From Planctomycetota bacterium (GTDB lineage Bacteria > Planctomycetota > Phycisphaerae > UBA1845 > PWPN01): 64,000 bases of DNA. This document shows, piece after piece, positions 1 through 64,000 of this stretch (positions within the stretch are counted from its first letter, which is position 1; every line of letters begins with the position of its first letter). The translations under genes were made by a program, and so were the position numbers. The notes beneath the pieces were generated by a model. That model saw only the letters and a program-made list of their open reading frames with translations, had not been told where the DNA came from and searched no databases. The stretch is taken from positions 1 through 64,000 of the forward strand of contig JAKLEZ010000029.1 in assembly GCA_022711465.1 (NCBI GenBank). The letters run 5' to 3'.

Positions 1-46
1 CCCGCAATAATGCCGATACGCGCTGGTAGACCACTGCAGCGTTCAT
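1..46 (-). CDS. N-terminal fragment of an unidentified minus-strand gene
   Basis: Only about 15 codons are inside the window, reading MNAAVVYQRVSALLR before the left edge. A near-perfect ribosome binding site (AAAGGAGG on the minus strand, positions 54-61) lies eight bases upstream of the ATG, which is why I accept this as a real start. The residues are too few to name the protein. Confidence 0.45.
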   Translation of the reverse strand, partial: MNAAVVYQRVSALLR

Positions 47-479
47 CGAGGGCCTCCTTTCGAAGTGCTCGTTCAATCACTTCATCGGAGGTCCTCTGCG
101 CTTGCCTCAAATGGGGGGAGACTTCAGACGGGAAACCGGCGGCCGGAGCCTCGGCGGATCGTGGCGTGACGGGCAGACCTTGATGCCTGCTTGCTGTGGC
201 GAGAGCACCGGGCGTCTCGAAGCCGTCGCCCCGGCGAAGACCGTAGCCGTCGGGCACGCGGTCACCGTTGGCGTCGGGCTCATCCTGGCCAGGCGCGCCC
301 TTGCCGTGGCAATTGCAGGCTCGCACGCTCTCTGCATTCCTGCCGTAGTCGCCGATCCGTTCCCCACCGGCATTGATAACCTTCTTCACGCGACGGAAGA
401 AGACGACGCCCGGCGCGGCGGTAGTACGGACCTCAACGGGCACGGTATAATCATGCAGACCGTCCGACGGTGTTGCCGG
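2..479 (-). pseudogene. Possible decayed coding stretch with one Ca-binding-like motif
   Basis: A minus-strand frame stays open from about 479 to the left edge, with G or C in most third positions in its middle part. It contains the motif DANGDRVPDGYG, which resembles thrombospondin type 3 or dockerin-like Asp loops, preceded by CNCHGKG. It has no ATG (the first usable start is a GTG near 443) and it runs through the well-supported start of the next gene at 46. I therefore read it as a remnant or a chance open frame. The plus-strand frame at 102-485 is its antisense and is not supported. Confidence 0.2.
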
Positions 480-522
480 ACATGATCAACTCGGAAGCCT
501 CGGGCTTGGCAAGAGGGTTACC

Positions 523-1395
523 ATGCGCTGGAGAAACGACCGGCAAAGTGGGAATGTGGAGGATCGCAGAGGCATGTCGGTGGCTGGCCGGACCACCCTG
601 GCGGGAGGCGGCGCGGGGGTGATCATTATCGTCCTGCTCGGTTTGTTCCTTGGTGTGGATCCAAGCCGGCTGATGACCAACCTGCAGAGTACGCCGGAAG
701 GCGGGCCCGCAGCCCCCGCATCGCCGGGCGTGAGAGAGACCGGTGGTCCGGACGACGAGATGGCGAAGTTCGTCTCGGTTGTCCTCGCCGACACCGAGGA
801 CGTGTGGAACGAGGTGTTCCGACGGATGGGGAAGACCTACCGCGAACCGAAGTTAGTCCTGTTCTCAGGCGCGGTCAACTCGGCGTGCGGGATGGCCGAA
901 TCGGCAACCGGCCCCTTCTACTGTCCGGGCGATGAGAAGGTGTATATCGATCTGAGCTTCTATCAGGATCTGAAAAACCGCTTTCAGGCACCCGGGGACT
1001 TTGCCCAGGCCTATGTCATCGCCCACGAAGTGGGGCACCATGTGCAGAACCTGCTGGGCATCATGGATCGCGTCAACACCCAGCGTGCCCGGCTCACCGA
1101 ATCGGAGTCCAACAAGCTCCTCGTGCGTCTCGAACTGCAGGCGGACTTCTTTGCCGGCCTCTGGGCCAATCACGCCCACCGCATGAAGCAGATCATCGAA
1201 CCGGGCGATGTCGAGGAAGCGCTCAATGCCGCCACCGCGATAGGCGACGACCGGCTCCAGCGGCAGAGCCGCGGCTACGTGACGCCCGATTCGTTCACCC
1301 ACGGCACCTCCGCGCAACGGACGCGCTGGTTCCGCCGCGGGCTTGAAACGGGGGATCTGTCTCGGGGCGACACGTTCGCCACACCGGATCTGTGA
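523..1395 (+). CDS. ypfJ: Membrane-anchored neutral zinc metallopeptidase, YpfJ-type
   Basis: This 290-residue protein is a predicted zinc metallopeptidase of the YpfJ/KPN_02809 family (Pfam Zn_peptidase). The N-terminus (MRWRNDRQSGNVEDRRG) is the family hallmark. One transmembrane segment follows at about residues 25-45, then a low-complexity Gly/Pro/Ala linker and the peptidase domain. The zinc-binding HEVGHH motif is at residues 168-173, and an ELQAD motif near residue 204 gives a probable third ligand. The ATG at 523 follows AGAGGG at the usual distance. Length matches the family. The domain should sit on the periplasmic side of the inner membrane. The physiological substrate of the family is unknown. 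Confidence 0.9.
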   Translation: MRWRNDRQSGNVEDRRGMSVAGRTTLAGGGAGVIIIVLLGLFLGVDPSRLMTNLQSTPEGGPAAPASPGVRETGGPDDEMAKFVSVVLADTEDVWNEVFRRMGKTYREPKLVLFSGAVNSACGMAESATGPFYCPGDEKVYIDLSFYQDLKNRFQAPGDFAQAYVIAHEVGHHVQNLLGIMDRVNTQRARLTESESNKLLVRLELQADFFAGLWANHAHRMKQIIEPGDVEEALNAATAIGDDRLQRQSRGYVTPDSFTHGTSAQRTRWFRRGLETGDLSRGDTFATPDL

Positions 1396-1602
1396 ACGCC
1401 GCCGGCGGCGGCCGCCCTGCGCCGCTCACCTCGGCAACGCCTCGCCCGTCCGCCGGCACATCGCAGCCGGAGAAGTTGAGTGCTTTACGATACCGGCAGG
1501 CACCGCTACGATGGCGAACGGCGTCCTGGCCATGACGGGCGGGTCCGTTCCTGACGGCGGGCAACACGCCATGGTCGATGGAGCGCCTCAGGATGATGTC
1601 AC

Positions 1603-3075
1603 ATGAGCCATACGAGCGCTTTCTCCGGCCTCGAGCCCCAAGGGCTCTGGAAACACTTTGAAGCCTTCACCAGGATTCCGCGCCCGTCCGGCTCGGAGCA
1701 GGACATCGCGGCCTACGTATGCTCCTGGGCCGCCGAGCGGGGATACCCGGTCGTCCGGGACAAGGTCGGCAATGTGTGCGTCCACGTTCCCGGACGGGGC
1801 GCCCTGGCCGGGGCGGCCCCGATCGTCCTCCAAAGTCACCTCGACATGGTCTGCGAACGCAATGCGGATTGTCCCTACGACACCGCCAAGGGCACGATGC
1901 ACGTGGTGCGCAACGGTGACTGGCTCAGCGCCGAAGGGACCACGCTCGGGGCGGACAACGGCATCGGCTGCTCGGCCATGCTGCATGTGGCCGAGCTGGG
2001 GGATTTGGCCTGTGCCCCGCTCGACCTGCTGTTCACGCTCGACGAGGAGCGGGGACTCACCGGGGTCAAGCAGCTTGACCCGAACATGCTGCGCGGCCGC
2101 ACCTTGCTGAATCTGGATTCCGAGGACGAGACCACGGTCACCGTGGGCTGTGCGGGCGGCTGCACGACGTCGCTCCAGTGGTCTGACCGGCGCGAACCGC
2201 TCCCGGCCGGCTGGACGCAATCGGAATGGTCCGTGACCGGACTCAAGGGTGGGCACTCCGGGATGGACATCGACAAGAACCGGCTCAACGCGATCAAGGC
2301 CATGGCTCGGACCCTCCAGAGCCTTCTCCGGAGGCAGATCCCCCTGCGGTTGGCCAGACTGGACGGCGGAGACAAGAGCAATGCCATTCCTCGCGAATGC
2401 CGGGCGGCGGTCTGCCACCCGGCGGGCTCGAAGCAGGCCGTTCGCGAGGAGGTGGAGCGCACGCGGCAGACGCTTGCCGCCCAGTACGCCGGCCTGGACG
2501 ACAGCTTCAGGATCGGCATGTCGGAGCCGGCGCTGGACAAGACCGCGGGGCCGTTCACGCCGGACGGCACGCATCGCTTCCTGGACCTGCTGTGTGCCAT
2601 TCCGTCCGGCGTCATCGCCATGACTCCGGGAATCGTTGGGCTGGTAGAAACGTCCAACAACCTCTCATCGGTGCGCACGGATGCCGACGGCTTCAGGTTG
2701 GTCTGCTCGTCACGCTCGTCCAATGCCCAGGCCCTGGGCGAGGTACTCGATGCGATCCAGGCGCTGGCCCGAATGGCCGGCGCCACGGCCCAGAGAGGAG
2801 AAGGCTACCCCGGCTGGAAGCCAGACATGACTTCAAGAGCCCTGGCGGTCTTGAAGCAGACGTATCGCCGGCTCTTCAGCAAGGAAATCACGGTGATGGG
2901 GATCCACGCGGGCCTTGAGTGCGGCCTCATCGGCGAACGAATCCCTGGGATGGACATGATCTCGCTGGGACCGATGATTCAGGGTGTGCATGCACCAGGC
3001 GAGCGCGTCAACATCGCTTCCGTGGAGCGGTTCGCGCGACTGCTTGCGGCGGTGCTGAGCGATCTGTCACGATAG
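1603..3075 (+). CDS. pepD: Aminoacyl-histidine dipeptidase (M20C peptidase D)
   Basis: At 490 residues this matches PepD, the cytosolic M20 metallopeptidase that cleaves Xaa-His and other dipeptides. The di-zinc site is complete: SHLDMV (His79, Asp81), GADNGIG (Asp118), LDEERG (Glu148/149), LDSED (Asp172) and a C-terminal His in a conserved GIHAGLECG segment. The tail GPMIQGVHAPGE is also typical. The ATG is preceded by GGATGATGTCAC, a weak ribosome site. It is probably a single-gene unit. The 207 bases between it and the upstream peptidase contain nothing I recognise. Confidence 0.93.
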   Translation: MSHTSAFSGLEPQGLWKHFEAFTRIPRPSGSEQDIAAYVCSWAAERGYPVVRDKVGNVCVHVPGRGALAGAAPIVLQSHLDMVCERNADCPYDTAKGTMHVVRNGDWLSAEGTTLGADNGIGCSAMLHVAELGDLACAPLDLLFTLDEERGLTGVKQLDPNMLRGRTLLNLDSEDETTVTVGCAGGCTTSLQWSDRREPLPAGWTQSEWSVTGLKGGHSGMDIDKNRLNAIKAMARTLQSLLRRQIPLRLARLDGGDKSNAIPRECRAAVCHPAGSKQAVREEVERTRQTLAAQYAGLDDSFRIGMSEPALDKTAGPFTPDGTHRFLDLLCAIPSGVIAMTPGIVGLVETSNNLSSVRTDADGFRLVCSSRSSNAQALGEVLDAIQALARMAGATAQRGEGYPGWKPDMTSRALAVLKQTYRRLFSKEITVMGIHAGLECGLIGERIPGMDMISLGPMIQGVHAPGERVNIASVERFARLLAAVLSDLSR

Positions 3076-3078
3076 GCT

Positions 3079-3369
3079 CCTACAAGCCTTCGATCAGGTC
3101 GATCGCCCGGGCATCGGCCGGCAGCGGGCTTCGACCAGCCGGGCGTAGGCAACGGCCTTCTCTTTCCGCAACGCGACCGGATCCAACCCGAGCCCACGGC
3201 CTGGCAGGCAATCGGCGATTCCCAGTCCCCGGCGAACCCAGTCATCGTGATACAGCTGATCACTCAGGTCGATCCCGCGGCGGCCAGGGACCTCCTGATA
3301 GGCGCGACAGTGCAGAGACTCGGTGTCTGACAGGAGATCATCGAGGTCAAAGAGTACGGATGAGATCAT
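3079..3369 (-). pseudogene. Truncated, frameshifted HAD-family phosphatase
   Basis: The N-terminus MISSVLFDLDDLLSDTE carries HAD motif I (DLD), followed by the cap-domain start typical of beta-phosphoglucomutase-like phosphatases (HCRAYQEV, then RRGLGIADCLPGRGL). The annotated frame ends after PMPGRST near 3094. Shifting one base after PMPG restores the expected family continuation AIDLIEGL, which then hits TAG at about 3079. The rest of a normal protein of about 220 residues (motifs II, III and IV) is absent, and pepD lies directly beyond. I infer a gene broken by a frameshift plus deletion, so it should be inactive. Confidence 0.7.
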
Positions 3370-3390
3370 CGGGACGAGTGTACTGACGCG

Positions 3391-3412
3391 CGGGGGTGAA
3401 TCACAACCCCCG
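3391..3412. repeat. Short perfect inverted repeat between divergent genes
   Basis: CGGGGGT and ACCCCCG form a 7-bp stem with an 8-base loop in the gap between the HAD remnant and the activation-domain gene. There is no T-run on either strand, so it is not a typical terminator. It may be an operator or chance in GC-rich DNA. Confidence 0.3.
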
Positions 3413-3527
3413 GCAAACAGGTGCCTTTTCCCGGGCGGCTTTCCGCCGTGGCCACACCGGTTCTCGAGAGGTGACGCGCCGGCGGTGACCGATTAGAATG
3501 CGGTGAAGGCAATACGGGGTGCGGATA

Positions 3528-4217
3528 ATGGCAGTCACGATTCTCAAGGACATTCCCTTCGATCTCGGTGTTCCTGCGTTGCTGAAGAAGCTGCGGATCG
3601 ACGGGCGACCCGAATACGCGGAACGTTGCAGCCGCCTGGCACGAGAAGCCGCCCTGCACGCTCACCCCAAAGGAGCCTACCGGCTCGCTTACGTCGACTC
3701 CAAGGCGGAGGACGCCGTCGTCGTCAACGGTGTCACCCTGGCCAGCCGCATTCTCCGGGTGAACTTGGGAGACATCCATCGCGTTTTCCCCTTCGTGGTC
3801 ACCTGCGGGGTCGAACTCGAGGCGTGGTCGCAGACCATCACCGACATGCTGGAGCGGTTCTGGGCCGATACGATCATGGAGGAGGCGCTGCGACTGGCCT
3901 TCGAGACACTCACCGCGGACATGACCCGGCGGTATCAGTTGGGCAAGACCGCGATGATGAATCCCGGCTCGCTGGAAGACTGGCCGATCGAGCAGCAGAC
4001 CGGGCTGTTCAGCCTGCTCGGTGACGCCAGCGCGCAGATCGGCGTCAGGCTCACCGAGAGTTTCCTGATGGTCCCGATCAAGAGCGCCTCAGGGCTTCGT
4101 TTTCCCACCGAGACAGGCTTCGAGAACTGCCAGCTCTGCCCGCGTGAGAGGTGTCCGAACCGGCGAGCACCGTATGATGCGTCACTCCATGCACGCCGCT
4201 TCTCGGCGGCATACTAA
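3528..4217 (+). CDS. Stand-alone MetH-type activation-domain protein (corrinoid protein reactivation)
   Basis: The 229-residue protein resembles the vitamin B12-dependent methionine synthase activation domain, which binds S-adenosylmethionine and reactivates oxidised cobalamin. Recognisable parts are the TCGVELEAW segment, LTESFLMVP, KSASGLRFPTE and a Cys-rich tail (CQLCPRERCPNRRAPYD) seen in the stand-alone versions found with corrinoid methyltransferases. The ATG at 3528 has GGGGTG seven bases upstream; a GTG at 3519 is the alternative. No cobalamin-binding or methyltransferase gene is adjacent, so its partner is elsewhere or lost. The family call rests on motif memory and the exact partner is unknown. 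Confidence 0.7.
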   Translation: MAVTILKDIPFDLGVPALLKKLRIDGRPEYAERCSRLAREAALHAHPKGAYRLAYVDSKAEDAVVVNGVTLASRILRVNLGDIHRVFPFVVTCGVELEAWSQTITDMLERFWADTIMEEALRLAFETLTADMTRRYQLGKTAMMNPGSLEDWPIEQQTGLFSLLGDASAQIGVRLTESFLMVPIKSASGLRFPTETGFENCQLCPRERCPNRRAPYDASLHARRFSAAY

Positions 4218-4314
4218 AAAGAACCAGGGTGCGTCGGAATTCGCTTGACTTGCACCCTAACATAGACCAAACTTGCACCGTGCCGGCTACGCGGCGAATG
4301 CCGAAGGAGGAACC

Positions 4315-4668
4315 ATGGCCAGAGTCCAAGCGTTCTGTGGTCTGGATTGCGGCGAATGTGAGGCCTACACCGCCACCCAGACAAACGACCCGGCCGGGCT
4401 GGCCCAGGTGGCTCAGAAATGGACCCGGCAATACGGTGGGAAGGAGTATCGCGCCGACATGTGCGTGTGTGACGGATGCCCCTCGGGCAAGCGGATTAGC
4501 ACCGCCCACGCAGCCACGTGCGGCGTGCGAACCTGCGCCACCGCACGAGGGGTCCCGACCTGCGCTCATTGCCCGGACTACGGCTGCGAGACGCTCAAGG
4601 GCTTCTTCGCGTTCGCGCCCATCCTCCAGGACAAGCTGGAAGCGATCAGGAAGAAGCTTGGGGAATGA
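4315..4668 (+). CDS. DUF3795-like Cys-rich small protein
   Basis: A 117-residue protein with the DUF3795 pattern: an early FCGLDCGECEAY segment, then CVCDGCPSG, CGVRTCA and CAHCPDYGCETL. Four Cys pairs suggest a metal- or Fe-S-binding fold. The ATG at 4315 has a consensus AGGAGG five bases upstream and is preferred over the in-frame ATG at 4273. DUF3795 proteins are common in anaerobes and have no established function. It sits 97 bases after the activation-domain gene on the same strand and could be co-transcribed. Confidence 0.75.
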   Translation: MARVQAFCGLDCGECEAYTATQTNDPAGLAQVAQKWTRQYGGKEYRADMCVCDGCPSGKRISTAHAATCGVRTCATARGVPTCAHCPDYGCETLKGFFAFAPILQDKLEAIRKKLGE

Positions 4669-4890
4669 TCGCAGTCAGGGCGAGAGACAGCCTGGTCTGC
4701 TCAACGGTCAGCGGCGGTTTTCTCGCTCCCCGCAGGCATCCGGCCGCGTGAGAGATCTAGGCCGCCTGGTCGCCGGCGCATTTCGTGGGACGCGCATTCC
4801 GCCCTCCGCGACAGGCCGGCATGACCCACCGTCCGTCGCTGACGAGTCATGACTCACGGCCGGTCGATTCTCTATCGTCTGTACCTCTTG

Positions 4891-4909
4891 CATCCCGATC
4901 GTGGGGATG
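4891..4909. promoter_or_regulatory. Inverted repeat upstream of the fucosidase
   Basis: CATCCC and GGGATG are separated by seven bases, about 80 bases before the fucosidase start. A TTGCAT element immediately overlaps its left arm (4888-4893). The arrangement would fit a repressor operator over a -35 box, but no matching regulator gene is visible nearby. Confidence 0.3.
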
Positions 4910-4991
4910 TAACCTACCGGTATTCTTGTCGAGCGCACGGGCGACGTCGTTGCGTGCGGGTCCACAACCAGAGTCCTAGCGAGGTGCGACC

Positions 4992-6749
4992 ATGACTCGT
5001 AGCAGAGTACTGATGGCGGCGGCTCTTCTCGCGTCCGGCTTGACGGGCAGTGCCCTGGCCGCCGACGACGCCGCGGATCCCTATGCCCGCGAGACGCGAG
5101 AACAGCGCGACGCGCGCATGAAGTGGTGGCGTGAGGCCCGGTTCGGCATGTTCATTCACTGGGGCGTCTACTCTGTCCCGGCGGGCACCTACCACGACAA
5201 ACGCATCGGCGGGATCGGTGAGTGGATCATGAACTCGGCCAAGATTCCCTGCGCCGAGTACCAGGGCTTCGCCAAGCAGTTCAACCCCGTCAAGTACAAC
5301 GCAGATGATTGGGTTCGGATGGCCAAGGACGCCGGCATGAAGTACATCGTCATCACCAGCAAGCACCATGACGGCTTCGCCTTGTTCCAGAGCAGGGCCT
5401 CGAAGTGGAATGTCGTGGACGCCACGCCGTACGGGAAGGACTTGCTCAAGCCGCTGGCGGCGGCATGCGCCAAGCACGGGCTCAGGCTTGGATTCTACTA
5501 CTCGCAGGCCCAGGACTGGAACAACCCCGGTGGGGCGGCCGCGGGCGGGCACTGGGACAAGGCCCAAGACGGGAGCATGGACGACTACATTCGCAACGTG
5601 GCCGTCCCCCAGGTCAAGGAGATCCTGCTAAACTACGGAGACCTCTCCATCCTGTGGTGGGATACCCCGGTAGACATGAACCGGGAGCGAGCTGAGATGC
5701 TCATTCCCCTGCTTAAGCTGCGGCCGGGCATCATTCACAACAACCGCCTCGGCGGCGGATACCACGGTGACACGGAAACGCCCGAGCAGTTCATCCCCCC
5801 CACCGGCTACCCTGGCGGCCGCGACTGGGAAACCTGCATGACCATGAACGACACCTGGGGCTTCAAAAGCTACGACAACAACTGGAAGAGCACCGAGACG
5901 CTCATCCGAAACCTCGTGGACATCGCCTCCAAGGGCGGCAACTACCTGCTCAACATCGGACCCACATCCGAGGGCTTGTTCCCGGAGGCCTCGGTGGAGC
6001 GCCTCAAGGAAGTAGGCCGCTGGATGAATGCCAACGGCGAGTCGATCTACGCGACCTCGGCCAGCCCGTTCCGCCGTTTGGCATGGGGACGATGCACCAA
6101 GAAGGCCGGCTCCAGCGAAACGACATTGTACCTGCATGTGTTCCAATGGCCGTCGGACGGCCGACTGGTCGTGCCGGGCTTGAGGAACAAGGTCCTGGCC
6201 GCCGCCCTGCTGGCGGACCCGAAGAAGGAGCTCAAGCACGCGTCATCCGAGGCCGGCGTCGTGATCGAGGTTCCGACTTCCGCCCCGGATGCGATCTGCT
6301 CGGTGGTTACCTGCCGAATCGAGGGGCAGCCTGATATCGAGGCGGCTCTCATCATGCCCGGCCAGGATGGCTCAATCACGCTTCCGGCGGTTGAGGCCAA
6401 TCTACACGGCAAAGACCTCCGCTACGAAGCTGGTGAAAGCCACGACAACATCGGCTACTGGACGAACGGCGAGGACTACGTGGACTGGCAATTCCGCGCG
6501 AAGGAGTCGGGCAAGTACAAGTTGACGGCCACCATTGCGGCGATGGCTTCGGGTAGGTTTGAGGTATCCGTCGGCGATGCCCGTGTGCAGGCAACGTCGC
6601 CGAAGACGGGAAGCTACACCAAGTTCGAGATCGTGGAAGTCGGGGCGATCGAGTTACCCGCCGGGACCTTGACGCTGACGGTCAAACCAGCGAAGGAAGG
6701 CTGGCAGGCAATGAACCTACGGTCCGTGACTCTGACACCGATGAAGTAG
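4992..6749 (+). CDS. Secreted alpha-L-fucosidase, GH29
   Basis: At 585 residues this is a glycoside hydrolase family 29 alpha-L-fucosidase that releases terminal L-fucose from glycans. A signal peptide (residues 1-23, ending ALA) precedes the catalytic barrel, which begins with MKWWREARFGMFIHWGVYS. HHDGF (125-129) is conserved. The probable nucleophile is Asp224 in LWWDTP. After the barrel comes a beta-sandwich and, from about residue 450, a second beta-rich module (DYVDWQF to the end) that resembles a carbohydrate-binding domain. The start is supported by GCGAGGTGCGACC. This fits degradation of fucose-rich algal or mucin polysaccharide. No fucose catabolic genes are adjacent. Confidence 0.92.
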   Translation: MTRSRVLMAAALLASGLTGSALAADDAADPYARETREQRDARMKWWREARFGMFIHWGVYSVPAGTYHDKRIGGIGEWIMNSAKIPCAEYQGFAKQFNPVKYNADDWVRMAKDAGMKYIVITSKHHDGFALFQSRASKWNVVDATPYGKDLLKPLAAACAKHGLRLGFYYSQAQDWNNPGGAAAGGHWDKAQDGSMDDYIRNVAVPQVKEILLNYGDLSILWWDTPVDMNRERAEMLIPLLKLRPGIIHNNRLGGGYHGDTETPEQFIPPTGYPGGRDWETCMTMNDTWGFKSYDNNWKSTETLIRNLVDIASKGGNYLLNIGPTSEGLFPEASVERLKEVGRWMNANGESIYATSASPFRRLAWGRCTKKAGSSETTLYLHVFQWPSDGRLVVPGLRNKVLAAALLADPKKELKHASSEAGVVIEVPTSAPDAICSVVTCRIEGQPDIEAALIMPGQDGSITLPAVEANLHGKDLRYEAGESHDNIGYWTNGEDYVDWQFRAKESGKYKLTATIAAMASGRFEVSVGDARVQATSPKTGSYTKFEIVEVGAIELPAGTLTLTVKPAKEGWQAMNLRSVTLTPMK

Positions 6750-6774
6750 CCCTCGGCCAGCATCAGGGACGCAA

Positions 6775-6822
6775 CCCACTCCGGGGTCCCTCGGATAGCC
6801 CACTCCGGGCTCCCTGGGATAG
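6775..6822. repeat. Two tandem 24-bp direct repeats
   Basis: CCCACTCCGGGG(T)CCCTCGGATAG-type units lie head to tail just after the fucosidase stop, with two mismatches between copies. They sit in the 109-base gap before the convergent surface-protein gene. Function unknown. Confidence 0.6.
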
Positions 6823-6858
6823 CGTCGCATCACGGACAGCGGAAAATGGACCGCTGCC

Positions 6859-7980
6859 TCAGAAGGGTGCTTTGTCGCAGGCTGGATCGAGCAACGCGGA
6901 CATGGCCGGTCCGGTGTAGCAGCGCATGAATACCTGCAGGTCCGCGGACCCGATGGCGTTATCCGTTGCGCCGCCGATGCCGGTCAGGTCCATGCACTGA
7001 CAGTCGAGCGAGAGCGAACCGAACAGCCCTCCGAGGTCACCGTCACCGGTATAGCAGGCCTGGAAGACGCCGAAGTCGGCCTGGTCGACATCCGCATCGT
7101 CGTCCACGTCGAATACCGGATGGTGAGCGCATCGGCAAGCCGGATCGTCGCTGCAGGCCTCCAGATCGGCACAATCGGTCCAGCCGTTGTTGTCATCGTC
7201 AATTCCATTGCCGCAGATTTCTCCGGCAGAGCCCAGAGCATCGATCTCCCAGACGAGCGGGGACGTATTAGGCCGCGTAAGCGTGTCATCCACGCCCGTG
7301 AATGTGTTGATGCCGTCGAACGGGTCGCGCATCTGACCTTGAGTGTTGTCCACTCCGTAGAAGTAGAATCGCAGATGAGTCGCCCGCTTCGCCAGCGACG
7401 ATCCGGTGTCGTCGTAGAGGCGCAGGAGCGTGGACGCATAGGGTTTGTTTGGATCGCCGGAGATGTTCGCTCCGTTACCCAGGGAGTTGATGGAACCGGA
7501 TGGATCCGACTGGTAGTACCCCTGGTTCGGGCCGATAGGCGTGAAGTCCGTGCCGTTACTCGACGCGAAGACCTGAACGGTGCAGAAGATGCGGCCATTG
7601 GCGTCCTGATTGCCAGTGAAGACCCGGATCTCATCGATGTTCATCGGGCTGCCGAGATCATACACCGCCATCTTGACGGGCTTACCGTCCTGGGGGAAAT
7701 CGTTGAGCAGGCCGTAGTAAGGATGACCGTCGGCCCTGATGAGGACCTTGTCGTCGGTGAAGGCCGGCAACTGATCGGTGGGGTCAGTATTGACCGGATG
7801 CCAGCCCATGTCGCCGTCCTCGGTGGCGGCGATCCGGCCGGAGAGGAGATCCCCGGCCGCCACGGATCTCTCCAGACCGACTAGATAGGCGTCGCCGTGC
7901 GTCGTGGTTGAAATGATCGCGCCCCGGGTCGCCGGGCCCATCATTGCAGCCATCACCATCGCGATCAGGAATCGAAACAT
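6859..7980 (-). CDS. Secreted surface protein with Asp-rich dockerin-like C-terminus
   Basis: I place the start at 7980 because AGGAAGGAG precedes it and a signal peptide (MFRFLIAMVMAAMMGPATRGA) follows. The 373-residue product has an N-terminal beta-sandwich (residues about 30-240) resembling a discoidin-like fold, then a linker with CGNGIDDDNNGWTDCADLE. The C-terminal part carries two Asp-rich loops (DVDDDADVDQADFGVFQACYTG and a second ending FMRCYTGP) like the dockerin-type tails of planctomycete exported proteins. The beta-sandwich is clearly related to the divergently transcribed protein at 8337: both share NxxNGR(I/V)F, GYY, DDTG and VDNTQ. Role unknown, probably extracellular binding. 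Confidence 0.75.
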   Translation of the reverse strand: MFRFLIAMVMAAMMGPATRGAIISTTTHGDAYLVGLERSVAAGDLLSGRIAATEDGDMGWHPVNTDPTDQLPAFTDDKVLIRADGHPYYGLLNDFPQDGKPVKMAVYDLGSPMNIDEIRVFTGNQDANGRIFCTVQVFASSNGTDFTPIGPNQGYYQSDPSGSINSLGNGANISGDPNKPYASTLLRLYDDTGSSLAKRATHLRFYFYGVDNTQGQMRDPFDGINTFTGVDDTLTRPNTSPLVWEIDALGSAGEICGNGIDDDNNGWTDCADLEACSDDPACRCAHHPVFDVDDDADVDQADFGVFQACYTGDGDLGGLFGSLSLDCQCMDLTGIGGATDNAIGSADLQVFMRCYTGPAMSALLDPACDKAPF

Positions 7981-8071
7981 GGAATGCTCCTTCCTCGGGA
8001 CTGAAGTCCTCTTGCCAGCTCGCGCCCGACCACCCTCCTCAGGTTCCCAGATCCAGCTCCAGGCACGCCTT

Positions 8072-8100
8072 ACTGTAGCCAGATCGCACCCCCCCCGCAA
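8072..8100 (-). promoter_or_regulatory. Weak promoter candidate for the minus-strand surface protein
   Basis: On the minus strand TTGCGG (8095-8100) and TACAGT (8072-8077) are separated by 17 bases, about 90 bases before the start codon at 7980. The -35 match is poor and partly made of a G-run, so this is tentative. Confidence 0.25.
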
Positions 8101-8131
8101 GCCGCAATGTGCTCCCACGGCTATCGCGTTC

Positions 8132-8160
8132 TTGACAGAAAGGCCCCAAGATCAGAGAAT
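8132..8160 (+). promoter_or_regulatory. Promoter candidate for the PEP-CTERM gene
   Basis: TTGACA (8132-8137), a 17-base spacer and GAGAAT (8155-8160) form a sigma70-like promoter about 170 bases before the start at 8337. The -35 box is perfect and the -10 box matches four of six. With the minus-strand candidate it would make a divergent control region at 7981-8336. Confidence 0.45.
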
Positions 8161-8336
8161 ACCACCCCAAGAGGCGGGAGAAGCATGCGGGAAGTGAAGC
8201 ACCCCTCGACATGTCGGCCCGGCCTCATACCTTATACCTTGCGTGTCGCGGGCTTACGGCATGCACTTGTCGAGCCGTCAGGCCCGAGAGAATGGCCGTG
8301 TTTCGGCCAGGTCACCTAATTCCAGGAGGACATGAG

Positions 8337-9056
8337 ATGAAGAACCTTTGTGTCGTTTTGGCGATGGTGGGTACGGTTGCAGCGCCGGCTGTGGCGGCCG
8401 ATATCTGGGCAGGCACGATGTTCGCCTCCTACGGGGACTTCAATCCGGCAATCTCGGCTACGGATGCTCTTCAGGGAAAGCTGGGCATCATCGACGCCGG
8501 CGGTTTCCATTTCGCCCTTCCCAATGATCCGGTCAAGTTCACCGATGGCATCCTCGGCACCAATCTGGACTGCGTCCTGGCGGACTACGGCCAGCCAACG
8601 CTGACCGTCCGGTATGAGGATACCGCCTCGAACTGGACGCCGACCGCGATCCGCGGCATCTACTCGTTCGCCGGAAACGACGACAAGAACGGGCGTGTCT
8701 TCCAGAACCTTCAGGTACAGTGGAAGGATGTCAACGGCAACTGGAACGCCGCCTTCGGCGGGGCCAACCTGACCGCCCCCACGAGCGGCTACTACGTGCA
8801 AAACGGCGGCCAGTGGCAGGGTTCCATCTTGGCTCTGACCGACGACACCGGCGGGGCGCTGTTCGGCGGTGCCCAGGTGCACGGCCTGAAGTTCACCTAC
8901 TGGGCGGTGGACAACACACAAGACTGGTTCGTCCCCCCCACTGACACGGGCGCGGTTGTGGCGACGATTCTGAAAGAGATCGACGTGGTGGCGATCCCTG
9001 AGCCGGCAACACTTCTCCTGCTGGGCCTGGGCTGTCTGATCCTGCCGCGACGATGA
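8337..9056 (+). CDS. PEP-CTERM sorted surface protein
   Basis: This 239-residue exported protein has a signal peptide (MKNLCVVLAMVGTVAAPAVAA), one beta-sandwich domain and a C-terminal sorting signal: IPEPATLLLLGLGCLILPRR is a textbook PEP-CTERM motif, a hydrophobic helix ending in basic residues. Such proteins are processed by exosortase and held in, or released into, the extracellular matrix. The ATG at 8337 follows AGGAGGACATGAG and is much better than the upstream in-frame start. Its domain is a diverged relative of the minus-strand neighbour. No exosortase is in the window. Confidence 0.87.
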   Translation: MKNLCVVLAMVGTVAAPAVAADIWAGTMFASYGDFNPAISATDALQGKLGIIDAGGFHFALPNDPVKFTDGILGTNLDCVLADYGQPTLTVRYEDTASNWTPTAIRGIYSFAGNDDKNGRVFQNLQVQWKDVNGNWNAAFGGANLTAPTSGYYVQNGGQWQGSILALTDDTGGALFGGAQVHGLKFTYWAVDNTQDWFVPPTDTGAVVATILKEIDVVAIPEPATLLLLGLGCLILPRR

Positions 9057-9088
9057 ACCTCGCTTCCGACGATTCGACTTCGAGGTTC
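9055..9088 (+). terminator. Possible hairpin after the PEP-CTERM gene
   Basis: GAACCTCG and CGAGGTTC form a perfect 8-bp stem around an 18-base loop. The left arm begins with the last base pair of the stop codon, and the sequence after the right arm is CTTTC, a weak U-tract. The rest of the gap up to glyA (9089-9356) shows nothing else I recognise. Confidence 0.35.
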
Positions 9089-9356
9089 CTTTCATGTCTC
9101 GATGATCGCCAACTCTGCGTCGCGTCGGGAAAGACGCTGCGCGAGGTCCATGTCCTGAGCCAGCGCAGCCTCCCGACGACGAAGCTCCTCCCTGCCACCA
9201 GCCGCTGTGGAGCCGCCTGGTGAGCCTCAGATCGTGAGGAATCAGTCGAATCCGACTGCGGAGCCGGGGTTTGATTTATGCGCCCAGGGGACTACCATGA
9301 TGGCCGTTGGGAGCGAGACCCGCCCGGAAGAGGCGATACCCCAACACAATCGTCCA

Positions 9357-10637
9357 ATGACTCGAGAGGTGCAGAACGTGACCCACGCGTCAGACTACCC
9401 GAGCATCAAGCGAACGGATCCGGAGGCGTACGCCATTCTCGTCGCCGAAGGCCGCCGCCAGGATACCTGCCTGGAGATGATCGCCTCGGAGAACCATGTG
9501 TCGAAAGCGGTACTTGAGGCGGTCGGCTCGGTCCTGACCAACAAGTACGCCGAAGGTTACCCGGCCAAGCGTTACTACGGCGGGTGCAGGCACGTCGACG
9601 AAATCGAGAACCTGGCCATCGAACGAGCCAAGAGGCTGTTCGGGTGCGAGCATGTGAACGTTCAGCCGCATTCCGGCAGCCAGGCGAACATGGCGGTCTA
9701 TATGGCCGTCTTGAACCCGGGCGACACCATTCTGTCGCTGGACCTCGCCCACGGCGGGCACCTGACTCACGGCCTCAAAGCGAACTTCAGCGGACGTCTG
9801 TACAACATCGTCCACTACGGTGTTGACCGTACGACCGAGGTCAACGATTTCGACGTCATCCGCAAGCTGGCTCTCGAACACAAGCCGAAGATGATTGTAA
9901 CGGGTGCGTCGGCCTATCCGCGAACGATCGACTTCGCCGCGTTCGCCGCCATCGCTCGCGAGGTTGGGGCATATCTGACCGCCGATATCGCCCACATTGC
10001 CGGATTGGTGGCGACGGGGCTGCACCCCTCGCCGATCCCGCACGCCGATTTCGTCACCACGACGACCCACAAGACGCTGCGCGGCCCACGGGCGGGCATG
10101 CTCATGTGCCGAGCCCAGCACGCCAAGGCGGTCGACTCGCGGATCTTCCCGGGCATCCAGGGCGGACCGCTCATGCACGTGATCGCGGGCAAAGCGGTCG
10201 CATTCGGCGAGGCCCTCAAGCCCGAGTTCAAGGCCTACCAACAGCGCATCCTGGACAACGCCCAGGCCCTGGCCGGGGGACTGCAGAAATGCGGCTACCG
10301 GCTGGTCTCCGGAGGAACGGACAACCACCTGATGCTGGTGGATTTGCGGCAGGTGCACGCGGACATCACCGGCAAGCAGGCCGAGGGCTGGCTTGAACAG
10401 GCCGGTATTATCGTCAACAAGAACATGATTCCCTTCGATGAACGCAAGCCGACGGAGACGTCGGGACTGCGGATCGGCACGCCGGCTCTCACCACCCGTG
10501 GGCTTGGCCCCTCGGACCTCCAGGAAGTGGCCGGACTGATCCACCAGGTCCTGGCCGCCCGCGGGAGTGAGGAAGCGACCGCCAAGGTCCGCCAGCGCGT
10601 GCTCGAGATCTGCCAGCAGTTCCCGATTCCCCACTGA
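9357..10637 (+). CDS. glyA: Serine hydroxymethyltransferase
   Basis: The protein interconverts serine plus tetrahydrofolate with glycine plus 5,10-methylene-tetrahydrofolate, using pyridoxal phosphate in the cytosol. Diagnostic stretches are [35 protein letters not shown] and the PLP-lysine motif [12 protein letters not shown]. The length of 426 residues is normal. I mark the ATG at 9357. A GTG at 9378 with GAGAGG upstream is an equally good start and would give 419 residues. The downstream lipoprotein gene overlaps the stop codon, so the two are probably translated in sequence. Confidence 0.95.
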
Positions 10638-11431
10638 TGACCTGCATGTTAAACACAAGACGGACATTGAACCGGGGCGCAGCCCTGCGTACCAGCTGCA
10701 TGTGGGTCGCACTTTCAGCGCTCGGATGCACCGGCCAAGGAACTGTCCACATGGTACCCTTCATGCGGTCGGACTTCGGTCCCAACGAACGCCCGATTGC
10801 CACCACACCTGTGACCGAGGCCTACTACTGGCTTGAACCGGATGGGCGACTCAACATCGCCCTGAGACACCACGTCGCCTCGCTGCTCGGCAAAGCACTC
10901 GAAAGCGAGTGGCAGATGTCGATGATCCTCGATGGCCTACCCGCTGGCGCCGAGAAGCTCTACACATTGAACGCTCGCTCGGTGCGGGCAAAGCACACCC
11001 AGGGGCCGACGCACCAGCGGTTCGCATCCTTCGGGGGTGTCGCCGTGACCGAGGCGCCCAGGAACGGCCTCCTGAGCGGCCGGTTCCATGTCACCGTTCG
11101 CGGCCAGCGGTTCGGAGTCTTCAGCGGTTGGGCGCCTCCCTTACATCGCGGACCGCTGATCATCATGGTCGGCACTTTCACGGCCGTCGAGAACGCCACC
11201 CGCGGCCGCGAGATCCTGGAGCGTACGGAAGGCGACGGGTTCGACCGGAAGTCGAACTTGCCCCCGATTCTCCGAGGCAGCCTGGCACCGGCAAGTCGTC
11301 CCACCGGCACGCGACCAACCCCCGATCGCCCGGCCGCGGCATCGCCGGCGCAGATCCGACCCGCGACGCGGGGCCGGTTCGAGCCCGCGGAGCCGGTCTA
11401 CTTGGACTCCACCACAACCTCGCCCCAGTAG
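10637..11431 (+). CDS. Putative lipoprotein coupled to glyA
   Basis: A 264-residue protein with an N-terminal hydrophobic stretch ending in a lipobox (SALGC, Cys31), which suggests a lipid-anchored periplasmic or outer-membrane protein. I do not recognise the family. The middle part is probably beta-rich. The last 60 residues are rich in Pro, Ala, Arg and Thr. Its ATG overlaps the glyA stop (TGATG), a sign of translational coupling. Its 3' end overlaps the convergent gene at 11398 by 34 bases, so the extreme C-terminus may not be ancestral. Confidence 0.6.
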   Translation: MTCMLNTRRTLNRGAALRTSCMWVALSALGCTGQGTVHMVPFMRSDFGPNERPIATTPVTEAYYWLEPDGRLNIALRHHVASLLGKALESEWQMSMILDGLPAGAEKLYTLNARSVRAKHTQGPTHQRFASFGGVAVTEAPRNGLLSGRFHVTVRGQRFGVFSGWAPPLHRGPLIIMVGTFTAVENATRGREILERTEGDGFDRKSNLPPILRGSLAPASRPTGTRPTPDRPAAASPAQIRPATRGRFEPAEPVYLDSTTTSPQ

Positions 11432-13086
11432 GCCGCCTCGCAGAACCAGCCGCTCGGTTGGTTGACCAGTTCCAGCTTGACCGTCTTCCCCGCGAAGTCG
11501 GACAGATCCACGCTCAGCGAAGCCCATCCTTTCTCGGAGATGTCCTTGCCGATTGACTTCTCCAGTAGCGGCTTGCCATCCGCCTTGACGATCAAGGTCC
11601 AATCACCTTCCGGATGATGACCGACCACCAGGCGTAAAACCGTCTGCTTCCCGGCAGGCACATCGATTGTCCGGCTGAGCGTACAGCCCGTCTCCCTGCT
11701 CAGCGGATGCGTCACATACACGTGCTTGCGGCCGGCGTACTCGTTCTTCAGTCCAGGATCCATCTCCTTGCCGCAATCGCGAACCGACCAGCCGGGAAAG
11801 TACTTCTCGAACTCCCGCTTCGGCCCCCACTCGGTGATCCTCGCCATCTCCTCCTCGGTGAAGCGGCTGTCGGCGATGGGGCCGGGTTCCCAGCTCAGCT
11901 CGAGCGGGCTCGGTCTCACCTCGGCCGCGGGAATGACGAACTCATCCTCGCCTGCAGCGTTCTTCTCAATCCGCCCGCCCTGCCCAACGAGCACCTGACG
12001 AGCCAACTTCTCACACACATTCAACAGCGCCGGGAAGTTGTACGCGGTGTGACTGAAGACCTTGGTCTCACTGAGTTCCTTGGTGAACCGATCCGGCAGC
12101 TTCGAGAAGCCGATTGTCGCGAACAGAACGCCCGCGGAACTCGACGGATTGCAGTCCGAATCCTGCCCGCTGCGACAGGAGATGATGATCGTCTGATCGA
12201 GATCGCGCTTACCATACAGCAAGCCCATGAGCACGTACGCTCCGTTGATCTTGACGTCGATCCCGCCGTTCGACGCCTTCTGGTAGGCCGGGTCCTCGCG
12301 GTATTTCTTCTGGGCCAGTTGCCAGGTCTTCTGCCAGTCGGTGGGATTCTCCGCGTACCAGCGGAGCATATCGCGAACCATCTCGGCGTACTGGCTCTTG
12401 GAGGGAATGCACTTCAGGCCGGCCTTTACCAGCTTGACCGGATCGGACTCGAAGAACGCCTCCGTGTACATGCCGCCCATGAACTGCCCGCCGTACACGC
12501 CGTCGCCGTAGTTCATGAGCCGTCCGAACTTCTCGCCAAGCTCGATCGCGGCGTTGGGCATGCCCGGTGCGATCAGGCCGGAGAAGTCCGCCTCGATCTG
12601 GTAATCGATATCGTTGGGGCATCGGTTGAACTTGGGATGGCTGCAATCGGGTGGGGCGATGCCGTCACGGAGGTTGTTACGGCCAGCGTTATTCGCACAC
12701 CAAAGCGGGTACTTCGAATTCGCGAAGTCGATACCCGCTTGCCGGATCGAGACATCCAGGCCATACTGCTCCATCGAGCGGAGGAAGGTCATCTCGACGT
12801 AGAGATCGTCCTGCCCGAACGCGTTGTTGATCATGTCCGGCGTCCACTTGGGCATGGCCTCCTCGGGAATGATCTTGTCGGTGAACTTGAACTCGGTGGG
12901 AGCGCCCCAGCATACCCCGGCGATCTGGCCGATCCAGCCGCCTTTCATCTTGTCGCGATACTCCTTGACCGAGAGGCGGCGATACTCGACTCCCCGGGCG
13001 GGCGATGCCGTCACCAGGGCAACGGAGAGACACGCCAAGCCTGTCAGCATCTTCGCCGAACCGGCGATCACGTTCCTGCGCTTCAT
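11398..13086 (-). CDS. Exported ADP-ribosylglycohydrolase-family protein
   Basis: The start at 13086 gives a signal peptide (MKRRNVIAGSAKMLTGLACL, ending near SPARG). The 562-residue protein then shows the ADP-ribosylglycohydrolase fold: KGGWIGQIAGVCWGAPTEF near its start, FGQDDLYVEMTFL with paired Asp, and SGQDSDCNPSSSAGVLF, the metal-binding signature. From about residue 420 there is a beta-sandwich (PAGKQTVLRLVVGHHPEGDW) likely to bind sugars or the cell surface. Cytosolic relatives remove ADP-ribose from proteins or dinitrogenase reductase. An exported form with a C-terminal sandwich is typical of planctomycete catabolic genes and may act on a glycoside instead. Substrate unknown. Confidence 0.8.
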   Translation of the reverse strand: MKRRNVIAGSAKMLTGLACLSVALVTASPARGVEYRRLSVKEYRDKMKGGWIGQIAGVCWGAPTEFKFTDKIIPEEAMPKWTPDMINNAFGQDDLYVEMTFLRSMEQYGLDVSIRQAGIDFANSKYPLWCANNAGRNNLRDGIAPPDCSHPKFNRCPNDIDYQIEADFSGLIAPGMPNAAIELGEKFGRLMNYGDGVYGGQFMGGMYTEAFFESDPVKLVKAGLKCIPSKSQYAEMVRDMLRWYAENPTDWQKTWQLAQKKYREDPAYQKASNGGIDVKINGAYVLMGLLYGKRDLDQTIIISCRSGQDSDCNPSSSAGVLFATIGFSKLPDRFTKELSETKVFSHTAYNFPALLNVCEKLARQVLVGQGGRIEKNAAGEDEFVIPAAEVRPSPLELSWEPGPIADSRFTEEEMARITEWGPKREFEKYFPGWSVRDCGKEMDPGLKNEYAGRKHVYVTHPLSRETGCTLSRTIDVPAGKQTVLRLVVGHHPEGDWTLIVKADGKPLLEKSIGKDISEKGWASLSVDLSDFAGKTVKLELVNQPSGWFCEAAYWGEVVVESK

Positions 13087-13241
13087 TGCCAAGTCTCCAT
13101 GCGAACGATCGGGAATCCCGACCCGACCAGGATGCCCTAGGCTACCTCCCGATGTCAGTTTCGACAACACCACCGGACACGCCTTCGTCGCGACGGCGTC
13201 CTCCACCTTTCCCCGGCGGTATTCCGAACGCAGCGATTGAA

Positions 13242-14036
13242 TCACCGATCAGACTGAACCGGATTGGTGAGTTCGCCAATCCCCTCGATCTCGACCGTGA
13301 ACGTGTCGCCAGGCCGCAGAAACACCGGAGGCTTGCGCGCACAGCCGACGCCCTCCGGTGTGCCGGTCACGATCACCGTCCCCGGCAGGAGTGTGAAGTG
13401 CTGCGACAGGTAGCTGACCAGCTTCGGTACGGAAAAGATCATGTCCGCCGTGCTCGATTCCTGCATGAGCCTGCCGTTCAAACGACCACGAATCGACAAC
13501 GCGTTTGGATTGACTTTGGGGTCGATCAGCAGACAGGGACCCAACGGACAGAATGTGTCGAAACTCTTGGCTCGGGTCCATTGCTTGTCGCGCCGAACCT
13601 GGCAATCGCGGGCGGAGACATCGTTGGCGCAAGTGTAGCCGAGAACGTAGTGGAAAGCCTCGGCCTCGCTGACCTTCCGGGCTTTCCGGCCGATCACCAC
13701 CGCCAGCTCGGATTCGTAGTCCACCTCGTCCGCAGCGGCTGCCGGCAGCACAATGGGCTCTCCCGGCGCAATGACGCAGGTGGTCAGCTTGGCGAACACC
13801 AAGGGCTCATCAGGAATCCTCTGGCCGCCCTCTTCGGCATGGCGACGATAGTTGAGGCCGATCGCGATCAGATTGACCGGCTGCACCGGGGCAAGCAGCC
13901 GCCGGACCTCCACCACTTGGCCGGTCATTTCATACTTGCCGAACAGATCGCCCCGAAAGAGTCGAGCTTTGCCGCCCTCGATCGGCTCGCCCATGCTCAC
14001 CTGGCCGCGCGTATCCTCGAATCGAATCAGCTTCAT
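13242..14036 (-). CDS. Fumarylacetoacetate hydrolase-family protein
   Basis: A 264-residue cytosolic enzyme of the FAH superfamily, which hydrolyses or decarboxylates 2-oxo acids such as acylpyruvates. Typical parts are IAIGLNYRRHAEE, DYESELAVVIGRK, YTCANDVSARD, a late GTPEGVG loop and FLRPGDTFTVEIEGIGEL. The metal-binding acidic residues lie in the first two and in DEVDYESE. The ATG at 14036 has AGGAGG four to nine bases upstream. The exact substrate cannot be read from the sequence; a 2-keto-3-deoxy sugar acid would fit the sugar-degrading context. Confidence 0.85.
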   Translation of the reverse strand: MKLIRFEDTRGQVSMGEPIEGGKARLFRGDLFGKYEMTGQVVEVRRLLAPVQPVNLIAIGLNYRRHAEEGGQRIPDEPLVFAKLTTCVIAPGEPIVLPAAAADEVDYESELAVVIGRKARKVSEAEAFHYVLGYTCANDVSARDCQVRRDKQWTRAKSFDTFCPLGPCLLIDPKVNPNALSIRGRLNGRLMQESSTADMIFSVPKLVSYLSQHFTLLPGTVIVTGTPEGVGCARKPPVFLRPGDTFTVEIEGIGELTNPVQSDR

Positions 14037-14119
14037 GAGACCTCCTGCCGTCATCGAGAACCGATACTGCATCCAGCGATCGGCCTGCCGCCGCCCGCGG
14101 GCGCCATTCCAGCGGTCAG

Positions 14120-15076
14120 TCACCCGCCCGGCACCGTCGTCGGCTCCGGCTGGGCTGCGCCCGGCCCCCGGCGATCACCGAGGACACCGGCGGAGACCAG
14201 AAAGGCCTCGATCGTTCGCCAGTAGTCCTCATCCGCACTGCCGGGGAAGTCGTTGTGATCGCAATCATATTCCACGTAAGTACTTCCCGGGGCCACATCG
14301 CGCAACTTGCGGCCATGAGCCACCGGGATAATGGAGTCGCGGACACCGTGGAAGATCAACAGCGGGGCCTTGAGGTCGGCGACAACCCGATCGGTCCGAA
14401 AGCTGTGTTTGGAGAGGAAACCGGGTACGCCGTAGCCATGAGCCAAAGGAATCGTGCTTGTGAACGTCGATTGGAGAACCAGAGCTGTCGGAGGGCGATG
14501 CACTGCGACCTGAGCGGACACCCCGCCGCCGAGTGACCTGCCGTGCAGCACGATGCGCGAGGGATCCACGCCGGGCAGCTTGGCCGCCCGATCAAGAAAC
14601 CTCACCGCGTCCTGGACGATGCCAACTTCCGAAGGCGACCCTCCACATTGACCATAGCCGCGATATTCGGGCAGCAGGACCGAGCATCCCAGGCGACCGT
14701 AGGCCCGAACAAGGTCGCCCTGACCATCGATCAACTCGGCATTGCCATGGAAGAACACCACCAGCGGCCCGGGCCGGGCGGGGGTCAGCCCCGGCGCAGC
14801 CACGAACCAGGCCAGAACCTGCCCCCCACCCTCGATCTGCTCGGTCATCACCACTGTGCCCGCCGGCGGAGTCGAGTCTCCTGAACCTGCCAACTCCCGC
14901 GGGAATACGATCCCATCCTGCATGAAGTAGAGAACGGCGCACCACGCGACGTAGGCCGCGACGAGATACCCGGCGAAACGCCACCCCGCCCGAAAACACC
15001 GGCCCCAAGACCTTCTCGCCTCGCAGGTCTGGGCAGCGCATCCCCCCTTCGAAGCCCGCGAAACTGAATCGGTCAT
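14120..15076 (-). CDS. Membrane-anchored alpha/beta hydrolase
   Basis: A 318-residue protein with one transmembrane helix (about residues 30-50, GYLVAAYVAWCAVLYFMQDG) followed by an alpha/beta hydrolase of the BEM46/ABHD13 type. The oxyanion segment is VVFFHGNAE, the nucleophile elbow is HGRSLGGG, the acid is in HGVRDSIIP and the His is in YDCDHNDF. I start it at 15076, where GGAGAAGG lies upstream, rather than at the in-frame ATG 225 bases earlier. Substrate unknown. It ends 83 bases upstream of the FAH-family start and could be in one transcript with it. Confidence 0.8.
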   Translation of the reverse strand: MTDSVSRASKGGCAAQTCEARRSWGRCFRAGWRFAGYLVAAYVAWCAVLYFMQDGIVFPRELAGSGDSTPPAGTVVMTEQIEGGGQVLAWFVAAPGLTPARPGPLVVFFHGNAELIDGQGDLVRAYGRLGCSVLLPEYRGYGQCGGSPSEVGIVQDAVRFLDRAAKLPGVDPSRIVLHGRSLGGGVSAQVAVHRPPTALVLQSTFTSTIPLAHGYGVPGFLSKHSFRTDRVVADLKAPLLIFHGVRDSIIPVAHGRKLRDVAPGSTYVEYDCDHNDFPGSADEDYWRTIEAFLVSAGVLGDRRGPGAAQPEPTTVPGG

Positions 15077-15415
15077 CAGAGCAGCCTTCTCCGGCACCTG
15101 CCGCACAACGATCGGAACGGGCCGCCTTATCGAAGCCGGCCACTCAAGCTCCCGCGAGCACACGTTACCCCAGAACCGACCTCCGCAACAGGCTTCGGCA
15201 GCCGGGCAGGGACCTTCCATCCCCCGAAAACGGCTCTCGGAAAGCCGAAGCGGCGGGGCCAGGTAATAGCAGTACCACTTCAATTCCGCCCCATTCGGCA
15301 CACGAACGGGCCAAGTGGCCGCTCAGGAAATCCTGTACCGCCGGAACCGTCCCGAGGACCCGCGAAGGGTTGCCAGCCACGCCCCGTCCGGCTCCCGTTT
15401 CTGGCGAAAATGGTC
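15077..15415. other. Non-coding gap before the PEP-CTERM promoter
   Basis: I see no gene here on either strand. Short open frames lack ribosome sites and family resemblance. It separates a minus-strand from a plus-strand unit. Confidence 0.5.
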
Positions 15416-15445
15416 TTGACATGGGAGGGGTGATTTCCTTAAGAT
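15416..15445 (+). promoter_or_regulatory. Sigma70-type promoter of the duplicated PEP-CTERM gene
   Basis: A perfect TTGACA (15416-15421) and TAAGAT (15440-15445) are separated by 18 bases. The predicted transcript start near 15452 leaves an untranslated leader of about 135 bases before the ATG at 15587. Confidence 0.6.
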
Positions 15446-15586
15446 GAACTTCGCTCGCTAGGAGGAAAAGAAGACCCTACACCTCTCCAATAGCGGGCAC
15501 ACAAAAGGAAGCAGGTTCGCGGTGGCAGCGTTCGCGTGAAATGCTGCCTGCGACGGGTACATATCTCTAATTCGGAGGGGCACTCG

Positions 15587-16717
15587 ATGCCACGGTACAC
15601 ACTTTCGCTCCTGTTGTGCGCGGCCGCGGTGTTGGCGATTGGCGCAAGTAGTTGGGCTGCGGATCCCCTGTTGAAGCCGGGCGATCCCGTCGTAGCCATC
15701 GACCGCGACTCCAACGGCAGCAATTATCCTGGGGCCGAGGCTCCCGCCAAGGCTTTCGATGGTGATGCGAATACCAAGTATCTGAACTTCGCGAAGGAGA
15801 ACTCGGGCTTCATCGTGTCTTCGGCCGCCCCGAAGATTGTCCAGAGTCTGGGTCTGACGACCGCCAACGACTGGGCCGAGCGTGACCCCGCCTCGTACCA
15901 GATCTTCGGCACCAATGCCCCGATCGTCAGCACGGACAACAGCAACGGCGACCTGGAGGCCTGGACGCTGATCAGCGAAGGCGCTCTTTCGCTCCCCGCC
16001 GAGCGATTCACCGCCATGACTCCGATCAGCTTCACCAACTCCACCGCCTACGCGTCCTATCGAGTCGTGTTCCCGACGCTGAAGAACGCCGGCGCCACCA
16101 ACTCGATGCAGATCGCCGAGGTGGGCCTCTTCGAGAGCACCGACGGCACGGGCGCGAACATCCTCGCTGGCGGCACGGTCGCGGCCGTTGACCTCGATCA
16201 TATCTACACCAGCAATCACCCCGGTGGCGAGGCCCCGGCCATGGCGATCGATAATTCGACCTCAACCAAGTACCTCAACTTCGGCGAGGTTAACAGCGGT
16301 CTCATCGTGACGCCCACCCAGGCCCACAAGACCCTGGTCACCGGCGTGCAGTTCAGCTCGGCCAACGATGCCCCCGAGCGTGACCCGATGACTTGGGCCC
16401 TCTATGGAACCAACGACGCCATCACCAGCCCGGCCAACAGCTGGGGCGATGCCGAGAGCTGGAGGTTGATCGCGACCGGCGACACCGGCCTGACCGAGAC
16501 CCGATTCGAGCAGGGCCCGCTGTCCACCTTCGACAACGCCTTCGGGTACAACTCGTACCGGATCGTGTTTACGAGCGTGCGGAATGCTGGCGGCGCGAAC
16601 TCCATGCAGGTAGCCGATCTCCAGCTGTTCGGCAGTGTTCTGCCCGAACCGGCGACGTTGGCTCTGCTGGCCGTGGCTGGTCTCGGCCTCTTCGCCGGCC
16701 GTCGGAATCGACGCTGA
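15587..16717 (+). CDS. PEP-CTERM protein with duplicated discoidin-like domain
   Basis: This 376-residue exported protein has a signal peptide (MPRYTLSLLLCAAAVLAIGA), two tandem repeats of about 150 residues and a PEP-CTERM tail (LPEPATLALLAVAGLGLFAGRR). Repeat 1 (about 30-185) and repeat 2 (about 195-345) share YPGAEAPAKAFDG / HPGGEAPAMAIDN, TKYLNF, NSGFIV / NSGLIV, ANDWAERDP / ANDAPERDP, GTN, SYRVVFP / SYRIVFT and NAGxxNSMQ(I/V)A. The fold resembles F5/8-type carbohydrate-binding modules. The ATG has GGAGG upstream. It is likely an abundant matrix or surface protein, with its own promoter and terminator. Confidence 0.87.
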   Translation: MPRYTLSLLLCAAAVLAIGASSWAADPLLKPGDPVVAIDRDSNGSNYPGAEAPAKAFDGDANTKYLNFAKENSGFIVSSAAPKIVQSLGLTTANDWAERDPASYQIFGTNAPIVSTDNSNGDLEAWTLISEGALSLPAERFTAMTPISFTNSTAYASYRVVFPTLKNAGATNSMQIAEVGLFESTDGTGANILAGGTVAAVDLDHIYTSNHPGGEAPAMAIDNSTSTKYLNFGEVNSGLIVTPTQAHKTLVTGVQFSSANDAPERDPMTWALYGTNDAITSPANSWGDAESWRLIATGDTGLTETRFEQGPLSTFDNAFGYNSYRIVFTSVRNAGGANSMQVADLQLFGSVLPEPATLALLAVAGLGLFAGRRNRR

Positions 16718-17080
16718 CCGAGTCCGACCATTGGGAGAGCCGGGCGGCATCATCCCCGACCTTCCGCGCCCGCGTGCCTGTGAATCCCGGGAGGGTTAGC
16801 AGGTACGGCAGTGAACTCGAGTCCCTCCGTTGATCGTGAGAGGGCCACCTCCCCGCGGGGCGAGGCGGCCCTCTTTTTTTGCCGCCATGTCCCCGAGGTT
16901 CCGGCGTCTCGGCGACGGGGACGACGCCGGGGCCATGCAGCGTCCGGTAACCTGGATTGGCTTGGCATACGCCGGTGATGGTCCTTTTAGCCAAAGAGAT
17001 CGGCGTCATGACCGATATGATGCATAGCAGGCAGGCTGCGCCGTGGAGCGCGGAGCATCGATGCCAAGGGGAACTACACC
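16718..17080. other. Intergenic region holding a terminator
   Basis: Apart from the terminator at 16839-16880 I see no gene. The last 100 bases probably carry the promoter of the CpaE-like gene, but no box pair is convincing. Confidence 0.5.
16839..16880 (+). terminator. Strong intrinsic terminator
   Basis: AGAGGGCC pairs perfectly with GGCCCTCT (16867-16874). After one mismatch the stem continues with CCTC/GAGG around a C/G-rich loop, followed immediately by seven T residues. It ends the transcript of the duplicated PEP-CTERM gene. Confidence 0.88.
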
Positions 17081-18280
17081 ATGCCGGAACCGTTGAAGAT
17101 CGTCCTGTTTGATGGGGAGGAGTTGGCGGAGGAGACATTCCGACTCGCCTTCCAGCAGCTCAGGCACGTGCAAATCGTCGACCAGACATCCTCCTGGGAC
17201 GAACTCAGGGAATCGCTGAAAGGGGAAATCGATGTCGCGGCAGTCAACTTGGGCGACAAAAAAGGCCAGGGCTTGAGCATCGTCCAGCGTATCGCGGAGA
17301 CGACGCCGACATGCAGCATTCTTGGCGTCGGCCGGTGGACTGATCCGGAGTCGATCATCGCCGCCATGCGGGCCGGATGCAGCCAGTTCGTCACCTGGCC
17401 GATAGACGCCACCGACCTGAGCAGTGCCATGGAGCGGATTCGTACGACCCGAGTGGCTGAGGTCAAGACCTCGAAGCTCATTTGCGTGGTGGGCTCCGCG
17501 GGGGGTTCGGGAACGACGACGGTAGCGTGCAACCTGGCCATGGAACTGGTGCATACGACCAATCGCCGGTGCGCGCTGGTTGACCTCAACCTCGAGTTTG
17601 GCGACGTGTGCACCGTGCTCGACTGCTCACCCAACTACAGTATCGCGGATGTGTGCGGACAGGGTGCTGAGATTGACCGAGCGGTCATGACCAAGGCCCT
17701 GTACAACCTGCCGTGCAACGTCTCCATTCTGGCCCGCCCGGGGGAGTTGGAGAGAGCCTATGACGTGACACCGGAAGGGGTGGAAGGAGCGTTGCGCACG
17801 CTCTCGACCATGTTCTCCTATGTCGTCGTCGATATGCCCCGCACCCTGGACGCGCTCAACGCGGCGGCAGTCAAGAACGCCGATTACACCTTGATCGTTA
17901 CCCAGCTTGGCGTGCCGTTTATCCGCAATGCGACCCGGATGTTCGACGGCCTGATCCGCACCGGCATGGCGCAGGATCGAGTGCAGATCGTGCTCAACCG
18001 CTGCAACGCGGACAACGATCGCATCACGCCGGAAGAGGTCGCTGCTCACTTCGGCCAGCCTATCTTCGCCATGATCCCCAACGACTACAAGCGCGTTCAG
18101 TCGGCTCTGGATCTCGGGCACCCGATCGTCGCGGACGCCCCAAGCAGCCCCGCTCGATTGGCCATCGAACAACTGGCCAAGAAACTGACGAGCGAAGCCG
18201 ATCCCGGGGAAGCCGAGAAGGCGGCCTCATCAGGCCTGCTCAGCAGGCTGTGGAAGAGGCCGGCCAAGGCACCTTCATGA
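17081..18280 (+). CDS. cpaE: CpaE/TadZ-like ATPase with receiver-like N-domain
   Basis: At 399 residues this has the CpaE architecture: a receiver-like domain (1-125, starting KIVLFDGEE, with no clear phospho-Asp triad) joined to a MinD/ParA-type ATPase. The deviant Walker A is GSAGGSGTTTVACNLA (about 137-152), Walker A-prime/B regions are ALVDLNLEFGD and YVVVDMPRTLD, and there is a conserved VLNR. CpaE/TadZ places Flp/Tad pilus secretion machinery at the cell pole. No pilin, CpaF or TadB gene is adjacent, so this is an orphan here and may serve another localisation role. Confidence 0.82.
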   Translation: MPEPLKIVLFDGEELAEETFRLAFQQLRHVQIVDQTSSWDELRESLKGEIDVAAVNLGDKKGQGLSIVQRIAETTPTCSILGVGRWTDPESIIAAMRAGCSQFVTWPIDATDLSSAMERIRTTRVAEVKTSKLICVVGSAGGSGTTTVACNLAMELVHTTNRRCALVDLNLEFGDVCTVLDCSPNYSIADVCGQGAEIDRAVMTKALYNLPCNVSILARPGELERAYDVTPEGVEGALRTLSTMFSYVVVDMPRTLDALNAAAVKNADYTLIVTQLGVPFIRNATRMFDGLIRTGMAQDRVQIVLNRCNADNDRITPEEVAAHFGQPIFAMIPNDYKRVQSALDLGHPIVADAPSSPARLAIEQLAKKLTSEADPGEAEKAASSGLLSRLWKRPAKAPS

Positions 18281-18317
18281 GGCGATGTGAGCCTCCCATT
18301 CGTCGAACACTGCCCAG

Positions 18318-18863
18318 CTAGCGGCGCCAGACCGGCCCTCCGACGTTCCGGCAGCCGAGGGAACGCGCCCCGAACTCCAGCTCCAACAGCCATCGCTTGA
18401 GACCCACGCCCTGCTCGGCGGAGAAGCCGGTCAGTTCTCCACTCGCCCCCACGACGCGATGGCACGGAATGACGATCGGGACGGGATTGGCGGCCATGGC
18501 CTGGCCGACCGCCCGGGCCGCTTTCGGCCGCCCCACGCAGCGGGCCAGTTCACCGTAAGTCGCGACCCGCCCGTACGCGATGCGGCGACACGCCTGGAGC
18601 ACCCGACGCTGAAAAACGGTCACGCCGGTCAAATCGACAGGGGTGTCGAAACTCACTTCCTGTCCGGCAAAATAGGCTTCCAGTTCGGCCTGCAGGTCGG
18701 GCAGGAGGCTAGGGTCGGAGGTCACACCAACAAATCGAGCCTTCGCCATTCTCTCGGCTTCACGTCCCCTTCTGCTGGTCACGACGACGTTCGTCAGGCC
18801 TTTGGGCCCGGCCACCAGGACCACGGCTCCCACGGGGACATCCATGACCACGTATCGCTGCAT
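18318..18863 (-). CDS. ogt: Methylated-DNA--protein-cysteine methyltransferase
   Basis: A 181-residue suicide repair protein that takes alkyl groups from O6-methylguanine onto its own cysteine. The active-site motif is PIVIPCHRVVG. Upstream are VFQRRVLQACRRI, GRVATYGELA (helix-turn-helix) and GRPKAARAVGQAM, all in the normal order. The start at 18863 (MQRYVVMDVPVG) gives the usual Ogt length; the much longer upstream frame overlaps the divergent kinase gene and is rejected. Confidence 0.93.
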   Translation of the reverse strand: MQRYVVMDVPVGAVVLVAGPKGLTNVVVTSRRGREAERMAKARFVGVTSDPSLLPDLQAELEAYFAGQEVSFDTPVDLTGVTVFQRRVLQACRRIAYGRVATYGELARCVGRPKAARAVGQAMAANPVPIVIPCHRVVGASGELTGFSAEQGVGLKRWLLELEFGARSLGCRNVGGPVWRR

Positions 18864-18975
18864 GACGTCGCGATTATAGGCCCTTCGGGCGCGGTCCTCC
18901 AGGAATTCGGGTCCCTTGCCCCGTTCGGTCGCCACGTTTACAGTGCTCGCCGTTCTCTCACAGGAAGGAGCCCCA

Positions 18976-19887
18976 ATGTCGTTACTCGTGACCGGCAGCA
19001 TCGGCATCGATGATCTGAAGACGCCGTTCGGCGAGGTGAAGGGGGTGTTCGGCGGATCGGCCATCCACTTCTCCCTGGCCGCCAGGCTGTTCACGCCGGT
19101 CCGTCTCGTGGGTGTTGTCGGAGAGGATTTCCCGGGCGAGTTCCGCGCCTTCTTAGAGAAGCAGGGGTTCGACTTGGCCGGCCTGGAGGTCCGCAAGGGC
19201 AGCAAGACGTTCCGATGGTCCGGAGCCTACGTCGATGTCACCAGCGATGCCCAGACGCTGGCCGTCGAGGTCAACGTCCTGGCCGAGGCCGGTCCGAAAG
19301 TGCCCGCATCCTTCGCCGACAGCGACTGCCTGTTCCTGGCCGCCACCCACCCGGCACTCCAAGCCGACATGATCCGCCAGGTCCGGTCGCCGAAGCTCAT
19401 CGTGGCTGACACCCGCGACCTGTGGATCAACACGCAACGTGAGCCGCTGATCAAGACGCTGGGCATGGTCACCGGGGCGATTCTGAACGACGCGGAGGCC
19501 CTGCTGTTCACGGGCGAGTCAAATGTCATTCTGGCCGGCCGCAAGATCCTGACCCTGGGCCCCGAGTTCGTGATCATCAAGAGGGGTCAGCACGGCGTGA
19601 TGCTGGTGACGACCGAGCATGTTGTGTCGCTGCCCGCCTACCCGACTACCAAGGTGGTCGATCCGACCGGGGCGGGAGACAGTTTCGCCGGTGGCATGAT
19701 GGGATACCTGACCACCTGCAGGGACCTCGGCGTCGCCGCCCTGCGCAACGCTCTCGCCCGGGGAACCATCACCGCGTCATTCACCATCGAAGGTTTCAGC
19801 AAGGAAGTCATCGAGAAGACCACCCTGACTGACGTGCAGCGGCGGCTTCGTGAATACGCGGAAATGCTCCAAATCAACGTGGATTAA
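18976..19887 (+). CDS. PfkB-family sugar kinase
   Basis: A 303-residue ribokinase/PfkB-family kinase. It begins with LLVTGSIGIDDL and FGGSAIHFS (PfkB signature 1 region) and ends with the signature 2 motif DPTGAGDSFAGG, which holds the catalytic Asp and anion hole. FVIIKRGQHG lies before it. The ATG at 18976 follows AGGAAGGAG. It probably phosphorylates a sugar or nucleoside; the substrate cannot be assigned. The ORF converges on the redox operon with an 18-base gap. Confidence 0.87.
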   Translation: MSLLVTGSIGIDDLKTPFGEVKGVFGGSAIHFSLAARLFTPVRLVGVVGEDFPGEFRAFLEKQGFDLAGLEVRKGSKTFRWSGAYVDVTSDAQTLAVEVNVLAEAGPKVPASFADSDCLFLAATHPALQADMIRQVRSPKLIVADTRDLWINTQREPLIKTLGMVTGAILNDAEALLFTGESNVILAGRKILTLGPEFVIIKRGQHGVMLVTTEHVVSLPAYPTTKVVDPTGAGDSFAGGMMGYLTTCRDLGVAALRNALARGTITASFTIEGFSKEVIEKTTLTDVQRRLREYAEMLQINVD

Positions 19888-19905
19888 CGGGTGATTCCAC
19901 CCAGT

Positions 19906-21513
19906 TCAGCCGCCACGTGACCGGCAGCGGTCGCACGTGCCGTCGCCGCACAACTCCGGACGAATGGCAAGGGCCCCCGTCGGGCACGCTTCGGCACATC
20001 GGGCAGCGACTCGCTGAAGCGCCTCGGACAACGTCCGGTCGAACGGCACACCGACCCGAACGTCAAAGCCGCGTCCGATGAACGTCAGCCCCAACGGCTC
20101 GCGGACTCGGGTGGCAATGTCAACGCAGAGGCCGCAGAGGATACACTTGCCCGGCTCGAAAACCACCCCGCCCTGCTGGACGACCCGCTCCAGCCTCCTC
20201 CGCTCGGCTTTGTAGCGGCCGGGATCGGCACCCAGCCGGTCGGCGTACTCGCGCAGCTTGCACCCGTCTTTCTTGCCGCAGTCACATTGGAGACACCGCC
20301 TGGCTCCAGCCCGGGCTTCATCCAGGGTGAGCCGCCGGCCCGAACCACCCGGCTCGGGCGAGGCTGATGAACTGACCTGAGTCACGAGGAGCGACACTTC
20401 CGTCTCGGTCAGCTTGCCCATCCGAACGTTGACCGCGCGTTCAGTCCCCGACACAGTCCTGCCCGACAGATACTGGTCAATACACAGGGCGGCAGCCTTG
20501 CCATCGGCGGCGGAACGGGCAAGGACCTTGCCCGGCCGTATGACCTCGCCGGTGGCGAACACGCCCGGCAGACCCGTCTCGTGGGTTGTCAGGTCCACTT
20601 TGAGACGGTCGCGCACCGAGGGCAAGCCCAGCGGATCCGCGGTACCATCCGCAATGGAACCGATTGCCACCAGGACGGCGTCGGATCGAGCCCGAAGCTC
20701 ATCCAGCTTCTGCGGCGTTCCGATCATCGTGTCCATCACCATCGCTGCACCCATGCGGGCGATGATCGCGACCTCGGCGCCGAGGAAATCGTGAGGCAGG
20801 CAAGCCGCGTCCAACGCATCCCGCAAGAGACCACCGGGCATGCTGTGCTTCTCGAACAGCGTGCAGGCATGTCCCATGCGGAGCAGATGATAGGCGGCGG
20901 TCAAGCCCGCAGCACCCGCCCCGACGATCGCCACCTTCTTGCCGGTCTGCTGGCCGCAAGCGGGCACGTACGGGTCGTTTGAAGCCAGGTCCGACTCCGC
21001 CACAAACCGCAGAATCGCGTTGATCCCGACAGGGGCATCGATCAGACCGCGGCGGCAGGCCTTCTCGCCACCGTCGGCCGAGATACTCGCCAAGGTCGCC
21101 GGCAGGGCCATCTCTCGCCGGATGGTCGCGATCGCGTCCCTGAGCCGCCCATCGGCCACCTGGCGAAGCATCAACGGGATATCCAGGTGGGCCGGACTGG
21201 CCGACTCGCACGGAGCGGCGCAATCGCCGAGGTGATGGCTCAGGAGCAACTCCAGGCTGGTCCGGCGGAGGGCTCGGACCTCGGGCGTCTCACTGTCGAT
21301 CCGCATGCCGTCCTGCACAAGGGTGGCGCACGAGGGCACCGCCCTGCCCGAGGGCTGCAGCTTGACCAGGCACACCATGCAGGTCGTCTGAACCGCGCAG
21401 CCCTCCAAATGGCACAGCGTCGGAATGTCGATCCCCAATTCGCGGGCTGCGGCCAGAATCGATGTGCCGGGGGACACTTCGATCTCGCGGCCATCGATCG
21501 AGACGCGCGGCAT
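19906..21513 (-). CDS. Fe-S/FAD redox subunit (NuoG-like plus reduced GltD-like)
   Basis: The 535-residue protein joins three parts. Residues 1-75 are a 2Fe-2S ferredoxin domain (CHLEGCAVQTTCMVC and a later Cys). Residues 75-180 hold a GDCAAPC segment and the helical linker of GltD-like proteins. Residues about 190-385 are an FAD domain (VAIVGAGAAGLTAAYHLL to GVFATGEV). The C-terminus carries clusters CLQCDC, CILCGLC and CAEACPTGA. The FAD part is about 200 residues shorter than GltD or NfnB: the GGGNxAMD pyridine-nucleotide domain between VLVAIGS and GLPGVFATGE is missing. It directly abuts the NuoEF fusion gene with no gap and should be its partner subunit. Confidence 0.83.
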   Translation of the reverse strand: MPRVSIDGREIEVSPGTSILAAARELGIDIPTLCHLEGCAVQTTCMVCLVKLQPSGRAVPSCATLVQDGMRIDSETPEVRALRRTSLELLLSHHLGDCAAPCESASPAHLDIPLMLRQVADGRLRDAIATIRREMALPATLASISADGGEKACRRGLIDAPVGINAILRFVAESDLASNDPYVPACGQQTGKKVAIVGAGAAGLTAAYHLLRMGHACTLFEKHSMPGGLLRDALDAACLPHDFLGAEVAIIARMGAAMVMDTMIGTPQKLDELRARSDAVLVAIGSIADGTADPLGLPSVRDRLKVDLTTHETGLPGVFATGEVIRPGKVLARSAADGKAAALCIDQYLSGRTVSGTERAVNVRMGKLTETEVSLLVTQVSSSASPEPGGSGRRLTLDEARAGARRCLQCDCGKKDGCKLREYADRLGADPGRYKAERRRLERVVQQGGVVFEPGKCILCGLCVDIATRVREPLGLTFIGRGFDVRVGVPFDRTLSEALQRVAARCAEACPTGALAIRPELCGDGTCDRCRSRGG

Positions 21514-24390
21514 TTATGCGGCCCCCGCTTTCATGGCCGCGGCGCTCGGGCGCGGACCGGTCTCGATCACGATGGCGTTCTCCGGGCACTTCTGGCGGCA
21601 CGCGTCGCAGCGAGTACATCGCGAGTCATCGATCTCGTGCCTGCGGTATGGTGCAAACGGAATCGCATCCACCGGGCAGGCCTGGGCGCAGAGCGTGCAT
21701 CCGATACAGTCGTCGCTCACCGCATACCGGATCAGCGCCTTACACTTGCCGGCCGGGCAGCGCCCCTCCAGATGAGCCTCATACTCATGGCGGAAGTAGC
21801 GAAGTGTGGTCAGTACCGGATTCGGCGCGGTCTTGCCCAGACCGCAGAGGCTGCCCGCACACACCATGCGGGCGAGTTCTTCCAGTGAGTCAAGATCGGC
21901 TTCAGCCCCTTTCCCGGCACACAGCCGATCAAGAATGTCGAGCATTCGCCGCGTGCCAACCCGGCAGAACGTACACTTGCCGCACGACTGATCCTGGGTG
22001 AACGCAAGGAAGTAGCGGGCGATATCCACCATGCAGTCGGATTCATCCATGACGACCAGCCCGCCCGAACCCATGATCGCCCCAACTTCGCGAAGCGCCT
22101 CGTAATCGACAGGCGTATCCGCCAGTTCGGCCGGGATGCACCCGCCGGACGGACCACCGATCTGCACCGCCTTGAATCGCCGACCGTTGCGAATACCCCC
22201 GCCGATCTCCTCGACGATCTGCCGGATGGTCACGCCCATCGGCACCTCGATCAGCCCGCCGCGGTTAACCTTGCCGGCCAAGGCGAACACCTTGGTACCC
22301 TTGCTGGTCGCGGTGCCCATGACCGCGAACTCGTCGGCGCCGTGACGGATGATCCACGGAACGTTCGCGTAGGTTTCAACGTTGCTGACCAGCGTCGGCT
22401 TGCCCCACAGACCGCTCTCGGCGGGAAACGGCGGGCGGAGACTGGGCATGCCCCGCCGCCCCTCGATCGAGGCGATCAGGGCCGTCTCCTCGCCGCAAAC
22501 GAACGCTCCGGCCCCTTCCATGATTCGCAGGTGAAGCCGATGGCCGCCGCCGAGAATGTTGTCGCCGAGAAGGCCCCGCTCTTCGCAGAGGCGAATTGCC
22601 TCGCGAATCCGCTTCACGGCCAGGGGATACTCGGCCCGGATGTAGAAGTAACCCTGCTCCGCGCCAACCGCGATCGCCGCAATGGCCAGGCCCTCGATGA
22701 TCCGAAACGGGAACGACTCCATGAGCATCCGGTCCATGAACGCACCGGGATCGCCCTCATCCCCGTTGCAGATCACGTACTTCTCAGAACCACTGGCGTT
22801 GCGGACGGCGTTCCACTTGCGCCCCGTGGGAAAGCCGGCCCCGCCCCGCCCGCGGAGGCCGCTGCGCGTAACCTGATCGATGATCTGCGGGTTAGTGAGC
22901 TCCTTTACACAGCGATCCAGAGCCCTGAAGCCGTCGTGCCGCCGGTACTCCTCCAGGTCCGTCGGGTCGATCTGGCCATTGTGCTCAGTCGCGATTCGGA
23001 CTTGCCGCCCGAGAAAAGCAGCTACCTGGGGGTCGCGCAGACTGATGGCCATCTCCCGTGCCGAACGCGCTGAGCCGTTCCCCCGCCACTGCGAAACCAG
23101 CGACGAGGCCAGACGCCGCACCTTGCGGGCCATGCCAGCCGGACGGAAATGTCGCTCCACGATCGTTCGAACATCATCATGCTGAACATTGGCGTACAAG
23201 GCCGGCTCCCGACCGGGCAGAATTGCCTCGACCAGCGGTGTCCGATGGCACATGCCGACGCAACCGACGCGCTTCACACTCACCATCACGCCCGTATCCG
23301 CCAGCTCGCGAGCGAAGGCTTCGTACACCTTGCCGCTCCCCCCTGCCACGCAGCAGGAACCCAGGCCGACTCGAAGCTCGCCCCGCGGTTCGCGATCGCG
23401 GCCGGAATGCCGCGCGGCGGTGATCCTCGCGTGTCTCGAAGGGCGTCTCCCGCCGAGCGGTAAGGTCAGGCACTCGTCGAGCCAGCCCAGAGCATCGTCG
23501 GGACCCACGTGGCCGTGCACGACGTCGTCCACCTGAATGACCGGAGCAAGCGTGCAGCAACCCATGCAGGCCACCGGCTCGATCGTGAAGCGTCGAGCCG
23601 CATCGGTGTCCTCACCCGGCCTGATGCCCAGGTGCCGGCGGATCTCGTCGCTCACCGCTTGGGCACCGGCCACATGACAGGCGGTCCCGTGGCAGACCTT
23701 GACCAGGTGCTCACCGACCGGGGTCCGGCGAAACTGGGTGTAAAACGAAGCCACACCTTCGATCTGAGCGGGGGTGATTTTCGTCCGCTCGCACACGCGC
23801 TCCAGGGCTTCCCTTGGCAGGTAGCGGAACCGGGCCTGGATGGCCTGCAGCAGCGGAATGGCGGCTTCCGGGTCGCGCCCAGTCCCGGCAATCGCCTCAT
23901 CGATGAAGGCCAGGTCGATCTCGGACCGCCCCTCGCCCTGACGGCGGGCCTCGCCACCGTTGCCGCAGGCAAGCTCGCCGCCCCCGGACTTACCCTTCCG
24001 CCCGGGATGTCGCCCGCCAGCGCGTTCCACGGCGATCTGGTCGGCGGTGGGCACCTGCCGATCCCCAAGCGAGAGGAAACCCTTGAGCGAGAGGAGGAAC
24101 GCGGCCGCAGCCAGTATGAGCCCATGACCCGTGATGTGCTTGTGAGCCTCGCGCTCGAGCGACGCGCGGGTCTGCCGATCGCGCTCGGCCATCAGAGCGG
24201 ACATCCAGGACTCGTCGGTCTTGACAGCCTTCTCCAAAGCCGCGAGCGTCTGCTGGTCCACCGGGGCAGTTCGCACCGTCGCCACATACTCGCCGAGAAG
24301 CACGGCAATCGCGGTTACCGCGGCCAGACCGGTCAACATGCTGACTCCCAACAGCACGCCGCGCTTCACGCGAAGAGGCACAGGTCTCAT
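21514..24390 (-). CDS. Membrane-anchored NuoE-NuoF fusion, NADH-oxidising subunit
   Basis: The 958 residues contain, in order: two transmembrane helices (about 14-34 and 88-107) flanking a charged segment; a NuoE-like 2Fe-2S thioredoxin domain (about 155-305, CHGTAC and CMGCC); a second 2Fe-2S thioredoxin-like domain (about 330-410, GSCC and CVGMC); the NuoF FMN/NADH domain (GLRGRGGAGFPTGRKW, CNGDEGDPGAF); the 4Fe-4S motif SCGKCTFCRVG; and two C-terminal ferredoxin clusters (CIGCTLCAQACP, CTRCDACRQKCP). It oxidises NADH and passes electrons to Fe-S centres. The N-terminal helices are unusual for NuoF and would pin the complex to the membrane. Its ATG overlaps the stop of the NapH-like gene. 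Confidence 0.88.
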   Translation of the reverse strand: MRPVPLRVKRGVLLGVSMLTGLAAVTAIAVLLGEYVATVRTAPVDQQTLAALEKAVKTDESWMSALMAERDRQTRASLEREAHKHITGHGLILAAAAFLLSLKGFLSLGDRQVPTADQIAVERAGGRHPGRKGKSGGGELACGNGGEARRQGEGRSEIDLAFIDEAIAGTGRDPEAAIPLLQAIQARFRYLPREALERVCERTKITPAQIEGVASFYTQFRRTPVGEHLVKVCHGTACHVAGAQAVSDEIRRHLGIRPGEDTDAARRFTIEPVACMGCCTLAPVIQVDDVVHGHVGPDDALGWLDECLTLPLGGRRPSRHARITAARHSGRDREPRGELRVGLGSCCVAGGSGKVYEAFARELADTGVMVSVKRVGCVGMCHRTPLVEAILPGREPALYANVQHDDVRTIVERHFRPAGMARKVRRLASSLVSQWRGNGSARSAREMAISLRDPQVAAFLGRQVRIATEHNGQIDPTDLEEYRRHDGFRALDRCVKELTNPQIIDQVTRSGLRGRGGAGFPTGRKWNAVRNASGSEKYVICNGDEGDPGAFMDRMLMESFPFRIIEGLAIAAIAVGAEQGYFYIRAEYPLAVKRIREAIRLCEERGLLGDNILGGGHRLHLRIMEGAGAFVCGEETALIASIEGRRGMPSLRPPFPAESGLWGKPTLVSNVETYANVPWIIRHGADEFAVMGTATSKGTKVFALAGKVNRGGLIEVPMGVTIRQIVEEIGGGIRNGRRFKAVQIGGPSGGCIPAELADTPVDYEALREVGAIMGSGGLVVMDESDCMVDIARYFLAFTQDQSCGKCTFCRVGTRRMLDILDRLCAGKGAEADLDSLEELARMVCAGSLCGLGKTAPNPVLTTLRYFRHEYEAHLEGRCPAGKCKALIRYAVSDDCIGCTLCAQACPVDAIPFAPYRRHEIDDSRCTRCDACRQKCPENAIVIETGPRPSAAAMKAGAA

Positions 24391-25460
24391 ATCGCCGCGC
24401 CCCCCTCTTCGGTCATGGCCACAGGCAGCGCGAGCTTCGCAGCACCCTCGACGCTCGCTTCGTCAGGAGAGCGCGGATTGCCCACCGGGCAGGCCCGGTA
24501 ACATCGCCCGCAGGACAGGCAGGACGACCGGACAGCCCGCATCTTCTCGATCGCGCCGAACGGGCAGGAGCCGACGCACAGACCGCAGTCCAGTTCCTTG
24601 TCCGGTGTGATGGTCACCCCCCGCCAAGAGAACCGTGAGAGGACTGCCAGGATCGCCCCATAGGGGCACAGGTAGCGGCAGTACGGCCGGGCAATGAACA
24701 TGCCCACCAGCAGCAGAATGCCACCGATGATCAGCATGTGCCCCGGGCCGGCAAGACGGAAGAAGCCGACGAACGGATCGAACCGACAGATGACGAAATC
24801 GCGACTCTCGGCCGGGCGAATCGCCAGCCACACGGCCACAATCAGATACAGGTACTTGATGGCCCCCAGAACCCCGTCCAACCGCCGGGGGACCTCCACC
24901 GGCCGAATCACCACCAGATCAGCAATCGCTCCCAGCGGACAGACCCCGCCGCAGAAAACGCGCCCGAACAACAGCGCCGCGACCAACGGCAGGAAGAAGA
25001 AGATCACCACCACCAGTGGAACCGCATAGCTGTGATCCACCAGCGCGACGGCCACATTCTGGATCGCCCCGATCGGGCACACACACCCGTCGCGATAGAA
25101 GCCGAAATACGCCAGCGATCCGATGGTCAGAAACACCAGTCCGCGACGGCTTCGACGACGCAGGGCCAGCCAAGCGGACGCGGCCAGGGCCACGCTCAGC
25201 ACCGCCACATCCACCGCCCCCCACCACACCGACCGGGACACCGACCGCTGGACGGCGGGGATGACATAGGCGCCCCCAATGTCCTCAGGCTTGGGAGCGG
25301 CGTTCACCGGGCGATGGTATTCCACGGGCGCCGCGTGGAGCACCGAGCTGACCGCGAGAACGACCACCACCAGGCCGAAGAACGTGAGGCCTCTCACCAG
25401 CCATGACGCACCCCTCGGCCCAGGTCTCCGCGTCGCTCTGTCACCGGGTCTGTCAGTCAT
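24387..25460 (-). CDS. NapH/NosR-like membrane polyferredoxin
   Basis: The 357-residue protein has about five or six transmembrane helices. It carries Cys motifs of the NapH/NosR/RnfH type at the membrane face (CVCPIGAIQN, CGGVCPLGAI, CRYLCPYGAI) and two 4Fe-4S clusters near the C-terminus (CGLCVGSCPFGAI, CLSCGRCYRACPVG). Relatives relay electrons between the quinone pool or cytoplasmic donors and periplasmic partners. The start at 25460 (MTDRPGDRATRR) is preferred to an in-frame start nine codons upstream. It lies between the Tat ferredoxin gene (39-base gap) and the NuoEF gene (4-base overlap), so it belongs to one operon. Confidence 0.87.
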   Translation of the reverse strand: MTDRPGDRATRRPGPRGASWLVRGLTFFGLVVVVLAVSSVLHAAPVEYHRPVNAAPKPEDIGGAYVIPAVQRSVSRSVWWGAVDVAVLSVALAASAWLALRRRSRRGLVFLTIGSLAYFGFYRDGCVCPIGAIQNVAVALVDHSYAVPLVVVIFFFLPLVAALLFGRVFCGGVCPLGAIADLVVIRPVEVPRRLDGVLGAIKYLYLIVAVWLAIRPAESRDFVICRFDPFVGFFRLAGPGHMLIIGGILLLVGMFIARPYCRYLCPYGAILAVLSRFSWRGVTITPDKELDCGLCVGSCPFGAIEKMRAVRSSCLSCGRCYRACPVGNPRSPDEASVEGAAKLALPVAMTEEGGAAI

Positions 25461-25499
25461 CGTGACTCGAAGGGAGATACGACCCAAGGAAAGAACACA

Positions 25500-26087
25500 T
25501 CACGTGGTCCGGATCTCACGCTGGGCGAAGGCCTCCTCAGGACAGGCCAGGGCGATCGAGCAGCGGTTGCAGTTCAGGCAGAGGTCGTGCCGAACTTCAA
25601 GGCGAATCGAACCCAAACCGGCTGGCTCCTTGCAGGCCAGCACGCACTTGCCGCACCCGTTGCATTTCTGCTCATCGATGACGTACTCGTAGAAGTTGTT
25701 CAGCGGATCGCTGGGGTCGACCAGACCGATGGGCTTTCGCTCAATCGCATCCCGAGGACAGAGCTTGCCCTTGGGCAGGCCATCCGATCCGACCTCGCTG
25801 GTCACGTCAAAGTAAGCCGGGCAGATACAGCATCGCCCGCACCGGGAAAACTCGTTCACCGCCCGCACGGCCGACAGGGCCAGCACGCACGTGGTTGCAC
25901 ACTTGTCGCAGGCTTCGATGCCGGTGGCCCCGAGCCGGATATTGATGCACCGCTCAGGGTCAATCTGCCAGAGCCCCTGTGCGGCCGCACGACGGCCAAG
26001 ATAGACGCCCGTCCCACCGATCGCGACCAGCCCGACCCCCCGTGCGCAGTGACCCAACAGCTCACGTCTTGTGGATCTGTCACTCAT
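25500..26087 (-). CDS. Tat-exported NapG-like ferredoxin
   Basis: A 195-residue protein with a twin-arginine leader (STRRELLGHC, then hydrophobic GVGLVAIGGTG) and four Cys clusters for 4Fe-4S centres: CDKCATTC, CGRCCICP, CNGCGKCVLACK and CLNCNRC. This is the NapG pattern, a periplasmic ferredoxin that pairs with NapH-type membrane proteins, and the NapH-like gene is immediately downstream. The ATG overlaps the stop of the NHL-repeat gene by four bases. The Tat motif lacks the usual Phe, so export should be tested rather than assumed. Confidence 0.85.
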   Translation of the reverse strand: MSDRSTRRELLGHCARGVGLVAIGGTGVYLGRRAAAQGLWQIDPERCINIRLGATGIEACDKCATTCVLALSAVRAVNEFSRCGRCCICPAYFDVTSEVGSDGLPKGKLCPRDAIERKPIGLVDPSDPLNNFYEYVIDEQKCNGCGKCVLACKEPAGLGSIRLEVRHDLCLNCNRCSIALACPEEAFAQREIRTT

Positions 26088-26959
26088 CGTCCAACGGATT
26101 CCCGCGTCGTCGCCGGCCGGGTGCCCGCCGGCGCGGCCCCTTCCGGCTCAAACATGACCACCCGCAACCGTGGGGTGTCCGCCACGTAGATCCTCCGGCG
26201 CGAGTCCACCACCACGTCGTTGTTCTTGCCGTTGGGATCGAAGGCCTCGGGCCCGACCCAAGCCTGCAATTCACCTCGGCCATTATACACTTTCATCCGC
26301 GGCGGCGCCTTCTCGGTCACAATCACATCGCCCTGCGGAGACAGCGCCAAGTTGGTGGGATTGCAGCAACCCGGGAAATCCTCCGGCTTCGCCATCCCGA
26401 ATCGACCAAAATGTCCCAGCAGCAGGCCATCCCGCGTGTAGCGCTCAACCCGGTGTTTGCCCGGATGACAGGCATGGATGACACCGCCAGCGTCGATCGC
26501 GAAGTCGAGATGGCCGTTGGGCAGTATGAAGCCGCGGGTGTTGTTCTTCTTGCCAATGTCATTCTGCCACACGCCTCCGCTCGTGTAGCAGCGAATGCAA
26601 CGGTCGTCGGAATCGGCCACCAGAACAGAGTGGTCGATGAACCCAATCGACGTCACCAGCCCCAGCCGCGTGGTGTCCTTCCATGTGTCGATCCTCTTTC
26701 CGCCCGAGTCGAACTTCTCGATCTGTCCCGCCTGCCCGACCCATACCGTCCCGTCCGATTCGACCGCCACGCAATAGCCGGCCTTCTCGGTCTTCCATCG
26801 TCGCAGCAGACGTCCGGCCGGGTCAAAGACCCTCACCTGCCCATCGGCCGCGACAAGGAGTTCATCCTTCGGTCCGACGGCCAGACCACTCAGGAGCGTC
26901 TCGAACTGGTCCGGTCCCGGACCACGACCGCCGATGATCCGAACCTGCCGGTAGGTCAT
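26084..26959 (-). CDS. NHL-repeat beta-propeller protein, first gene of redox operon
   Basis: A 291-residue protein made of NHL-type repeats: blades end in patterns such as ELLVAADGQVRVFD, GTVWVGQAGQIEKFD, DVIVTEKAPPRMKVY and RRIYVADTPRLRVVMF. The start at 26959 (MTYRQVRIIGG) has GAGGAGCAGC directly upstream, better than the start 18 codons earlier. No signal peptide is evident, which is odd next to an exported ferredoxin. It may be a cytosolic scaffold or sensor, or export may use another route. It contains HPGKHRVERY and a GCCNPTN segment but no obvious cofactor site. The stop overlaps the ferredoxin ATG. Confidence 0.78.
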   Translation of the reverse strand: MTYRQVRIIGGRGPGPDQFETLLSGLAVGPKDELLVAADGQVRVFDPAGRLLRRWKTEKAGYCVAVESDGTVWVGQAGQIEKFDSGGKRIDTWKDTTRLGLVTSIGFIDHSVLVADSDDRCIRCYTSGGVWQNDIGKKNNTRGFILPNGHLDFAIDAGGVIHACHPGKHRVERYTRDGLLLGHFGRFGMAKPEDFPGCCNPTNLALSPQGDVIVTEKAPPRMKVYNGRGELQAWVGPEAFDPNGKNNDVVVDSRRRIYVADTPRLRVVMFEPEGAAPAGTRPATTRESVGR

Positions 26960-27028
26960 GCTGCTCCTCGAACACAAGCCGTCGGAGCGGAGCCACGCCA
27001 GATCGCGGTCCACACCATCCCGCCGGTC

Positions 27029-28285
27029 TCACTTCGACCCCTTCACGTCGATGCACACCATTTTAGTCATGTCCCTGAGCACCAGCTTGCCGTTGGACAG
27101 GGCCATCGGCGCCCAGACATCATGCCCGCTGAGCACCTGGATCTTGGCCAGCTCCCTGTATTCCTTGGTATTGGCCTCCAGCACACGGAGCATGCCGGTG
27201 TCGCCTTCAAGGACGAAGAACATGCCGTCCGCCAGCAGGTAGCTGCCCAGCCCGAAGCTCGCTTTGGCCTCGCTGGTCCAGACTTGCTTGCCGTCCATGT
27301 CGAGGCAGGTGAACAGGCCTCGCTGTTTCTTGCCCACCGCGAACATGTGGTTCTGGAAGAGAATCGGCGTGTGAACCTCGGAGTTCCAGTCATTGGCGGC
27401 CATCTTGAAAAGCTGCTCGACGGTGAACTTGTCACCGTCCTTCTTGACCTGGATCATCGCCCCGTCAGCCTCGTAGCAACTGGTCAGGAAGATCTTCCCA
27501 TCGCCGACATGAAGCGCCGAGGTGGGCACCGCGATGTTGAACTTCCACGGGAAGAACCAGAGCTGCCTGCCGTCTTGGGCGGAAATGCCGAAACACCCCC
27601 CCAGGGTCATGTACAGGTACTGCTTCATGCCCCCGATCTCGGCAAGCATGACCGAGGAATGTGACATCGGGATCTTGTCGGGATTGGGCGCCTCCCAGAC
27701 CACCTTGCCCGAGGCCTTCTCCAGGGCCACCAACAACGCGGTCCCGCCGGTGGCGATGATCACCCGATCGCCGTCAAGCAATGGACACTGGCCGTTGTAC
27801 CAGGCGGGAATGGTCGCCTTGTATTCCTGGACCAGTTCCTTGCGCCATATCTCCTTTCCGGTCAGCGCATCGAGACAGTGAAACACGCACTTGGGATCGA
27901 ACGAGAAGACATGCTTCTCGTCCGCCGCCGGCACGGTCCGGGTGATACCGTGGTTCGCGCGGATGAGTTTGGCTTCCTTGTAACGCCAGACCTCTGAGCC
28001 TGTCTTGAAGTCCAGGCAGCGGGCCAGCCACTCCTTGTTCTTCTCGTCGTAATCGTTGAAGAACACCCGCTCGCCGACGATGGCGGAACCCGCATACCCC
28101 TGACACACGTCCACGCTCCAGAGCACCTTCGGCCCGCCCTCGGGCCACTGACGAAGAAGGCCGGTTTCCGTCGATATTCCGTCCCGTGCCGGCCCGCGGA
28201 ATTGGGGCCAGTCTCCTGCCGAGGTCGAGCCGGCCATCCAGACCATCATCCATCCCGATATTAGGCTGAGAGTGATAACTCGCAC
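27029..28285 (-). CDS. Exported PQQ-like beta-propeller protein
   Basis: The 418-residue product is a beta-propeller of the PQQ-enzyme-repeat/YncE-like type common in Planctomycetota. I choose the GTG at 28285 because a signal peptide follows (hydrophobic stretch ending AGSTSAG) and the mature part opens with the family marker DWPQFRGP. Blades show repeating LDxxTGxxxW motifs (CLDALTGKEIWRKE, ALEKASGKVVWEA, CLDMDGKQVWTS). There is no sign of the dehydrogenase catalytic residues, so it is probably non-enzymatic. It lies 69 bases upstream of the NHL gene and could share its transcript. A second copy is at 29925. Confidence 0.82.
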   Translation of the reverse strand: MRVITLSLISGWMMVWMAGSTSAGDWPQFRGPARDGISTETGLLRQWPEGGPKVLWSVDVCQGYAGSAIVGERVFFNDYDEKNKEWLARCLDFKTGSEVWRYKEAKLIRANHGITRTVPAADEKHVFSFDPKCVFHCLDALTGKEIWRKELVQEYKATIPAWYNGQCPLLDGDRVIIATGGTALLVALEKASGKVVWEAPNPDKIPMSHSSVMLAEIGGMKQYLYMTLGGCFGISAQDGRQLWFFPWKFNIAVPTSALHVGDGKIFLTSCYEADGAMIQVKKDGDKFTVEQLFKMAANDWNSEVHTPILFQNHMFAVGKKQRGLFTCLDMDGKQVWTSEAKASFGLGSYLLADGMFFVLEGDTGMLRVLEANTKEYRELAKIQVLSGHDVWAPMALSNGKLVLRDMTKMVCIDVKGSK

Positions 28286-28471
28286 AGTTCCAAGTGTCTC
28301 CCCGAACAACCGCGAGGCGGTCTGGTATCGGCTCCAGTCTAAGCCGGGTGATTGTAGCACCGGCCGGCCGCCGGCTCCAGGCGGCGTCTCCGGATTCAGG
28401 GGGACTCCCGGCACATCCCCCCTGGCCGAGGATGGGCATGATCGCCTGGCTCCAACATCCCGACGGGCGCG

Positions 28472-29893
28472 CTACTTGAGATCGAAGCTGTAGAGCGTTG
28501 CCTCTTTGAGCTCAAAATCGAAATGCACGAGCTTGCCCCCGGGAAGCCGAGCCTTGCGCTTCCACGCAACCGGGTGGTCAACTCGATCGCCCCGGATCGG
28601 GAGACAGTCGTCCCAGTCGAACCCAGCGAGCGGTTGGCCGGACTCGTCGAGAAGACGGACCTTCAGTTCGCCGGAACCAGGTTCGACTCGGGCATTGACG
28701 GTCATCTCGGACGATTGCAGCCCCGCGGCCCGGGTGCGCAGCCGACCCGCTTTCTCCCCGGCGGTGAAGCCGACGTACCGGTCACGGGGCATGTGAGCGA
28801 AGCCGATCTGACGTTCCGTGAACCGTTCCGCCTTGTGACCCCACCGGTAACCGCCGTAGTAGACGTACGTAGAATCGCCCACGACGATCTGATCATCACC
28901 CCATACCATGGCCCGGTCCCATGTGCCGGGCTCCGGATTGCGATCGAGAAACGGCTCAGTCTCCCGCTTCCAGTGCTCACCGTCATGGCTCCACGCCAGG
29001 ACCGTGTAGCCCAAACCGGCAAAGGGACGTTGCGGATCGTGGAGTTCGGCGGCCTTCTTACCAGGTTCGCAATTCAGGTCATCGCGCAGCACCTTGACCA
29101 TGCCAACCAACAGATCACCGCGAGCCACAACCGCGCTCATCCCGTAGAACTGAGTCTCCCCCTTCTCGATCGTCGCTTTCGCATCCGGTGCCACGATCTG
29201 CCACGGCGGCCGTCGCCAGTTCACCAGGTCGGTGCTGACGCTCTGATGCGGGATCCGGAGCCCTTTGAATGGACCGTTGCCCGGCTGGATCGACAGCAGG
29301 GCCATATACCGGCCACGAATCGGATCCCAGTCGATGGCGGTGATGTCGTGGTTCGTAGGCAGAACCACACCCTCAGCGAGGGGCGCCCAGGCAATACCGT
29401 CCGGCGACGCAGCGACTCTCAAACCGCCGTCTTTCCACCATGCGAGTTTGAAGCGCCGACTTCGTTCAGCGCAGTTCGGGCCCTCATCAATCACACTTGC
29501 CCCAAACTGGATCGGCGGAGTCTTGATGATCCGATGCGGTCGGATCCAGTGGACCCCGTCCTCAGACTCGATGTACGCCAGGTTCGATTCGACCGCATTT
29601 CCAGGGCTGGCGGGCACGTTGTACCACATCCGAAACCGCTTCGTCTGGGGATCCCGAATCACCGTCACCCACGGCGTAAAGCAGCCATCCTCGTAGCCGG
29701 TCACAACGGGATCGGGCAGCCGCGACGGCTGCTGGACTTCACGGCGCAGGCCCTTCTCCTCAATGACCAGCGCCTCGTCAAGCATCAGGCAGGGCCCCCG
29801 GCTCCATGCGGCCGCAGAATCCTCGGCTCGAGTCGCCGCAGAGTCGGCCGCGAGCATCACCATTACGAGAATGAGCCCCGCTTGTGCACTCAT
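28472..29893 (-). CDS. Secreted five-bladed-propeller protein, glycosidase-like
   Basis: The 473-residue protein starts with a signal peptide (MSAQAGLILVMVMLAADSAATRAE). The body resembles the GH32/GH43-type five-bladed propellers widespread in Planctomycetota: RFRMWYN, LAYIESEDGVHWIRP, DWDPIRGRYMALLS and HDGEHWKRETEPF are recurrent blade motifs. The C-terminal 100 residues form a beta-sandwich (SSEMTVNARVEPGSGELKV). I cannot identify catalytic acids with confidence, so activity is uncertain. It is sandwiched between the two PQQ-like propeller genes (31- and 186-base gaps) on the same strand. Confidence 0.7.
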   Translation of the reverse strand: MSAQAGLILVMVMLAADSAATRAEDSAAAWSRGPCLMLDEALVIEEKGLRREVQQPSRLPDPVVTGYEDGCFTPWVTVIRDPQTKRFRMWYNVPASPGNAVESNLAYIESEDGVHWIRPHRIIKTPPIQFGASVIDEGPNCAERSRRFKLAWWKDGGLRVAASPDGIAWAPLAEGVVLPTNHDITAIDWDPIRGRYMALLSIQPGNGPFKGLRIPHQSVSTDLVNWRRPPWQIVAPDAKATIEKGETQFYGMSAVVARGDLLVGMVKVLRDDLNCEPGKKAAELHDPQRPFAGLGYTVLAWSHDGEHWKRETEPFLDRNPEPGTWDRAMVWGDDQIVVGDSTYVYYGGYRWGHKAERFTERQIGFAHMPRDRYVGFTAGEKAGRLRTRAAGLQSSEMTVNARVEPGSGELKVRLLDESGQPLAGFDWDDCLPIRGDRVDHPVAWKRKARLPGGKLVHFDFELKEATLYSFDLK

Positions 29894-29924
29894 CCCCAGA
29901 CTCCGTCATTCCGTAGGTGCCGGG

Positions 29925-31211
29925 TCACTTCGCCTTGATGTCGTAACAGAGCAGAGTGCCCTCATGCCGAATGAACAGCTTGCCGTCCGCCACGACCGGA
30001 TGAGGCCAGCTCGGGCCGCCGCGGGTCGGGATCTTGAACGTGCCTGCAACCCTCAGCTCCCTGGGGTTGGCCTCGATCAGAGCCATGAGCCCATCCTCGT
30101 AACGAAAGTAGAGATGGCCGTCGGCGTAGGTGATCGCGGCAGACCGCCGTCCGACACCCTTGGCCTGCCACATGATCTTGCCGGTCTTGAAATCGATGCA
30201 GGTGGGCGACCCGTTGTTGCGTCCGTGGCCGCCGTAGACGAATCCCTTCACCAGTATGACGCCCCCGTGGTGGTTCTCGAACTTGTCCGGGCCAAGGTAG
30301 TATACCTCGGTCGCCTGGACTCCTTTGTTCGGAGCTTTGCTCAGCTTCACCAGGCCGCTGCCATTCTCGTAGCTGGCGGTGGCAAAGACGAAATCCCCGT
30401 CCACGATGCAGGTCGGCACGTTGGCCACGTCGCTGGCGATGCGGTTATAACACCACAGGAACCGTCCGTCATCGGCCGCCACGCTGACCGCCCCGCGACC
30501 CATGAGCTGGACGTATTGCCGGACGCCGGCACCCTGGGAAACGACCAGCGAAGAGTAGCCCGCCCCGTCGTTGCCCTTGGGCCCCAGCGACGGCAGCTTG
30601 CTCGTCCAGATGGTCTCGCCGGTCTTCTTGTCCAGGGCCGCGATCGCGGCATCGTCACCCCCGGGCGTGCACACCAACTTCTCGCCATCCACCAGCGGCG
30701 ACTCACTGTAGCCCCACCCCGACATCATCTTCCCGCCAAAGTCCTTCTTCAGGCTCTTGCGCCAGATCTCCTTGCCATCCGCCGTCGCCAGGCAAACCAG
30801 ATCCCCGTGAGCGCCGAGCGCGTAAACCCGTTCGCCATCCACCGTCGGTGTGCCTCTCGGCCCGCCGTCGCCCCAGGGCTCTCCCACGCGTGCCGTCCAG
30901 ACTTGCTCGTGAGTGGCAAGATCCAGGGTAATGACGAGCTGGTCCTTGCCCTTGTCGCCCATGGTGAAGATCCTGTTCCCGGCGATCGACACGCTCGAGT
31001 AACCCATGCCCAGCCCCTCCACCTTCCATGCCAGGGGCGGGCCCTCCTCCGGCCATTTCTTGAGGAGCCGGGTCTCGGTCGACCTGCCGTCACGTAAAGG
31101 TCCCCGCCACTGCGGCCAGTCCCTGACGGCTTTGGCCGTGTCCGCGGCAGATGCGCAGGGCGCGAGGGCGAGGATTCCGAGGACCAAGACCATCGGAAGC
31201 AAAGGCTTCAT
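29925..31211 (-). CDS. Exported PQQ-like beta-propeller protein, second copy
   Basis: The start at 31211 gives a signal peptide ([23 protein letters not shown]) and a mature protein that begins [14 protein letters not shown]. Length is 428 residues, with repeated blades ([40 protein letters not shown]). It is a paralogue of the protein at 27029 with the same DWPQ(F/W)RGP opening, and no catalytic residues are recognised. Being encoded first in the minus-strand run, it may head a transcript that includes the glycosidase-like gene. Its role may be structural or binding in the periplasm. Confidence 0.82.
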
Positions 31212-32119
31212 GCGGCGTTCTCCGTCAAACTGTGTAGATACCCCATCGGATGGCCGACGGCCATCCCTACCCGTCACACAGAACAATAGGGGAACCCGCG
31301 TCCCCTTTCCAGCCGGGTGTGGGCAAGACACCCCAGTTCTGGAGCGTCGCCGGCTTGAACCGCCCTCAACAACAACCGCCGTGACCGGGGAGGTGGCCTT
31401 GAAGTTGATCGTGATGGGACGGATCAGATCATTCTCCACGACCAGCGTTCCGCTGTAGGGAATGTGCGATCCATAGCCTGCCCTGGGCATGTCAAGTCCG
31501 GCTCGCTGATTTCCGGCAGTGCCCGGCATGGCTTAGAGCCGAAGTCGATGGCCAACTGCACAGCAGTCCCCTCGCCGAGGGAACTACCTGCGGTCACCGC
31601 CGGGCAGGTCACCAAGGCGAGGTCTCGGCCGGCGGAATCACGACTATCGGACGAGACAATCTGAAGAAGCCCACCGTCGAGATGGTCCCCGGTGGCATTG
31701 CGGGTCACACCCGTCGCCTGCCCGAGCCCGCCGGGAGCCAGACAGACGGCCACAACCGCCTGACGCTTCAAAGCCGTCCGCTCGCTCGCAACCGGTCCAA
31801 ACGCGCCTCCCGGGCTTGGGCAGCCTTGCCCCAAAACGAACGCTACGGCTGACACAACTCCTTCTAGCACAAGGACTTGTCTCGATTGCAGAGCAGGTCT
31901 CCGGTCGGTTGGGCCAGGGCCATCAAAGCCGAACTCGGACCGTCAGGCTCGTCGGTCCGCGAGCCCAGGGGCATGAGCGACGAGACCCGGGCGTTTCCGG
32001 CCAACCTGGTGCCTGTGGCCGTGTCTATTGGGGTGTAGGCTTCGCTTTCCTGTGCTGTCACCGCCGGTAAGCCCTGCGAGACCCGGACGAGATTGACCGG
32101 ACCGCGGAAAGGAATGGCT
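31212..32119. other. 900-base gap, possible decayed exported-protein gene
   Basis: No convincing gene is present. Two minus-strand frames are suggestive. One (about 31870 to 31424) has beta-type text such as GGLLQIVSSDS and GTAVQLAIDFGS. A one-base frame change after TCPGQ could continue it into [16 protein letters not shown] and [11 protein letters not shown] near 31400-31480. Neither frame has a ribosome site or a recognised domain. I read this as possible gene remains. Confidence 0.3.
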
Positions 32120-32488
32120 ATGAGTCCCCGAACCATGCAGACGGCGTGCAATCGTGCGATGACCTTCGCCTCTCCGATTCTCGCCCTGACCGCTTTGGCC
32201 GCCCTCAGCATGGGAGGGTGCGACTTCGAGGGCAGCTTCATTCCTGTCGTGCCGGTCTACGGCGACTACGAATACGACGACGAATACTACTACGATGAGG
32301 TGTGGTTCGACGGGTACTACGACGACCCGTGGTACTACTACGATGACTACTACTATTACGATGATTACTACTACTACGATGACTATTACTACTATGACGA
32401 ATACTACTACGACGATTACTACTACTATGAAGACGCCTACTACGACGATTACTGCTACGACGGCTACTGCTATGACGAAGTCTGGTAG
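32120..32488 (+). CDS. Tyr/Asp-repeat lipoprotein
   Basis: The 122-residue product has a lipoprotein-type leader (hydrophobic LALTALAALSMGG then Cys) followed by about 88 residues that are mostly tyrosine and aspartate, roughly 36 Tyr and 22 Asp by eye. The core is a chain of DDYYYY / DEYYYDD units (about residues 55-105), ending DYCYDGYCYDEVW with two Cys. I prefer the ATG at 32120, which has AAAGGA at good spacing; ATG at 32114 is the alternative. I do not recognise the family. The sequence should be extended or amyloid-like, strongly acidic and able to bind cations. It stands alone between the redox region and proB. Confidence 0.8.
   Translation: MSPRTMQTACNRAMTFASPILALTALAALSMGGCDFEGSFIPVVPVYGDYEYDDEYYYDEVWFDGYYDDPWYYYDDYYYYDDYYYYDDYYYYDEYYYDDYYYYEDAYYDDYCYDGYCYDEVW
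32270..32440 (+). repeat. TAC/GAT-rich tandem repeat inside the Tyr/Asp lipoprotein
   Basis: Imperfect tandem units built from TACTACTAC and GATGA with periods of 15 to 18 bases. Tyrosine codons switch between TAC and TAT, so the protein repeat is better kept than the DNA repeat, which suggests selection on the protein. Confidence 0.75.
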
Positions 32489-32609
32489 TTCAAACTCTGC
32501 CGCATGAGCTGTTCAGCGCTTCCCTCGGTAGATTTCGAGGCCTTGGTTTCTCGAGGTCCCGGTGCCGCACCTCCCGGCTTCCAGCATTCCGCGTTTTGGC
32601 CTTCCGCCC

Positions 32610-33749
32610 CTACTGTTCCCCTTTTCCCCCGATGAGGACGAGATGATCCCGGTGCACGGCCTCGTCGAAGGTCTTGTGGCCCAGGATGGCCGCGATCTCC
32701 GATGACTTCCGGCCTTTGACCTTGTCGAGTTCCTGGCTGCTGAAGTTGCTCTTGCCGCGGGCGATGGTCTCGCCCTGAGCGTTCACCAGGGCAATGATCG
32801 CCCCCCGGTCGAATGCGCCGGTTACCCGGGTAATACCACGCGGAAGAAGACTCTTGCCGTTGCGGACGACCGCCAGGACGGCCCCGTCATCAAGCACGAC
32901 CTTGCCTGCCGGCCGTACCGCGTTGCGGATCCAGCGGTGCCGAGCGGAGATCTTGCGTTTTGCGGGCGCGAAGATCGTCCCCAGCTGCTCGCCATCCAGC
33001 AATCGCAGAAGCACGTCACGCTCGCGACCACTTGCCACAACGACGGCTTCTCCGGCTTCGGTCACCATCCGTGCGGCCGTGAGCTTCCCGCCCATGCCTC
33101 CGCTGCCGAGCTTCGAACGATCGGTACGAACGAGCCCTAAGGCCCCTTCGTCCACGCGAGGCACGAGATCCACACGTTGCCCTTCCGCATCGAGAAGGCC
33201 GTCAACGACGCTCAGAATCACCAGCAGGTCGGCCCGGAGCAGGTTGGCGAGCAACGCGGCAATGGTGTCATTGTCGGCGAAGCGATCGAGCTCATCCACC
33301 GCCACGGTGTCGTTCTCATTGATGATTGGGATGGCCCGCAGATGCTGCAGCGCCTCGATCGTATTCCGAATGTGGACATACCTGGCTCGATCTTCGAAGT
33401 CGGCACGGGTCAGTAGAAGCTGACCGGCGTGCAGGCCATACCGCTCGAGAACCCTGGCATAGAAGCCCATCAGGGTCGGTTGCCCGACGGCCGCGGCGGC
33501 CTGCAGGGCGGGCAGGGTCCGTGGGCGACTGGCCAGACCCGCAACCCCCATCCCCGCCCCCACCGCCCCGCTGGTCACCAGGGTGACGGCGATGCCCCGA
33601 CCCTGAATCAGAGCCAGCTGCCGACCCAGGCGGGCAATCAACGGCTTGTCCAGCTGACCGGTGTTGCCGGTCAGTACCCCCGTCCCTACCTTGACCACCA
33701 GGCTGCGAACGTTCTTCATCAGCTGCTTACGCAGTGTGCTGCTTGGCAT
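32610..33749 (-). CDS. proB: Glutamate 5-kinase
   Basis: The first enzyme of proline synthesis phosphorylates glutamate with ATP in the cytosol. The 379 residues hold an amino-acid kinase domain (SLVVKVGTGVLTG, TSGAVGAG, PIINENDTVAVDE, KLGSGGMGGKLTAA) and a C-terminal PUA domain from about residue 285. The ATG at 33749 is favoured because GAGAGG precedes it; this makes the gene overlap the end of waaA by 23 bases. An ATG at 33719 without a clear ribosome site would avoid the overlap. The next enzyme, proA, is not in the window. Confidence 0.95.
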   Translation of the reverse strand: MPSSTLRKQLMKNVRSLVVKVGTGVLTGNTGQLDKPLIARLGRQLALIQGRGIAVTLVTSGAVGAGMGVAGLASRPRTLPALQAAAAVGQPTLMGFYARVLERYGLHAGQLLLTRADFEDRARYVHIRNTIEALQHLRAIPIINENDTVAVDELDRFADNDTIAALLANLLRADLLVILSVVDGLLDAEGQRVDLVPRVDEGALGLVRTDRSKLGSGGMGGKLTAARMVTEAGEAVVVASGRERDVLLRLLDGEQLGTIFAPAKRKISARHRWIRNAVRPAGKVVLDDGAVLAVVRNGKSLLPRGITRVTGAFDRGAIIALVNAQGETIARGKSNFSSQELDKVKGRKSSEIAAILGHKTFDEAVHRDHLVLIGGKGEQ

Positions 33750-35061
33750 GCGGCATCCTCTCCATCAGGGCATCCAGAGTCCGGTCAATCGCCCCGCGAT
33801 TGCGCTTGACCACCTCGCGGCCAGCGGCACCCAGAGCCTTCGCGGCCTCAGGATCCGCGAGCAAGGCATCGATCACCCCCGCTAATTCCAGGGCCGGTTC
33901 ACCGACTTCCAGATCGGAACGCAGCACCCGCACGCCTCCACCAGCCTGGAACTGCCGCATCGTGTCCGCGAAGTTCTCGGTGTGCGGACCCACCACAACC
34001 GGCCGAGCCAAGGCCGCCACTTCCATCATGTCCGACCCGCCCATCTTGGCCAGCGTCCGCCCGACAAAGACGACATCCGCGATACTGTAGAACTTGCGGA
34101 GCTCGCCCATGGTGTCGCCCAGAAATACGGCCCCCTCACCCGCCGAACGAGTGGTTCCGTCCGGCGATTCGCTCCTGCGAACGCAAGTGAAGCCCTTCTT
34201 GACAATCAGATCCGCCACTTCGTCGAACCGCTCCGGCTTACGCGGCACGAGGATCACCTGAAGCCCCGGATGAACGGCCCAGAGTCGCTGCAGTGCCGCC
34301 AGAGCAACCTCTTCCTCGCCAGGCCCCGTACTGCCGCAGACCCAGATCGGCCGGCCAGGGTCCAGCCCCAAGGCCGCGGCCGCGACCTCACTGCCCGCGA
34401 TGGTGTCCGCCAGGTCGGCCGTATCCCACTTCATCGAGGAGGTCACCGCCACGCGATCGCCAGGCACACCCATGCGGCGAAATCGAGCAGCATAAGCCTC
34501 ATCCTGGGCCCCCACCCAGGCCAGCGATCCAAACATCTGCCGAACGACCGGCCCGACCCACGCGAAACGCCGGCAGCTCCGCTCGCTTAACCGCCCATTC
34601 ACCACACAAACCGGAATCCCCCGTCCGGCGGCCAACGTCGCGAACTGGTACCACACCTCCAGCTCCACAAGCACTACCAGACTCGGTTTGATGCGGTCCA
34701 ATGCCCGGCTCACGCACCAACTCAGGTCCAGCGGATATCGAATCACCATCAGATCAGGAAAAAGCTGCCGAGCCCGGGCAATCCCCGTGTCCGTGGTCGT
34801 CGAGAGGATGATCTCCGTCTCCGGACTTCGTGTCCGCCATGCCTGGACCAGACCGCGAACCGCGTTCACCTCCCCCACCGAAACGGCATGGACCCAGACC
34901 CTGGTCCTGCCCGCCGGCAAATCGGGAACATGCCCGCGCCTCTGATCCCAGTCGCTGCGGTACTTGCCGGTCGCATACGCCCGGTACGCCACCAGCGGAG
35001 CCAGGGCCGCCGCCGCACACAGGTAAATCGCATCCACCAGCCAACGCATGCAGCGTATCAT
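33727..35061 (-). CDS. waaA: 3-deoxy-D-manno-octulosonic acid transferase
   Basis: The 444-residue membrane-bound GT30 enzyme adds KDO to lipid A precursor, so the organism should make an LPS-type outer membrane. The N-terminal hydrophobic anchor (LVDAIYLCAAAALAPLVAYRAY) precedes the first GT domain (VWVHAVSVGEVNA, a WaaA hallmark). Later motifs are VVNGRLSERSCRRF, CGSTGPGEEEV, LVPRKPERFDEV, LGDTMGEL and GPHTENF. I start at 35061 (GAGGCT upstream); an ATG at 35049 is also possible. A very long in-frame extension to 36279 is antisense to scpB and is rejected. It overlaps proB downstream. Confidence 0.93.
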   Translation of the reverse strand: MIRCMRWLVDAIYLCAAAALAPLVAYRAYATGKYRSDWDQRRGHVPDLPAGRTRVWVHAVSVGEVNAVRGLVQAWRTRSPETEIILSTTTDTGIARARQLFPDLMVIRYPLDLSWCVSRALDRIKPSLVVLVELEVWYQFATLAAGRGIPVCVVNGRLSERSCRRFAWVGPVVRQMFGSLAWVGAQDEAYAARFRRMGVPGDRVAVTSSMKWDTADLADTIAGSEVAAAALGLDPGRPIWVCGSTGPGEEEVALAALQRLWAVHPGLQVILVPRKPERFDEVADLIVKKGFTCVRRSESPDGTTRSAGEGAVFLGDTMGELRKFYSIADVVFVGRTLAKMGGSDMMEVAALARPVVVGPHTENFADTMRQFQAGGGVRVLRSDLEVGEPALELAGVIDALLADPEAAKALGAAGREVVKRNRGAIDRTLDALMERMPHAKQHTA

Positions 35062-35133
35062 AGCCTCATGGACGATCCTCCCACAACTCGGTATACTGTG
35101 CCACCTGCTTCGACGAGTTGTACCAGGATTACC

Positions 35134-36084
35134 ATGAGCAAGAGGAAGCAGAAGAACAGAACCGGCCAGGCCGAACCGCTTGAACCGGAGAGCACGGGAA
35201 CACGGCCCCAAACGCACGACGATGGCGGCAGCCTCGGCGCAACCACCGGAGACCCAGCCGCAGCCAACCGCGAGGTCGGCCTGTCGATCGTCGACGGCGC
35301 GGGCGAGCCCGACGTCGGGGCGACAGCCGGAGAGGGGCAAGCAGCGGCCCTCAATCTCGCTGCCATCCGGGCCAATGCCGAGCTGGAAAACGCCGACGCC
35401 CTGCTGGCCGAGACCGGCACCGCACTGCCCGGAGAGCTCCCCAATGAAGCGGCTGAAGCCCCCGCCCCCGTCGAGCCGCTTCGCCTTTCCGTGCCCGACG
35501 ATCAACCACTCGATGACGAGAACCTCGCCGAGACCCCGCCGGACTTCGGCGCCGGTCTTGGCGAGCTGAGCACCGAACGCGTGGTCGAGGCCGTCCTGTT
35601 TACGTCCGACGCACCGCTGACCCTGGCCAAGATCGTATCCATCATGGGCACCGGTTCGGCTCGCGAGGTCCGCAAGATCATCCAAGGGCTGAACAAGGAG
35701 TATGACAAGACGGGCAACTCCTTCCGCATCGAGGAGATCGCCGGCGGCTTCCAGATGCTGACCATTCCGGCATACAACACTTGGCTCCGGCGGCTGCGGC
35801 AGAGCCGCCAGGACTCCAAGTTGTCTCCCGCGGCCATGGAGACGCTGGCCGTCGTCGCCTACAAGCAGCCGGTCGTCCGAGCAGAGGTCGAGTCCATCCG
35901 CGGCGTGTCGGCAGGTGAAACGCTGAGCCGGCTGCGTGAACTGGGATTGGTCAAGATCGTCGGCCGGGCCGAGGACGTGGGCCGCCCCATGCTCTATGGC
36001 ACAACCAAACACTTCCTCCAGGTTTTCGGCCTCTCCAGCCTGGAGGACCTCCCGGCCGTCGAGGAGCTGCAAGCTCCGAAGTGA
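35134..36084 (+). CDS. scpB: Segregation and condensation protein B with long acidic N-tail
   Basis: The 316-residue protein has a C-terminal ScpB winged-helix pair (about 145-305): ERVVEAVLFTSDAPLTL, RIEEIAGGFQMLT, LSPAAMETLAVVAYKQPVVRAEVE, RGVSAGETLSRLRELGL and GRPMLYGTTKHFLQVFGL. ScpB joins SMC and ScpA in the condensin that organises and segregates the chromosome. The first 130 residues are a disordered acidic Ala/Glu/Pro extension not found in short ScpB proteins. The ATG at 35134 follows AGGA. scpA is not adjacent. Confidence 0.92.
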   Translation: MSKRKQKNRTGQAEPLEPESTGTRPQTHDDGGSLGATTGDPAAANREVGLSIVDGAGEPDVGATAGEGQAAALNLAAIRANAELENADALLAETGTALPGELPNEAAEAPAPVEPLRLSVPDDQPLDDENLAETPPDFGAGLGELSTERVVEAVLFTSDAPLTLAKIVSIMGTGSAREVRKIIQGLNKEYDKTGNSFRIEEIAGGFQMLTIPAYNTWLRRLRQSRQDSKLSPAAMETLAVVAYKQPVVRAEVESIRGVSAGETLSRLRELGLVKIVGRAEDVGRPMLYGTTKHFLQVFGLSSLEDLPAVEELQAPK

Positions 36085-36173
36085 GACACCAGCCCGGCCG
36101 CATGACGACCCGCCTCCGGCCCCTGCGACCCGGCCCCCGCCATCCTGTTTGATTTTCTCGTCGCCCGCTGCCG

Positions 36174-36449
36174 ATGATAGAGAAAATGCCGCGCGATCCG
36201 GACTACATCGTGGATATCTCGGGAATCGAGGATCCCTCCTCGGCTCACAGCGTCGACGTGAACGCGGGTTCGGAGCCAAGCCCGCGCAGCTGGATCGGCA
36301 TCAAGTTTGACTGCTGCGGCACCTACGCGAGGATCTACCGGAACCGCGACGGCACCGCCTACGAAGGTCGCTGCCCGAGATGCCTGCGACCGGTCGAGGT
36401 CGGCATCGGACCGGGCGGCACCGATCAGCGCATGTTCCGGGCAACGTGA
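36174..36449 (+). CDS. Small Cys-containing conserved-type protein
   Basis: A 91-residue protein with DCCGTYARIYRN and CPRCLRP, which together could form a zinc ribbon. The N-terminal half is acidic (MPRDPDYIVDISGIEDPSS). Start choice between ATG 36174 and 36186 is open. I do not recognise the family for certain, but the Cys pairs and third-position GC bias make it look like a real gene. Confidence 0.6.
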   Translation: MIEKMPRDPDYIVDISGIEDPSSAHSVDVNAGSEPSPRSWIGIKFDCCGTYARIYRNRDGTAYEGRCPRCLRPVEVGIGPGGTDQRMFRAT

Positions 36450-36456
36450 TAGCCTG

Positions 36457-37059
36457 CTACGGCGCGGCCTGATAGTGTGTCACCGCGTCGCAGTGCCGGC
36501 TCAGCCGTGCGAGCATCAGGCCAAGCCGATCGTCGAGTCGCTCCGCCTCCTTGCGATCAGGGAGCGTCTTCAGATTGACCACCGCACTCGTGGCCGCCGC
36601 CCGCGCCGCCGCCGCGATCAGGATGGCCGCGGCCTGAAGGTCACTGAAGAGCTGCGGGTTCGTGCACGCCTTCACCTCGTCCAGGTTGGCCCCCACGGCG
36701 TCGGCCAAAGCGATCATCTCCAGGGGCACGGCGGTGGCTCGATCCAGCGCGACTCTCTGCCGATCGGCGTCGCCGGACTTCCGCGCCGCAGCGTACTCCT
36801 CGTAGGCCGCCATGTCCTCCTGCATCAGCCGCATAAAATCACCGGAGGACCGCTGGAGCTCGGCCAAGGCCCGCCGAAGACGCTCCGCATGGGCGGCGTA
36901 GGCGGGCTTCTCCGCCGTGTAGGCCAAGGCCATGTGCCCCAGCGCGGCCGCCATCGCCCCCACCACGGCCGCCACGCTGCCACCCCCCGGCGTCGGCGAC
37001 TTGAGCGCCGTGTCGGCGATGAACTCGGCCAGCGGCAGCGCCAGGTAGTCCTTGCTCAT
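36457..37059 (-). CDS. fchA: Methenyl-THF cyclohydrolase/cyclodeaminase-family protein
   Basis: The 200-residue helical protein belongs to the FTCD C-terminal/FchA family, which cyclises or hydrolyses 5,10-methenyl-tetrahydrofolate. PTPGGGSVAAVVGAMAAALGHM near the N-terminus is the family signature, and EMIALADAV and SDLQAAAILIAAAARAA are also typical. It would feed the folate one-carbon pool, linking loosely with glyA. Its ATG overlaps the M16 protease stop by four bases, so it is the last gene of a three-gene operon. Confidence 0.9.
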   Translation of the reverse strand: MSKDYLALPLAEFIADTALKSPTPGGGSVAAVVGAMAAALGHMALAYTAEKPAYAAHAERLRRALAELQRSSGDFMRLMQEDMAAYEEYAAARKSGDADRQRVALDRATAVPLEMIALADAVGANLDEVKACTNPQLFSDLQAAAILIAAAARAAATSAVVNLKTLPDRKEAERLDDRLGLMLARLSRHCDAVTHYQAAP

Positions 37060-39851
37060 TCGGCACCCTTCCCGCCCGGCTGCTCCACCGGCTGATCGCG
37101 ATCGATGGCCTGCGGCTCAAAACCCAGGCGAACCTCCTCCGGAGCCGGCGTGACGACTACGATCACCGGCGGCGAGGAAAGGTACTTGCGGGCCACCGCC
37201 TTGACGTCGTCCAGGTCGACCTTCCCGAGCCGTTCGGCCAAGTGGTCGTGATAGTCGAAACCCAGACCGTACAACTCATCTAGTGCCGCCTGCGTCGCCC
37301 GGGCACTGCTGGTCTGAGTCTCCATCATCTCGGTTGTGGTCATGACCGCCTTGGCCCGGCTGAGCTCCTCGGCAGTGAACTCGCCCGCCCGAGCGCGATC
37401 CAACTGCTGGCTGACGATCCTGTACACCTCAGTGACCTGCGTCGGCTGACACGCCGCATAGACCAGGAATACGCCGGGCAGCAGGCCCGGCCGGTTCATG
37501 GCATGCACTTCGTACACCAGGCTGCGCTCCCCCCCCCGAAGCGAATCGAACAACCATCCGCTGGGCAAGCTGTAGCCGCTCACAATGGTGTCCAGCACCG
37601 TCATCGACACGGCATCGTCGACATCTGTGATTCTCACGCCTGGGAAACCGATCTGAATACCGGCCACATCACGCGTCGTCGGCTTCTGCTTGATGTACAG
37701 AGCGGGCTTGTCCAGCCGCGGCTCCTCGGGAACCGCCGGGATCGGCTGTTGACCCGAAGGCAGCCCGGCGAGATGAGTCTGCAGAAGAGCCTCCGCCTGC
37801 CCAACATCCACGTCGCCGAAAACCGCCACCACCGTGTTCGGTCCGATCACGTGACCGCGGTGGAAGGCGGCCACGTCCTCCCGCGTGACCTTGGTCACCA
37901 CCGGCACCGAGCCCAATGGCTGGAGCCGATACGGGCTGTTCTTGAACATCCGCCCGTCGAAGTAGGCCATCAGCTCCGCCCGCCAGTCCTCATTGATCTG
38001 GGCAATCTGATCCAGCAGACGAGGGCGAAGCACCCCCAGTTCCTGGGCAGGGTAACTCGGGCGGCAAACCACATCCGCGAAAACCTCGATCGCCTCTGGA
38101 AAATCCTGCTTGAGCACCTGGGCCATGAAGGAAATCGTGTTGCTGCCCGAAACGGTGGCGATCGCACCGCCCCGGGCGTCGAAGAATCGAGCGATCTCCT
38201 CGGCAGTCCGCTTCTCCGTGCCACGTAGGGCGAGTTGAGCGGCCAACTGGCTCAGCCCGTTGGTGCCGGCGTCCTCGAACAGCACGCCGCCCAGCGAAAA
38301 CGACTGGATCGCCACCAGGGGTGTGGTCGGATCACGCCGGATCAGACAACGCAGGCCGTTGGGTAGGGTCACCTTCCGAACCGGCTCGGGACCGGGGACC
38401 GCGGCAACCTCCCTCGTCTTGGACTGGAAACCCTCCGGCAGAATGCTGATCGTCGCCTGCCGCCGAGGCACGAGGTACCTGCGAGCCACCTCGCGAATCT
38501 CCTCGGCCGTGACCTTCTGGATCTGGATAACGTAGGAACTGCTGAAGTCGACGTCGCCGGTCGCCATGTAGTCCTGAGCTATCATGGCGCCGACATCCTC
38601 GGCCGTCTGGGTGCCCAGAACGTGCTCGGCGGCTTTCTGCCTCTTGGCCTGGTTGAGTTCGTCCGGGGTCACCAGGTCGCGGCGAATCGCCTCGAGCTGC
38701 TCCGTCAGAGCCGCGCTGGCTTCCTCGATCCTCGACGGATCAAGTCGGAGGGTGATCGCGAATACCCCCCTGCCCCAGCTCGGCGTCCAGCTGTCGCTCT
38801 CGACGGCATAGGCCAGTCCGCGATCGCGAATCGCTCGCACCAGCCGGGAGCTCTCCCCCTCGGCCAGTACGAAGCTCAGCACATCCAGGGCGTGCAAGTC
38901 AGGCTGAAGAAGCGAGATCGAAGGCCACGCAAACCGAACCATGGCCGCCTGAACCTTCATCTGCTTGACGGCGCTCCTCGGCGAGGTCATCGGGCGTTCG
39001 TCTGGGAGCACGATGCTCGGCACGCGCCTCCGGGCGAAGTCGGCGAACTGCTGCTGAACTATCGCCAGGGCCACATCCAGATCGAGATCGCCGGCGACAC
39101 AGACCACAATATTGTCCGGAACGTACATCCGGCGGTGGTAGCCGACGATATCCTCCTTCTTCAGCGACTGAAGGACCGGCCGATACCCGATGACCGGATA
39201 GCGGGCCGGATGCCCGGGGTAGAGTGTCTCCATGGTCATGTGGTGGAGCTGAGTCTCGGCATCGTCCGTGTCGCGATCCAGCTCTCGCTGGACAACACCC
39301 CACTCCCGCTCGAACGACGCCTGTGGAAAGGTCGGCCGGGTCATCCAGTCGGCCAGCAGCTCGATTGCCGCCGGTAGGTGCTGCTTTCCGGCGTTGATGA
39401 AGTAGACCGTTTCCTGCAGGCTGGTGTAAGCGTTGCTGTTGCCTCCGATCTCGCTGAGAATCCGGGCGCAGTCCGTCTCGCTTCGGGTGGCGGTCGCCGC
39501 CCCGTGCAACAGGTGCTCAAACAGATGACTCATTCCGCTGCCCAGGTATTCCTGTTCGTAAAGGCTGCCGGTTCTGCAGCACATGCGGACAGAGACCACC
39601 GGGGCACAACGATGGATTCTCAGAATGACGGTGAGCCCGTTCTCGAGAACGCTGACCCGGACATCCGGCCGGTCAACGAGGCGCTTGGCCTCCGCGACCG
39701 GATCGCCCGACGCCCGGGAAGCAGGCGACCACCCGACGCCAGGTTGACTGCCCTGGGCAAACGCAAGAGAAACGGACATCAAGACCACGAGTCCCGCGCC
39801 CGCGCGAGTCTGCACCCCACGCGCCGACATCGACCTTCCAGGGTCATCCAT
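37056..39851 (-). CDS. Exported M16 zinc protease, two fused halves
   Basis: A 931-residue pitrilysin/M16 protein with a signal peptide (LVVLMSVSLAFAQG). The N-terminal half is catalytic: SHLFEHLLHG supplies the inverted zinc motif HxxEH near residue 110, and downstream Glu residues (ETVYFINAG, FEREWGVVQREL) give the third ligand. The second half (from about 490, KVTLPNGLRCLIRRD) has the fold without HxxEH, as expected for the non-catalytic partner in a single-chain M16. It should degrade peptides in the periplasm. The gene follows the response regulator by 10 bases. Confidence 0.9.
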   Translation of the reverse strand: MDDPGRSMSARGVQTRAGAGLVVLMSVSLAFAQGSQPGVGWSPASRASGDPVAEAKRLVDRPDVRVSVLENGLTVILRIHRCAPVVSVRMCCRTGSLYEQEYLGSGMSHLFEHLLHGAATATRSETDCARILSEIGGNSNAYTSLQETVYFINAGKQHLPAAIELLADWMTRPTFPQASFEREWGVVQRELDRDTDDAETQLHHMTMETLYPGHPARYPVIGYRPVLQSLKKEDIVGYHRRMYVPDNIVVCVAGDLDLDVALAIVQQQFADFARRRVPSIVLPDERPMTSPRSAVKQMKVQAAMVRFAWPSISLLQPDLHALDVLSFVLAEGESSRLVRAIRDRGLAYAVESDSWTPSWGRGVFAITLRLDPSRIEEASAALTEQLEAIRRDLVTPDELNQAKRQKAAEHVLGTQTAEDVGAMIAQDYMATGDVDFSSSYVIQIQKVTAEEIREVARRYLVPRRQATISILPEGFQSKTREVAAVPGPEPVRKVTLPNGLRCLIRRDPTTPLVAIQSFSLGGVLFEDAGTNGLSQLAAQLALRGTEKRTAEEIARFFDARGGAIATVSGSNTISFMAQVLKQDFPEAIEVFADVVCRPSYPAQELGVLRPRLLDQIAQINEDWRAELMAYFDGRMFKNSPYRLQPLGSVPVVTKVTREDVAAFHRGHVIGPNTVVAVFGDVDVGQAEALLQTHLAGLPSGQQPIPAVPEEPRLDKPALYIKQKPTTRDVAGIQIGFPGVRITDVDDAVSMTVLDTIVSGYSLPSGWLFDSLRGGERSLVYEVHAMNRPGLLPGVFLVYAACQPTQVTEVYRIVSQQLDRARAGEFTAEELSRAKAVMTTTEMMETQTSSARATQAALDELYGLGFDYHDHLAERLGKVDLDDVKAVARKYLSSPPVIVVVTPAPEEVRLGFEPQAIDRDQPVEQPGGKGAE

Positions 39852-39861
39852 GGTAGTCAGC

Positions 39862-40290
39862 TCAGTCTCCTTCCATCTGCCGCTTCAAATGCCGCACGCT
39901 CAGAAGGCTGCGAACCCTGGCCAGCAGCTCGGCCCGGTCCACCGGCTTGGTCAGGAACTCGTCGGTACCGCAGTCTCTGGCCCGCTCGTGATCACCCATC
40001 TCGTTCAAGGCGGTCACCATGATCACCGGCATGTCACGCGTCGCCGGGTCGCTCTTGATCTGCCGGCAGACTTCAAAGCCCGACATCTTAGGCATCATCA
40101 CATCCAGCAGGATCAGGTCGGGCAGGTCCCGGCCAACCTTGATCATGGCTTCGATCCCATTCGAGGCCGGGATCACGGTCACGTTCGGAAGACCCTCCAG
40201 ATACGCCATCAGCAACTCGAGATTCTGGGCGTTGTCGTCCACAACCAGAATCTTCGAGGGCGGCAGGGTCGGTTCGGTCTGCTCGCTCAA
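39862..40290 (-). CDS. Single-domain response regulator
   Basis: A 142-residue CheY-like receiver. The acidic pocket is VVDDN (Asp18-19), the phospho-acceptor is Asp63 in LLDVMMP, with Thr in MVTAL and Lys in LTKPVD. No output domain follows; the last 20 residues are a helical basic/acidic tail (RSLLSVRHLKRQMEGD). Such regulators work by protein contact. It heads the operon with the M16 protease and FchA; no histidine kinase is near. Confidence 0.92.
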   Translation of the reverse strand: MSEQTEPTLPPSKILVVDDNAQNLELLMAYLEGLPNVTVIPASNGIEAMIKVGRDLPDLILLDVMMPKMSGFEVCRQIKSDPATRDMPVIMVTALNEMGDHERARDCGTDEFLTKPVDRAELLARVRSLLSVRHLKRQMEGD

Positions 40291-40534
40291 GGCTGTCCTC
40301 CAGAGCGCGGGTCAACGGCCGCCGTACCCCGGCAACCCCGCCGGAGTCTCGGCCCGCGGCCATTATATCGGCCTTCACGCCGCCCTCCATACGACCGATA
40401 ACCCGGCTGGCCCGAAAAAAACGCGGGGCCAGGGAAAAGATACAGCGAAGATGCATCTGAACCCGAGCCCTTGACCTGCCGATTTCAGAGTGAAGGAACG
40501 TCCCGACAGGAACCGGTGTAGGAACAGTCTGCTG

Positions 40535-42103
40535 ATGGCGGATACCCTCTTAGAACGAATACAACAGGCGGACAACCTGCCTTCCCTGCCGACCGTAGCC
40601 CTCCAGGTTCTGCAGTTGACCCAGAACGACGAATTCTCGATCCTGGACCTCGCCCGCATCGTTCAACAGGACCCCGCCCTTACCAGCAAACTCCTCCGCG
40701 TGGTCAATTCCTCTCTGTTCGGAATGTCCCGCAGGATCGCCTCCATCCAGCAAGCGATGGTCATCCTGGGCCTGAGGTCGGTCAAGGTCATCGTGCTGAG
40801 CTTCTCCCTCGTGGACATCTGGAGACGGGAACGATGCGAGGCCTTTGACTATGCGGCCTACTGGCGACGTTCGCTTACCATGGCCGTCCTCGCCCGGCTC
40901 CTGGCCGAGCGGACCGACCGCTCCATGGCCGAAGAATGCCTCGTGGGCGGACTCCTCGCCGATATCGGCATCCTCGCCGCCGTGCACTGCGCCGCGGACC
41001 TGTATCTCGAAGCGGATCGGAGACACCGCAATACCCGGCAGTCCCTGCCCGACGTCGAAAGAGCCGTGCTGGGAGTCTCGCACGAGGAACTGACCACCAC
41101 CCTGCTCAATCAGTGGGGCCTGCCGGAAAGCCTCTCTGTCGCCGTCTCCAGCCACCACTCACCGGTCGACGCTCCTGTCGCACAAACGGACAGTGGCCCC
41201 AACCTGAGCCGCCTGCTCCGAGCAGCCTCGATCCTCACCGACGCCCTGCTGAGCAGCAACCCGGTCAGCCAAATCAGACTGGCCAAGAAGCAGGTCATGG
41301 ACGGGATCGAAATGAGCCTTCCGGATCTCGACGCCATCCTCGATGAGATCGACCAGCACGTGCGATCCACCGCCCAACTGTTTGACCTCGAAATCGAGCA
41401 GAGCGTGGGCTACCAGGAGATCCAGAAGGCGGCACTCAACCGCCTGGCCCAACTGTCCATGGCCGCGGAACTCGAACGAGTGCAGGCGGCCCACCGCGAG
41501 CAGGAAGCCCAGAGAAAAGTCAAGGAACTCAACGCTCAGAACCGCCAGCTGGTCGAGAAGGCCTCCACCGACGTTCTCACCGGCATCGCCAATCGAGCTG
41601 CACTCGACGAGCGCCTGGAGGAGGAGTGCACGCGGGCCTGCACCGCTCGGGAACCGATCGGCGTGATCATCCTCGATCTCGATCGATTCAAGAAGCTCAA
41701 CGACACTTTCGGCCACCAGACCGGCGACGAGGCCCTCACGATGATCGGCGGCGTGCTCAGGCAGGTGGCAACGGACCAGCAATACCCCGGCCGGTACGGC
41801 GGCGAAGAGTTCGTGCTCATCGTCCGCGGACTCTCGGCACGTCAACTGCGAGCCTTGGCCGAGGATCTCCGCCTGACCATCGCCAAGCTGCGCATCCCCT
41901 GCAAAGGACACTTCGTTCCCATCACGGCAAGCCTGGGGGTCGCCCACATGAACCCCGACGACCCCGGCCTCACCCCCCGCGAGATCCTGAAACGCGCCGA
42001 CCAGTGCCTCTACGACGCCAAAAACCACGGCCGCAACCGCGTCGTCTGCCTCGACTCACGACAGGCGGCCACCATGGCTACCCGATCCCTCGTGCCAGCT
42101 TGA
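40535..42103 (+). CDS. HDOD-GGDEF signalling protein, diguanylate cyclase
   Basis: The 522 residues comprise an HDOD domain (about 1-280; LPSLPTVALQVLQL, VQQDPALTSKLLRVVNSSLFGM), a helical linker with coiled-coil character (about 300-345) and a GGDEF domain with an intact active site (RYGGEEFVLIV) and DLDRFKKLNDTFGH. It should make c-di-GMP. The RxxD product-inhibition site expected five residues before GGEEF is absent (the region reads RQVATDQQYPG). I start at the ATG 40535. It is divergent from the response regulator operon with a 244-base gap. Confidence 0.9.
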   Translation: MADTLLERIQQADNLPSLPTVALQVLQLTQNDEFSILDLARIVQQDPALTSKLLRVVNSSLFGMSRRIASIQQAMVILGLRSVKVIVLSFSLVDIWRRERCEAFDYAAYWRRSLTMAVLARLLAERTDRSMAEECLVGGLLADIGILAAVHCAADLYLEADRRHRNTRQSLPDVERAVLGVSHEELTTTLLNQWGLPESLSVAVSSHHSPVDAPVAQTDSGPNLSRLLRAASILTDALLSSNPVSQIRLAKKQVMDGIEMSLPDLDAILDEIDQHVRSTAQLFDLEIEQSVGYQEIQKAALNRLAQLSMAAELERVQAAHREQEAQRKVKELNAQNRQLVEKASTDVLTGIANRAALDERLEEECTRACTAREPIGVIILDLDRFKKLNDTFGHQTGDEALTMIGGVLRQVATDQQYPGRYGGEEFVLIVRGLSARQLRALAEDLRLTIAKLRIPCKGHFVPITASLGVAHMNPDDPGLTPREILKRADQCLYDAKNHGRNRVVCLDSRQAATMATRSLVPA

Positions 42104-42201
42104 CGGCTTCCTCCCCGCCCCAAGTCTCCCGGCTTCCGCGAAGACCCACGCACTGCTGCGACCCCGATCCAAGACATGGGGCTTCCCCCCCCCGACTTGG
42201 T

Positions 42202-42207
42202 TATAAT
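42202..42207 (+). promoter_or_regulatory. -10 box of rnpB
   Basis: A perfect TATAAT lies ten bases before the mature 5' end of the RNase P RNA. No good -35 box is found at 16-18 bases; a C-run fills that space. Confidence 0.6.
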
Positions 42208-42216
42208 CCTCAGCAG

Positions 42217-42697
42217 ACGGAGCGGGCGAGGCGGTCGCTCGGTCGACGCTCAAACGCCGGCCGGGAGGAAAGTCCGAACTGGGCAGGGCACGGTGGTCGC
42301 TAACGGCGACCCGGAGCGATCCGCGGGACAGTGCCACAGAAACGACACCGCCGTCGGCATGCCGCGCAAGGCTTCGGTGAACGCACGGGGATGCCCGTTC
42401 ATGCAATCGGCGCTTCACGCTCCTCGGGCGGCAGCCCCAGCCAAAGCCGCACGCGGCATGCCTACGGTAAGGGTGAAATGGTGCGGCAAGAGCGCACCGC
42501 GTCACCGGTGACGGTGACGGCAGGGCAAACCCCACCGCCAGCAAGCCCAAATAAGCAGCGAGAGGTGGCCCGCCTCGTCCGAGCTGCGGGTAGGGCGCAA
42601 GAGCGACCTGGCAACAGGCCGCCGAGATGAATGACCGCCGTCCAGCCACGGGCAACCGCAGCTGGACAACAGAATTCGGCTTATTCGCCCGCTCCGT
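42217..42697 (+). ncRNA. rnpB: RNase P RNA, bacterial class A
   Basis: The ends ACGGAGCGGGCG and CGCCCGCTCCGT pair perfectly as helix P1 over 12 bp. Near the 5' side is the conserved GAGGAAAGTCCGAAC (near 42264) followed by GGGCAGGGCACGGTGG. The 3' half has GGCAGGGCAAACCCC, the AGAGGTGGCCCG stretch, CTGGCAACAGGCCG and the terminal ACAGAATTCGGCTTA motif. At 481 bases it is somewhat longer than the 350-400 usual for class A, with an enlarged region around 42340-42480. It is the catalytic RNA that trims tRNA 5' leaders. Confidence 0.95.
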
Positions 42698-42959
42698 CCG
42701 CATTTCGATCAAGCTCAGCAGGCGACCGCACCGTCGAGCGACCAGGCGAGAACCTCTCCTGGACGCAGAATCGTCATCTCGGGTGCCGCGTCAGTGGCGT
42801 GCATCGGCGGACCCGCCCCCCGCAACTTCTGTGCGGGCCCAGAGGTCAACTTCCGATAATCTTCTGTATGCGACGGCAGGCATGGCCATCGTGTGGCCGA
42901 GAACGCTTACGCTTCGCGGCCTGCGAGCGGTATCCACGACTCGCCAGGGAGAACGCGGC
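42698..42959. other. Gap between rnpB and the porin gene
   Basis: No gene is seen. An open frame runs through it into the porin, but it begins inside rnpB and has no ribosome site. Confidence 0.5.
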
Positions 42960-44303
42960 ATGAGATGGTCCGCATACTGGTGGGTACCCTGGCTTCTGGC
43001 CACAACTGGAATGGCGGAAACGACCAAAACCCCCCCGACAACGCGGATCACGCCTCCCGCCGCCACCCAAGCAGCGGAAACGCAGCCCGCCGGCGATGAT
43101 GAACCGTACGGCCTGCTGACGGCCGAGCGTCTGACCGGCAACTGGGGCGGAGCCAGAACGCGGCTCGAAGAGCGCGGGCTGACTTTCAACCTAGGCCTGA
43201 CCTCAATCTACCAGGGGAATGCCCACGGCGGCGTTCGCACCCGCGGCGCCGACCGTTTCAGCGGCAGCGTCGACCTCGAGACCACCTTCGACCTCGAGGC
43301 CATGAGACTCCTCCAGGGCGGCACGCTGTACATTTACACCCAGGGAAGCTGGGATGACGGGGTAAGCGGCCACGGCTATCCCGGAGACTGCTTCGGGGTC
43401 AACGGCGACGCCACCGGCGACGAAGCCATTGACGTCCTCGAGCTGTGGTACGAGCAGTCGCTCCTGGACAAGAAAGTCCGCGTCCGGGTCGGCAAGATCA
43501 ACCTCTCCGTCGACTTCGACACCAACGCATACGCCAACGACGAGACCAGCCAGTTCCTGAACGGGGGACTGATCAACACGTTCAATCTTCCATTCCCGGG
43601 CCAGGCCCTCGGCTCCCTGGGCGCACAAGTCATCGTTGCGCCTGGTGAGTGGTTCTACTTCGGGGCAGGAATCGCAGATGCCCAGGCAGACTGGCGAGAG
43701 ACCGGTTTGCACACCACCTTTCACGAGGAGGACAGCTTCACCAGCCTCTTCGAGGCCGGCTTCACCCCGACCTTCAAGACACCCTGGGGTGTGCTCCCGG
43801 GAGGCTATCGCGCCGGTCTGTGGTACGATCCTCAGCCCAAGGCGAAGTTCTTCGATGATCTTGACGGCCGGCGGCTGACCGTCCCCCACAAGAGCGACGA
43901 CACCGGCTTCTATACCAGCCTCGACCAAATGGTCTTCAAGGAGCAACCTGGAGAAGACGACGATCACCAGGGTCTTGGCCTTTTCTTCCGGTACGGCTAC
44001 GCCCCTGGCGACGTCAACGAGCTGAACCACTTCTGGAGCATCGGCAGCCAGTATTTGGGTCTTATTCCCACCCGCGACGAGGACGTGGTCGGATTCGGAG
44101 TGGCCCAGGGTATCCTCAGCGATCGTCTCAAATTGCAGGACCAGAACCCAGGACGAGAAACGGCCCTGGAGCTCTACTACGCCCTCAAAGTGACCGACTG
44201 GCTCACGATCTCTCCGGATTTCCAGTGGATCCTCAATCCTGGTGGCCGGCACGAGGCCCGGGACGCTTTTGTTGCGGGCGTCCGGTTCCAGGCAGCGTTC
44301 TGA
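42960..44303 (+). CDS. oprB: OprB-type carbohydrate porin
   Basis: A 447-residue outer-membrane protein. The start at 42960 has AGGGAG upstream and a short signal peptide (WWVPWLLATTGMAE). Then come a Thr/Pro-rich linker, the OprB opening LTGNWGGARTRLEERGLTFNLG, and many alternating beta strands ending in a C-terminal Phe (VRFQAAF), the signal for outer-membrane insertion. OprB porins pass mono- and disaccharides. The C-terminal motifs FVAGVRFQAAF and WLTISPDFQWILNPGG are characteristic. It fits a sugar-degrading bacterium with a true outer membrane. Confidence 0.92.
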   Translation: MRWSAYWWVPWLLATTGMAETTKTPPTTRITPPAATQAAETQPAGDDEPYGLLTAERLTGNWGGARTRLEERGLTFNLGLTSIYQGNAHGGVRTRGADRFSGSVDLETTFDLEAMRLLQGGTLYIYTQGSWDDGVSGHGYPGDCFGVNGDATGDEAIDVLELWYEQSLLDKKVRVRVGKINLSVDFDTNAYANDETSQFLNGGLINTFNLPFPGQALGSLGAQVIVAPGEWFYFGAGIADAQADWRETGLHTTFHEEDSFTSLFEAGFTPTFKTPWGVLPGGYRAGLWYDPQPKAKFFDDLDGRRLTVPHKSDDTGFYTSLDQMVFKEQPGEDDDHQGLGLFFRYGYAPGDVNELNHFWSIGSQYLGLIPTRDEDVVGFGVAQGILSDRLKLQDQNPGRETALELYYALKVTDWLTISPDFQWILNPGGRHEARDAFVAGVRFQAAF

Positions 44304-44359
44304 GCGGTAAACGGCTGATGAAGACACGCCTTCATCACGATGACTCTCGGGAGGTTGGT

Positions 44360-44566
44360 ATGCGAAGATTGTGCAAGTGGTTGCCCCTGCTGGCAATGCT
44401 GGTACCTGGGGCAACCTTGAATTCCTGCATGACCGACATCAAGGACGCGGCGACCATCGGAATGATGGACTTCGTCAGCTACTCGGTCGGCGATTCCCTG
44501 AAGACGGCCATGCCCTTCCCCACATGGATCGGCAATCTGCTCAATAGCCCGCAGGCCGGGGGATAA
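44360..44566 (+). CDS. Small exported protein
   Basis: A 68-residue peptide: MRRLCKWLPLLAMLVPGATLNSC is a leader-like segment, with a possible lipidated Cys, followed by a short amphipathic remainder. GGGAGG lies upstream of the ATG. It sits 56 bases after the porin on the same strand, so it may be co-expressed. I do not recognise the family. Confidence 0.55.
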   Translation: MRRLCKWLPLLAMLVPGATLNSCMTDIKDAATIGMMDFVSYSVGDSLKTAMPFPTWIGNLLNSPQAGG

Positions 44567-44622
44567 GAACCCGTGAGCCGTCAACGCGCCGCCTCCCGGG
44601 GATCATCGTGCAAAACCAGTTT

Positions 44623-44651
44623 TTGACTCGCGCGCGGGACCGGCCTAGGAT
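44623..44651 (+). promoter_or_regulatory. Promoter of the 44.7-kb lipoprotein gene
   Basis: TTGACT (44623-44628), a 17-base spacer and TAGGAT (44646-44651). The predicted start near 44658 falls inside a small perfect inverted repeat, CTGAAC-CCAGC-GTTCAG (44655-44671), which could be an operator or a 5' hairpin. Confidence 0.55.
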
Positions 44652-44744
44652 TGACTGAACCCAGCGTTCAGCCGGGGGGGGCGACGACTGCGCAGGCTGC
44701 CCCACGCGACCGATAAGCGGGCACGGCAGGCGGAGTACCGTGAA

Positions 44745-45227
44745 ATGAACAGGATGACGCAGGGCATCGTGGTTCTCCTTGGCATCGGGGTGGGATCGCT
44801 CCTCGCGGGGTGCCAGTCAACCGGCGACCAAGGACTCAAGAACGTGGCCACCTCATTCGAGGCGGGGGATGCGATCCAGCTGCCCGAACTGAGCCATTTC
44901 TACCATGCGGCCACCGCCCCACGCTATCGCGCAGTCCGCAAGCCGATCCAGGAGGATCAGGCCCGTCACCTGCGTATGCTCGCGGAGAAAGCTGCTGAAC
45001 TGGCCGAGCAGACCCGGAACTGGGACAGCGACGCTCGGCTGATGTCCGTGGCCGAAAACCAGAGAAACCCAAGACGCGCCGCCATCCGCGACTTCCGCGA
45101 ATCCCTTGAGGGGCTGCGAACGGCGGCCGAGAAGGAAGACTTGGCTGCGGTTCGGTCCGAGTACAGCCGCACGATCGCGACTTATCAGAACGTGGTCGAT
45201 TTGTCAGCCCAACAACCACGACCCTAA
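44745..45227 (+). CDS. Putative lipoprotein
   Basis: A 160-residue protein with a lipobox leader (VVLLGIGVGSLLAGC). The mature part is helical and charged, with HLRMLAEKAAELAEQTRNWD and several LRTAAEKEDL-type repeats, which suggests a small helical bundle, possibly metal- or haem-related by its His/Tyr-rich N-part (ELSHFYHAATAPRY). No family recognised. Confidence 0.6.
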   Translation: MNRMTQGIVVLLGIGVGSLLAGCQSTGDQGLKNVATSFEAGDAIQLPELSHFYHAATAPRYRAVRKPIQEDQARHLRMLAEKAAELAEQTRNWDSDARLMSVAENQRNPRRAAIRDFRESLEGLRTAAEKEDLAAVRSEYSRTIATYQNVVDLSAQQPRP

Positions 45228-45532
45228 GGCCACGCGCCTGGCGTCCGCTTCGCGGCTATACACCAACGTATCCTAGAGTTCCTGGGTCGAGACTCGCCTT
45301 CTCGGCTCAGGTACGCCATCCCGTTCAACGAGCCTGTCCTCCGGGCCGTCCAGGCATTGCGGCGCACGATCGAGGCGATTCCCTCCGCGGCGGCGAGTGC
45401 ACCCGAATGCGCTTCTCCGCGTTGACCCAACCGCCACTCCCCATGCCCGGGCAATGACCGCGCGGCTGTCAAAACCGCCAGCCGGGTCATGAATCGCGCC
45501 GCCGCGGTCAACCTCCCTTCGGACGCATGGCT
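45228..45532. other. Gap between convergent genes
   Basis: Open frames here lack ribosome sites and any family resemblance. No terminator-like hairpin with a T-run was found on either strand. Confidence 0.4.
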
Positions 45533-46957
45533 TCACTTGCCCGCCTGCAGATATCGGTCGATGGCCGCCGCCGACCGCTTGCCATCGCCCATGGCCAGGA
45601 TGACGGTCGCCGAACCGCGGACGATGTCCCCCCCCGCGAAAACGCCGGGGACGCTCGTCATGCTGTCTTCGTCAGTCTCGAGGTAGCCCTTGCGGTTGAC
45701 CTTCAGTTCCGGCGTGGTCTGGGTCAGCAGCGGATTTGCCCGCGTGCCGATCGCCTCGATAAACACTTGACAGGGAATCTCGAACTCGGAGCCCGGGATC
45801 TCCACCGGCGCGCGGCGTCCGGAGGAGTCCGGTTCGCCCAGGGCCATCCGAACACAACGGACTCCGCGCACCCAGCCGTCGTCGGTGCCCAGGATCTGGA
45901 TCGGATTCACCAGAACGTCAATCCTGACGCCCTCCTCCTCCGCATGCCTGACCTCCTCTCCTCGCGCCGGCATTTCCTCGCGCGAGCGGCGATAGACCAG
46001 GGTGGCCGGATCGGCACCCAGTCTCCGAGCGGTGCGAACGGCGTCCATGGCGGTGTTGCCGCCGCCTACCACGACAACCTGGGTCGAGCGAACGACCGGG
46101 GTGTCGTTCTCGGGGAAACGAAACGCTCCCATGAGATTCACTCGGGTGAGGTATTCGTTGGCCGAGTAGACACCCTTGAGATGCTCCCCGGCGATGCCCT
46201 GAAACACAGGCAACCCCGCCCCATTGGCGATGAAGATCGCGTCGAAGCCCTCCTCATCAAGCAGTCCGCGAATCGTGTACGTCTGGCCGATGACCACGTT
46301 GCATACGATCTCGACACCAAGCTTGCGGAGCTTGTCGACCTCGATCTCGACAATGCGCTTGGGCAATCGGAACTCGGGAATACCGTAGACCAAAACCCCG
46401 CCCGGCTTGTGCAGAGCCTCGAAAACGGTCACCGCATGGCCCTTCTTGGCCAACTCTCCCGCGCAGGTCAGTCCTGCGGGCCCGCCGCCCACCACAGCCA
46501 CCCGCTTGCCCGTCGGGGGGGGAGCCACATACTGGTCCGGCCGGTTCTCCCGAGCCCAGTCGGCGACAAACCGCTCCAGGTAGCCGACTGCGGCGGAAGT
46601 GCTCTTCTTGGCCCGAATGCACTGCGATTCGCATTGCCGCTCCTGTGGACAGACCCGCCCGGTGATGCCCGGAAGCACGTTGGCCGAGTAGAGGATGTCG
46701 GCCGCCTTGTTCAGGTCGCCCTCGGCCACCGCGTCAAGAAAACCCGGGATGTTCACGCCCACCGGGCATCCGGTCACGCATTTGGCGTCCTTGCAGCGGA
46801 GGCAGCGCTCAGCCTCCAAACGGGCCACCTCAAGGGCCAGACCGCAGTTGACCTCCTGGAAGTTGTGGGCTCGAACTTCCGCGGGCTGTTCCGGCATAGA
46901 CTGCCGGGGAATCTTCATTCGTTCGGCAGGAGTCATGGTAGTTGCCATCAGTCTCAA
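45533..46957 (-). CDS. nfnB: NfnB/SudA-type GltD-like subunit
   Basis: The 474 residues show the large subunit of NADH-dependent reduced ferredoxin:NADP oxidoreductase: N-terminal 4Fe-4S motifs (CLRCKDAKCVTGCPV, CPQERQCESQC), an FAD site (VAVVGGGPAGLTCAGEL) and a complete NADPH domain (VVVVGGGNTAMDAVRTARRLG, RRSREEMPAR). GltD proteins look similar, but the small-subunit gene directly upstream (82-base gap) decides for Nfn. The complex bifurcates electrons from NADPH to NAD and ferredoxin, or the reverse. Start is the ATG at 46957 or 46945. Confidence 0.85.
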   Translation of the reverse strand: MRLMATTMTPAERMKIPRQSMPEQPAEVRAHNFQEVNCGLALEVARLEAERCLRCKDAKCVTGCPVGVNIPGFLDAVAEGDLNKAADILYSANVLPGITGRVCPQERQCESQCIRAKKSTSAAVGYLERFVADWARENRPDQYVAPPPTGKRVAVVGGGPAGLTCAGELAKKGHAVTVFEALHKPGGVLVYGIPEFRLPKRIVEIEVDKLRKLGVEIVCNVVIGQTYTIRGLLDEEGFDAIFIANGAGLPVFQGIAGEHLKGVYSANEYLTRVNLMGAFRFPENDTPVVRSTQVVVVGGGNTAMDAVRTARRLGADPATLVYRRSREEMPARGEEVRHAEEEGVRIDVLVNPIQILGTDDGWVRGVRCVRMALGEPDSSGRRAPVEIPGSEFEIPCQVFIEAIGTRANPLLTQTTPELKVNRKGYLETDEDSMTSVPGVFAGGDIVRGSATVILAMGDGKRSAAAIDRYLQAGK

Positions 46958-47039
46958 GCAAGGAACACTCCACCAGGGACCATGGCGAGCTATCAGCCGC
47001 CCTCGTCGGTGCTCGTGAAATGGTCCGCCATCTGCCCTC

Positions 47040-47918
47040 TCAGGACTTCAACGCCTTCTCCGCCTCGGCCAGATTGCATCGGTGGTCTTTCGCCTCGCCT
47101 CGAAGCCGCTCCCACAGAGCCTTCTCATGGCCTCGATATGCGGTCAGCCGATCAGCCAGCTCCCCGAAATCAACCTGGTGAGCGTCGAACTCGGGCCCGT
47201 CGACACAAGCGAATTTCATCTGCCCGCCAACCATCACCCGGCACCCGCCGCACATCCCCGTCCCATCCACCATGATAGGATTGAGCGACGCGATCGTCCG
47301 GATCTTCTTCTCCCGGGTGACGTTGGCGACGGCCCTCATCATCGGGACCGGGCCGGCGGTCAACACCGCGTCGACCGGGTCCGCCGGATCATCGATCAGC
47401 TCTCCCAGCTTTACCGTCACGAATCCGTGGAAACCGTGGCTGCCATCGTCGGTACAGGGATAGACCGCATCGCAGATCGCCCGAAGTGCATCTTCCATGA
47501 TAACGTAGGGCTTGCTCCGTCCGCCAATCACCGCGGATACGCGGTTGCCGTGAGCCTTCAAGCCGGCGGCCTGCGGGTAGATTACCGCCGTGCCCACCCC
47601 CCCGCCGACCAGAACGACATGGCCGAAACGCTCGATCTCCGTGGGCCGTCCCAGCGGTCCAACGACGTCCAGGACCGCCTCCCCGGCCTCCAGCGAACAC
47701 AGCCGCTCAGTGGTCGCACCCACCACCTGAACCACGAGGGTGATCGTTCCCGCTTCACGATCGGAGTCGGCAATCGTCAACGGGATCCGCTCCCCGTTCT
47801 CGACCACCCGGACAATGACGAAATGACCCGGCCTGTGACGGGCTGACACCCGCGGAGCTTCCACCTTCAGCCAACGTACGCTGGGAGCGAGCCATCGTGC
47901 TTCACAGATGGGGAACAT
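47040..47918 (-). CDS. nfnA: NfnA/SudB-type FAD/2Fe-2S subunit
   Basis: A 292-residue dihydroorotate dehydrogenase electron-transfer-like protein: FAD domain (RPGHFVIVRVVENGERIPLTIAD), NAD domain (VVLVGGGVGTAVIYPQA) and a C-terminal 2Fe-2S site (GTGMCGGCRV and a later FACVDGPEFDAHQVDF). It is the NADH-side subunit of NfnAB/SudAB and is followed by nfnB, as in clostridia and Thermotoga. Together they exchange electrons among NADH, NADPH and ferredoxin in the cytosol. Confidence 0.87.
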   Translation of the reverse strand: MFPICEARWLAPSVRWLKVEAPRVSARHRPGHFVIVRVVENGERIPLTIADSDREAGTITLVVQVVGATTERLCSLEAGEAVLDVVGPLGRPTEIERFGHVVLVGGGVGTAVIYPQAAGLKAHGNRVSAVIGGRSKPYVIMEDALRAICDAVYPCTDDGSHGFHGFVTVKLGELIDDPADPVDAVLTAGPVPMMRAVANVTREKKIRTIASLNPIMVDGTGMCGGCRVMVGGQMKFACVDGPEFDAHQVDFGELADRLTAYRGHEKALWERLRGEAKDHRCNLAEAEKALKS

Positions 47919-48199
47919 CCAAACGCCAACCGGGGCAGGTTCAGTGAGTAGGCCGGACAGCTACACCTCAGTGCGCACACCAAGACCCCGTCCGCAGATG
48001 CCCCGCTGACCCAAGCAAGGGCTATCCATGGCCTTGAAGACCCTGCGCCCCGGAGAGGCGCCTTCCGGCCACAAACCGCCCACATTCTAGCCCGACCACG
48101 CCACGGACGCAAGCACCGCCTGCCGGCCTTTCGCCCGCTGGTCCGCTCGAATATGATCCCCGGCACGGAAGCCCGGCTTCTCACAAGGATGTCACAGAG

Positions 48200-49717
48200 A
48201 TGAGTCAAACAAGTCCCATCGCGACAGTCAACCAATTGGGCAGGCATGAGGGCCGAACCGCCACCCTGGCGGGCTGGGTCTACAACGTCCGGGTGACAAG
48301 CAAGGTCGTGTTCCTCGTCGTTCGCGACGGGAGCGGACTCTGTCAATGCGTCATTGGAAAAGACGCCGCCCCCCCCGAGGTCTTCGACCGCGCCGCACGC
48401 CTGACCCAGGAGTCGAGCCTGCGAGTGACCGGCCAGGTCCAACGCGAAGAACGGGCCCCGGGCGGCTACGAGCTCCACGTATCCGATATCGAGGTCGTCC
48501 ACGCCACCGTCGACTACCCGATCACGCCCAAGGCTCACGGCCCCGAGTTCCTGTTCAAGCACCGCCACCTGTGGTTCCGCTCGCGCCGGCCGACGGCGAT
48601 CATGAGGATCCGCCACACAGTAATCGACGCCATACGGCGATTCTTCAACGACCACGGCTTCATGCTCGTGGACACGCCGATCTTCGCGCCATCGGCCGGC
48701 GAAGGTGCCCAAACACTCTTCGCGGTCGACTATTTCGGCGAGCCGATGTACCTCGCCCAGACTGGCCAGCTCTACCTGGAAAGCGCCGCTCTGGCCTACG
48801 GCAAGGTGTACTGCTTCGGACCGACCTTCCGGGCGGAGAAATCCAAGACCCGCCGACACCTGACCGAATTCTGGATGGTCGAACCGGAAATCGCCTGGGC
48901 CCGGCTCGAAGAACTGCTCGAAGTGGCCGAGGACTTCATTGTCGCCATCGTCCAGCGTGTGCTTCACGACAACCGGCCGGACCTGGAGTTCCTCGGCCGC
49001 GACGTCGCCGGCCTGGAGCGCATCGTCAAGCCGTTCTACCGCCTCACCTACAGCCAGGCGGCCGACATCCTCCGCGGGCCCAAGGCCAGGGAGCTGCTCA
49101 ACGGGGACCTCGCCGCCGGTCAGGCCCGCATCACCGAGCTGCACAAGTCGGTCGAAGACAAGGAGAACGAACGCACCGGCCCCGGCATCAAGAAGCACCG
49201 CCAGGAAACGCTGGCTCAGGAGATCCTGGCACAACGGGAGGAGCTGGCCGAACTGGAAGAGCAGGTCAAGAACATCCCCCATCACATGGAACTGGCAGCC
49301 AACTTCGAGTGGGGCAAGGACCTGGGCGGCAGCGATGAGACCATCATCTCCCGCCTGCACGATCGACCCGTCTTCGTGACCCACTACCCGCGGGAGTGCA
49401 AGGCGTTCTACATGAAACGCGACCACGAGGATCCGCGCGTGGTGCGCAACTTTGACCTCCTCGCCCCCGACGGCTACGGCGAGATCATCGGCGGCTCCCA
49501 GCGCGAGGATGAGCTGGACGCCCTGCTCGCCCGTATGGCCGAGGAAAAGATGGCCACCGAGCCCTACGAGTGGTACCTGGATCTACGACGCTATGGCAGC
49601 GTGCCGCACGGCGGCTTCGGCCTGGGCGTTGAACGCACGGTGGCCTGGATCTGTGGTCTCAAGCACATCCGCGAGACGATCGCGTTCCCGCGCCTCATGG
49701 GACGAGTCTACCCCTGA
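48200..49717 (+). CDS. asnS: Asparaginyl-tRNA synthetase with helical insertion
   Basis: A class II synthetase that charges tRNA-Asn. The OB-fold anticodon-binding domain (residues 20-105) precedes the catalytic core: motif 2 FRAEKSKTRRHLTEFWMVEPE, and motif 3 GFGLGVERTVAWICGL. The ETGQ-like loop is LAQTGQLYLESA. The Asn-type motif 2 favours AsnRS over AspRS. About 70 residues are inserted at 293-366 between the core and NFEWGKDLGG; the insert is charged and helical (EELAELEEQVKN). Length is 505 rather than the 430-465 common for AsnRS. Confidence 0.9.
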   Translation: MSQTSPIATVNQLGRHEGRTATLAGWVYNVRVTSKVVFLVVRDGSGLCQCVIGKDAAPPEVFDRAARLTQESSLRVTGQVQREERAPGGYELHVSDIEVVHATVDYPITPKAHGPEFLFKHRHLWFRSRRPTAIMRIRHTVIDAIRRFFNDHGFMLVDTPIFAPSAGEGAQTLFAVDYFGEPMYLAQTGQLYLESAALAYGKVYCFGPTFRAEKSKTRRHLTEFWMVEPEIAWARLEELLEVAEDFIVAIVQRVLHDNRPDLEFLGRDVAGLERIVKPFYRLTYSQAADILRGPKARELLNGDLAAGQARITELHKSVEDKENERTGPGIKKHRQETLAQEILAQREELAELEEQVKNIPHHMELAANFEWGKDLGGSDETIISRLHDRPVFVTHYPRECKAFYMKRDHEDPRVVRNFDLLAPDGYGEIIGGSQREDELDALLARMAEEKMATEPYEWYLDLRRYGSVPHGGFGLGVERTVAWICGLKHIRETIAFPRLMGRVYP

Positions 49718-49744
49718 CCGCGCCGCGGTGGCGAGGATCTCCCG

Positions 49745-50920
49745 ATGAAGATCGAAGCGGTCGATTTCTTCTACCTGTCCATGCCCGAGATCCTGGACAT
49801 CGGCGACGGCAGCCAGGACGCCCTGCTGGTCCGACTGCGGGCCGGGGGCTTCGAAGGCTGGGGAGAATGCGAGGCGGCGCCCCTGGTCTCGATCGCCAGC
49901 TGGATCTGCCCCATGTCTCACAGCGCGTGCAAGCCGGTGTGCGATTCGGTGCTCGGTCAGCGGTTGGAAAGCACCGCCGACATCCCGCGTATCGGCGAGC
50001 GAGTCAGGCGGAGCAGCTTCGATCTGCTCCAGGCGGACCACACCCTGTCGGGCATCGATATCGCCATGTGGGATCTGCTGGGCAAGAAGACCGGCCGGCC
50101 GGTCTACGAGCTGCTGGGCTATCCTCGCGCCTATCCGAAAACACCTTACGCCTCCGCTCTGTTCGGCGACGACGCCCAGGCCACGCTGAACAAGGCCCGA
50201 GAGTACGCCGCCCGAGGCTATGCCGCAGTCAAGTTCGGCTGGGGGCCGTTCGGAACCGGCAACCTGAGGGACGACGAGGATCAACTCCATGCGGCCAGGG
50301 AGGGGCTCGGACCGGATCGCATCTTGCTGGTGGACGCTGGCACGGTCTGGATCGATCGAGTCGACGAGGCCCTGCGGCGGCTCCCGGCCCTGCGTGAATG
50401 CCGGGCCACCTGGCTCGAGGAGCCCTTTGTCTCCGGGGCGCTGGACGCCTACGCACGCCTTGCCCGCCAGAGCGATCCGGTGCGCCTTGCGGGCGGCGAA
50501 GGAGCCCACAACGACTACATGGCCAAGAACATGCTGGACCTGGCCGGCCTGGGCTTCATCCAGATCGATACCGGCCGGATCGGTGGAATTACCCCGGCCA
50601 AGCAGGTGGCCGACTACGCCGATGCCCGCGGCGTGGTGTTCGTGAACCACACCTTCACGACCCATCTGGCCCTGTGCGCTTCTCTGCAGCCCTTCGCCGG
50701 GCTCGAGAGACATCAGCTCTGCGAGTACCCCGTCGAGCCCAAACCTCTGGGGCGCGAACTCACCGCCGCCACCCTGTTGCCGGACCACAATGGCCAGATT
50801 CACCTTCCCCAGAGCCCAGGTCTGGGCATCGCCCCGGACCCCGGGGCCATCCGCCGGTACCTGGTGGACGTCGAGATCCGAGCCAAGGGTCAAGTCCTCT
50901 ATCGCACCCCCGAAGTGTAG
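49745..50920 (+). CDS. Enolase-superfamily enzyme (mandelate racemase/MLE type)
   Basis: The 391-residue protein has the N-terminal capping domain (MKIEAVDFFYLSMPE) and the barrel of the mandelate racemase/muconate lactonizing group. AMWDLLGKKTGRPVYELLG is the signature. Metal ligands lie in LLVDAG, TWLEEPF and AGGEGAHN, and the catalytic Lys is in AAVKFGWG. An abstracted-proton dehydratase of sugar acids fits the context, but the reaction cannot be read. It follows asnS by 27 bases. Confidence 0.87.
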   Translation: MKIEAVDFFYLSMPEILDIGDGSQDALLVRLRAGGFEGWGECEAAPLVSIASWICPMSHSACKPVCDSVLGQRLESTADIPRIGERVRRSSFDLLQADHTLSGIDIAMWDLLGKKTGRPVYELLGYPRAYPKTPYASALFGDDAQATLNKAREYAARGYAAVKFGWGPFGTGNLRDDEDQLHAAREGLGPDRILLVDAGTVWIDRVDEALRRLPALRECRATWLEEPFVSGALDAYARLARQSDPVRLAGGEGAHNDYMAKNMLDLAGLGFIQIDTGRIGGITPAKQVADYADARGVVFVNHTFTTHLALCASLQPFAGLERHQLCEYPVEPKPLGRELTAATLLPDHNGQIHLPQSPGLGIAPDPGAIRRYLVDVEIRAKGQVLYRTPEV

Positions 50921-51043
50921 GCCGGCAATCCCGGCTCGATCCGATCGCAGGAAGAGACTGTCCCGCCGATCGAGGGCGAATGCCGACCTGGCTGGGTGAG
51001 AACGCGGGGTTCTATCGGACCTTAGAGGCAATCTCACCAAGTC

Positions 51044-51073
51044 CCGACAAATGCCGAAGATGAAACGTATATT
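51044..51073 (+). promoter_or_regulatory. Promoter candidate of the GTPase cluster
   Basis: CCGACA (51044-51049) and TATATT (51068-51073) with an 18-base spacer stand 92 bases before the first gene. The -10 box matches five of six and the -35 box four of six. Confidence 0.35.
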
Positions 51074-51086
51074 ACCCATGTTGACT

Positions 51087-51104
51087 GGTCCGCAAGGACG
51101 GACC
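51087..51104 (+). promoter_or_regulatory. Leader hairpin before the GTPase cluster
   Basis: GGTCCG and CGGACC form a perfect 6-bp stem with a 6-base loop (CAAGGA), just downstream of the predicted transcript start. It is not followed by a T-run. It may be a 5' UTR hairpin or operator. Confidence 0.4.
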
Positions 51105-51164
51105 GGCGGTGAATTGACGCCGCCGACCCGAGGGGACTGAAAGGCCAGAGTCAGGTAGAACGCG

Positions 51165-51818
51165 ATGGCCGAGGCGACAGTGGACATGCATGTGATCTCC
51201 GTGCCAGTGGACGATGGTCAGATTACGCGTGCGCTCACTGATGTGGACGCGAAGCTGGCCGTCTGGACGGAAGCGATGCTCGACGCCCAGCGGTTGCTGG
51301 CCTCGCTCACGGTCCGGGCGCTCGCCCCGGCCACCGTTGCCGAGGATGAGCCCGCAGGTCAAGCGCCGGCGACTCCCGAGTTGCCGACCACGGCCAGCCC
51401 TGGGACGCAAGCCGAGGTTCCCGCTGAGACGAAGTCATCCCCGGAGGGGCTTTCGGCCAGGAAACAGGCCGCTGTCGAGCCGTCAGCCAACCAGCCGGAC
51501 GTCAAGTCGCAACCGGGTGAATCCACCGTTTGTCGGCTGGCGTCCCCCGAGGTCGTCAAGCCGAACGTCGCGCCGGTGAAGTTCACCGGCACGGTCAACG
51601 TGGAAGTCAAACCGCCGCCGCCAGCGCCGCCTCCCAGTGAAGACGAGCAGTTGCTGGCATCGCTGGATCCGGAAACGGCCAAGGCGATCAAGGTGATGCG
51701 GCGGCTCGCACCCAGCAAGAAGAGCGTGAAGGAGTTGCTGGCCGAGTACCAGGCCAACAAGGCAAGCGCCAAGGCACCGGCACCGGAGAGGAAATCGTGG
51801 TTCTCGAGGGGTAGGTGA
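51165..51818 (+). CDS. Pro/Ala-rich linker protein, first gene of the GTPase cluster
   Basis: The 217-residue protein has a small folded N-terminal part (about 1-62, MHVISVPVDDGQITRALTDVD), a long low-complexity Pro/Ala/Thr/Glu linker (about 63-150, with KPPPPAPPPSEDE) and a helical C-terminus (ETAKAIKVMRRLAPSKKSV). I do not recognise a family. It starts the tightly packed cluster of seven genes and ends five bases before the coiled-coil gene, so co-expression is likely. A structural or adaptor role would fit but is inference. Confidence 0.65.
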   Translation: MAEATVDMHVISVPVDDGQITRALTDVDAKLAVWTEAMLDAQRLLASLTVRALAPATVAEDEPAGQAPATPELPTTASPGTQAEVPAETKSSPEGLSARKQAAVEPSANQPDVKSQPGESTVCRLASPEVVKPNVAPVKFTGTVNVEVKPPPPAPPPSEDEQLLASLDPETAKAIKVMRRLAPSKKSVKELLAEYQANKASAKAPAPERKSWFSRGR

Positions 51819-51823
51819 GGCAA

Positions 51824-52771
51824 ATGAGTCAGAAGAAGACGGAATCCGTGTCAGTCCAGGAAGTGCCGGCCGCGAGGGTGGATATCGAGCACATCCAGTC
51901 GCTTGGGCAGGAAGTGGTCTCGGCGATGCAGTCGATGCGCGAGCTGCTGAGCGCCAGGGCGGATGCCCTGGAGTCCTGCCGGTCGGCGCTCGAGGAGTAC
52001 CGCGAGAAGCTCATCGCCGAGCGGGACTCGCTCAGCCAGCAGGAAACCACCCTCTGCGAGCAGTTCGAATCGCGGCAGCAGAAACTCGAACTGAACGAGC
52101 AGGAACTGACCGCCCGTCAGGCGGCGCTGGCCAAGCAGGAGACCGAGCTGCAAGCCGCTCGCGAGACGCTGGAACGCGAACTGGCCGCGGTCGAGCAGGA
52201 GCGGACCCGACTCAAGACCGACCAGGAAGCCGTCGCCAAGGCCGCCAGCCAGCTCGAATGCGAGCGATCGGAGTGGGAATCCAAGAGGGGAACGTTGTCC
52301 GCCAGCGAAGCCCAGCTGGAGGAGGAGCGAGGCGAAGTGGCCGCCCTGCAGGCCTCGCTGGAAGCCCAAAGAAAGGCGCTGGCTCAGGACGAGGAATCGC
52401 TGCGCAAGCGGCAGGCCTCGCTCGAGGAGCTCACTGCGACGCTGAACGAACGCGAGGCGTTCCTTTCCAAGCAGCATGAGGAGCTGAGCCAGATCCGCAA
52501 GGACTGGGACACCCGGATGCAGGAGCTCAACGCTGCCCAGGAAAGCCTGGCGGCTCTGCAGCGTGATCTTCAGGGCGAGTTGTCCAAGGTCACCGAGCAG
52601 AAGAACGATCTGCTGCCTCGCTACGGGCTGACCGAGACAGGCGGAGGCTCTCCGGCGCAGGCCGACCACGGCCTGCCGGGCGTGCCGACCGAGGAGCAGA
52701 AAGCCCAGTCGGCCCTGGAACGATTCCAGAAACTCTGCAGGGATGCCAAGCGACGGGCAATCGGGGTGTGA
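51824..52771 (+). CDS. Long coiled-coil protein of the GTPase cluster
   Basis: A 315-residue protein in which residues about 20-260 are an almost continuous coiled coil rich in Glu, Gln, Ala, Leu and Ser (for example QKLELNEQELTARQAALAKQ). The C-terminal 50 residues (DLLPRYGLTETGGG, then EQKAQSALERFQKLCRDAKRRA) look like a separate docking tail. No enzymatic motif is seen. It has no transmembrane segment. Its place between an adaptor-like gene and the FGE-fold gene suggests a scaffold. Confidence 0.75.
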   Translation: MSQKKTESVSVQEVPAARVDIEHIQSLGQEVVSAMQSMRELLSARADALESCRSALEEYREKLIAERDSLSQQETTLCEQFESRQQKLELNEQELTARQAALAKQETELQAARETLERELAAVEQERTRLKTDQEAVAKAASQLECERSEWESKRGTLSASEAQLEEERGEVAALQASLEAQRKALAQDEESLRKRQASLEELTATLNEREAFLSKQHEELSQIRKDWDTRMQELNAAQESLAALQRDLQGELSKVTEQKNDLLPRYGLTETGGGSPAQADHGLPGVPTEEQKAQSALERFQKLCRDAKRRAIGV

Positions 52772-52810
52772 GGATGCGGAGAACCGGGAAGTGACCCGAG
52801 GGAAATGACC

Positions 52811-53842
52811 ATGGCCCTGAGACTATTCAGCCGTAGACAGCCGGACCCCGCCGCCCAGCGGGCACGAACCGTCGCCAAGAGGGCGGCCCGGAAACCCGAA
52901 CCCTACGAACCGGCCGAGCCGCTGGTTCTGGAGAAGGACCCGCTTCAGCGGCACATCCAGCTGGAGCGTTACGGCCACGTTGTGCGAAACCGTCAGCAGT
53001 GGGTCGACCACCCGCTGATCGAGTCGGCATTCCAGGCCGCGATCGAGGAGATCGATGCCCACTTCGCCCTCGTTCCGGAGGGTTTTGTATCCCTGAGCCA
53101 GACCATCGTGGACGCCCCGGGTCTGCCCGAACTGGACATCGAGACCGATGCGTTTCTCCTGGGCCGGACTTGCGTCACGAACGGGCAGTTCCAGAAGTTT
53201 CTGGACAACGGCGGGTATGAGGATCTCGATCTGTGGCCCCAGGACATCTGGCCGCACCTGATCGATCTGAAGGACCAGACCGGGCATACGGGTCCGCGTT
53301 TCTGGCGGGAAGGCCGACACAACAAGCTGATCAGCGATCACCCTGTCGTGGGGGTGTCCTACTACGAGGCCGCGGCTTACGCGAAATGGGCCGGTTACCG
53401 TCTGCCCACGGGGGCGGAATGGCAGATGGCCGCCAGCTGGCGGATCCGCAGTTCCGCTCACGTACTCCGCCGGTATCCGTGGGGCGATGCCCTGGACATC
53501 AGCCGGTGCAACATCTGGGCCTCGAACATCGGGCACACCGTCCCGGTGACCGAATACGAGTCCGGCGCCGCCCCCAACGGCGTGCACCAGCTCATCGGCA
53601 ACGTGTGGGAGTGGACTTCCTTCGACTTCACCGCGATCGACGAACTCGCCAGGACGGTGGTCGGAGACATGCTTCTCAAGGAGGTTCGCGGCGGAGCATT
53701 TGACACCTACTTCCCGGCCCAGGCCGCCAGCACTTTCCGGACCGGCCTGGCCAGTCTGACCCGAGCCCATAACGTCGGCTTCCGCTGCGTGCTGGATCTC
53801 ACCCCGAGCGACGCCGCCGACGCCGAAAGGAGACCGGAATGA
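52811..53842 (+). CDS. FGE/SUMF1-fold protein without catalytic cysteines
   Basis: The 343-residue protein has a formylglycine-generating-enzyme (sulfatase-modifying factor) domain from about residue 75. It shows PVVGVSYYEAAAYAKWAGYRLPTGAEWQMAA, PWGD, NGVHQLIGNVWEWTS, the VRGGAF motif and GFRCVLD. In true FGE and related oxidases two Cys lie after RGGS; here the segment after RGGAF contains none, so formylglycine formation is unlikely and a binding role is more probable. I prefer ATG 52811, which fits GAGGGA; 52805 is the alternative. The stop overlaps the GTPase start (ATGA). Confidence 0.85.
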   Translation: MALRLFSRRQPDPAAQRARTVAKRAARKPEPYEPAEPLVLEKDPLQRHIQLERYGHVVRNRQQWVDHPLIESAFQAAIEEIDAHFALVPEGFVSLSQTIVDAPGLPELDIETDAFLLGRTCVTNGQFQKFLDNGGYEDLDLWPQDIWPHLIDLKDQTGHTGPRFWREGRHNKLISDHPVVGVSYYEAAAYAKWAGYRLPTGAEWQMAASWRIRSSAHVLRRYPWGDALDISRCNIWASNIGHTVPVTEYESGAAPNGVHQLIGNVWEWTSFDFTAIDELARTVVGDMLLKEVRGGAFDTYFPAQAASTFRTGLASLTRAHNVGFRCVLDLTPSDAADAERRPE

Positions 53843-54720
53843 CGACCTACGCCGAAGCGGCGGTCGAGAACAGCTGCCTGATCTGCGGGGCCCGAAACCT
53901 CGTGGGGGCCATGGTGTGCTGCGACTGCCAGGCTCCGCTGGCCATCGTCCACGACGTGGCCGCTCAGGAACGTGATCCGCAGATTGTCACCATTCTCGGC
54001 GAGAGCAACGTCGGAAAGACGGTGTACCTTGGGTTCCTCCTGGACATGCTCACCCAGCGGGCCGCGGACTACGAGGCCATTCCCAAAGGCGCCTACTCTG
54101 TGGACCTGCAGCAGAATGTCATCAGCCACATGGCCCGGCGGACCTTTCCGCCCAAGACCGCGATGGAAGCCAACAGCTGGTATTGGGCGTACTACCAGAT
54201 CTACCAGCGGAAGCCGGCCCCCAAGTGGATTGACTTGCTGATGCCGGACATGGCCGGCGAGTCCCTGGCGGCCGAGGTTTCGACGCCCAACACCTTCAAG
54301 GTCATCCGCAGCCTGCTCAAGCTGTCGGCAGGCACGCTCCTCCTGGTGGACGCGGCTATGGCCGCCAACGGCTCGACGCAGCCTGACTTCTTCGCGGTCA
54401 AGATGCTCAGCTACATCGACTCGATGCACCAGGCCAAGCGCGATGAGCGGGTGCAGACCCCCACCGCGATCGTGCTGTGCAAAGCGGATCACTGTCCGGA
54501 GTGTTTTGATCACCCGCGGCGATTCGCCCAGGCCAACCTGAATCGGCTCTGGAACCTGTGCGAGAACCGGTTCTCGAACGTCGAGTTCTTTGCCACCAGC
54601 GTGGTCGGTTCGCTGGGTTACGCGACTGCTCCCGGCGAGGACTACGTCACGCCGATCCCGTTGCACACTGCCCTTCAGGGTGTACTGGAGCCGTTTCAAT
54701 GGGTGACCGACCAGTTGTAG
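53839..54720 (+). CDS. Zinc-ribbon P-loop GTPase, DO-GTPase2 type
   Basis: The 293 residues contain an N-terminal zinc ribbon (CLICGARN and CCDCQAPL, residues 13-33) and a TRAFAC-like GTPase domain. The P-loop is GESNVGKT (54-61), Walker B/DxxG is DMAGE (137-141) and the base-specificity motif is CKAD (214-217), with LLLVDAAM after the switch. This layout matches the double-GTPase 2 family that occurs beside GAP1-type proteins. The GAP1-N2-like gene overlaps its 3' end by 22 bases. GTP binding and hydrolysis are expected; the effector is unknown. Confidence 0.82.
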   Translation: MTTYAEAAVENSCLICGARNLVGAMVCCDCQAPLAIVHDVAAQERDPQIVTILGESNVGKTVYLGFLLDMLTQRAADYEAIPKGAYSVDLQQNVISHMARRTFPPKTAMEANSWYWAYYQIYQRKPAPKWIDLLMPDMAGESLAAEVSTPNTFKVIRSLLKLSAGTLLLVDAAMAANGSTQPDFFAVKMLSYIDSMHQAKRDERVQTPTAIVLCKADHCPECFDHPRRFAQANLNRLWNLCENRFSNVEFFATSVVGSLGYATAPGEDYVTPIPLHTALQGVLEPFQWVTDQL

Positions 54721-55637
54721 TTGCCGAGCCGCCGCCGCTTCCCGGTCCCGCGGCCAGCCATGCGGTCCAGGCCGAGCCGGCACCGGCCGGCGGAGTTGCC
54801 GATCGGCCGCTTCGGGACGTAATCCAGTGCGACCAGGCGGTGTTCACCTCGGTTCACTCGCAGATGGGTGAGGGATACCGGCTGATCGCGATCAGTCCGG
54901 GGTTGCGGCCTGACGAGAAGGTCGAGATCACCCAGCGATCGCCTTCTCATGACAGTCTCTGCGATTCCGGTCCCCACGCTGTGGGCATGCTGGCTTACGC
55001 GATGGCCAGTGGGCGGTACTGCGTGGCTTACTGCAGTCATGCCGGGCGGGAGCATACTGCTCGGGGCGGCCAGCGGGTCTATACCCACATGGTTCTGTTG
55101 ACGCCGGCGGACTTTACCGCTTTCCAGAACAATCCGGTGCGTATTCACGCCCTGCTGGCCGATCTCGTCTCCCGGCAAGGGCCGATGCTCAAGGTCGTTC
55201 CCCGCGTGGAGCGACTCGGCCTTCCGGTCATGAAGCCGAGTTGGGGCAAGGGCTGCGGGGGTTTTCGCCCGCCCGCCTCGCAGGCGGAGGCGGAGTGGAT
55301 CTGGAGCATGGCGGACGCTCTTCAGTCCGGGCGGCGGCTGGTTCTGGCGGGCGTGCGGGAGCCGTTGCGTCTGCTTGAGTGGGCGGTCCTGTGTCTGAAG
55401 CTTCGTGTTCGCCGGGGGATGGACGTATCGGCGGGCCTCAAGTACGCCCCTGGCCGAAGGATGCAGCTTGTTCTGCTCCCGAAGGAGGATGCCCAGACCC
55501 AGCGTCTGATTGCCGGTCAGGACGTTGAGTTGCGTCGGGTGGGTCAGCCGGCCCCGCCTCCTCTGCCGGGGTTCCTGCCGTGGGCGAACCTGCTGCGGGC
55601 CTGGTATGCCCAGCGCGAGGTTATCGGCCCCAGGTGA
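54699..55637 (+). CDS. GAP1-N2-like GTPase-associated protein, short form
   Basis: A 312-residue protein starting inside the GTPase gene (ATG 54699 with GGAG upstream). After a Pro-rich 35-residue N-terminus, residues 44-135 read QAVFTSVHSQMGEGYRLIAI, a GTP-associated protein 1 type-2 (GAP1-N2) pattern with SPGLRPDEK and HDSLCD, and HMVLLTPADF. The remainder is alpha/beta (VLAGVREPLRLLEW, MQLVLLPKEDAQ). Full GAP1 proteins add large GAP1-M and GAP1-C parts; those are absent, so this looks like a minimal version. The family call is by eye and the least certain in the cluster. Confidence 0.65.
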   Translation: MGDRPVVVAEPPPLPGPAASHAVQAEPAPAGGVADRPLRDVIQCDQAVFTSVHSQMGEGYRLIAISPGLRPDEKVEITQRSPSHDSLCDSGPHAVGMLAYAMASGRYCVAYCSHAGREHTARGGQRVYTHMVLLTPADFTAFQNNPVRIHALLADLVSRQGPMLKVVPRVERLGLPVMKPSWGKGCGGFRPPASQAEAEWIWSMADALQSGRRLVLAGVREPLRLLEWAVLCLKLRVRRGMDVSAGLKYAPGRRMQLVLLPKEDAQTQRLIAGQDVELRRVGQPAPPPLPGFLPWANLLRAWYAQREVIGPR

Positions 55638-55799
55638 TTCTCGGGCATCTTGGCATGTCCTGACCTTATCAGGTGCTTTCCACTGACCGATAGAAGCGAT
55701 GGAGTCACCGTCTGTGTTCACCCATGGCCGTGGGTGGGGCGACTTGGGCCTCCGGGTTGACGGTCCACGGAAGGGCCGGTCTGGTGAAGCGAGGATCGC

Positions 55800-57047
55800 A
55801 TGAGCAAGCGGGAGCAATATCGGCTGGGCATGTCCGCGTACAATGCCGGCCGGTACGAGAAGGCCATTGAGCTGTTGACGCCGTTGGTGACGATGAACAG
55901 CAGCCCCCAGGGTCTGTTGTCCCGTTTCTACCTGGGCCAAGCTCACTACCACCTGGGCGTGCGTCTGTTCGAGACGCAGAAGTACCAGGATGCCACCAAC
56001 CACTTCCAGAATGCCGCAGGCGTCAACTCCAATGGCGGCGGGATCGCGAGGTTCCTGGTGAACTGCTATGTCGCCGACGGGCGTTACGACATGGCGGTTC
56101 GTGAACTCGAGTCGATGCTGGGGCAGGATCCGGGGAATGCCGGGTTGCGGATTCGGCTGGCCCTTGCCCAGTACAAGCAGGGCAGTCCGCTGGCGGCCCT
56201 GAGCACGATTCGGGAGGGCATTGCCCGGCAGCCGGACCATGCGGAGCTTCAGTACCAGCTGGGGATCATGCTTGCCGGGGAAGACGAGTTTGCGGAAGCC
56301 GAACGGTGCTTTGAGATGACCATTGCCTGCGAGCCGACTCACGCCGGGGCGTACGAGCGTCTGGCTCAGATCTGCGCGGTGACCGGCCGGTCTGACCGGG
56401 CCCTGGAGTACCTCGAGCAGGCTCACGCGTTGGATCCGTGGAATGCCCGCATTGCCTTCCAGCTGAGCGTGCTGGGGCAAGGTGAGGTTATCGGTGGTCG
56501 TCGAGAGCGGATCGCCTGGCGGCTGCCCACCGCTCCGGGGGCTGCGGAGCCAGGCGAGATCGACCGGCTGAGCGAGTTGCTGGCGAGTGAGCCGGACTTC
56601 GTCTCCGCGTTTCTGGCCTTACCGGAGAGCGAGGTTGACGAGGAGGTCTTTTCGACGCTGGCGGCGACGCTGGAGCGGGCCCTGGAGAACCATCCGGAAT
56701 ACGCTGACCTCCATTTCCACTGCGGGGCGGTGTACCGGCGGCTTGGTCGCCGGGTGGACGCCATCGAGCACACCGAGCAGGCGGTCGAGATCAATCCCGG
56801 GTACGTCAACGCCCTCATCCAGCTCGCGGAGCTTTACAGCCAGACCGACCAATGGGCGATGGGCATCGAGCGGCTCGAGCAGGCGATCGAGAAGGGAGCG
56901 GACTATCCGGACGTCCACTGCCTGATCGGGCGGCTGTACCAGACCGGCGGCCAGACGGGGCGAGCCCGGCTGGCGTTTGAGCGCGCGTTGAGTCTGAATC
57001 AGAACTATCGAACGGCCAAGGAAGCACTTGCCTCGCTGCCTGCGTAA
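55800..57047 (+). CDS. TPR protein 1 of the GTPase cluster
   Basis: The 415-residue protein is built of about eight to nine tetratricopeptide repeats (KREQYRLGMSAYNAGRYEKA at the start; FHCGAVYRRLGRRVDAIEHT and LIQLAELYSQTDQWAMGIER late). Around residues 225-290 is a non-TPR insert (PGAAEPGEIDRLSELLASE). The start has GAGGATCGC upstream. It is separated from the GAP1-like gene by 162 bases that show no terminator, and from TPR protein 2 by 10 bases. A protein-docking role is likely. Confidence 0.85.
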   Translation: MSKREQYRLGMSAYNAGRYEKAIELLTPLVTMNSSPQGLLSRFYLGQAHYHLGVRLFETQKYQDATNHFQNAAGVNSNGGGIARFLVNCYVADGRYDMAVRELESMLGQDPGNAGLRIRLALAQYKQGSPLAALSTIREGIARQPDHAELQYQLGIMLAGEDEFAEAERCFEMTIACEPTHAGAYERLAQICAVTGRSDRALEYLEQAHALDPWNARIAFQLSVLGQGEVIGGRRERIAWRLPTAPGAAEPGEIDRLSELLASEPDFVSAFLALPESEVDEEVFSTLAATLERALENHPEYADLHFHCGAVYRRLGRRVDAIEHTEQAVEINPGYVNALIQLAELYSQTDQWAMGIERLEQAIEKGADYPDVHCLIGRLYQTGGQTGRARLAFERALSLNQNYRTAKEALASLPA

Positions 57048-57057
57048 AGGGGGAAGA

Positions 57058-58740
57058 ATGTCCTACTTGGTGGAAACTCTGGGTCGGGGCTGGATCAGCC
57101 GGCTTTCGGACGCCTTCCAGGAACAGATGCAGCAGACCGAGGTGCGGGACTTGGAGACCCTGAACCGTCTGGTGGCGGCGGAACCGGGCCGAGCGGACCT
57201 GCATCGCGAGCTGGGATTTCACTACCTCCAGACCGGCGATCTGGGCCGAGCCCGGGACGCGTTTCTCGATGCCGCCCGGCTGGACCCCACATCGACGCTG
57301 GCCCGGATCGCGGCGGCCTGCTGTCTCGAGTCGATCGGGCTGCTGACCGAGGCCTACGAGCAGCTGGGCGTCGCGGTCGCCCTGGACGGCAAGGACCCGG
57401 CGATCCAGTTTGCCCTTGGGTATTGTGCCGAGCGGCTGGGTCAAACCGGCCAGGCCGAGAGCCACTATAAAGAATCTTTGAGAACCTGCCCAGGCCTGCG
57501 GAACGCGCGCGAGCGGCTGGCCGCGATTCACTTGCGGCAGAATCGCATGGATGATGCCATCGATCAATACGAGGAGCTCCTCACCGACGATCCCGGCGAC
57601 GTCGATCTGCACCTGACGCTGGCCAATTTGTACCTGCGGAACCAGGACCCCGACGCGGCCATTCAGGCTTTCGAGAACGCCCTGACCATTGAGCCGGACA
57701 ACTGGCAAGCCCGCACCGACCTGGCGGACACGTACGAGCAAGCCGGCCTGCTCCGCGAGGCCATCGAGCAGCTTCACGTGCAGATTCACAAGCACCCGGA
57801 GGCGCCGGACCAGTACCTGAAGCTAGGCGATCTTTACACGCGGGTGGGCAACGATCAGGCGGCCCTGCAGTACTACATGAAGGCGATCCAGCTTCACCCG
57901 GGGTATCTCGAGGCGATGGTCAAGATCGGCACGCACTATCTGCGGGCTGGCCAGTACGTAGAGTCGGCCACCTGGTTTGCGCGAGCCATTGAGATCAATG
58001 ATCGGCTGCTCACCGCCTATGTTGGTTTGGGGGTCGCCCAGTTCGAGGCGGGGCGTGAGTCGGAAGCCCTGGCGAGCATTGATCTGGCGTCGAGCATTGA
58101 GCCGAACAGCACGCTGCTCTACACCGAAATTGCCCGGATCCAGCTCAAGTGTGGGGTTCAGCAGGAAGCCGGCCGGCACCTGGAGACCGCCCCGCCGGAC
58201 GTGGCCGGAGCCACCGACGATCGGCTGGACGATCTGGTTGACCAGCAGATTGAACGGCACCGTCAGGCGGCGGAGGTCCACCCGAACCACCCGGACGTGC
58301 ACTACCGGCTGGGCCTGTTGCTTCGTCATCGTGGCTGGATCGACGAGGCCATCATCCACTTCCAGCATGCGGTGGAGATCAATCCGTCCTATGCGAAGGC
58401 GCTGATCAAGCTGGGCTTGGCCCTGCACGAGACGGGTCGCACCGATGATGCGATCGAGACGCTGCAGCAGGCTCTGGAGTTCAATCCGCAATACGTGGAC
58501 CTGCACTATCGGCTGGGGACGCTGTTTGCCGGCCGTCAGCAATTCGATCTGGCGGTGGAGCATTTCACTCACGCGGTGAACGGCAATCCGCGGAGTCTCG
58601 ATTTTCGCGAGAACCTGGCCATCGCCCTGGAGAACATGGGCATGATTGACCGGGCGAAGGCGATGTGGCACCGCATCTGTGAGCAGGCCCCGGAAAGCGA
58701 GAACGCGGCCCGAGCACGAACGGCCCTGAGTCAGCACTGA
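57058..58740 (+). CDS. TPR protein 2 of the GTPase cluster
   Basis: A 560-residue protein of about 14 TPR units (for example LHLTLANLYLRNQDPDAAIQ, VHYRLGLLLRHRGWIDEAII, LHYRLGTLFAGRQQFDLAVE). A linker with TDDRLDDLVDQQIERHRQA splits the array at about residue 395. It is a paralogue of the preceding gene and shares its repeat phase. The N-terminal 45 residues (SYLVETLGRGWISRLSDAFQ) are not TPR. GGGGGAAGA precedes the ATG. Last gene of the cluster. Confidence 0.87.
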   Translation: MSYLVETLGRGWISRLSDAFQEQMQQTEVRDLETLNRLVAAEPGRADLHRELGFHYLQTGDLGRARDAFLDAARLDPTSTLARIAAACCLESIGLLTEAYEQLGVAVALDGKDPAIQFALGYCAERLGQTGQAESHYKESLRTCPGLRNARERLAAIHLRQNRMDDAIDQYEELLTDDPGDVDLHLTLANLYLRNQDPDAAIQAFENALTIEPDNWQARTDLADTYEQAGLLREAIEQLHVQIHKHPEAPDQYLKLGDLYTRVGNDQAALQYYMKAIQLHPGYLEAMVKIGTHYLRAGQYVESATWFARAIEINDRLLTAYVGLGVAQFEAGRESEALASIDLASSIEPNSTLLYTEIARIQLKCGVQQEAGRHLETAPPDVAGATDDRLDDLVDQQIERHRQAAEVHPNHPDVHYRLGLLLRHRGWIDEAIIHFQHAVEINPSYAKALIKLGLALHETGRTDDAIETLQQALEFNPQYVDLHYRLGTLFAGRQQFDLAVEHFTHAVNGNPRSLDFRENLAIALENMGMIDRAKAMWHRICEQAPESENAARARTALSQH

Positions 58741-59312
58741 TCTCCATCCTGAGGAATGGCATTCGGTCGGACCCGAAACGGGCGACGGGGGCGTTTTGGA
58801 GGGTGTCGTTCGCCCTGGGAACGTTTCTTTGGGGCCGGAGTGGCGGTCGAGTGGGGCAGGCGTTCTCCAGCCGAACGAAGCCATTGGCTGGGCGCAGGAA
58901 CCGCGTTTTTGGTGCCGCCAGGGGGGGTTCTGCCCTCGATTCCTAGAGACCTCAAGCGCCAAACGAAGCCAATTGAACGATCGGCGGTCGGCGATCAGCG
59001 GTCGGCGGTCAGCGGTCGGCGGTCAGCTGGCAGCCAGCTGTTGGCCGGAGAGGTGGGCGGGAGAAGCTATCGGGATTTCAAAGAGCTGGGAGGCGGACCG
59101 CGAGGATCGTCCTCTATGCTCATATCACTTGTCCCGTCCCGGGCCGGGAGAAGCAGTCAGCGGTCGGCAAGAGGAAACGGATGGGACCCCTAGGCGAAAA
59201 GACGCGGGGAGCGGAATGTGCACAGATAGGGGCGGTATGTGGCCTAAAAATCATCCTGACACCTTTTCTGTTGGGTAGGCAGAGGGATGGGTTTGTGTTA
59301 TGATAACTGTTG
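58741..59312. other. Non-coding region with short tandem repeats
   Basis: No supported gene. Two plus-strand open frames cover it but lack ribosome sites, and their composition follows the repeats at 58978-59033 and 59154-59167. The last 50 bases contain an A/T-richer stretch that may carry the promoter of the YbjN-like gene. Confidence 0.5.
58978..59033. repeat. Heptanucleotide tandem repeat
   Basis: Eight consecutive 7-base units of the form CGGTCGG / CGGTCAG (first CGATCGG, third CGATCAG, last CTGGCAG). The period is not a multiple of three, so it is not coding. Two further units (CAGTCAG-CGGTCGG) occur at 59154-59167. Confidence 0.8.
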
Positions 59313-60029
59313 ATGACCACAGTACTTGTCATCCTTGGTGGGCTGGTCTCCTGGTGGTGCGTAGTATTCGTCAGGGCGTGGCAGGGTCAGAGGAGTGAGG
59401 AGCGACGTGGCTCGGGGGCCGGGGAGGCAGGGAGTCGAGCTTCGGCCTCGCGGGCAGCGTCGGCGGCAGTTGTGAAACACCCGGCTCATGTGCGAGCCGG
59501 TTCGCAGGGTACGAAGACCGGTGGTGCCCGAGGCGCGGGTGGAGCAGGATCGGCCATGGAGCAGGCGCGAGAGATCATCGATCAGGTCTGTGTGTTCCTG
59601 AACGAGGACGGGGTGCGGTACCACGTTCGCAGCGACTCGCCGGCCATTGACACGAGTTTCCGTGGCGAGAGTGGTGTTTTCCCGGTCATCATTGCTGCTC
59701 GACAAGATCCGGCCATCCTGGCCGTCATGGTGGGCGTGCCGGTGGTCACGCCGGAGCCTCGACGGGGCCAGATGGCGGAGGCGGTCGCAAGAGCCAACCA
59801 CGGTCTGACGCTGGGCTGCTTTGACTTTGACATGTCTACTGGCGACATGTACTTTCGGGCGGCCATTCCGCTGGGCGACGGTGGGCTCGCCCACCGTCAA
59901 TTTCGGGACCTGCTGGGCGCATCGATCGCGACGGCAGGCAAGTATCACCGGGCGTTCTGTCGACTCTTGTTCGGTGACGATCTATCTCCGGCCGAGGTCA
60001 TCGCTGAAATTGAGATGGCCGACGGTTAG
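59313..60029 (+). CDS. YbjN-like protein with membrane anchor
   Basis: The 238-residue protein begins with a transmembrane segment (VLVILGGLVSWWCVVFVRAW), then an Arg/Ala/Gly-rich linker to about residue 85 and a YbjN-type domain (DQVCVFLNEDGVRYHVRSD, NHGLTLGCFDFDMSTGDMYFRAAIPLGDG). YbjN domains resemble type III secretion chaperones and are usually cytosolic regulators of unknown partner. The ATG at 59313 is the first good start. The glycosyltransferase follows after 11 bases. Confidence 0.78.
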   Translation: MTTVLVILGGLVSWWCVVFVRAWQGQRSEERRGSGAGEAGSRASASRAASAAVVKHPAHVRAGSQGTKTGGARGAGGAGSAMEQAREIIDQVCVFLNEDGVRYHVRSDSPAIDTSFRGESGVFPVIIAARQDPAILAVMVGVPVVTPEPRRGQMAEAVARANHGLTLGCFDFDMSTGDMYFRAAIPLGDGGLAHRQFRDLLGASIATAGKYHRAFCRLLFGDDLSPAEVIAEIEMADG

Positions 60030-60040
60030 AATCCCCCTTG

Positions 60041-61330
60041 ATGAGAGTCGTCTACCTGACCGCCGGTGCCGCGGGGATGTACTGCGGCAGCTGCATGCGT
60101 GACAACACGCTGGTGGCGGCCCTGCGGGCTCAGGGGCGGGACATACTGCTTGTACCGTTGTACACGCCGATTCGCACGGACGAGCCGGACGTGAGTGAGT
60201 CGTGTGTACTATACGGTGCGGTCAATGTCTATCTGCAGCATCGTTCGCCGGTTTTTCGCCGCCTGCCACGATTGATGGATCGGCTTCTTGATTCGCCGTG
60301 GCTGCTGAAGAGGGTTGGGCGAGGCGGGCCTCGCGGGGAGATGGAGGATCTGGGGCGGCTGACGGTGTCGAGTCTCGAGGGCGAGGAGGGGTCTGCGGGC
60401 AAGGAAGTCCGCAAGCTGATCGCCTGGCTGGGTGAGGTACGACCGGACGTCGTGAATATCCCGAACGCCCTGTTTGTTCAGGTTGCGCGTCCGATTCGCG
60501 AGGCGTTAGGGATACCGACGGTGTGCACACTGACTGGCGAGGACATCTTCATCGACCGGCTGACGGAGCCGTGGCGGAGCCGGACGGTGGAGTTGATTCG
60601 CCGCGAGGGTGGACATGTAGCCGGTTTTGTGTCGGTCAGCGATTACTATGCGGGATACTGCCGGGAGCGGTTCGCTATTCCGGCTGATCGCATGCACGTG
60701 GTGCGTTTGGGCGTGCATGTTGACGGTGACGGCCCGCGTTCGGACCCGGCGGGCGAGGTGTTCACGGTTGGCTACATGGCCCGCATCTGCGAAGACAAGG
60801 GGCTGCACCTTGTGGCGGCGGCAATGGCCGAACTGCTTCGAGCCGGGCGGAATGTTCGACTCTTAGCTGCGGGGTATCTTGGAGAGCGGGATCGGCCGTA
60901 CCTGGAGCGAGTCCGTTGCGATCTGGCGGCAGGTGGAGTGGCCGGCGCGTTCGCGTATCTGGGCGAGGTGGACCGTGTCGGCAAGCAGGGGCTGCTGCGG
61001 AGCTGCGATGCGTTCTGCGTTCCGGCCGTCTATCGTGAGCCGAAGGGCATCTACGTTCTCGAGGCTCTCGCCGAGGGTGTGCCTGTGGTTCTGCCGCGAC
61101 ACGGGGCGTTTCCCGAACTGGTGGAGCGAACCGGCGGTGGTGTGCTCGTTGAGCCGAACGATCCACACGCCGTTGCCGAAGGGCTAGCCGGGCTCATGGA
61201 TGACGCGGGGCTGCGTCGTCGGCTAGGCGAGCAGGGACGCGCAGCTGTGTTGCGGTCGTTCACCGACGAGATCATGGCCAAGGAGACGTGGGCTTTGTAT
61301 GAACGCATTCACTCCGAATCGCGTCGCTGA
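60041..61330 (+). CDS. Family 4 glycosyltransferase
   Basis: A 429-residue GT-B enzyme that transfers sugar from a nucleotide donor. The first Rossmann half begins MRVVYLTAGAAGMYCGSCMRDN, the donor half has VGYMARICEDKG, and the GT4 EX7E-type segment is EPKGIYVLEALAEGVPVVLP with GVLVEPNDPHAVAEGL after it. Acceptor unknown; envelope glycan is likely. Its end overlaps the ABC ATPase start by 32 bases, so it is in one operon with the exporter. Confidence 0.9.
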   Translation: MRVVYLTAGAAGMYCGSCMRDNTLVAALRAQGRDILLVPLYTPIRTDEPDVSESCVLYGAVNVYLQHRSPVFRRLPRLMDRLLDSPWLLKRVGRGGPRGEMEDLGRLTVSSLEGEEGSAGKEVRKLIAWLGEVRPDVVNIPNALFVQVARPIREALGIPTVCTLTGEDIFIDRLTEPWRSRTVELIRREGGHVAGFVSVSDYYAGYCRERFAIPADRMHVVRLGVHVDGDGPRSDPAGEVFTVGYMARICEDKGLHLVAAAMAELLRAGRNVRLLAAGYLGERDRPYLERVRCDLAAGGVAGAFAYLGEVDRVGKQGLLRSCDAFCVPAVYREPKGIYVLEALAEGVPVVLPRHGAFPELVERTGGGVLVEPNDPHAVAEGLAGLMDDAGLRRRLGEQGRAAVLRSFTDEIMAKETWALYERIHSESRR

Positions 61331-62006
61331 GGCGGTGCCGAATCTGTGCGCCGAGTCGCTGGGCAAGGCCTATCCAAGTGGTTGCGGGCCGCTGGTTGTG
61401 CTTCGCGACGTCAGTCTCGGCCTCAGGGCGGGCGAGTCCATCGCGATCATGGGGCCGTCCGGTTCCGGGAAGAGCACGCTATTGCACATTCTGGGCACAC
61501 TGGAGCCGCCGAGCAGCGGACGCGTGACTCTGGCGGGCTGCGATCCGTTCTCGCTGCCGGCCGACGAGTTGGCGGCGTTTCGCAATCGGAGCGTCGGCTT
61601 CATATTTCAGGATCATCATCTGCTGCCGCAATGCACGGTGCTGGAAAACGTGTTGATACCGACACTGGCGGGCGCGGCCCGGGACGATGTCACGACTCGG
61701 GCCCGGCAGCTGCTGGACCGACTGGGTCTTGCCGAGCGACTGGATCATCTGCCGGCCGAGCTATCCGGCGGCGAGCGGCAGCGGGTAGCGATCGCCCGAG
61801 CGATGATCAATCGTCCGCTGTTGCTGCTGGCGGACGAACCGACCGGCAATCTGGATCGTCACTCGGCCGACGCCGTCGGCGTCTTGTTGCACGAGCTGTA
61901 CAGGGAGGAGAGCGCCATGCTGGTGGTGGTGACGCACAGTCCTGTCCTCGCCGAGCGGTTTGGCCGGCGGTACGAGCTGTCGGAGCACGTATTGCGGGAG
62001 GTATAG
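61299..62006 (+). CDS. LolD/MacB-type ABC transporter ATPase
   Basis: A 235-residue ATP-binding subunit. Walker A is [15 protein letters not shown], the Q-loop is [10 protein letters not shown], the signature is [15 protein letters not shown], Walker B is [12 protein letters not shown] and the switch His is VVVTHS. The sequence is typical of the MacB/LolD group that works with FtsX-type permeases, and such a permease follows 54 bases later. It probably powers export of lipoproteins or peptides. Confidence 0.92.
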
Positions 62007-62060
62007 AGGACGTCGCCGGGGTTTGAATGACCTGTTGGTCGCGACGCTGAAGGTGCCGAC

Positions 62061-64000
62061 TTGAATCTCTCCACTCTCCGTTGTCGATCTCTGGAGCACC
62101 ATTGGCGGGCCCATCTGGCCACGGTGCTGGCCTGCGCGGCGGCCACGGCGGTGATCACCGGCGCCCTGCTGGTTGGCGACTCGATGCGTGGAAGCCTAGC
62201 GGACCTGGCTGTTGGACGGCTGGGGCGGGTGGAGATGGCGTTGGTCAGCCCGCACTTCCTGCGAACCGCGACCGTAGATGCCTTCCGGGCGGACCCGGAC
62301 ATGCGGCACAGGGAGATCACCGTCGCCGAGGCCATTCTGTTGAGAGGCAATGTAGCCCACGCGGACACCGGTGCTCGGGTCAACCAGACACAGATTGCGG
62401 GAATCGATGATCGGTTCTGGGCGATGGCCACCCACCCCGTGCCGAGGGGCCGGGCTTCTTCGGCCGATCGCTCCGTGGTTCTCAACGAATCGCTGGCGGG
62501 CGATCTTGGCGCGAAGATCGGTGACGAGGTTTTGATCCGGGTGGCCAAGCAGGATGGCATACCTGTTGAGACGCTTCTTGGGCGACGAGACAGCCGACCG
62601 GTCACGCTGCGTCTTGCAGTTGGAGGCGTCATCCCGGACGATGGTTTGGGAGGGTTCAGTCTTCATCGCACGCAGTATCATCCGCGTACCGCCTTTGTTC
62701 CCCTATCCGTGCTCCAGCGGGCACTCAGACGTCCCGATCAGGTCAACACCATTCTGGTCTCCCGCCACCCGGGTGGAGCCGAGATTGCCCCGTGGCTGGG
62801 GGCTCTGCGGCTCCTCTATTCCGACTCGCCCAGCAATGCCACGCGAACACGGGCTCTGCAGGTTGTCTACCAGGGCGTGCTCTCTCGTTTCGCCACCCTG
62901 CAGGACCTGGGACTGAGTCTCCGCCAGGATCAGGAGGGCCAGGCCATTGTTGCGGAGAGTGCTGCTCTGATGGTGTCTCCGACCTTGTTGACGGAGCTTG
63001 GGGAGGCCTCCGCCCGGACCCGGTGTTCCACCCTGCCGGTCTTCAGTTACCTGGCCAACACAATCGCTGTCGAGCAACGGGTCTCGACGCAACCGGGGTG
63101 GTTGACCACCTCTGCTCCTTCTCCAGTCGAGGTTCCCTACTCGACTATCGCGGCCGTCGGACTGGGCGGGCCGTCCGGACGGTTCATTTTGACGACCGGC
63201 GAGACCCTCGACACGCTCAAAGACGACGAGATCCTGTTGAACGAATGGACAGCGGCTCAACTCGGCGTCGAATCCGGCGACCGCATCGCGCTCAGCTATC
63301 ACCTGATCGGCGAGTTTGGGCAGCTACGAACCGAGACGGCGGTTTTTCGGCTTCGCGGCATGGTGAGGATGCAGGGGCTGGCCGGCAGTCGCGCCCTGAC
63401 GCCGGTGTACGAAGGCTTGACTGACGCCAAGCGACTGTCCGACTGGGCCCCCCCCTTTCCGATCGATCTGAAGCGCATTCGGCCGGTGGACGAGAAGTAC
63501 TGGGATGACCACGGGCCGACGCCGAAGGCGTTCCTGCCAATGACGGCCGGACTAAGGCTTTGGGGCAAGGAATACGAGCGATTTGGCACTGCCACATCGC
63601 TGCGCATCTACCCGCCGTCGGGTGTGAGCCTCGACGCTGCGACCAGCGAGCTGGAGAAGGCGTTGCAGTTACCCGGCGTATTGGACGCAGCCGGTTTGCG
63701 TTTCGAGCCGGTGCGGGCCAACGCTCTGGCGGCCGCCAAGGGCAATACCGACTTCGCCATGCTGTTCCTGAGTCTCAGCTTTCTGATCGTGTTCTCGGCT
63801 GCCCTGCTCATTGCGCTGATGTTCCGGCTGGGGCTCGATCGGCGGAGCGGTGAGCTTGGCCTGCTGCTGGCCCTGGGTTTCCGGCCGCAGACGGTTCGGA
63901 AGCTCCTGCTCGGAGAAGGGCTGGCACTGGCGGGCATCGGCTGCCTGTTCGGGTTGGCGGCCGGTGTCGGCTATGCGGGGCTCATGCTGGCCGGGCTTCG
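62061..64000 (+). CDS. FtsX-type ABC permease, C-terminus outside the window
   Basis: A frame with no stop runs from the TTG at 62061 to the right edge (over 640 residues). AAGGTG precedes the TTG at normal spacing and an in-frame stop lies 33 bases upstream. It starts with a transmembrane helix (about 18-38, LACAAATAVITGALLVGDSM), followed by a long periplasmic domain with MacB_PCD-like text (VNQTQIAGIDDRFWAMA, VVLNESLAGDLGAKIGDEV). A second helix region begins near residue 570 (FLSLSFLIVFSAALLIALMF), then the FtsX-domain motif ELGLLLALGFRPQTVRKLLL. This is the membrane subunit of the exporter. Confidence 0.85.
   Translation, partial: MNLSTLRCRSLEHHWRAHLATVLACAAATAVITGALLVGDSMRGSLADLAVGRLGRVEMALVSPHFLRTATVDAFRADPDMRHREITVAEAILLRGNVAHADTGARVNQTQIAGIDDRFWAMATHPVPRGRASSADRSVVLNESLAGDLGAKIGDEVLIRVAKQDGIPVETLLGRRDSRPVTLRLAVGGVIPDDGLGGFSLHRTQYHPRTAFVPLSVLQRALRRPDQVNTILVSRHPGGAEIAPWLGALRLLYSDSPSNATRTRALQVVYQGVLSRFATLQDLGLSLRQDQEGQAIVAESAALMVSPTLLTELGEASARTRCSTLPVFSYLANTIAVEQRVSTQPGWLTTSAPSPVEVPYSTIAAVGLGGPSGRFILTTGETLDTLKDDEILLNEWTAAQLGVESGDRIALSYHLIGEFGQLRTETAVFRLRGMVRMQGLAGSRALTPVYEGLTDAKRLSDWAPPFPIDLKRIRPVDEKYWDDHGPTPKAFLPMTAGLRLWGKEYERFGTATSLRIYPPSGVSLDAATSELEKALQLPGVLDAAGLRFEPVRANALAAAKGNTDFAMLFLSLSFLIVFSAALLIALMFRLGLDRRSGELGLLLALGFRPQTVRKLLLGEGLALAGIGCLFGLAAGVGYAGLMLAGL

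Follow-up and report, generated by a model that had tools for sequence, protein, structure and literature searches.

A tyrosine- and aspartate-rich lipoprotein family in one order of Phycisphaerae and the promoter it has in common with a conserved ECF sigma gene

The main result of this analysis is an ECF-type promoter common to the genes of a Tyr/Asp-rich putative lipoprotein family and to a conserved ECF sigma gene, which is well supported by comparison of sequences. The window (the whole 64,000-nt stretch of DNA that was analysed) carries one member of this family. An odd low-complexity ORF thus turns out to belong to a lipoprotein family that extends across one order and is linked to a single, apparently autoregulated sigma factor, and its role is now testable. 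Exact promoter bases are available for mutation, and low-complexity genes lost by profile searches can be recovered via their promoter.

The window gene and the lipoprotein family

The ORF at 32120–32488 (+) encodes a putative lipoprotein of 122 amino acids, rich in Tyr and Asp and composed of leader, linker and tail. The ORF and its lipobox leader were as described in a previous sequence-only reading. The leader (residues 1–33, MSPRTMQTACNRAMTFASPILALTALAALSMGG; 32120–32218 (+)) ends with MGG. Judged by eye, it has the features expected of a signal peptidase II substrate: its N-terminus is basic, a hydrophobic stretch is present, and the cleavage site is marked by a Cys. The lipobox Cys34 codon (32219–32221 (+)) encodes a Cys that is invariant across the family alignment. 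The residue following it (32222–32224 in the window) is mostly Asp or Asn in the window protein and its homologues; either would alter membrane sorting in E. coli. The residue preceding it is Thr or Asn in several f8 members, as opposed to MGGC in the window, and both are unusual for signal peptidase II. The window protein is probably lipid-anchored at the envelope.

The mature part comprises 89 residues, including 36 Tyr (40%), 22 Asp, 7 Glu, 3 Trp, 3 Phe and 3 Cys, with neither Lys, Arg nor His and a net charge of -29. Two of the Cys lie close to the C-terminal end (DDYCYDGYCYDEVW) in a CYDGYC motif (32453–32470 (+)), which likely forms a small disulfide hairpin; a weak hairpin was seen in the model. 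Modelling with AF2 (without alignment) gave a mostly unstructured, low-confidence structure with a mean pLDDT of 51.5, suggesting that the mature protein is intrinsically disordered. No Pfam or NCBIfam profile matched the window protein at an E-value of 10 or below, and sequence comparison with the PDB yielded no match, in line with the prior statement that no described family resembles it.

The gene stands alone between its immediate neighbours, an upstream PQQ-type propeller gene in divergent and proB (32610–33749) in convergent orientation, which ruled out an operon with either. A Shine-Dalgarno sequence (AAAGGA, 32108–32113 (+)) is located 6 nt upstream of the ATG at 32120, and GGAG-type sites precede nearly all homologues. 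A V/I-rich antisense reading in a minus frame was ruled out, as both the codon-position pattern and the Shine-Dalgarno sites match the plus frame. The weak terminator-like hairpin at 32523–32540 (+) was near chance (1 found, 0.4 expected). An Rfam search for an RNA element gave no match, and no sigma-70 promoter was found.

The DDYYYY-type units of the tail occupy 32333–32462 (+), and the tail is also detectable as a tandem array at DNA level. Among the six units, 27 codon differences are synonymous and 8 non-synonymous; it is thus the protein sequence of the repeat that is maintained, while Tyr codons vary (31 TAC, 5 TAT). Both points had been made from the letters of the sequence, as had the two Cys near the end and the DDYYYY-type units, and all were borne out. 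In the sister species (G001), an ortholog with 88% identity is found in the same neighbourhood and differs by whole-codon indels in the tail. When the mature parts of ten homologous pairs, drawn from seven genera, were compared, 65 differences fell at first, 73 at second and 172 at third codon positions. dN/dS was about 0.1–0.4 where dS could be estimated; these values are only rough, since repeat alignments are partly uncertain and same-genus pairs share branches. Its retention at the same locus in the sister species and the predominance of third-position changes in the ten pairs mark the window ORF as a real gene, and the substitution pattern shows it to be under purifying selection.

For analysis of distribution, a profile was built from ten members and searched in 114 genomes of the window's order (class Phycisphaerae). 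A family gene was found in 41 of them, one per genome, with E down to 1e-22. Two genomes gave two profile rows each, both being split matches within a single ORF. Random origin at the observed frequency would give about one fifth of the positive genomes at least two copies, and none was observed (Poisson, ~1e-4). Some weak profile matches in f3 and f4 may not be true members. A class-wide profile search of 298 genomes gave 27 matches, all within the window's order, and a phylum-wide search of 294 genomes recovered the window's genome and three weak matches only. One of these weak matches (L259), from another family of the phylum, is a lipoprotein that has a glycine zipper and terminates in Tyr/Asp-rich sequence; it is probably convergent. 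The view that dense Tyr/Asp sequence is rare therefore held outside the order (three weak matches in 293 other genomes of the phylum) and failed inside it (41/114). Because one such gene is present in 41 of the 114 order genomes and class-wide matches are confined to the order, the tail is not regarded as random expansion. Further members missed by the profile were found via the promoter described below (G011 (CDVVGYDPYYVYDVYYVDYFYTPWYYW), G041, G044 and G053) or via their position beside polA (G089 and G092). No report of a Tyr/Asp lipoprotein family was found in the openly accessible literature. These data support a previously undescribed family with one copy per genome across one Phycisphaerae order, whose members may all descend from a single gene.

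What members have in common is layout and not sequence: a leader of 19–33 residues precedes the Cys, the next residue is usually Asp or Asn, and a short linker connects to a tail of aromatic and acidic character. Mature parts contain 18–47% aromatic and 17–36% acidic residues. In some members, G026 and G060 among them, Trp or Phe takes the place of Tyr, and the tail of G026 (L068) is a near-perfect GGWYDD repeat of about 12 units. Apart from the lipobox Cys, all but one of 36 tabulated members have either no Cys or a pair; the pair is present in the window protein and in most f8 members. Homologues with unrelated tails, which would have pointed to chance expansion of the repeat, were not encountered: tails vary in sequence and keep their aromatic-acidic composition.

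In nine f8 genomes (six genera), the family gene lies after polA. In seven f7 genomes (five genera), it is divergent from an FHA-domain-like gene that adjoins a Ser/Thr kinase gene and one for an ECF-like factor (neighbours at the f7 and f8 loci were named by eye from sequence). At these fixed loci the sequence drifts and the composition is kept, which looks like a clear bacterial case of selection on amino-acid composition, not sequence. No neighbourhood common to f1, f7 and f8 was found, and the remaining genera in the family of the window's genome gave no counterpart next to proB.

The ECF-type promoter and the sigma gene

For promoter identification, dyads were counted without bias in 33 non-redundant upstream regions. 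CTAAC-N15-GTGTC occurred 11 times, whereas in five shuffled sets the highest count for any dyad was 3. The aligned element, C(T/C)AACC-N14-(G/T/C)TGTC(A/T), starts 77–130 nt upstream of the ATG in most members and about 200 nt upstream in three f7 members. Of the 25 non-redundant members that do not belong to f4, 23 carry it with a score of at least 13, as compared to a fraction of 0.0008 of dinucleotide shuffles; this contrast is somewhat optimistic, since the score was shaped on the same sequences. Tests independent of this shaping are provided by the element at the sigma gene and by the promoter-first discovery of members.

In the window, the promoter at 32001–32026 reads CCAACC-TGGTGCCTGTGGCC-GTGTCT. 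It consists of the -35 element CCAACC (32001–32006 (+)) and, after a 14-nt spacer, the -10 element GTGTCT (32021–32026 (+)). Transcription would be expected to start near 32033. Taken alone within the window, this copy is no better than chance; it carries weight because it is conserved across species. The G001 promoter has one mismatch (CCAACT). In f4, the promoter is missing from the genes for Tyr/acid-rich lipoproteins but retained at the sigma genes. Because of this absence, f4 may represent a separate branch or be convergent.

Three exact promoter copies were found in the window's genome (G000). One falls inside a long ORF, and at another an ECF sigma gene begins (L144; Pfam Sigma70_r2 and r4). 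On contig C24 of G000 (L144:2042–3332), this apparently leaderless sigma gene is succeeded first by a putative anti-sigma gene and then by one for an STN-domain protein. The distant genome G032 has the same sigma/anti-sigma-like arrangement with a sigma factor of 51% identity. In both genomes, a protein of 217–230 aa with one likely membrane helix and no Pfam match adjoins the sigma gene at its 3' side.

The sigma gene is present in 96 of the 114 order genomes (E up to 1e-36), nearly always as a single copy. The same promoter element was found at its start in 65 of 69 orthologs read; sigma upstream regions had played no part in promoter definition. In most f1 and f7 genomes the sigma start codon lies 6 nt after the -10 box, and the message is therefore predicted to be leaderless. 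This comparison reveals an autoregulation signature at the sigma gene, and we infer that the Tyr/Asp lipoprotein gene is controlled directly by the conserved ECF sigma factor. No lipoprotein member was detected in most sigma-bearing genomes, partly because the short, drifting protein escapes profiles.

No report of the conserved ECF sigma factor and its regulon was found in the openly accessible literature. ECF factors generally use AAC-/CGT-type boxes and are autoregulated (PMC8103513). As in known autoregulated ECF sigma regulons (PMC8103513), an AAC-type -35 and a GTC-type -10 element are held at fixed spacing, the sigma gene has the same promoter, and most targets seen are exported. In contrast to these, the sigma start codon here often follows the -10 element by 6 nt with an apparently leaderless message, and the main target is an acidic-aromatic lipoprotein.

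Proposed role and alternatives

An envelope role of the window protein is supported by its lipoprotein signal and the ECF-type promoter. The preferred reading, to which we give an even chance, places the protein in an ECF envelope-stress regulon, as a lipoprotein that is disordered, polyanionic and aromatic and acts as a surface brush. The f4 members without the promoter, the sigma-bearing genomes in which no lipoprotein was detected, and the Thr or Asn ahead of the lipobox Cys in several f8 members count against it. An envelope signal would free the sigma factor, which would then activate its own gene and the lipoprotein gene, so that the membrane surface would be coated with a polyanionic, Tyr-rich, lipid-anchored brush. 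The brush would most likely work by composition, not fold: carboxylates could bind basic partners as well as divalent cations, sticky contacts could come from the aromatic rings, and the stressed envelope could be stiffened or shielded. The brush function is suggested by composition, and an envelope-stress signal is the presumed trigger. An analogy of working, not of homology, is offered by vertebrate SLRPs such as fibromodulin and osteoadherin, whose extensions are Tyr-rich, acidic and sulfation-prone (PMC7310474). Together with the Tyr-rich diatom protein mentioned below, they are the closest analogues found in composition. They likewise carry Tyr runs in a strongly acidic, highly variable extracellular segment, whereas the window protein is a bacterial lipoprotein without leucine-rich repeats.

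Metal binding could be the purpose of the protein and not a side effect, as it would be for a brush. The tail would then act as a store or buffer for Ca, Mg, Fe or another metal, and the sigma factor would answer metal or cation stress. The 29 acidic residues among 89 with no basic one, the two extra Cys in many members and a His/Cys-rich lipoprotein behind the same promoter in two genomes are consistent with such a store. Conserved fixed ligand spacing is absent, however, f7 members carry basic ends, and no metal transporter or regulator was seen beside family genes; we consider this reading unlikely.

There is a small chance that the lipoprotein is a feedback sensor, which would report the state of the envelope to the anti-sigma factor and end the response, like small stress lipoproteins elsewhere. 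The promoter is common to lipoprotein and sigma genes across families and few other targets are equally recurrent, but rapid sequence drift speaks against a specific protein contact, and many sigma-bearing genomes lack a detected lipoprotein.

Oxidation of Tyr (dityrosine), by which the surface would be hardened or radicals absorbed, was judged to have only a slight chance. It would fit the Tyr content of the mature part and the fact that Tyr-rich surface proteins aid wall stability in other organisms (PMC4220933). The diatom cell-wall protein AC3362, a Tyr-rich cell-surface protein with a reported role in wall biosynthesis or stability and not in adhesion (PMC4220933), is similar in this respect; it is eukaryotic, of different sequence and no bacterial lipoprotein, and thus not a relative. 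Replacement of Tyr by Trp or Phe in some members (G026, G060) argues against cross-linking, as does the absence of tyrosinase. Tyrosinase (PF00264) is absent from G000 and G001 and present in 3 of 61 relatives; a DOPA-type route is unlikely because the enzyme is missing from the G000 genome.

Neutral lengthening, through DNA slippage, of a functionless low-complexity stretch behind a leader could account for the tandem array and for the whole-codon length changes between sister species, but is very improbable and already largely refuted by the third-position bias of changes, the composition kept across many genera at fixed loci, the single copy per genome and the conserved promoter.

Other genes behind the promoter

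Other genes behind conserved promoter copies encode mostly secreted proteins or lipoproteins, and the Tyr/Asp lipoprotein gene is the most recurrent target found besides the sigma gene. A reversed control pattern yielded about half to two thirds as many single promoter matches; many single matches thus look like chance, and the regulon must be small.

In f7 and f8 genomes, copies of the promoter also precede genes for LPP20-type proteins (L146, L153, L157 and L160; Pfam check on L160 only). As they recur there in several genomes, LPP20 (PF02169) proteins likely belong to the same regulon; they have another domain and no similarity to the Tyr/Asp protein.

Basic Tyr/Gly/Arg/His-rich secreted proteins, opposite in charge to the acidic lipoprotein, are located behind the promoter in G022 (L159), G059 (L240) and G111 (L241). 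In some species, the acidic lipoprotein and basic Tyr/Arg-rich secreted proteins made from one promoter might form a coacervate-like protective envelope layer, an idea to which we attach little credence.

Secreted Ser/Asn/Ala/Gly-rich proteins (VVAxSIxSNGGxAS...) follow the promoter in G018 (L158) and G044 (L250). A His/Cys/Gly-rich lipoprotein (GHRHGYGCGHQWN), possibly a metal-binding protein, was found behind it in G091 (L151) and G092 (L154), and a similar protein is encoded after polA in G027 (L106). Another tiny lipoprotein family (VVVMDGEFHVVNTKTHRI) is located behind the promoter in G097 (L231) and G101 (L232).

Follow-up and report, generated by a model that had tools for sequence, protein, structure and literature searches.

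A conserved planctomycete gene module pairing a zinc-ribbon DO-GTPase with a GAP1-N2 protein of predicted longin-DENN-like fold

The gene cluster and its conserved core

The window analyzed here, a 64,000-nucleotide stretch of a planctomycete contig (JAKLEZ010000029.1), contains seven same-strand open reading frames (ORFs), g1 to g7, all of which were present on the + strand as a sequence-only reading had described them. g1 (51165..51818, +) encodes an Ala/Pro-rich linker protein of 217 aa with a conserved C-terminal motif, and g2 (51824..52771, +; ORF 51815-52771, with ATG 51824 as the probable start) encodes a coiled-coil protein with a near-invariant C-terminal motif. The product of g3 (52811..53842, +) is a protein of the FGE/EgtB-type (C-type lectin-like) fold without the FGE cysteine pair; its ORF covers 52805-53842, and ATG 52811 is the probable start given the conserved MALRLF beginning. 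g4 (53839..54720, +) encodes a zinc-ribbon DO-GTPase of predicted Ras-superfamily fold, and g5 (54699..55637, +) a GAP1-N2 protein with predicted longin and DENN-like domains. The overlaps described at the core of the cluster, ATGA at g3/g4 and 22 bases at g4/g5, are both there. Two TPR proteins by Pfam, g6 (55800..57047, +) and g7 (57058..58740, +, with ATG 57058 probable), follow as neighbors outside the conserved module.

Matches to g4 at E<=0.001 were found in 77 of 120 relatives, the one in G041 being weak, and no match at that threshold was found in the other 43. The 35 long loci fetched by g4 comprise all 15 of one set and 20 picked from the 77 g4-matching genomes; L046 and L050 are one contig fetched twice, leaving 34 distinct contigs. 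g3, g4, and g5 are collinear in all 35 loci, g2 lies upstream of them in 32, and 27 carry the C-terminal motif of g1. Given this invariable g3-g4-g5 order and the 77 g4-bearing relatives, the module is far beyond chance. A divergent form, in L052 and L067, has g3-g4-g5 alone. g6 and g7 accompany the module in only one of the 35 loci (L048, from the same genus; a few loci stop less than 2 kb past g5), and the conserved unit is thus g1-g5, about 51165-55637. The order that had been proposed for seven genes therefore holds for five, and the TPR pair, previously counted as part of the system, was ruled out as a member. PADLOC and NCBIfam matches of g6 and g7 were read as TPR noise, including that of g7 to MamA, an identity we did not accept even with the NCBIfam cut-off passed (220.3 versus 200 bits).

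Genes in the homologous loci were called as greedy ORFs, so that flank genes are approximate. The flanks are mostly unrelated between loci, the genes beside the module vary and occupy either strand, and no consistent gene lies downstream of g5 (18 on the opposite and 15 on the same strand in 33 loci, leaving out L042, with no g5 in the greedy ORF set, and L067, which ends in g5). Pairwise distances of g3, g4, and g5 correlate with r of 0.79-0.83 across the 41 loci kept after short fragments were dropped, and none of 999 permutations was as high. Such a correlation is predicted by co-inheritance, and shared ancestry alone could be its source. Once identical or near-identical rows had been dropped, 38 rows were left in each of alignments A1 and A2, out of 42 and 41 different rows, respectively.

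Products of g1 to g4 and inheritance of the module

The Pfam profile check agreed with the earlier assignment of g4 to DO-GTPase2 (1.2e-9, 38.7 bits against a curated cut-off of 27), and g4 also matches DO-GTPase1 (6.8e-11, 42.4 bits, cut-off 27). The GESNVGKT, DMAGE, and CKAD motifs that had been pointed out were all found, the key residues being Cys13/16/27/30 of the zinc ribbon, GESNVGKT, DMAGE141, and K215xD217. Presumably, g4 has a Glu where Ras has Gln61. D137, G140, and E141 are invariant in all 38 aligned sequences, and in our reading E141 is the conserved Walker B-region Glu meant by Kaur et al. A Ras fold is predicted for g4, given that its AlphaFold model matches Ras/Rap/Rag/Arl in fold comparison with Z of about 14.

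The FGE fold claimed for g3 was confirmed by its match to Pfam FGE-sulfatase (PF03781, 7.3e-39); EgtB/OvsA are its best matches among solved structures, and no DinB-type domain was found by Pfam. Its N-terminal motif is MALRLFSRR. In the alignment of g3 to 2q17, YLCHDSYC stands opposite F---DTYF, the cysteines of the former being what we take to be the FGE catalytic pair. The pair is absent from 43 of the 44 g3 proteins in which the FGE-pair segment was found, 15 of the 43 having one Cys elsewhere in the segment, and FGE enzyme activity was rejected on this ground. N-terminal transmembrane-like segments occur in g3 of all seven f85 orthologues and in none of 44 in the window's group.

The Pro-rich protein and the coiled coil that had been noticed ahead of the FGE gene are g1 and g2. 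g1 matches no Pfam family at E<=1 and is more variable than g3 and g4. Its C-terminal motif (LLASLDPETAKAIKVMRRL...KSVKELL...KSWFSR), which was sought without filters in the C-terminal 90 residues of every ORF, ends 21 same-strand proteins (173-545 aa) among the 35 loci and also 6 opposite-strand giant coiled-coil ORFs (863-1632 codons). The g2 motif, ERFQKLCRDAKRRAIG, is found in 37 of 38 aligned g2 proteins, the exception being the L042 frame, and by reading, a related g2 ending in MAQF(A/S)K(L/V)QRD is present in all seven f85 loci. We read the Pfam matches of the giant motif-bearing ORFs, as well as the weak PADLOC, NCBIfam, and Pfam matches of g2, as coiled-coil noise.

To judge from the sequences, the module is largely inherited vertically, with a quick-method g4 tree showing 10 family-label changes against a minimum of 7 and hence not strictly vertical descent. 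In the passages of Kaur et al. 2020 drawn on here, DO-GTPase/GAP1-N2 pairings are predicted conflict systems, and FGE-fold (FGS) domains belong to some planctomycete ones (PMC7159879), which makes the gene set less new than had been thought. We considered that the module could be a planctomycete NTP-dependent conflict (immunity) system of this type, in which the GTPase and GAP1 together would switch at a threshold and the effector role would fall to the FGE-fold protein or to some unlinked gene, and we judge this unlikely. The core families are identical and the same passages report FGS domains as effectors in planctomycete GAP1-N2 systems, but g3 (47-98% identity to the window copy) and g4 (52-99%, two weak rows left out) are not hypervariable, and inheritance mostly tracks family labels. 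Another DO-GTPase2/GAP1-N2-like locus, below the Pfam cut-offs, is present in the same genome, which favors such a system, whereas the module itself is usually found in one copy per genome (G010 has two). A mobile or viral origin was rejected, given that viral contigs held no relative (27 stretches fitted a pattern, none encoding one) and plasmids gave no match. PADLOC likewise had no match for g1, g3, g4, or g5 at E<=0.01. None of the seven window genes carries an effector domain by Pfam, as had been noted before, or encodes a fibronectin III protein (Pfam, for g6 and g7 among the best 25 families listed). The conflict system that had been suggested for the cluster is thus not supported, although an unlinked or unrecognized effector may exist.

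The predicted fold of g5 and its beta4-beta5 loop

g5 passed the Pfam check for GAP1-N2, the family it had been likened to (1e-8, 35.7 bits, cut-off 24). The family is matched by all 38 aligned g5 proteins at E<=10, with a best value of 1.3e-17, and g5 lies directly downstream of g4 in 35 of 35 loci. GAP1-M and GAP1-C are not among the 16 Pfam families matched by the 38 proteins at E<=10, models so named being possibly absent from the library. The window copy has 312 residues and is among the shortest of 41 different orthologues (304-509 residues), and so a "minimal" GAP1 is the short end of a range rather than a type. The C-terminal part of g5 is more variable than g3 and g4.

For g4 and g5 alike, profile searches of the PDB gave weak unrelated rows and nothing else, and at E<=5 the g5 search retrieved no chain of a longin or DENN protein; the fold claims for both proteins therefore rest on predicted structures. 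The AlphaFold model of g5 (pLDDT 87.8) runs beta-beta-alpha-beta-beta-beta-alpha, presumably the longin order, and then alpha/beta. We predict a longin domain at about residues 40-180, followed by a DENN-like alpha/beta domain at about 185-312. Structure comparison with VIA gave two-domain matches to TagF (Z 9.1, little above the 7-8 typical of the tool without a clear match), DENND1B (8.9), DENND1A (8.6), and DENND10 (8.3), all four spanning model residues 38/40-312 with rmsd of 4.7-5.6 A. The model also matches 9m28 with Z 6.8; the matched entry is the C-terminal portion of a Rag-like Asgard GTPase, and we took it as roadblock-like. We found no published mention of a longin-DENN-like nature of the GAP1-N2 partner, and in the main text of Kaur et al. 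2020 (PMC7159879) the words longin, roadblock, and DENN never occur. The sequence-only reading did not include this likeness, which we rate as its most interesting omission.

A candidate arginine-finger loop lies at g5 residues 106-131 (55014..55091, +), which comprise R106, beta4, the loop EHTARGGQR with E118 and R122, and the start of beta5. In the predicted model, R122 is flanked by strands 107-117 and 125-134. The g5 profile recovered no other planctomycete GAP1-N2 proteins, L098 excepted, and their loops were therefore read off the Pfam-matched stretches and then aligned, with two MAFFT modes in agreement. Arg122 is kept in all 59 aligned GAP1-N2 sequences (38/38 from the window's group, 8/8 distant, and 13/13 other planctomycete), as is an acidic residue at position 118 (59/59). 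FLCN R164, which we take to be the arginine finger of that protein, lies within LARGFQRWYS, and LARGFQR of FLCN occupies the same beta4-beta5 loop position as TARGGQR of g5. Gln125, Arg126, and Tyr128 agree between the window g5 and FLCN yet are not general among GAP1-N2 proteins (Gln125 is found in 14 of 38 aligned), and thus, at the level of sequence, the overlap we regard as solid is R-G plus position. Arg126 was dropped as a finger, because seven of the eight distant copies have Gln there and the 13 other GAP1-N2 proteins do not align at this position. In the parts of the literature used here, DENN GAPs have their arginine finger between beta4 and beta5 (PMC12803157), and Arg147 of SMCR8 is directed at the phosphate analogue. 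We consider R122 a candidate arginine finger.

Most DENN proteins are regarded as Rab GEFs, and g5 could have GEF activity instead. A DENND1-type guanine-nucleotide exchange factor, with the rest of the switch kept, would fit the presence of DENND1B and DENND1A among the best two-domain matches, but the universal residues 118 and 122 sit in the beta4-beta5 loop, where DENN/longin GAPs have their arginine finger, and we find this quite improbable. The longin/PAS-like fold can recur, and the likeness could come from a widespread alpha/beta arrangement rather than from homology, with g5 as an adaptor that merely reads the state of the GTPase. This we consider slightly less probable still: the sequence-level match is absent, Z is modest, Foldseek TM-scores are low (TagF 0.38; a folliculin chain 0.19 with rmsd of 35 A), and sensor domains (RhlR, GAF, LOV) follow from row 27 of 50 on, but the best 26 of the 50 rows are by title all longin, roadblock, longin-DENN, complexes thereof, or TagF (Z 9.1 to 5.3), other sensor rows begin only at Z 5.1, the neighboring gene encodes a Ras-like GTPase, and the arginine loop coincides.

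A proposed GTPase switch and its relation to known systems

The GTP-switched scaffold assembly proposed from the letters alone is still the best reading. In our estimate, the chances are about even that the module is a scaffolded GTPase switch in which g5 acts as a GAP via Arg122, g1-g5 form one assembly, and the function is housekeeping, not defense. The physical complex, the GAP activity, the membrane location, the scaffold role, and the choice of housekeeping over defense are what we infer. The products of g1-g5 would form one GTP-controlled assembly, with g4 as a Ras-like switch bearing a zinc ribbon and g5 as its dedicated regulator of eukaryotic longin-DENN build, docking at the switch regions. 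g5 would most likely be a GAP whose Arg122 enters the active site from the beta4-beta5 loop, as in SMCR8 and as proposed for Avl9. Without the FGE catalytic cysteines, g3 could offer a platform for binding at the membrane or close to it. g1 and g2 may be scaffolds of elongated shape that attach to g3, g4, or g5 through their conserved C-terminal motifs. On GTP loading, the scaffolds would then be recruited or released, and a supramolecular structure would be set up, positioned, or dismantled.

More tentatively, and with rather less than an even chance of being right, GAP1 proteins could be bacterial longin-DENN GAPs that share common descent and the beta4-beta5 finger with FLCN, SMCR8, and Avl9; the Planctomycetota set would then combine a Rag/Rab-like GTPase, a DENN-like regulator, and a long coiled-coil tether in a largely vertical, membrane-associated scaffold. 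If so, the DENN module would be older than eukaryotes, whereas a 2012 survey, in the portion used here, placed its rise in the eukaryotic stem (PMC3521125). The origin of this module bears on that of eukaryotic membrane traffic, and a bacterial longin-DENN-like protein that is tied genetically to a Ras-like GTPase and has its arginine-finger loop in place would open this question to tests on two small proteins. The GAP1 family, hitherto merely named, would also gain a mechanism, and an immunity role for every DO-GTPase/GAP1 system would come into question.

Like the eukaryotic longin-DENN GAPs (FLCN-FNIP, GATOR1, C9orf72-SMCR8, Avl9/DENND6), as portrayed in the sections of PMC8213707 and PMC12803157 used here, g5 has a predicted longin domain and then a DENN-like domain, an Arg in the beta4-beta5 loop, and a gene beside that of a Ras-superfamily GTPase; it differs in that sequence homology is undetectable and the d-DENN part is not recognized. 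TagF, the type VI secretion repressor, is the best structural match of the g5 model (Z 9.1 over 237 residues) but has another function. We know of no link of TagF to any DO-GTPase. A likeness of TagF to longin was noted earlier, in the passage of PMC3325213 used here. MglA-MglB, which controls spatial structure, likewise joins a bacterial Ras-like GTPase to a longin-related partner (PMC3521125 and PMC6785124, in the parts drawn on), but MglB is of the roadblock type, a circular permutation of the longin domain (PMC3521125), and g4 differs as a zinc-ribbon DO-GTPase. With the FGE/EgtB family, g3 shares the PF03781 match and EgtB/OvsA as nearest solved structures, and it differs by the missing FGE cysteine pair and DinB-type domain (Pfam) and by strong conservation within a GTPase module. 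The systems in the consulted portion of Kaur et al. share the N-terminal zinc-ribbon DO-GTPase, the GAP1-N2 gene just downstream, and, in some planctomycetes, FGS; the present cluster differs in that a fibronectin III protein, a second GTPase, and a recognized effector are all missing from its seven genes, in having instead two putative scaffold genes whose products end in conserved motifs, and in its mostly vertical inheritance. The DO-GTPase/GAP1-N2 pairing and the FGE-fold association were thus already known, and what seems new here is the longin-DENN-like prediction for the GAP1-N2 partner. With its GTPase switch, this partner, and coiled-coil proteins as putative scaffolds, the Planctomycetota gene set suggests a bacterial parallel to the way GTPases are regulated in eukaryotes.

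Gene content and limits of the module

The seven plus-strand ORFs at 51165-58740 (g1 to g7), described in the sequence-only reading, were confirmed in the sequence for both positions and overlaps. The pairing of a DO-GTPase with a GAP1-N2 protein proposed there was also borne out, with g4 scoring above the curated Pfam cut-offs for DO-GTPase1 (6.8e-11) and DO-GTPase2 (1.2e-9) and g5 above that for GAP1-N2 (1e-8). The g3 product exceeded the curated cut-off for FGE-sulfatase (7.3e-39), the TPR proteins were g6 and g7, and g1 matched no Pfam family at E<=1.

We compared 35 long loci, all fetched as g4 holders (15 from one search and 20 chosen among the genomes with a g4 relative; 34 distinct contigs). 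The genes g3, g4, and g5 were collinear in every one, g2 lay upstream in 32 (it was absent there in L041, L052, and L067), and a C-terminal motif of g1 was present in 27. The pair g6/g7 occurred in a single locus, the same-genus L048, so the conserved order that had been proposed holds for g1 to g5 at these frequencies and the TPR pair drops out of the cluster. Flanking genes were mostly unrelated among loci, and of 33 loci, 18 had the next downstream gene on the opposite strand and 15 on the same strand, which sets the end of the module at g5. The order g3, g4, g5 was the same in eight distant loci (seven from family f85 and one from f44). We are certain that the module is a real unit.

Several further features were observed around the module. 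The g7 protein (57058-58740) scored 220.3 bits against the NCBIfam MamA model (cut-off, 200), a score best explained as an artefact of TPR repeats in the model, and short GC-rich direct repeats of the ggtcggcggtcag type were seen by eye directly downstream of the TPR genes (58970-59030). The neighborhood of the module is partly conserved in f85, and six of its loci (L078-L083) carry, directly downstream of g5, an opposite-strand ORF that, judged by its start sequence, resembles FliN/FliM. The window lies in contig 22 of a 7.46-Mb genome of 86 contigs, which holds a second locus outside the window (L101, G000:C34:64000-79000) encoding two DO-GTPase2-like proteins (0.002 and 1.2e-5) and a GAP1-N2-like protein (0.0028), all below cut-off; L101 may be a GTPase-GAP1 system of the more typical kind.

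Distribution and inheritance

A g4 relative (E<=0.001) was found in 77 of 120 relatives, including 48 of the 71 well-assembled ones. Two rows were weak (the sole row of G041 and the second of G023), the remainder showed 52-100% identity along most of the protein length, and the G012 row was a fragment. Across the phylum sample, 9 of 392 genomes had a relative at E<=1e-20, namely the window's own, seven from f85 (one distant family), and one from f44; within f85 the count was 46 of 119 genomes (39 of 88 well-assembled). No relative was found in the viral contigs or the plasmids searched. Titles of the related loci included Planctomycetota, Phycisphaerae, Phycisphaerales, Sedimentisphaerales, and, once each, Planctomycetaceae and Deltaproteobacteria. 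The last, L045, has the module and flanking genes in common with L042, and its genome is thus probably mislabelled.

On a quick g4 tree of 43 rows, family labels changed 10 times (minimum, 7; shuffled mean, 26.8), and none of 200 shuffles gave as few changes; f7 and f85 each formed one group, f8 taken by itself needed five changes, and f1 and f4 three each. Distances for g3, g4, and g5 across 41 loci were correlated at 0.79-0.83, as high as in none of 999 permutations, which is expected if the genes travel together, although shared ancestry alone would also give it. These results fit mostly vertical transmission of the unit, combined with losses. They also fit a second, divergent lineage consisting of L067 and L052, the latter in G010 beside an ordinary copy; g1 and g2 were not found in these two loci. 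The module's GTPase is present twice in G010, and behind the ordinary copy (L051, 8187-9569) lies another FGE-like ORF, 26% identical to g3.

GTPase, putative scaffold genes, and possible membrane link

The zinc-ribbon cysteines of g4 (13, 16, 27, and 30) were invariant in 38 of 38 sequences, as were G54, N57, G59, K60, D137, A139, G140, E141, K215, and D217. The g4 model (pLDDT, 86.1) has a Ras-superfamily fold, with matches tied at Z ~14 to Rap1, Ras, RagD, an Asgard RagA-like GTPase, and Arl3, and Glu141 stands at the position of Ras Gln61.

The g1 motif, LLASLDPETAKAIxVxRRL...KSxxELL...KxSWWxR, closes 21 same-strand upstream proteins (173-545 residues) and 6 opposite-strand ORFs (863-1632 codons). 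Among the eight loci without it, L039, L041, and L057 start at or near the contig start, L036 has a g1-like N-terminal ORF only, and no g1-like ORF was seen in L052, L054, or L067; in the eighth, L065, a giant ORF is cut at the stretch end. Giant coiled-coil ORFs (~860-1630 codons) directed away from the module were seen in L043, L044, L047, and L063-L066, and all but the truncated one end in the motif. The longest overlaps g2 in antisense, which places its true start further in. The g2 coiled coil drifts, but the end of the protein, ERFQKLCRDAKRRAIG, is kept, and 37 of 38 sequences match its pattern. A g2 profile matched weakly in four of the eight distant loci; the f44 ORF that it matched is probably not g2. 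In all seven f85 loci, a related motif, MAQF(A/S)K(L/V)QRD, was read at the end of the gene that precedes g3.

Among solved structures, g3 aligned best with EgtB and OvsA. The cysteine pair of FGE (2q17) is missing from it and was found in none of the 43 g3 proteins having that segment. TM-like segments open all seven f85 g3 proteins and were seen in neither the f44 g3 nor the 44 of the window's group, 42 of which have a short hydrophobic-basic start like MALRLFSRK. A published remark on some psp operons, whose DO-GTPase family protein has a predicted role in membrane-related stress, likewise hints at a membrane link (PMC11237479). We consider a role as a membrane scaffold possible, though somewhat less likely than not.

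The GAP1-N2 partner and known systems

The g5 model (pLDDT, 87.8; pTM, 0.85) runs beta-beta-alpha-beta-beta-beta-alpha, followed by an alpha/beta domain. The two best Foldseek rows (E ~6e-4) were TagF (TM-score, 0.38) and a folliculin chain (TM-score, 0.19; rmsd, 35 A). Judged by title, each of the first 26 of 50 VIA-align rows was TagF or a longin, roadblock, or longin-DENN protein or complex, with other sensor domains from row 27 (Z 5.1). Matches over both domains were TagF, DENND1B, DENND1A, and DENND10 (222-239 residues; Z 8.3-9.1; rmsd, 4.7-5.6 A). Given that a best Z of 7-8 is common in VIA-align without true kinship, and that a g5 sequence profile gave no link to longin or DENN chains, homology is plausible at most. 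On the model, g5 very probably adopts a longin fold, and its second domain may well be DENN-like.

The longin similarity of TagF has been published (PMC3325213). Kaur et al. (2020), who introduced the names DO-GTPase and GAP1, predicted that these proteins act in biological conflict and noted planctomycete systems that carry FGS domains; the words longin, roadblock, and DENN do not occur in their main text (PMC7159879). Among the open-access titles and abstract starts listed, we found none that reports a longin-DENN reading of GAP1-N2. A role in immunity appears unlikely for this module.

In g5, Arg106, Glu118, Arg122, and Arg126 are invariant among 38 aligned sequences, and the beta4-beta5 motif reads E-H-T-[AG]-R-G-G-x-R-V-x-T. 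In a wider alignment (these 38, 8 distant g5, and 13 further GAP1-N2 domains of planctomycetes, taken from 11 genomes), Arg122 is present in all 59 sequences and position 118 is always Glu or Asp, whereas Arg126 is Gln in seven of the eight distant copies and a gap in the 13 other domains, and Arg106 also varies. We therefore consider Arg122 the candidate arginine finger, and rate GAP action through it as an evenly balanced proposal. By sequence, Arg164 of human folliculin (LARGFQRWYS; numbering of chain 6ulg_L), its catalytic finger, occupies the motif place of Arg122. In a solved complex, SMCR8 Arg147 is directed at the phosphate analogue (PMC8213707). According to a 2026 preprint, DENN GAPs are those in which the longin subdomain carries an arginine finger between its beta4 and beta5 strands (PMC12803157).
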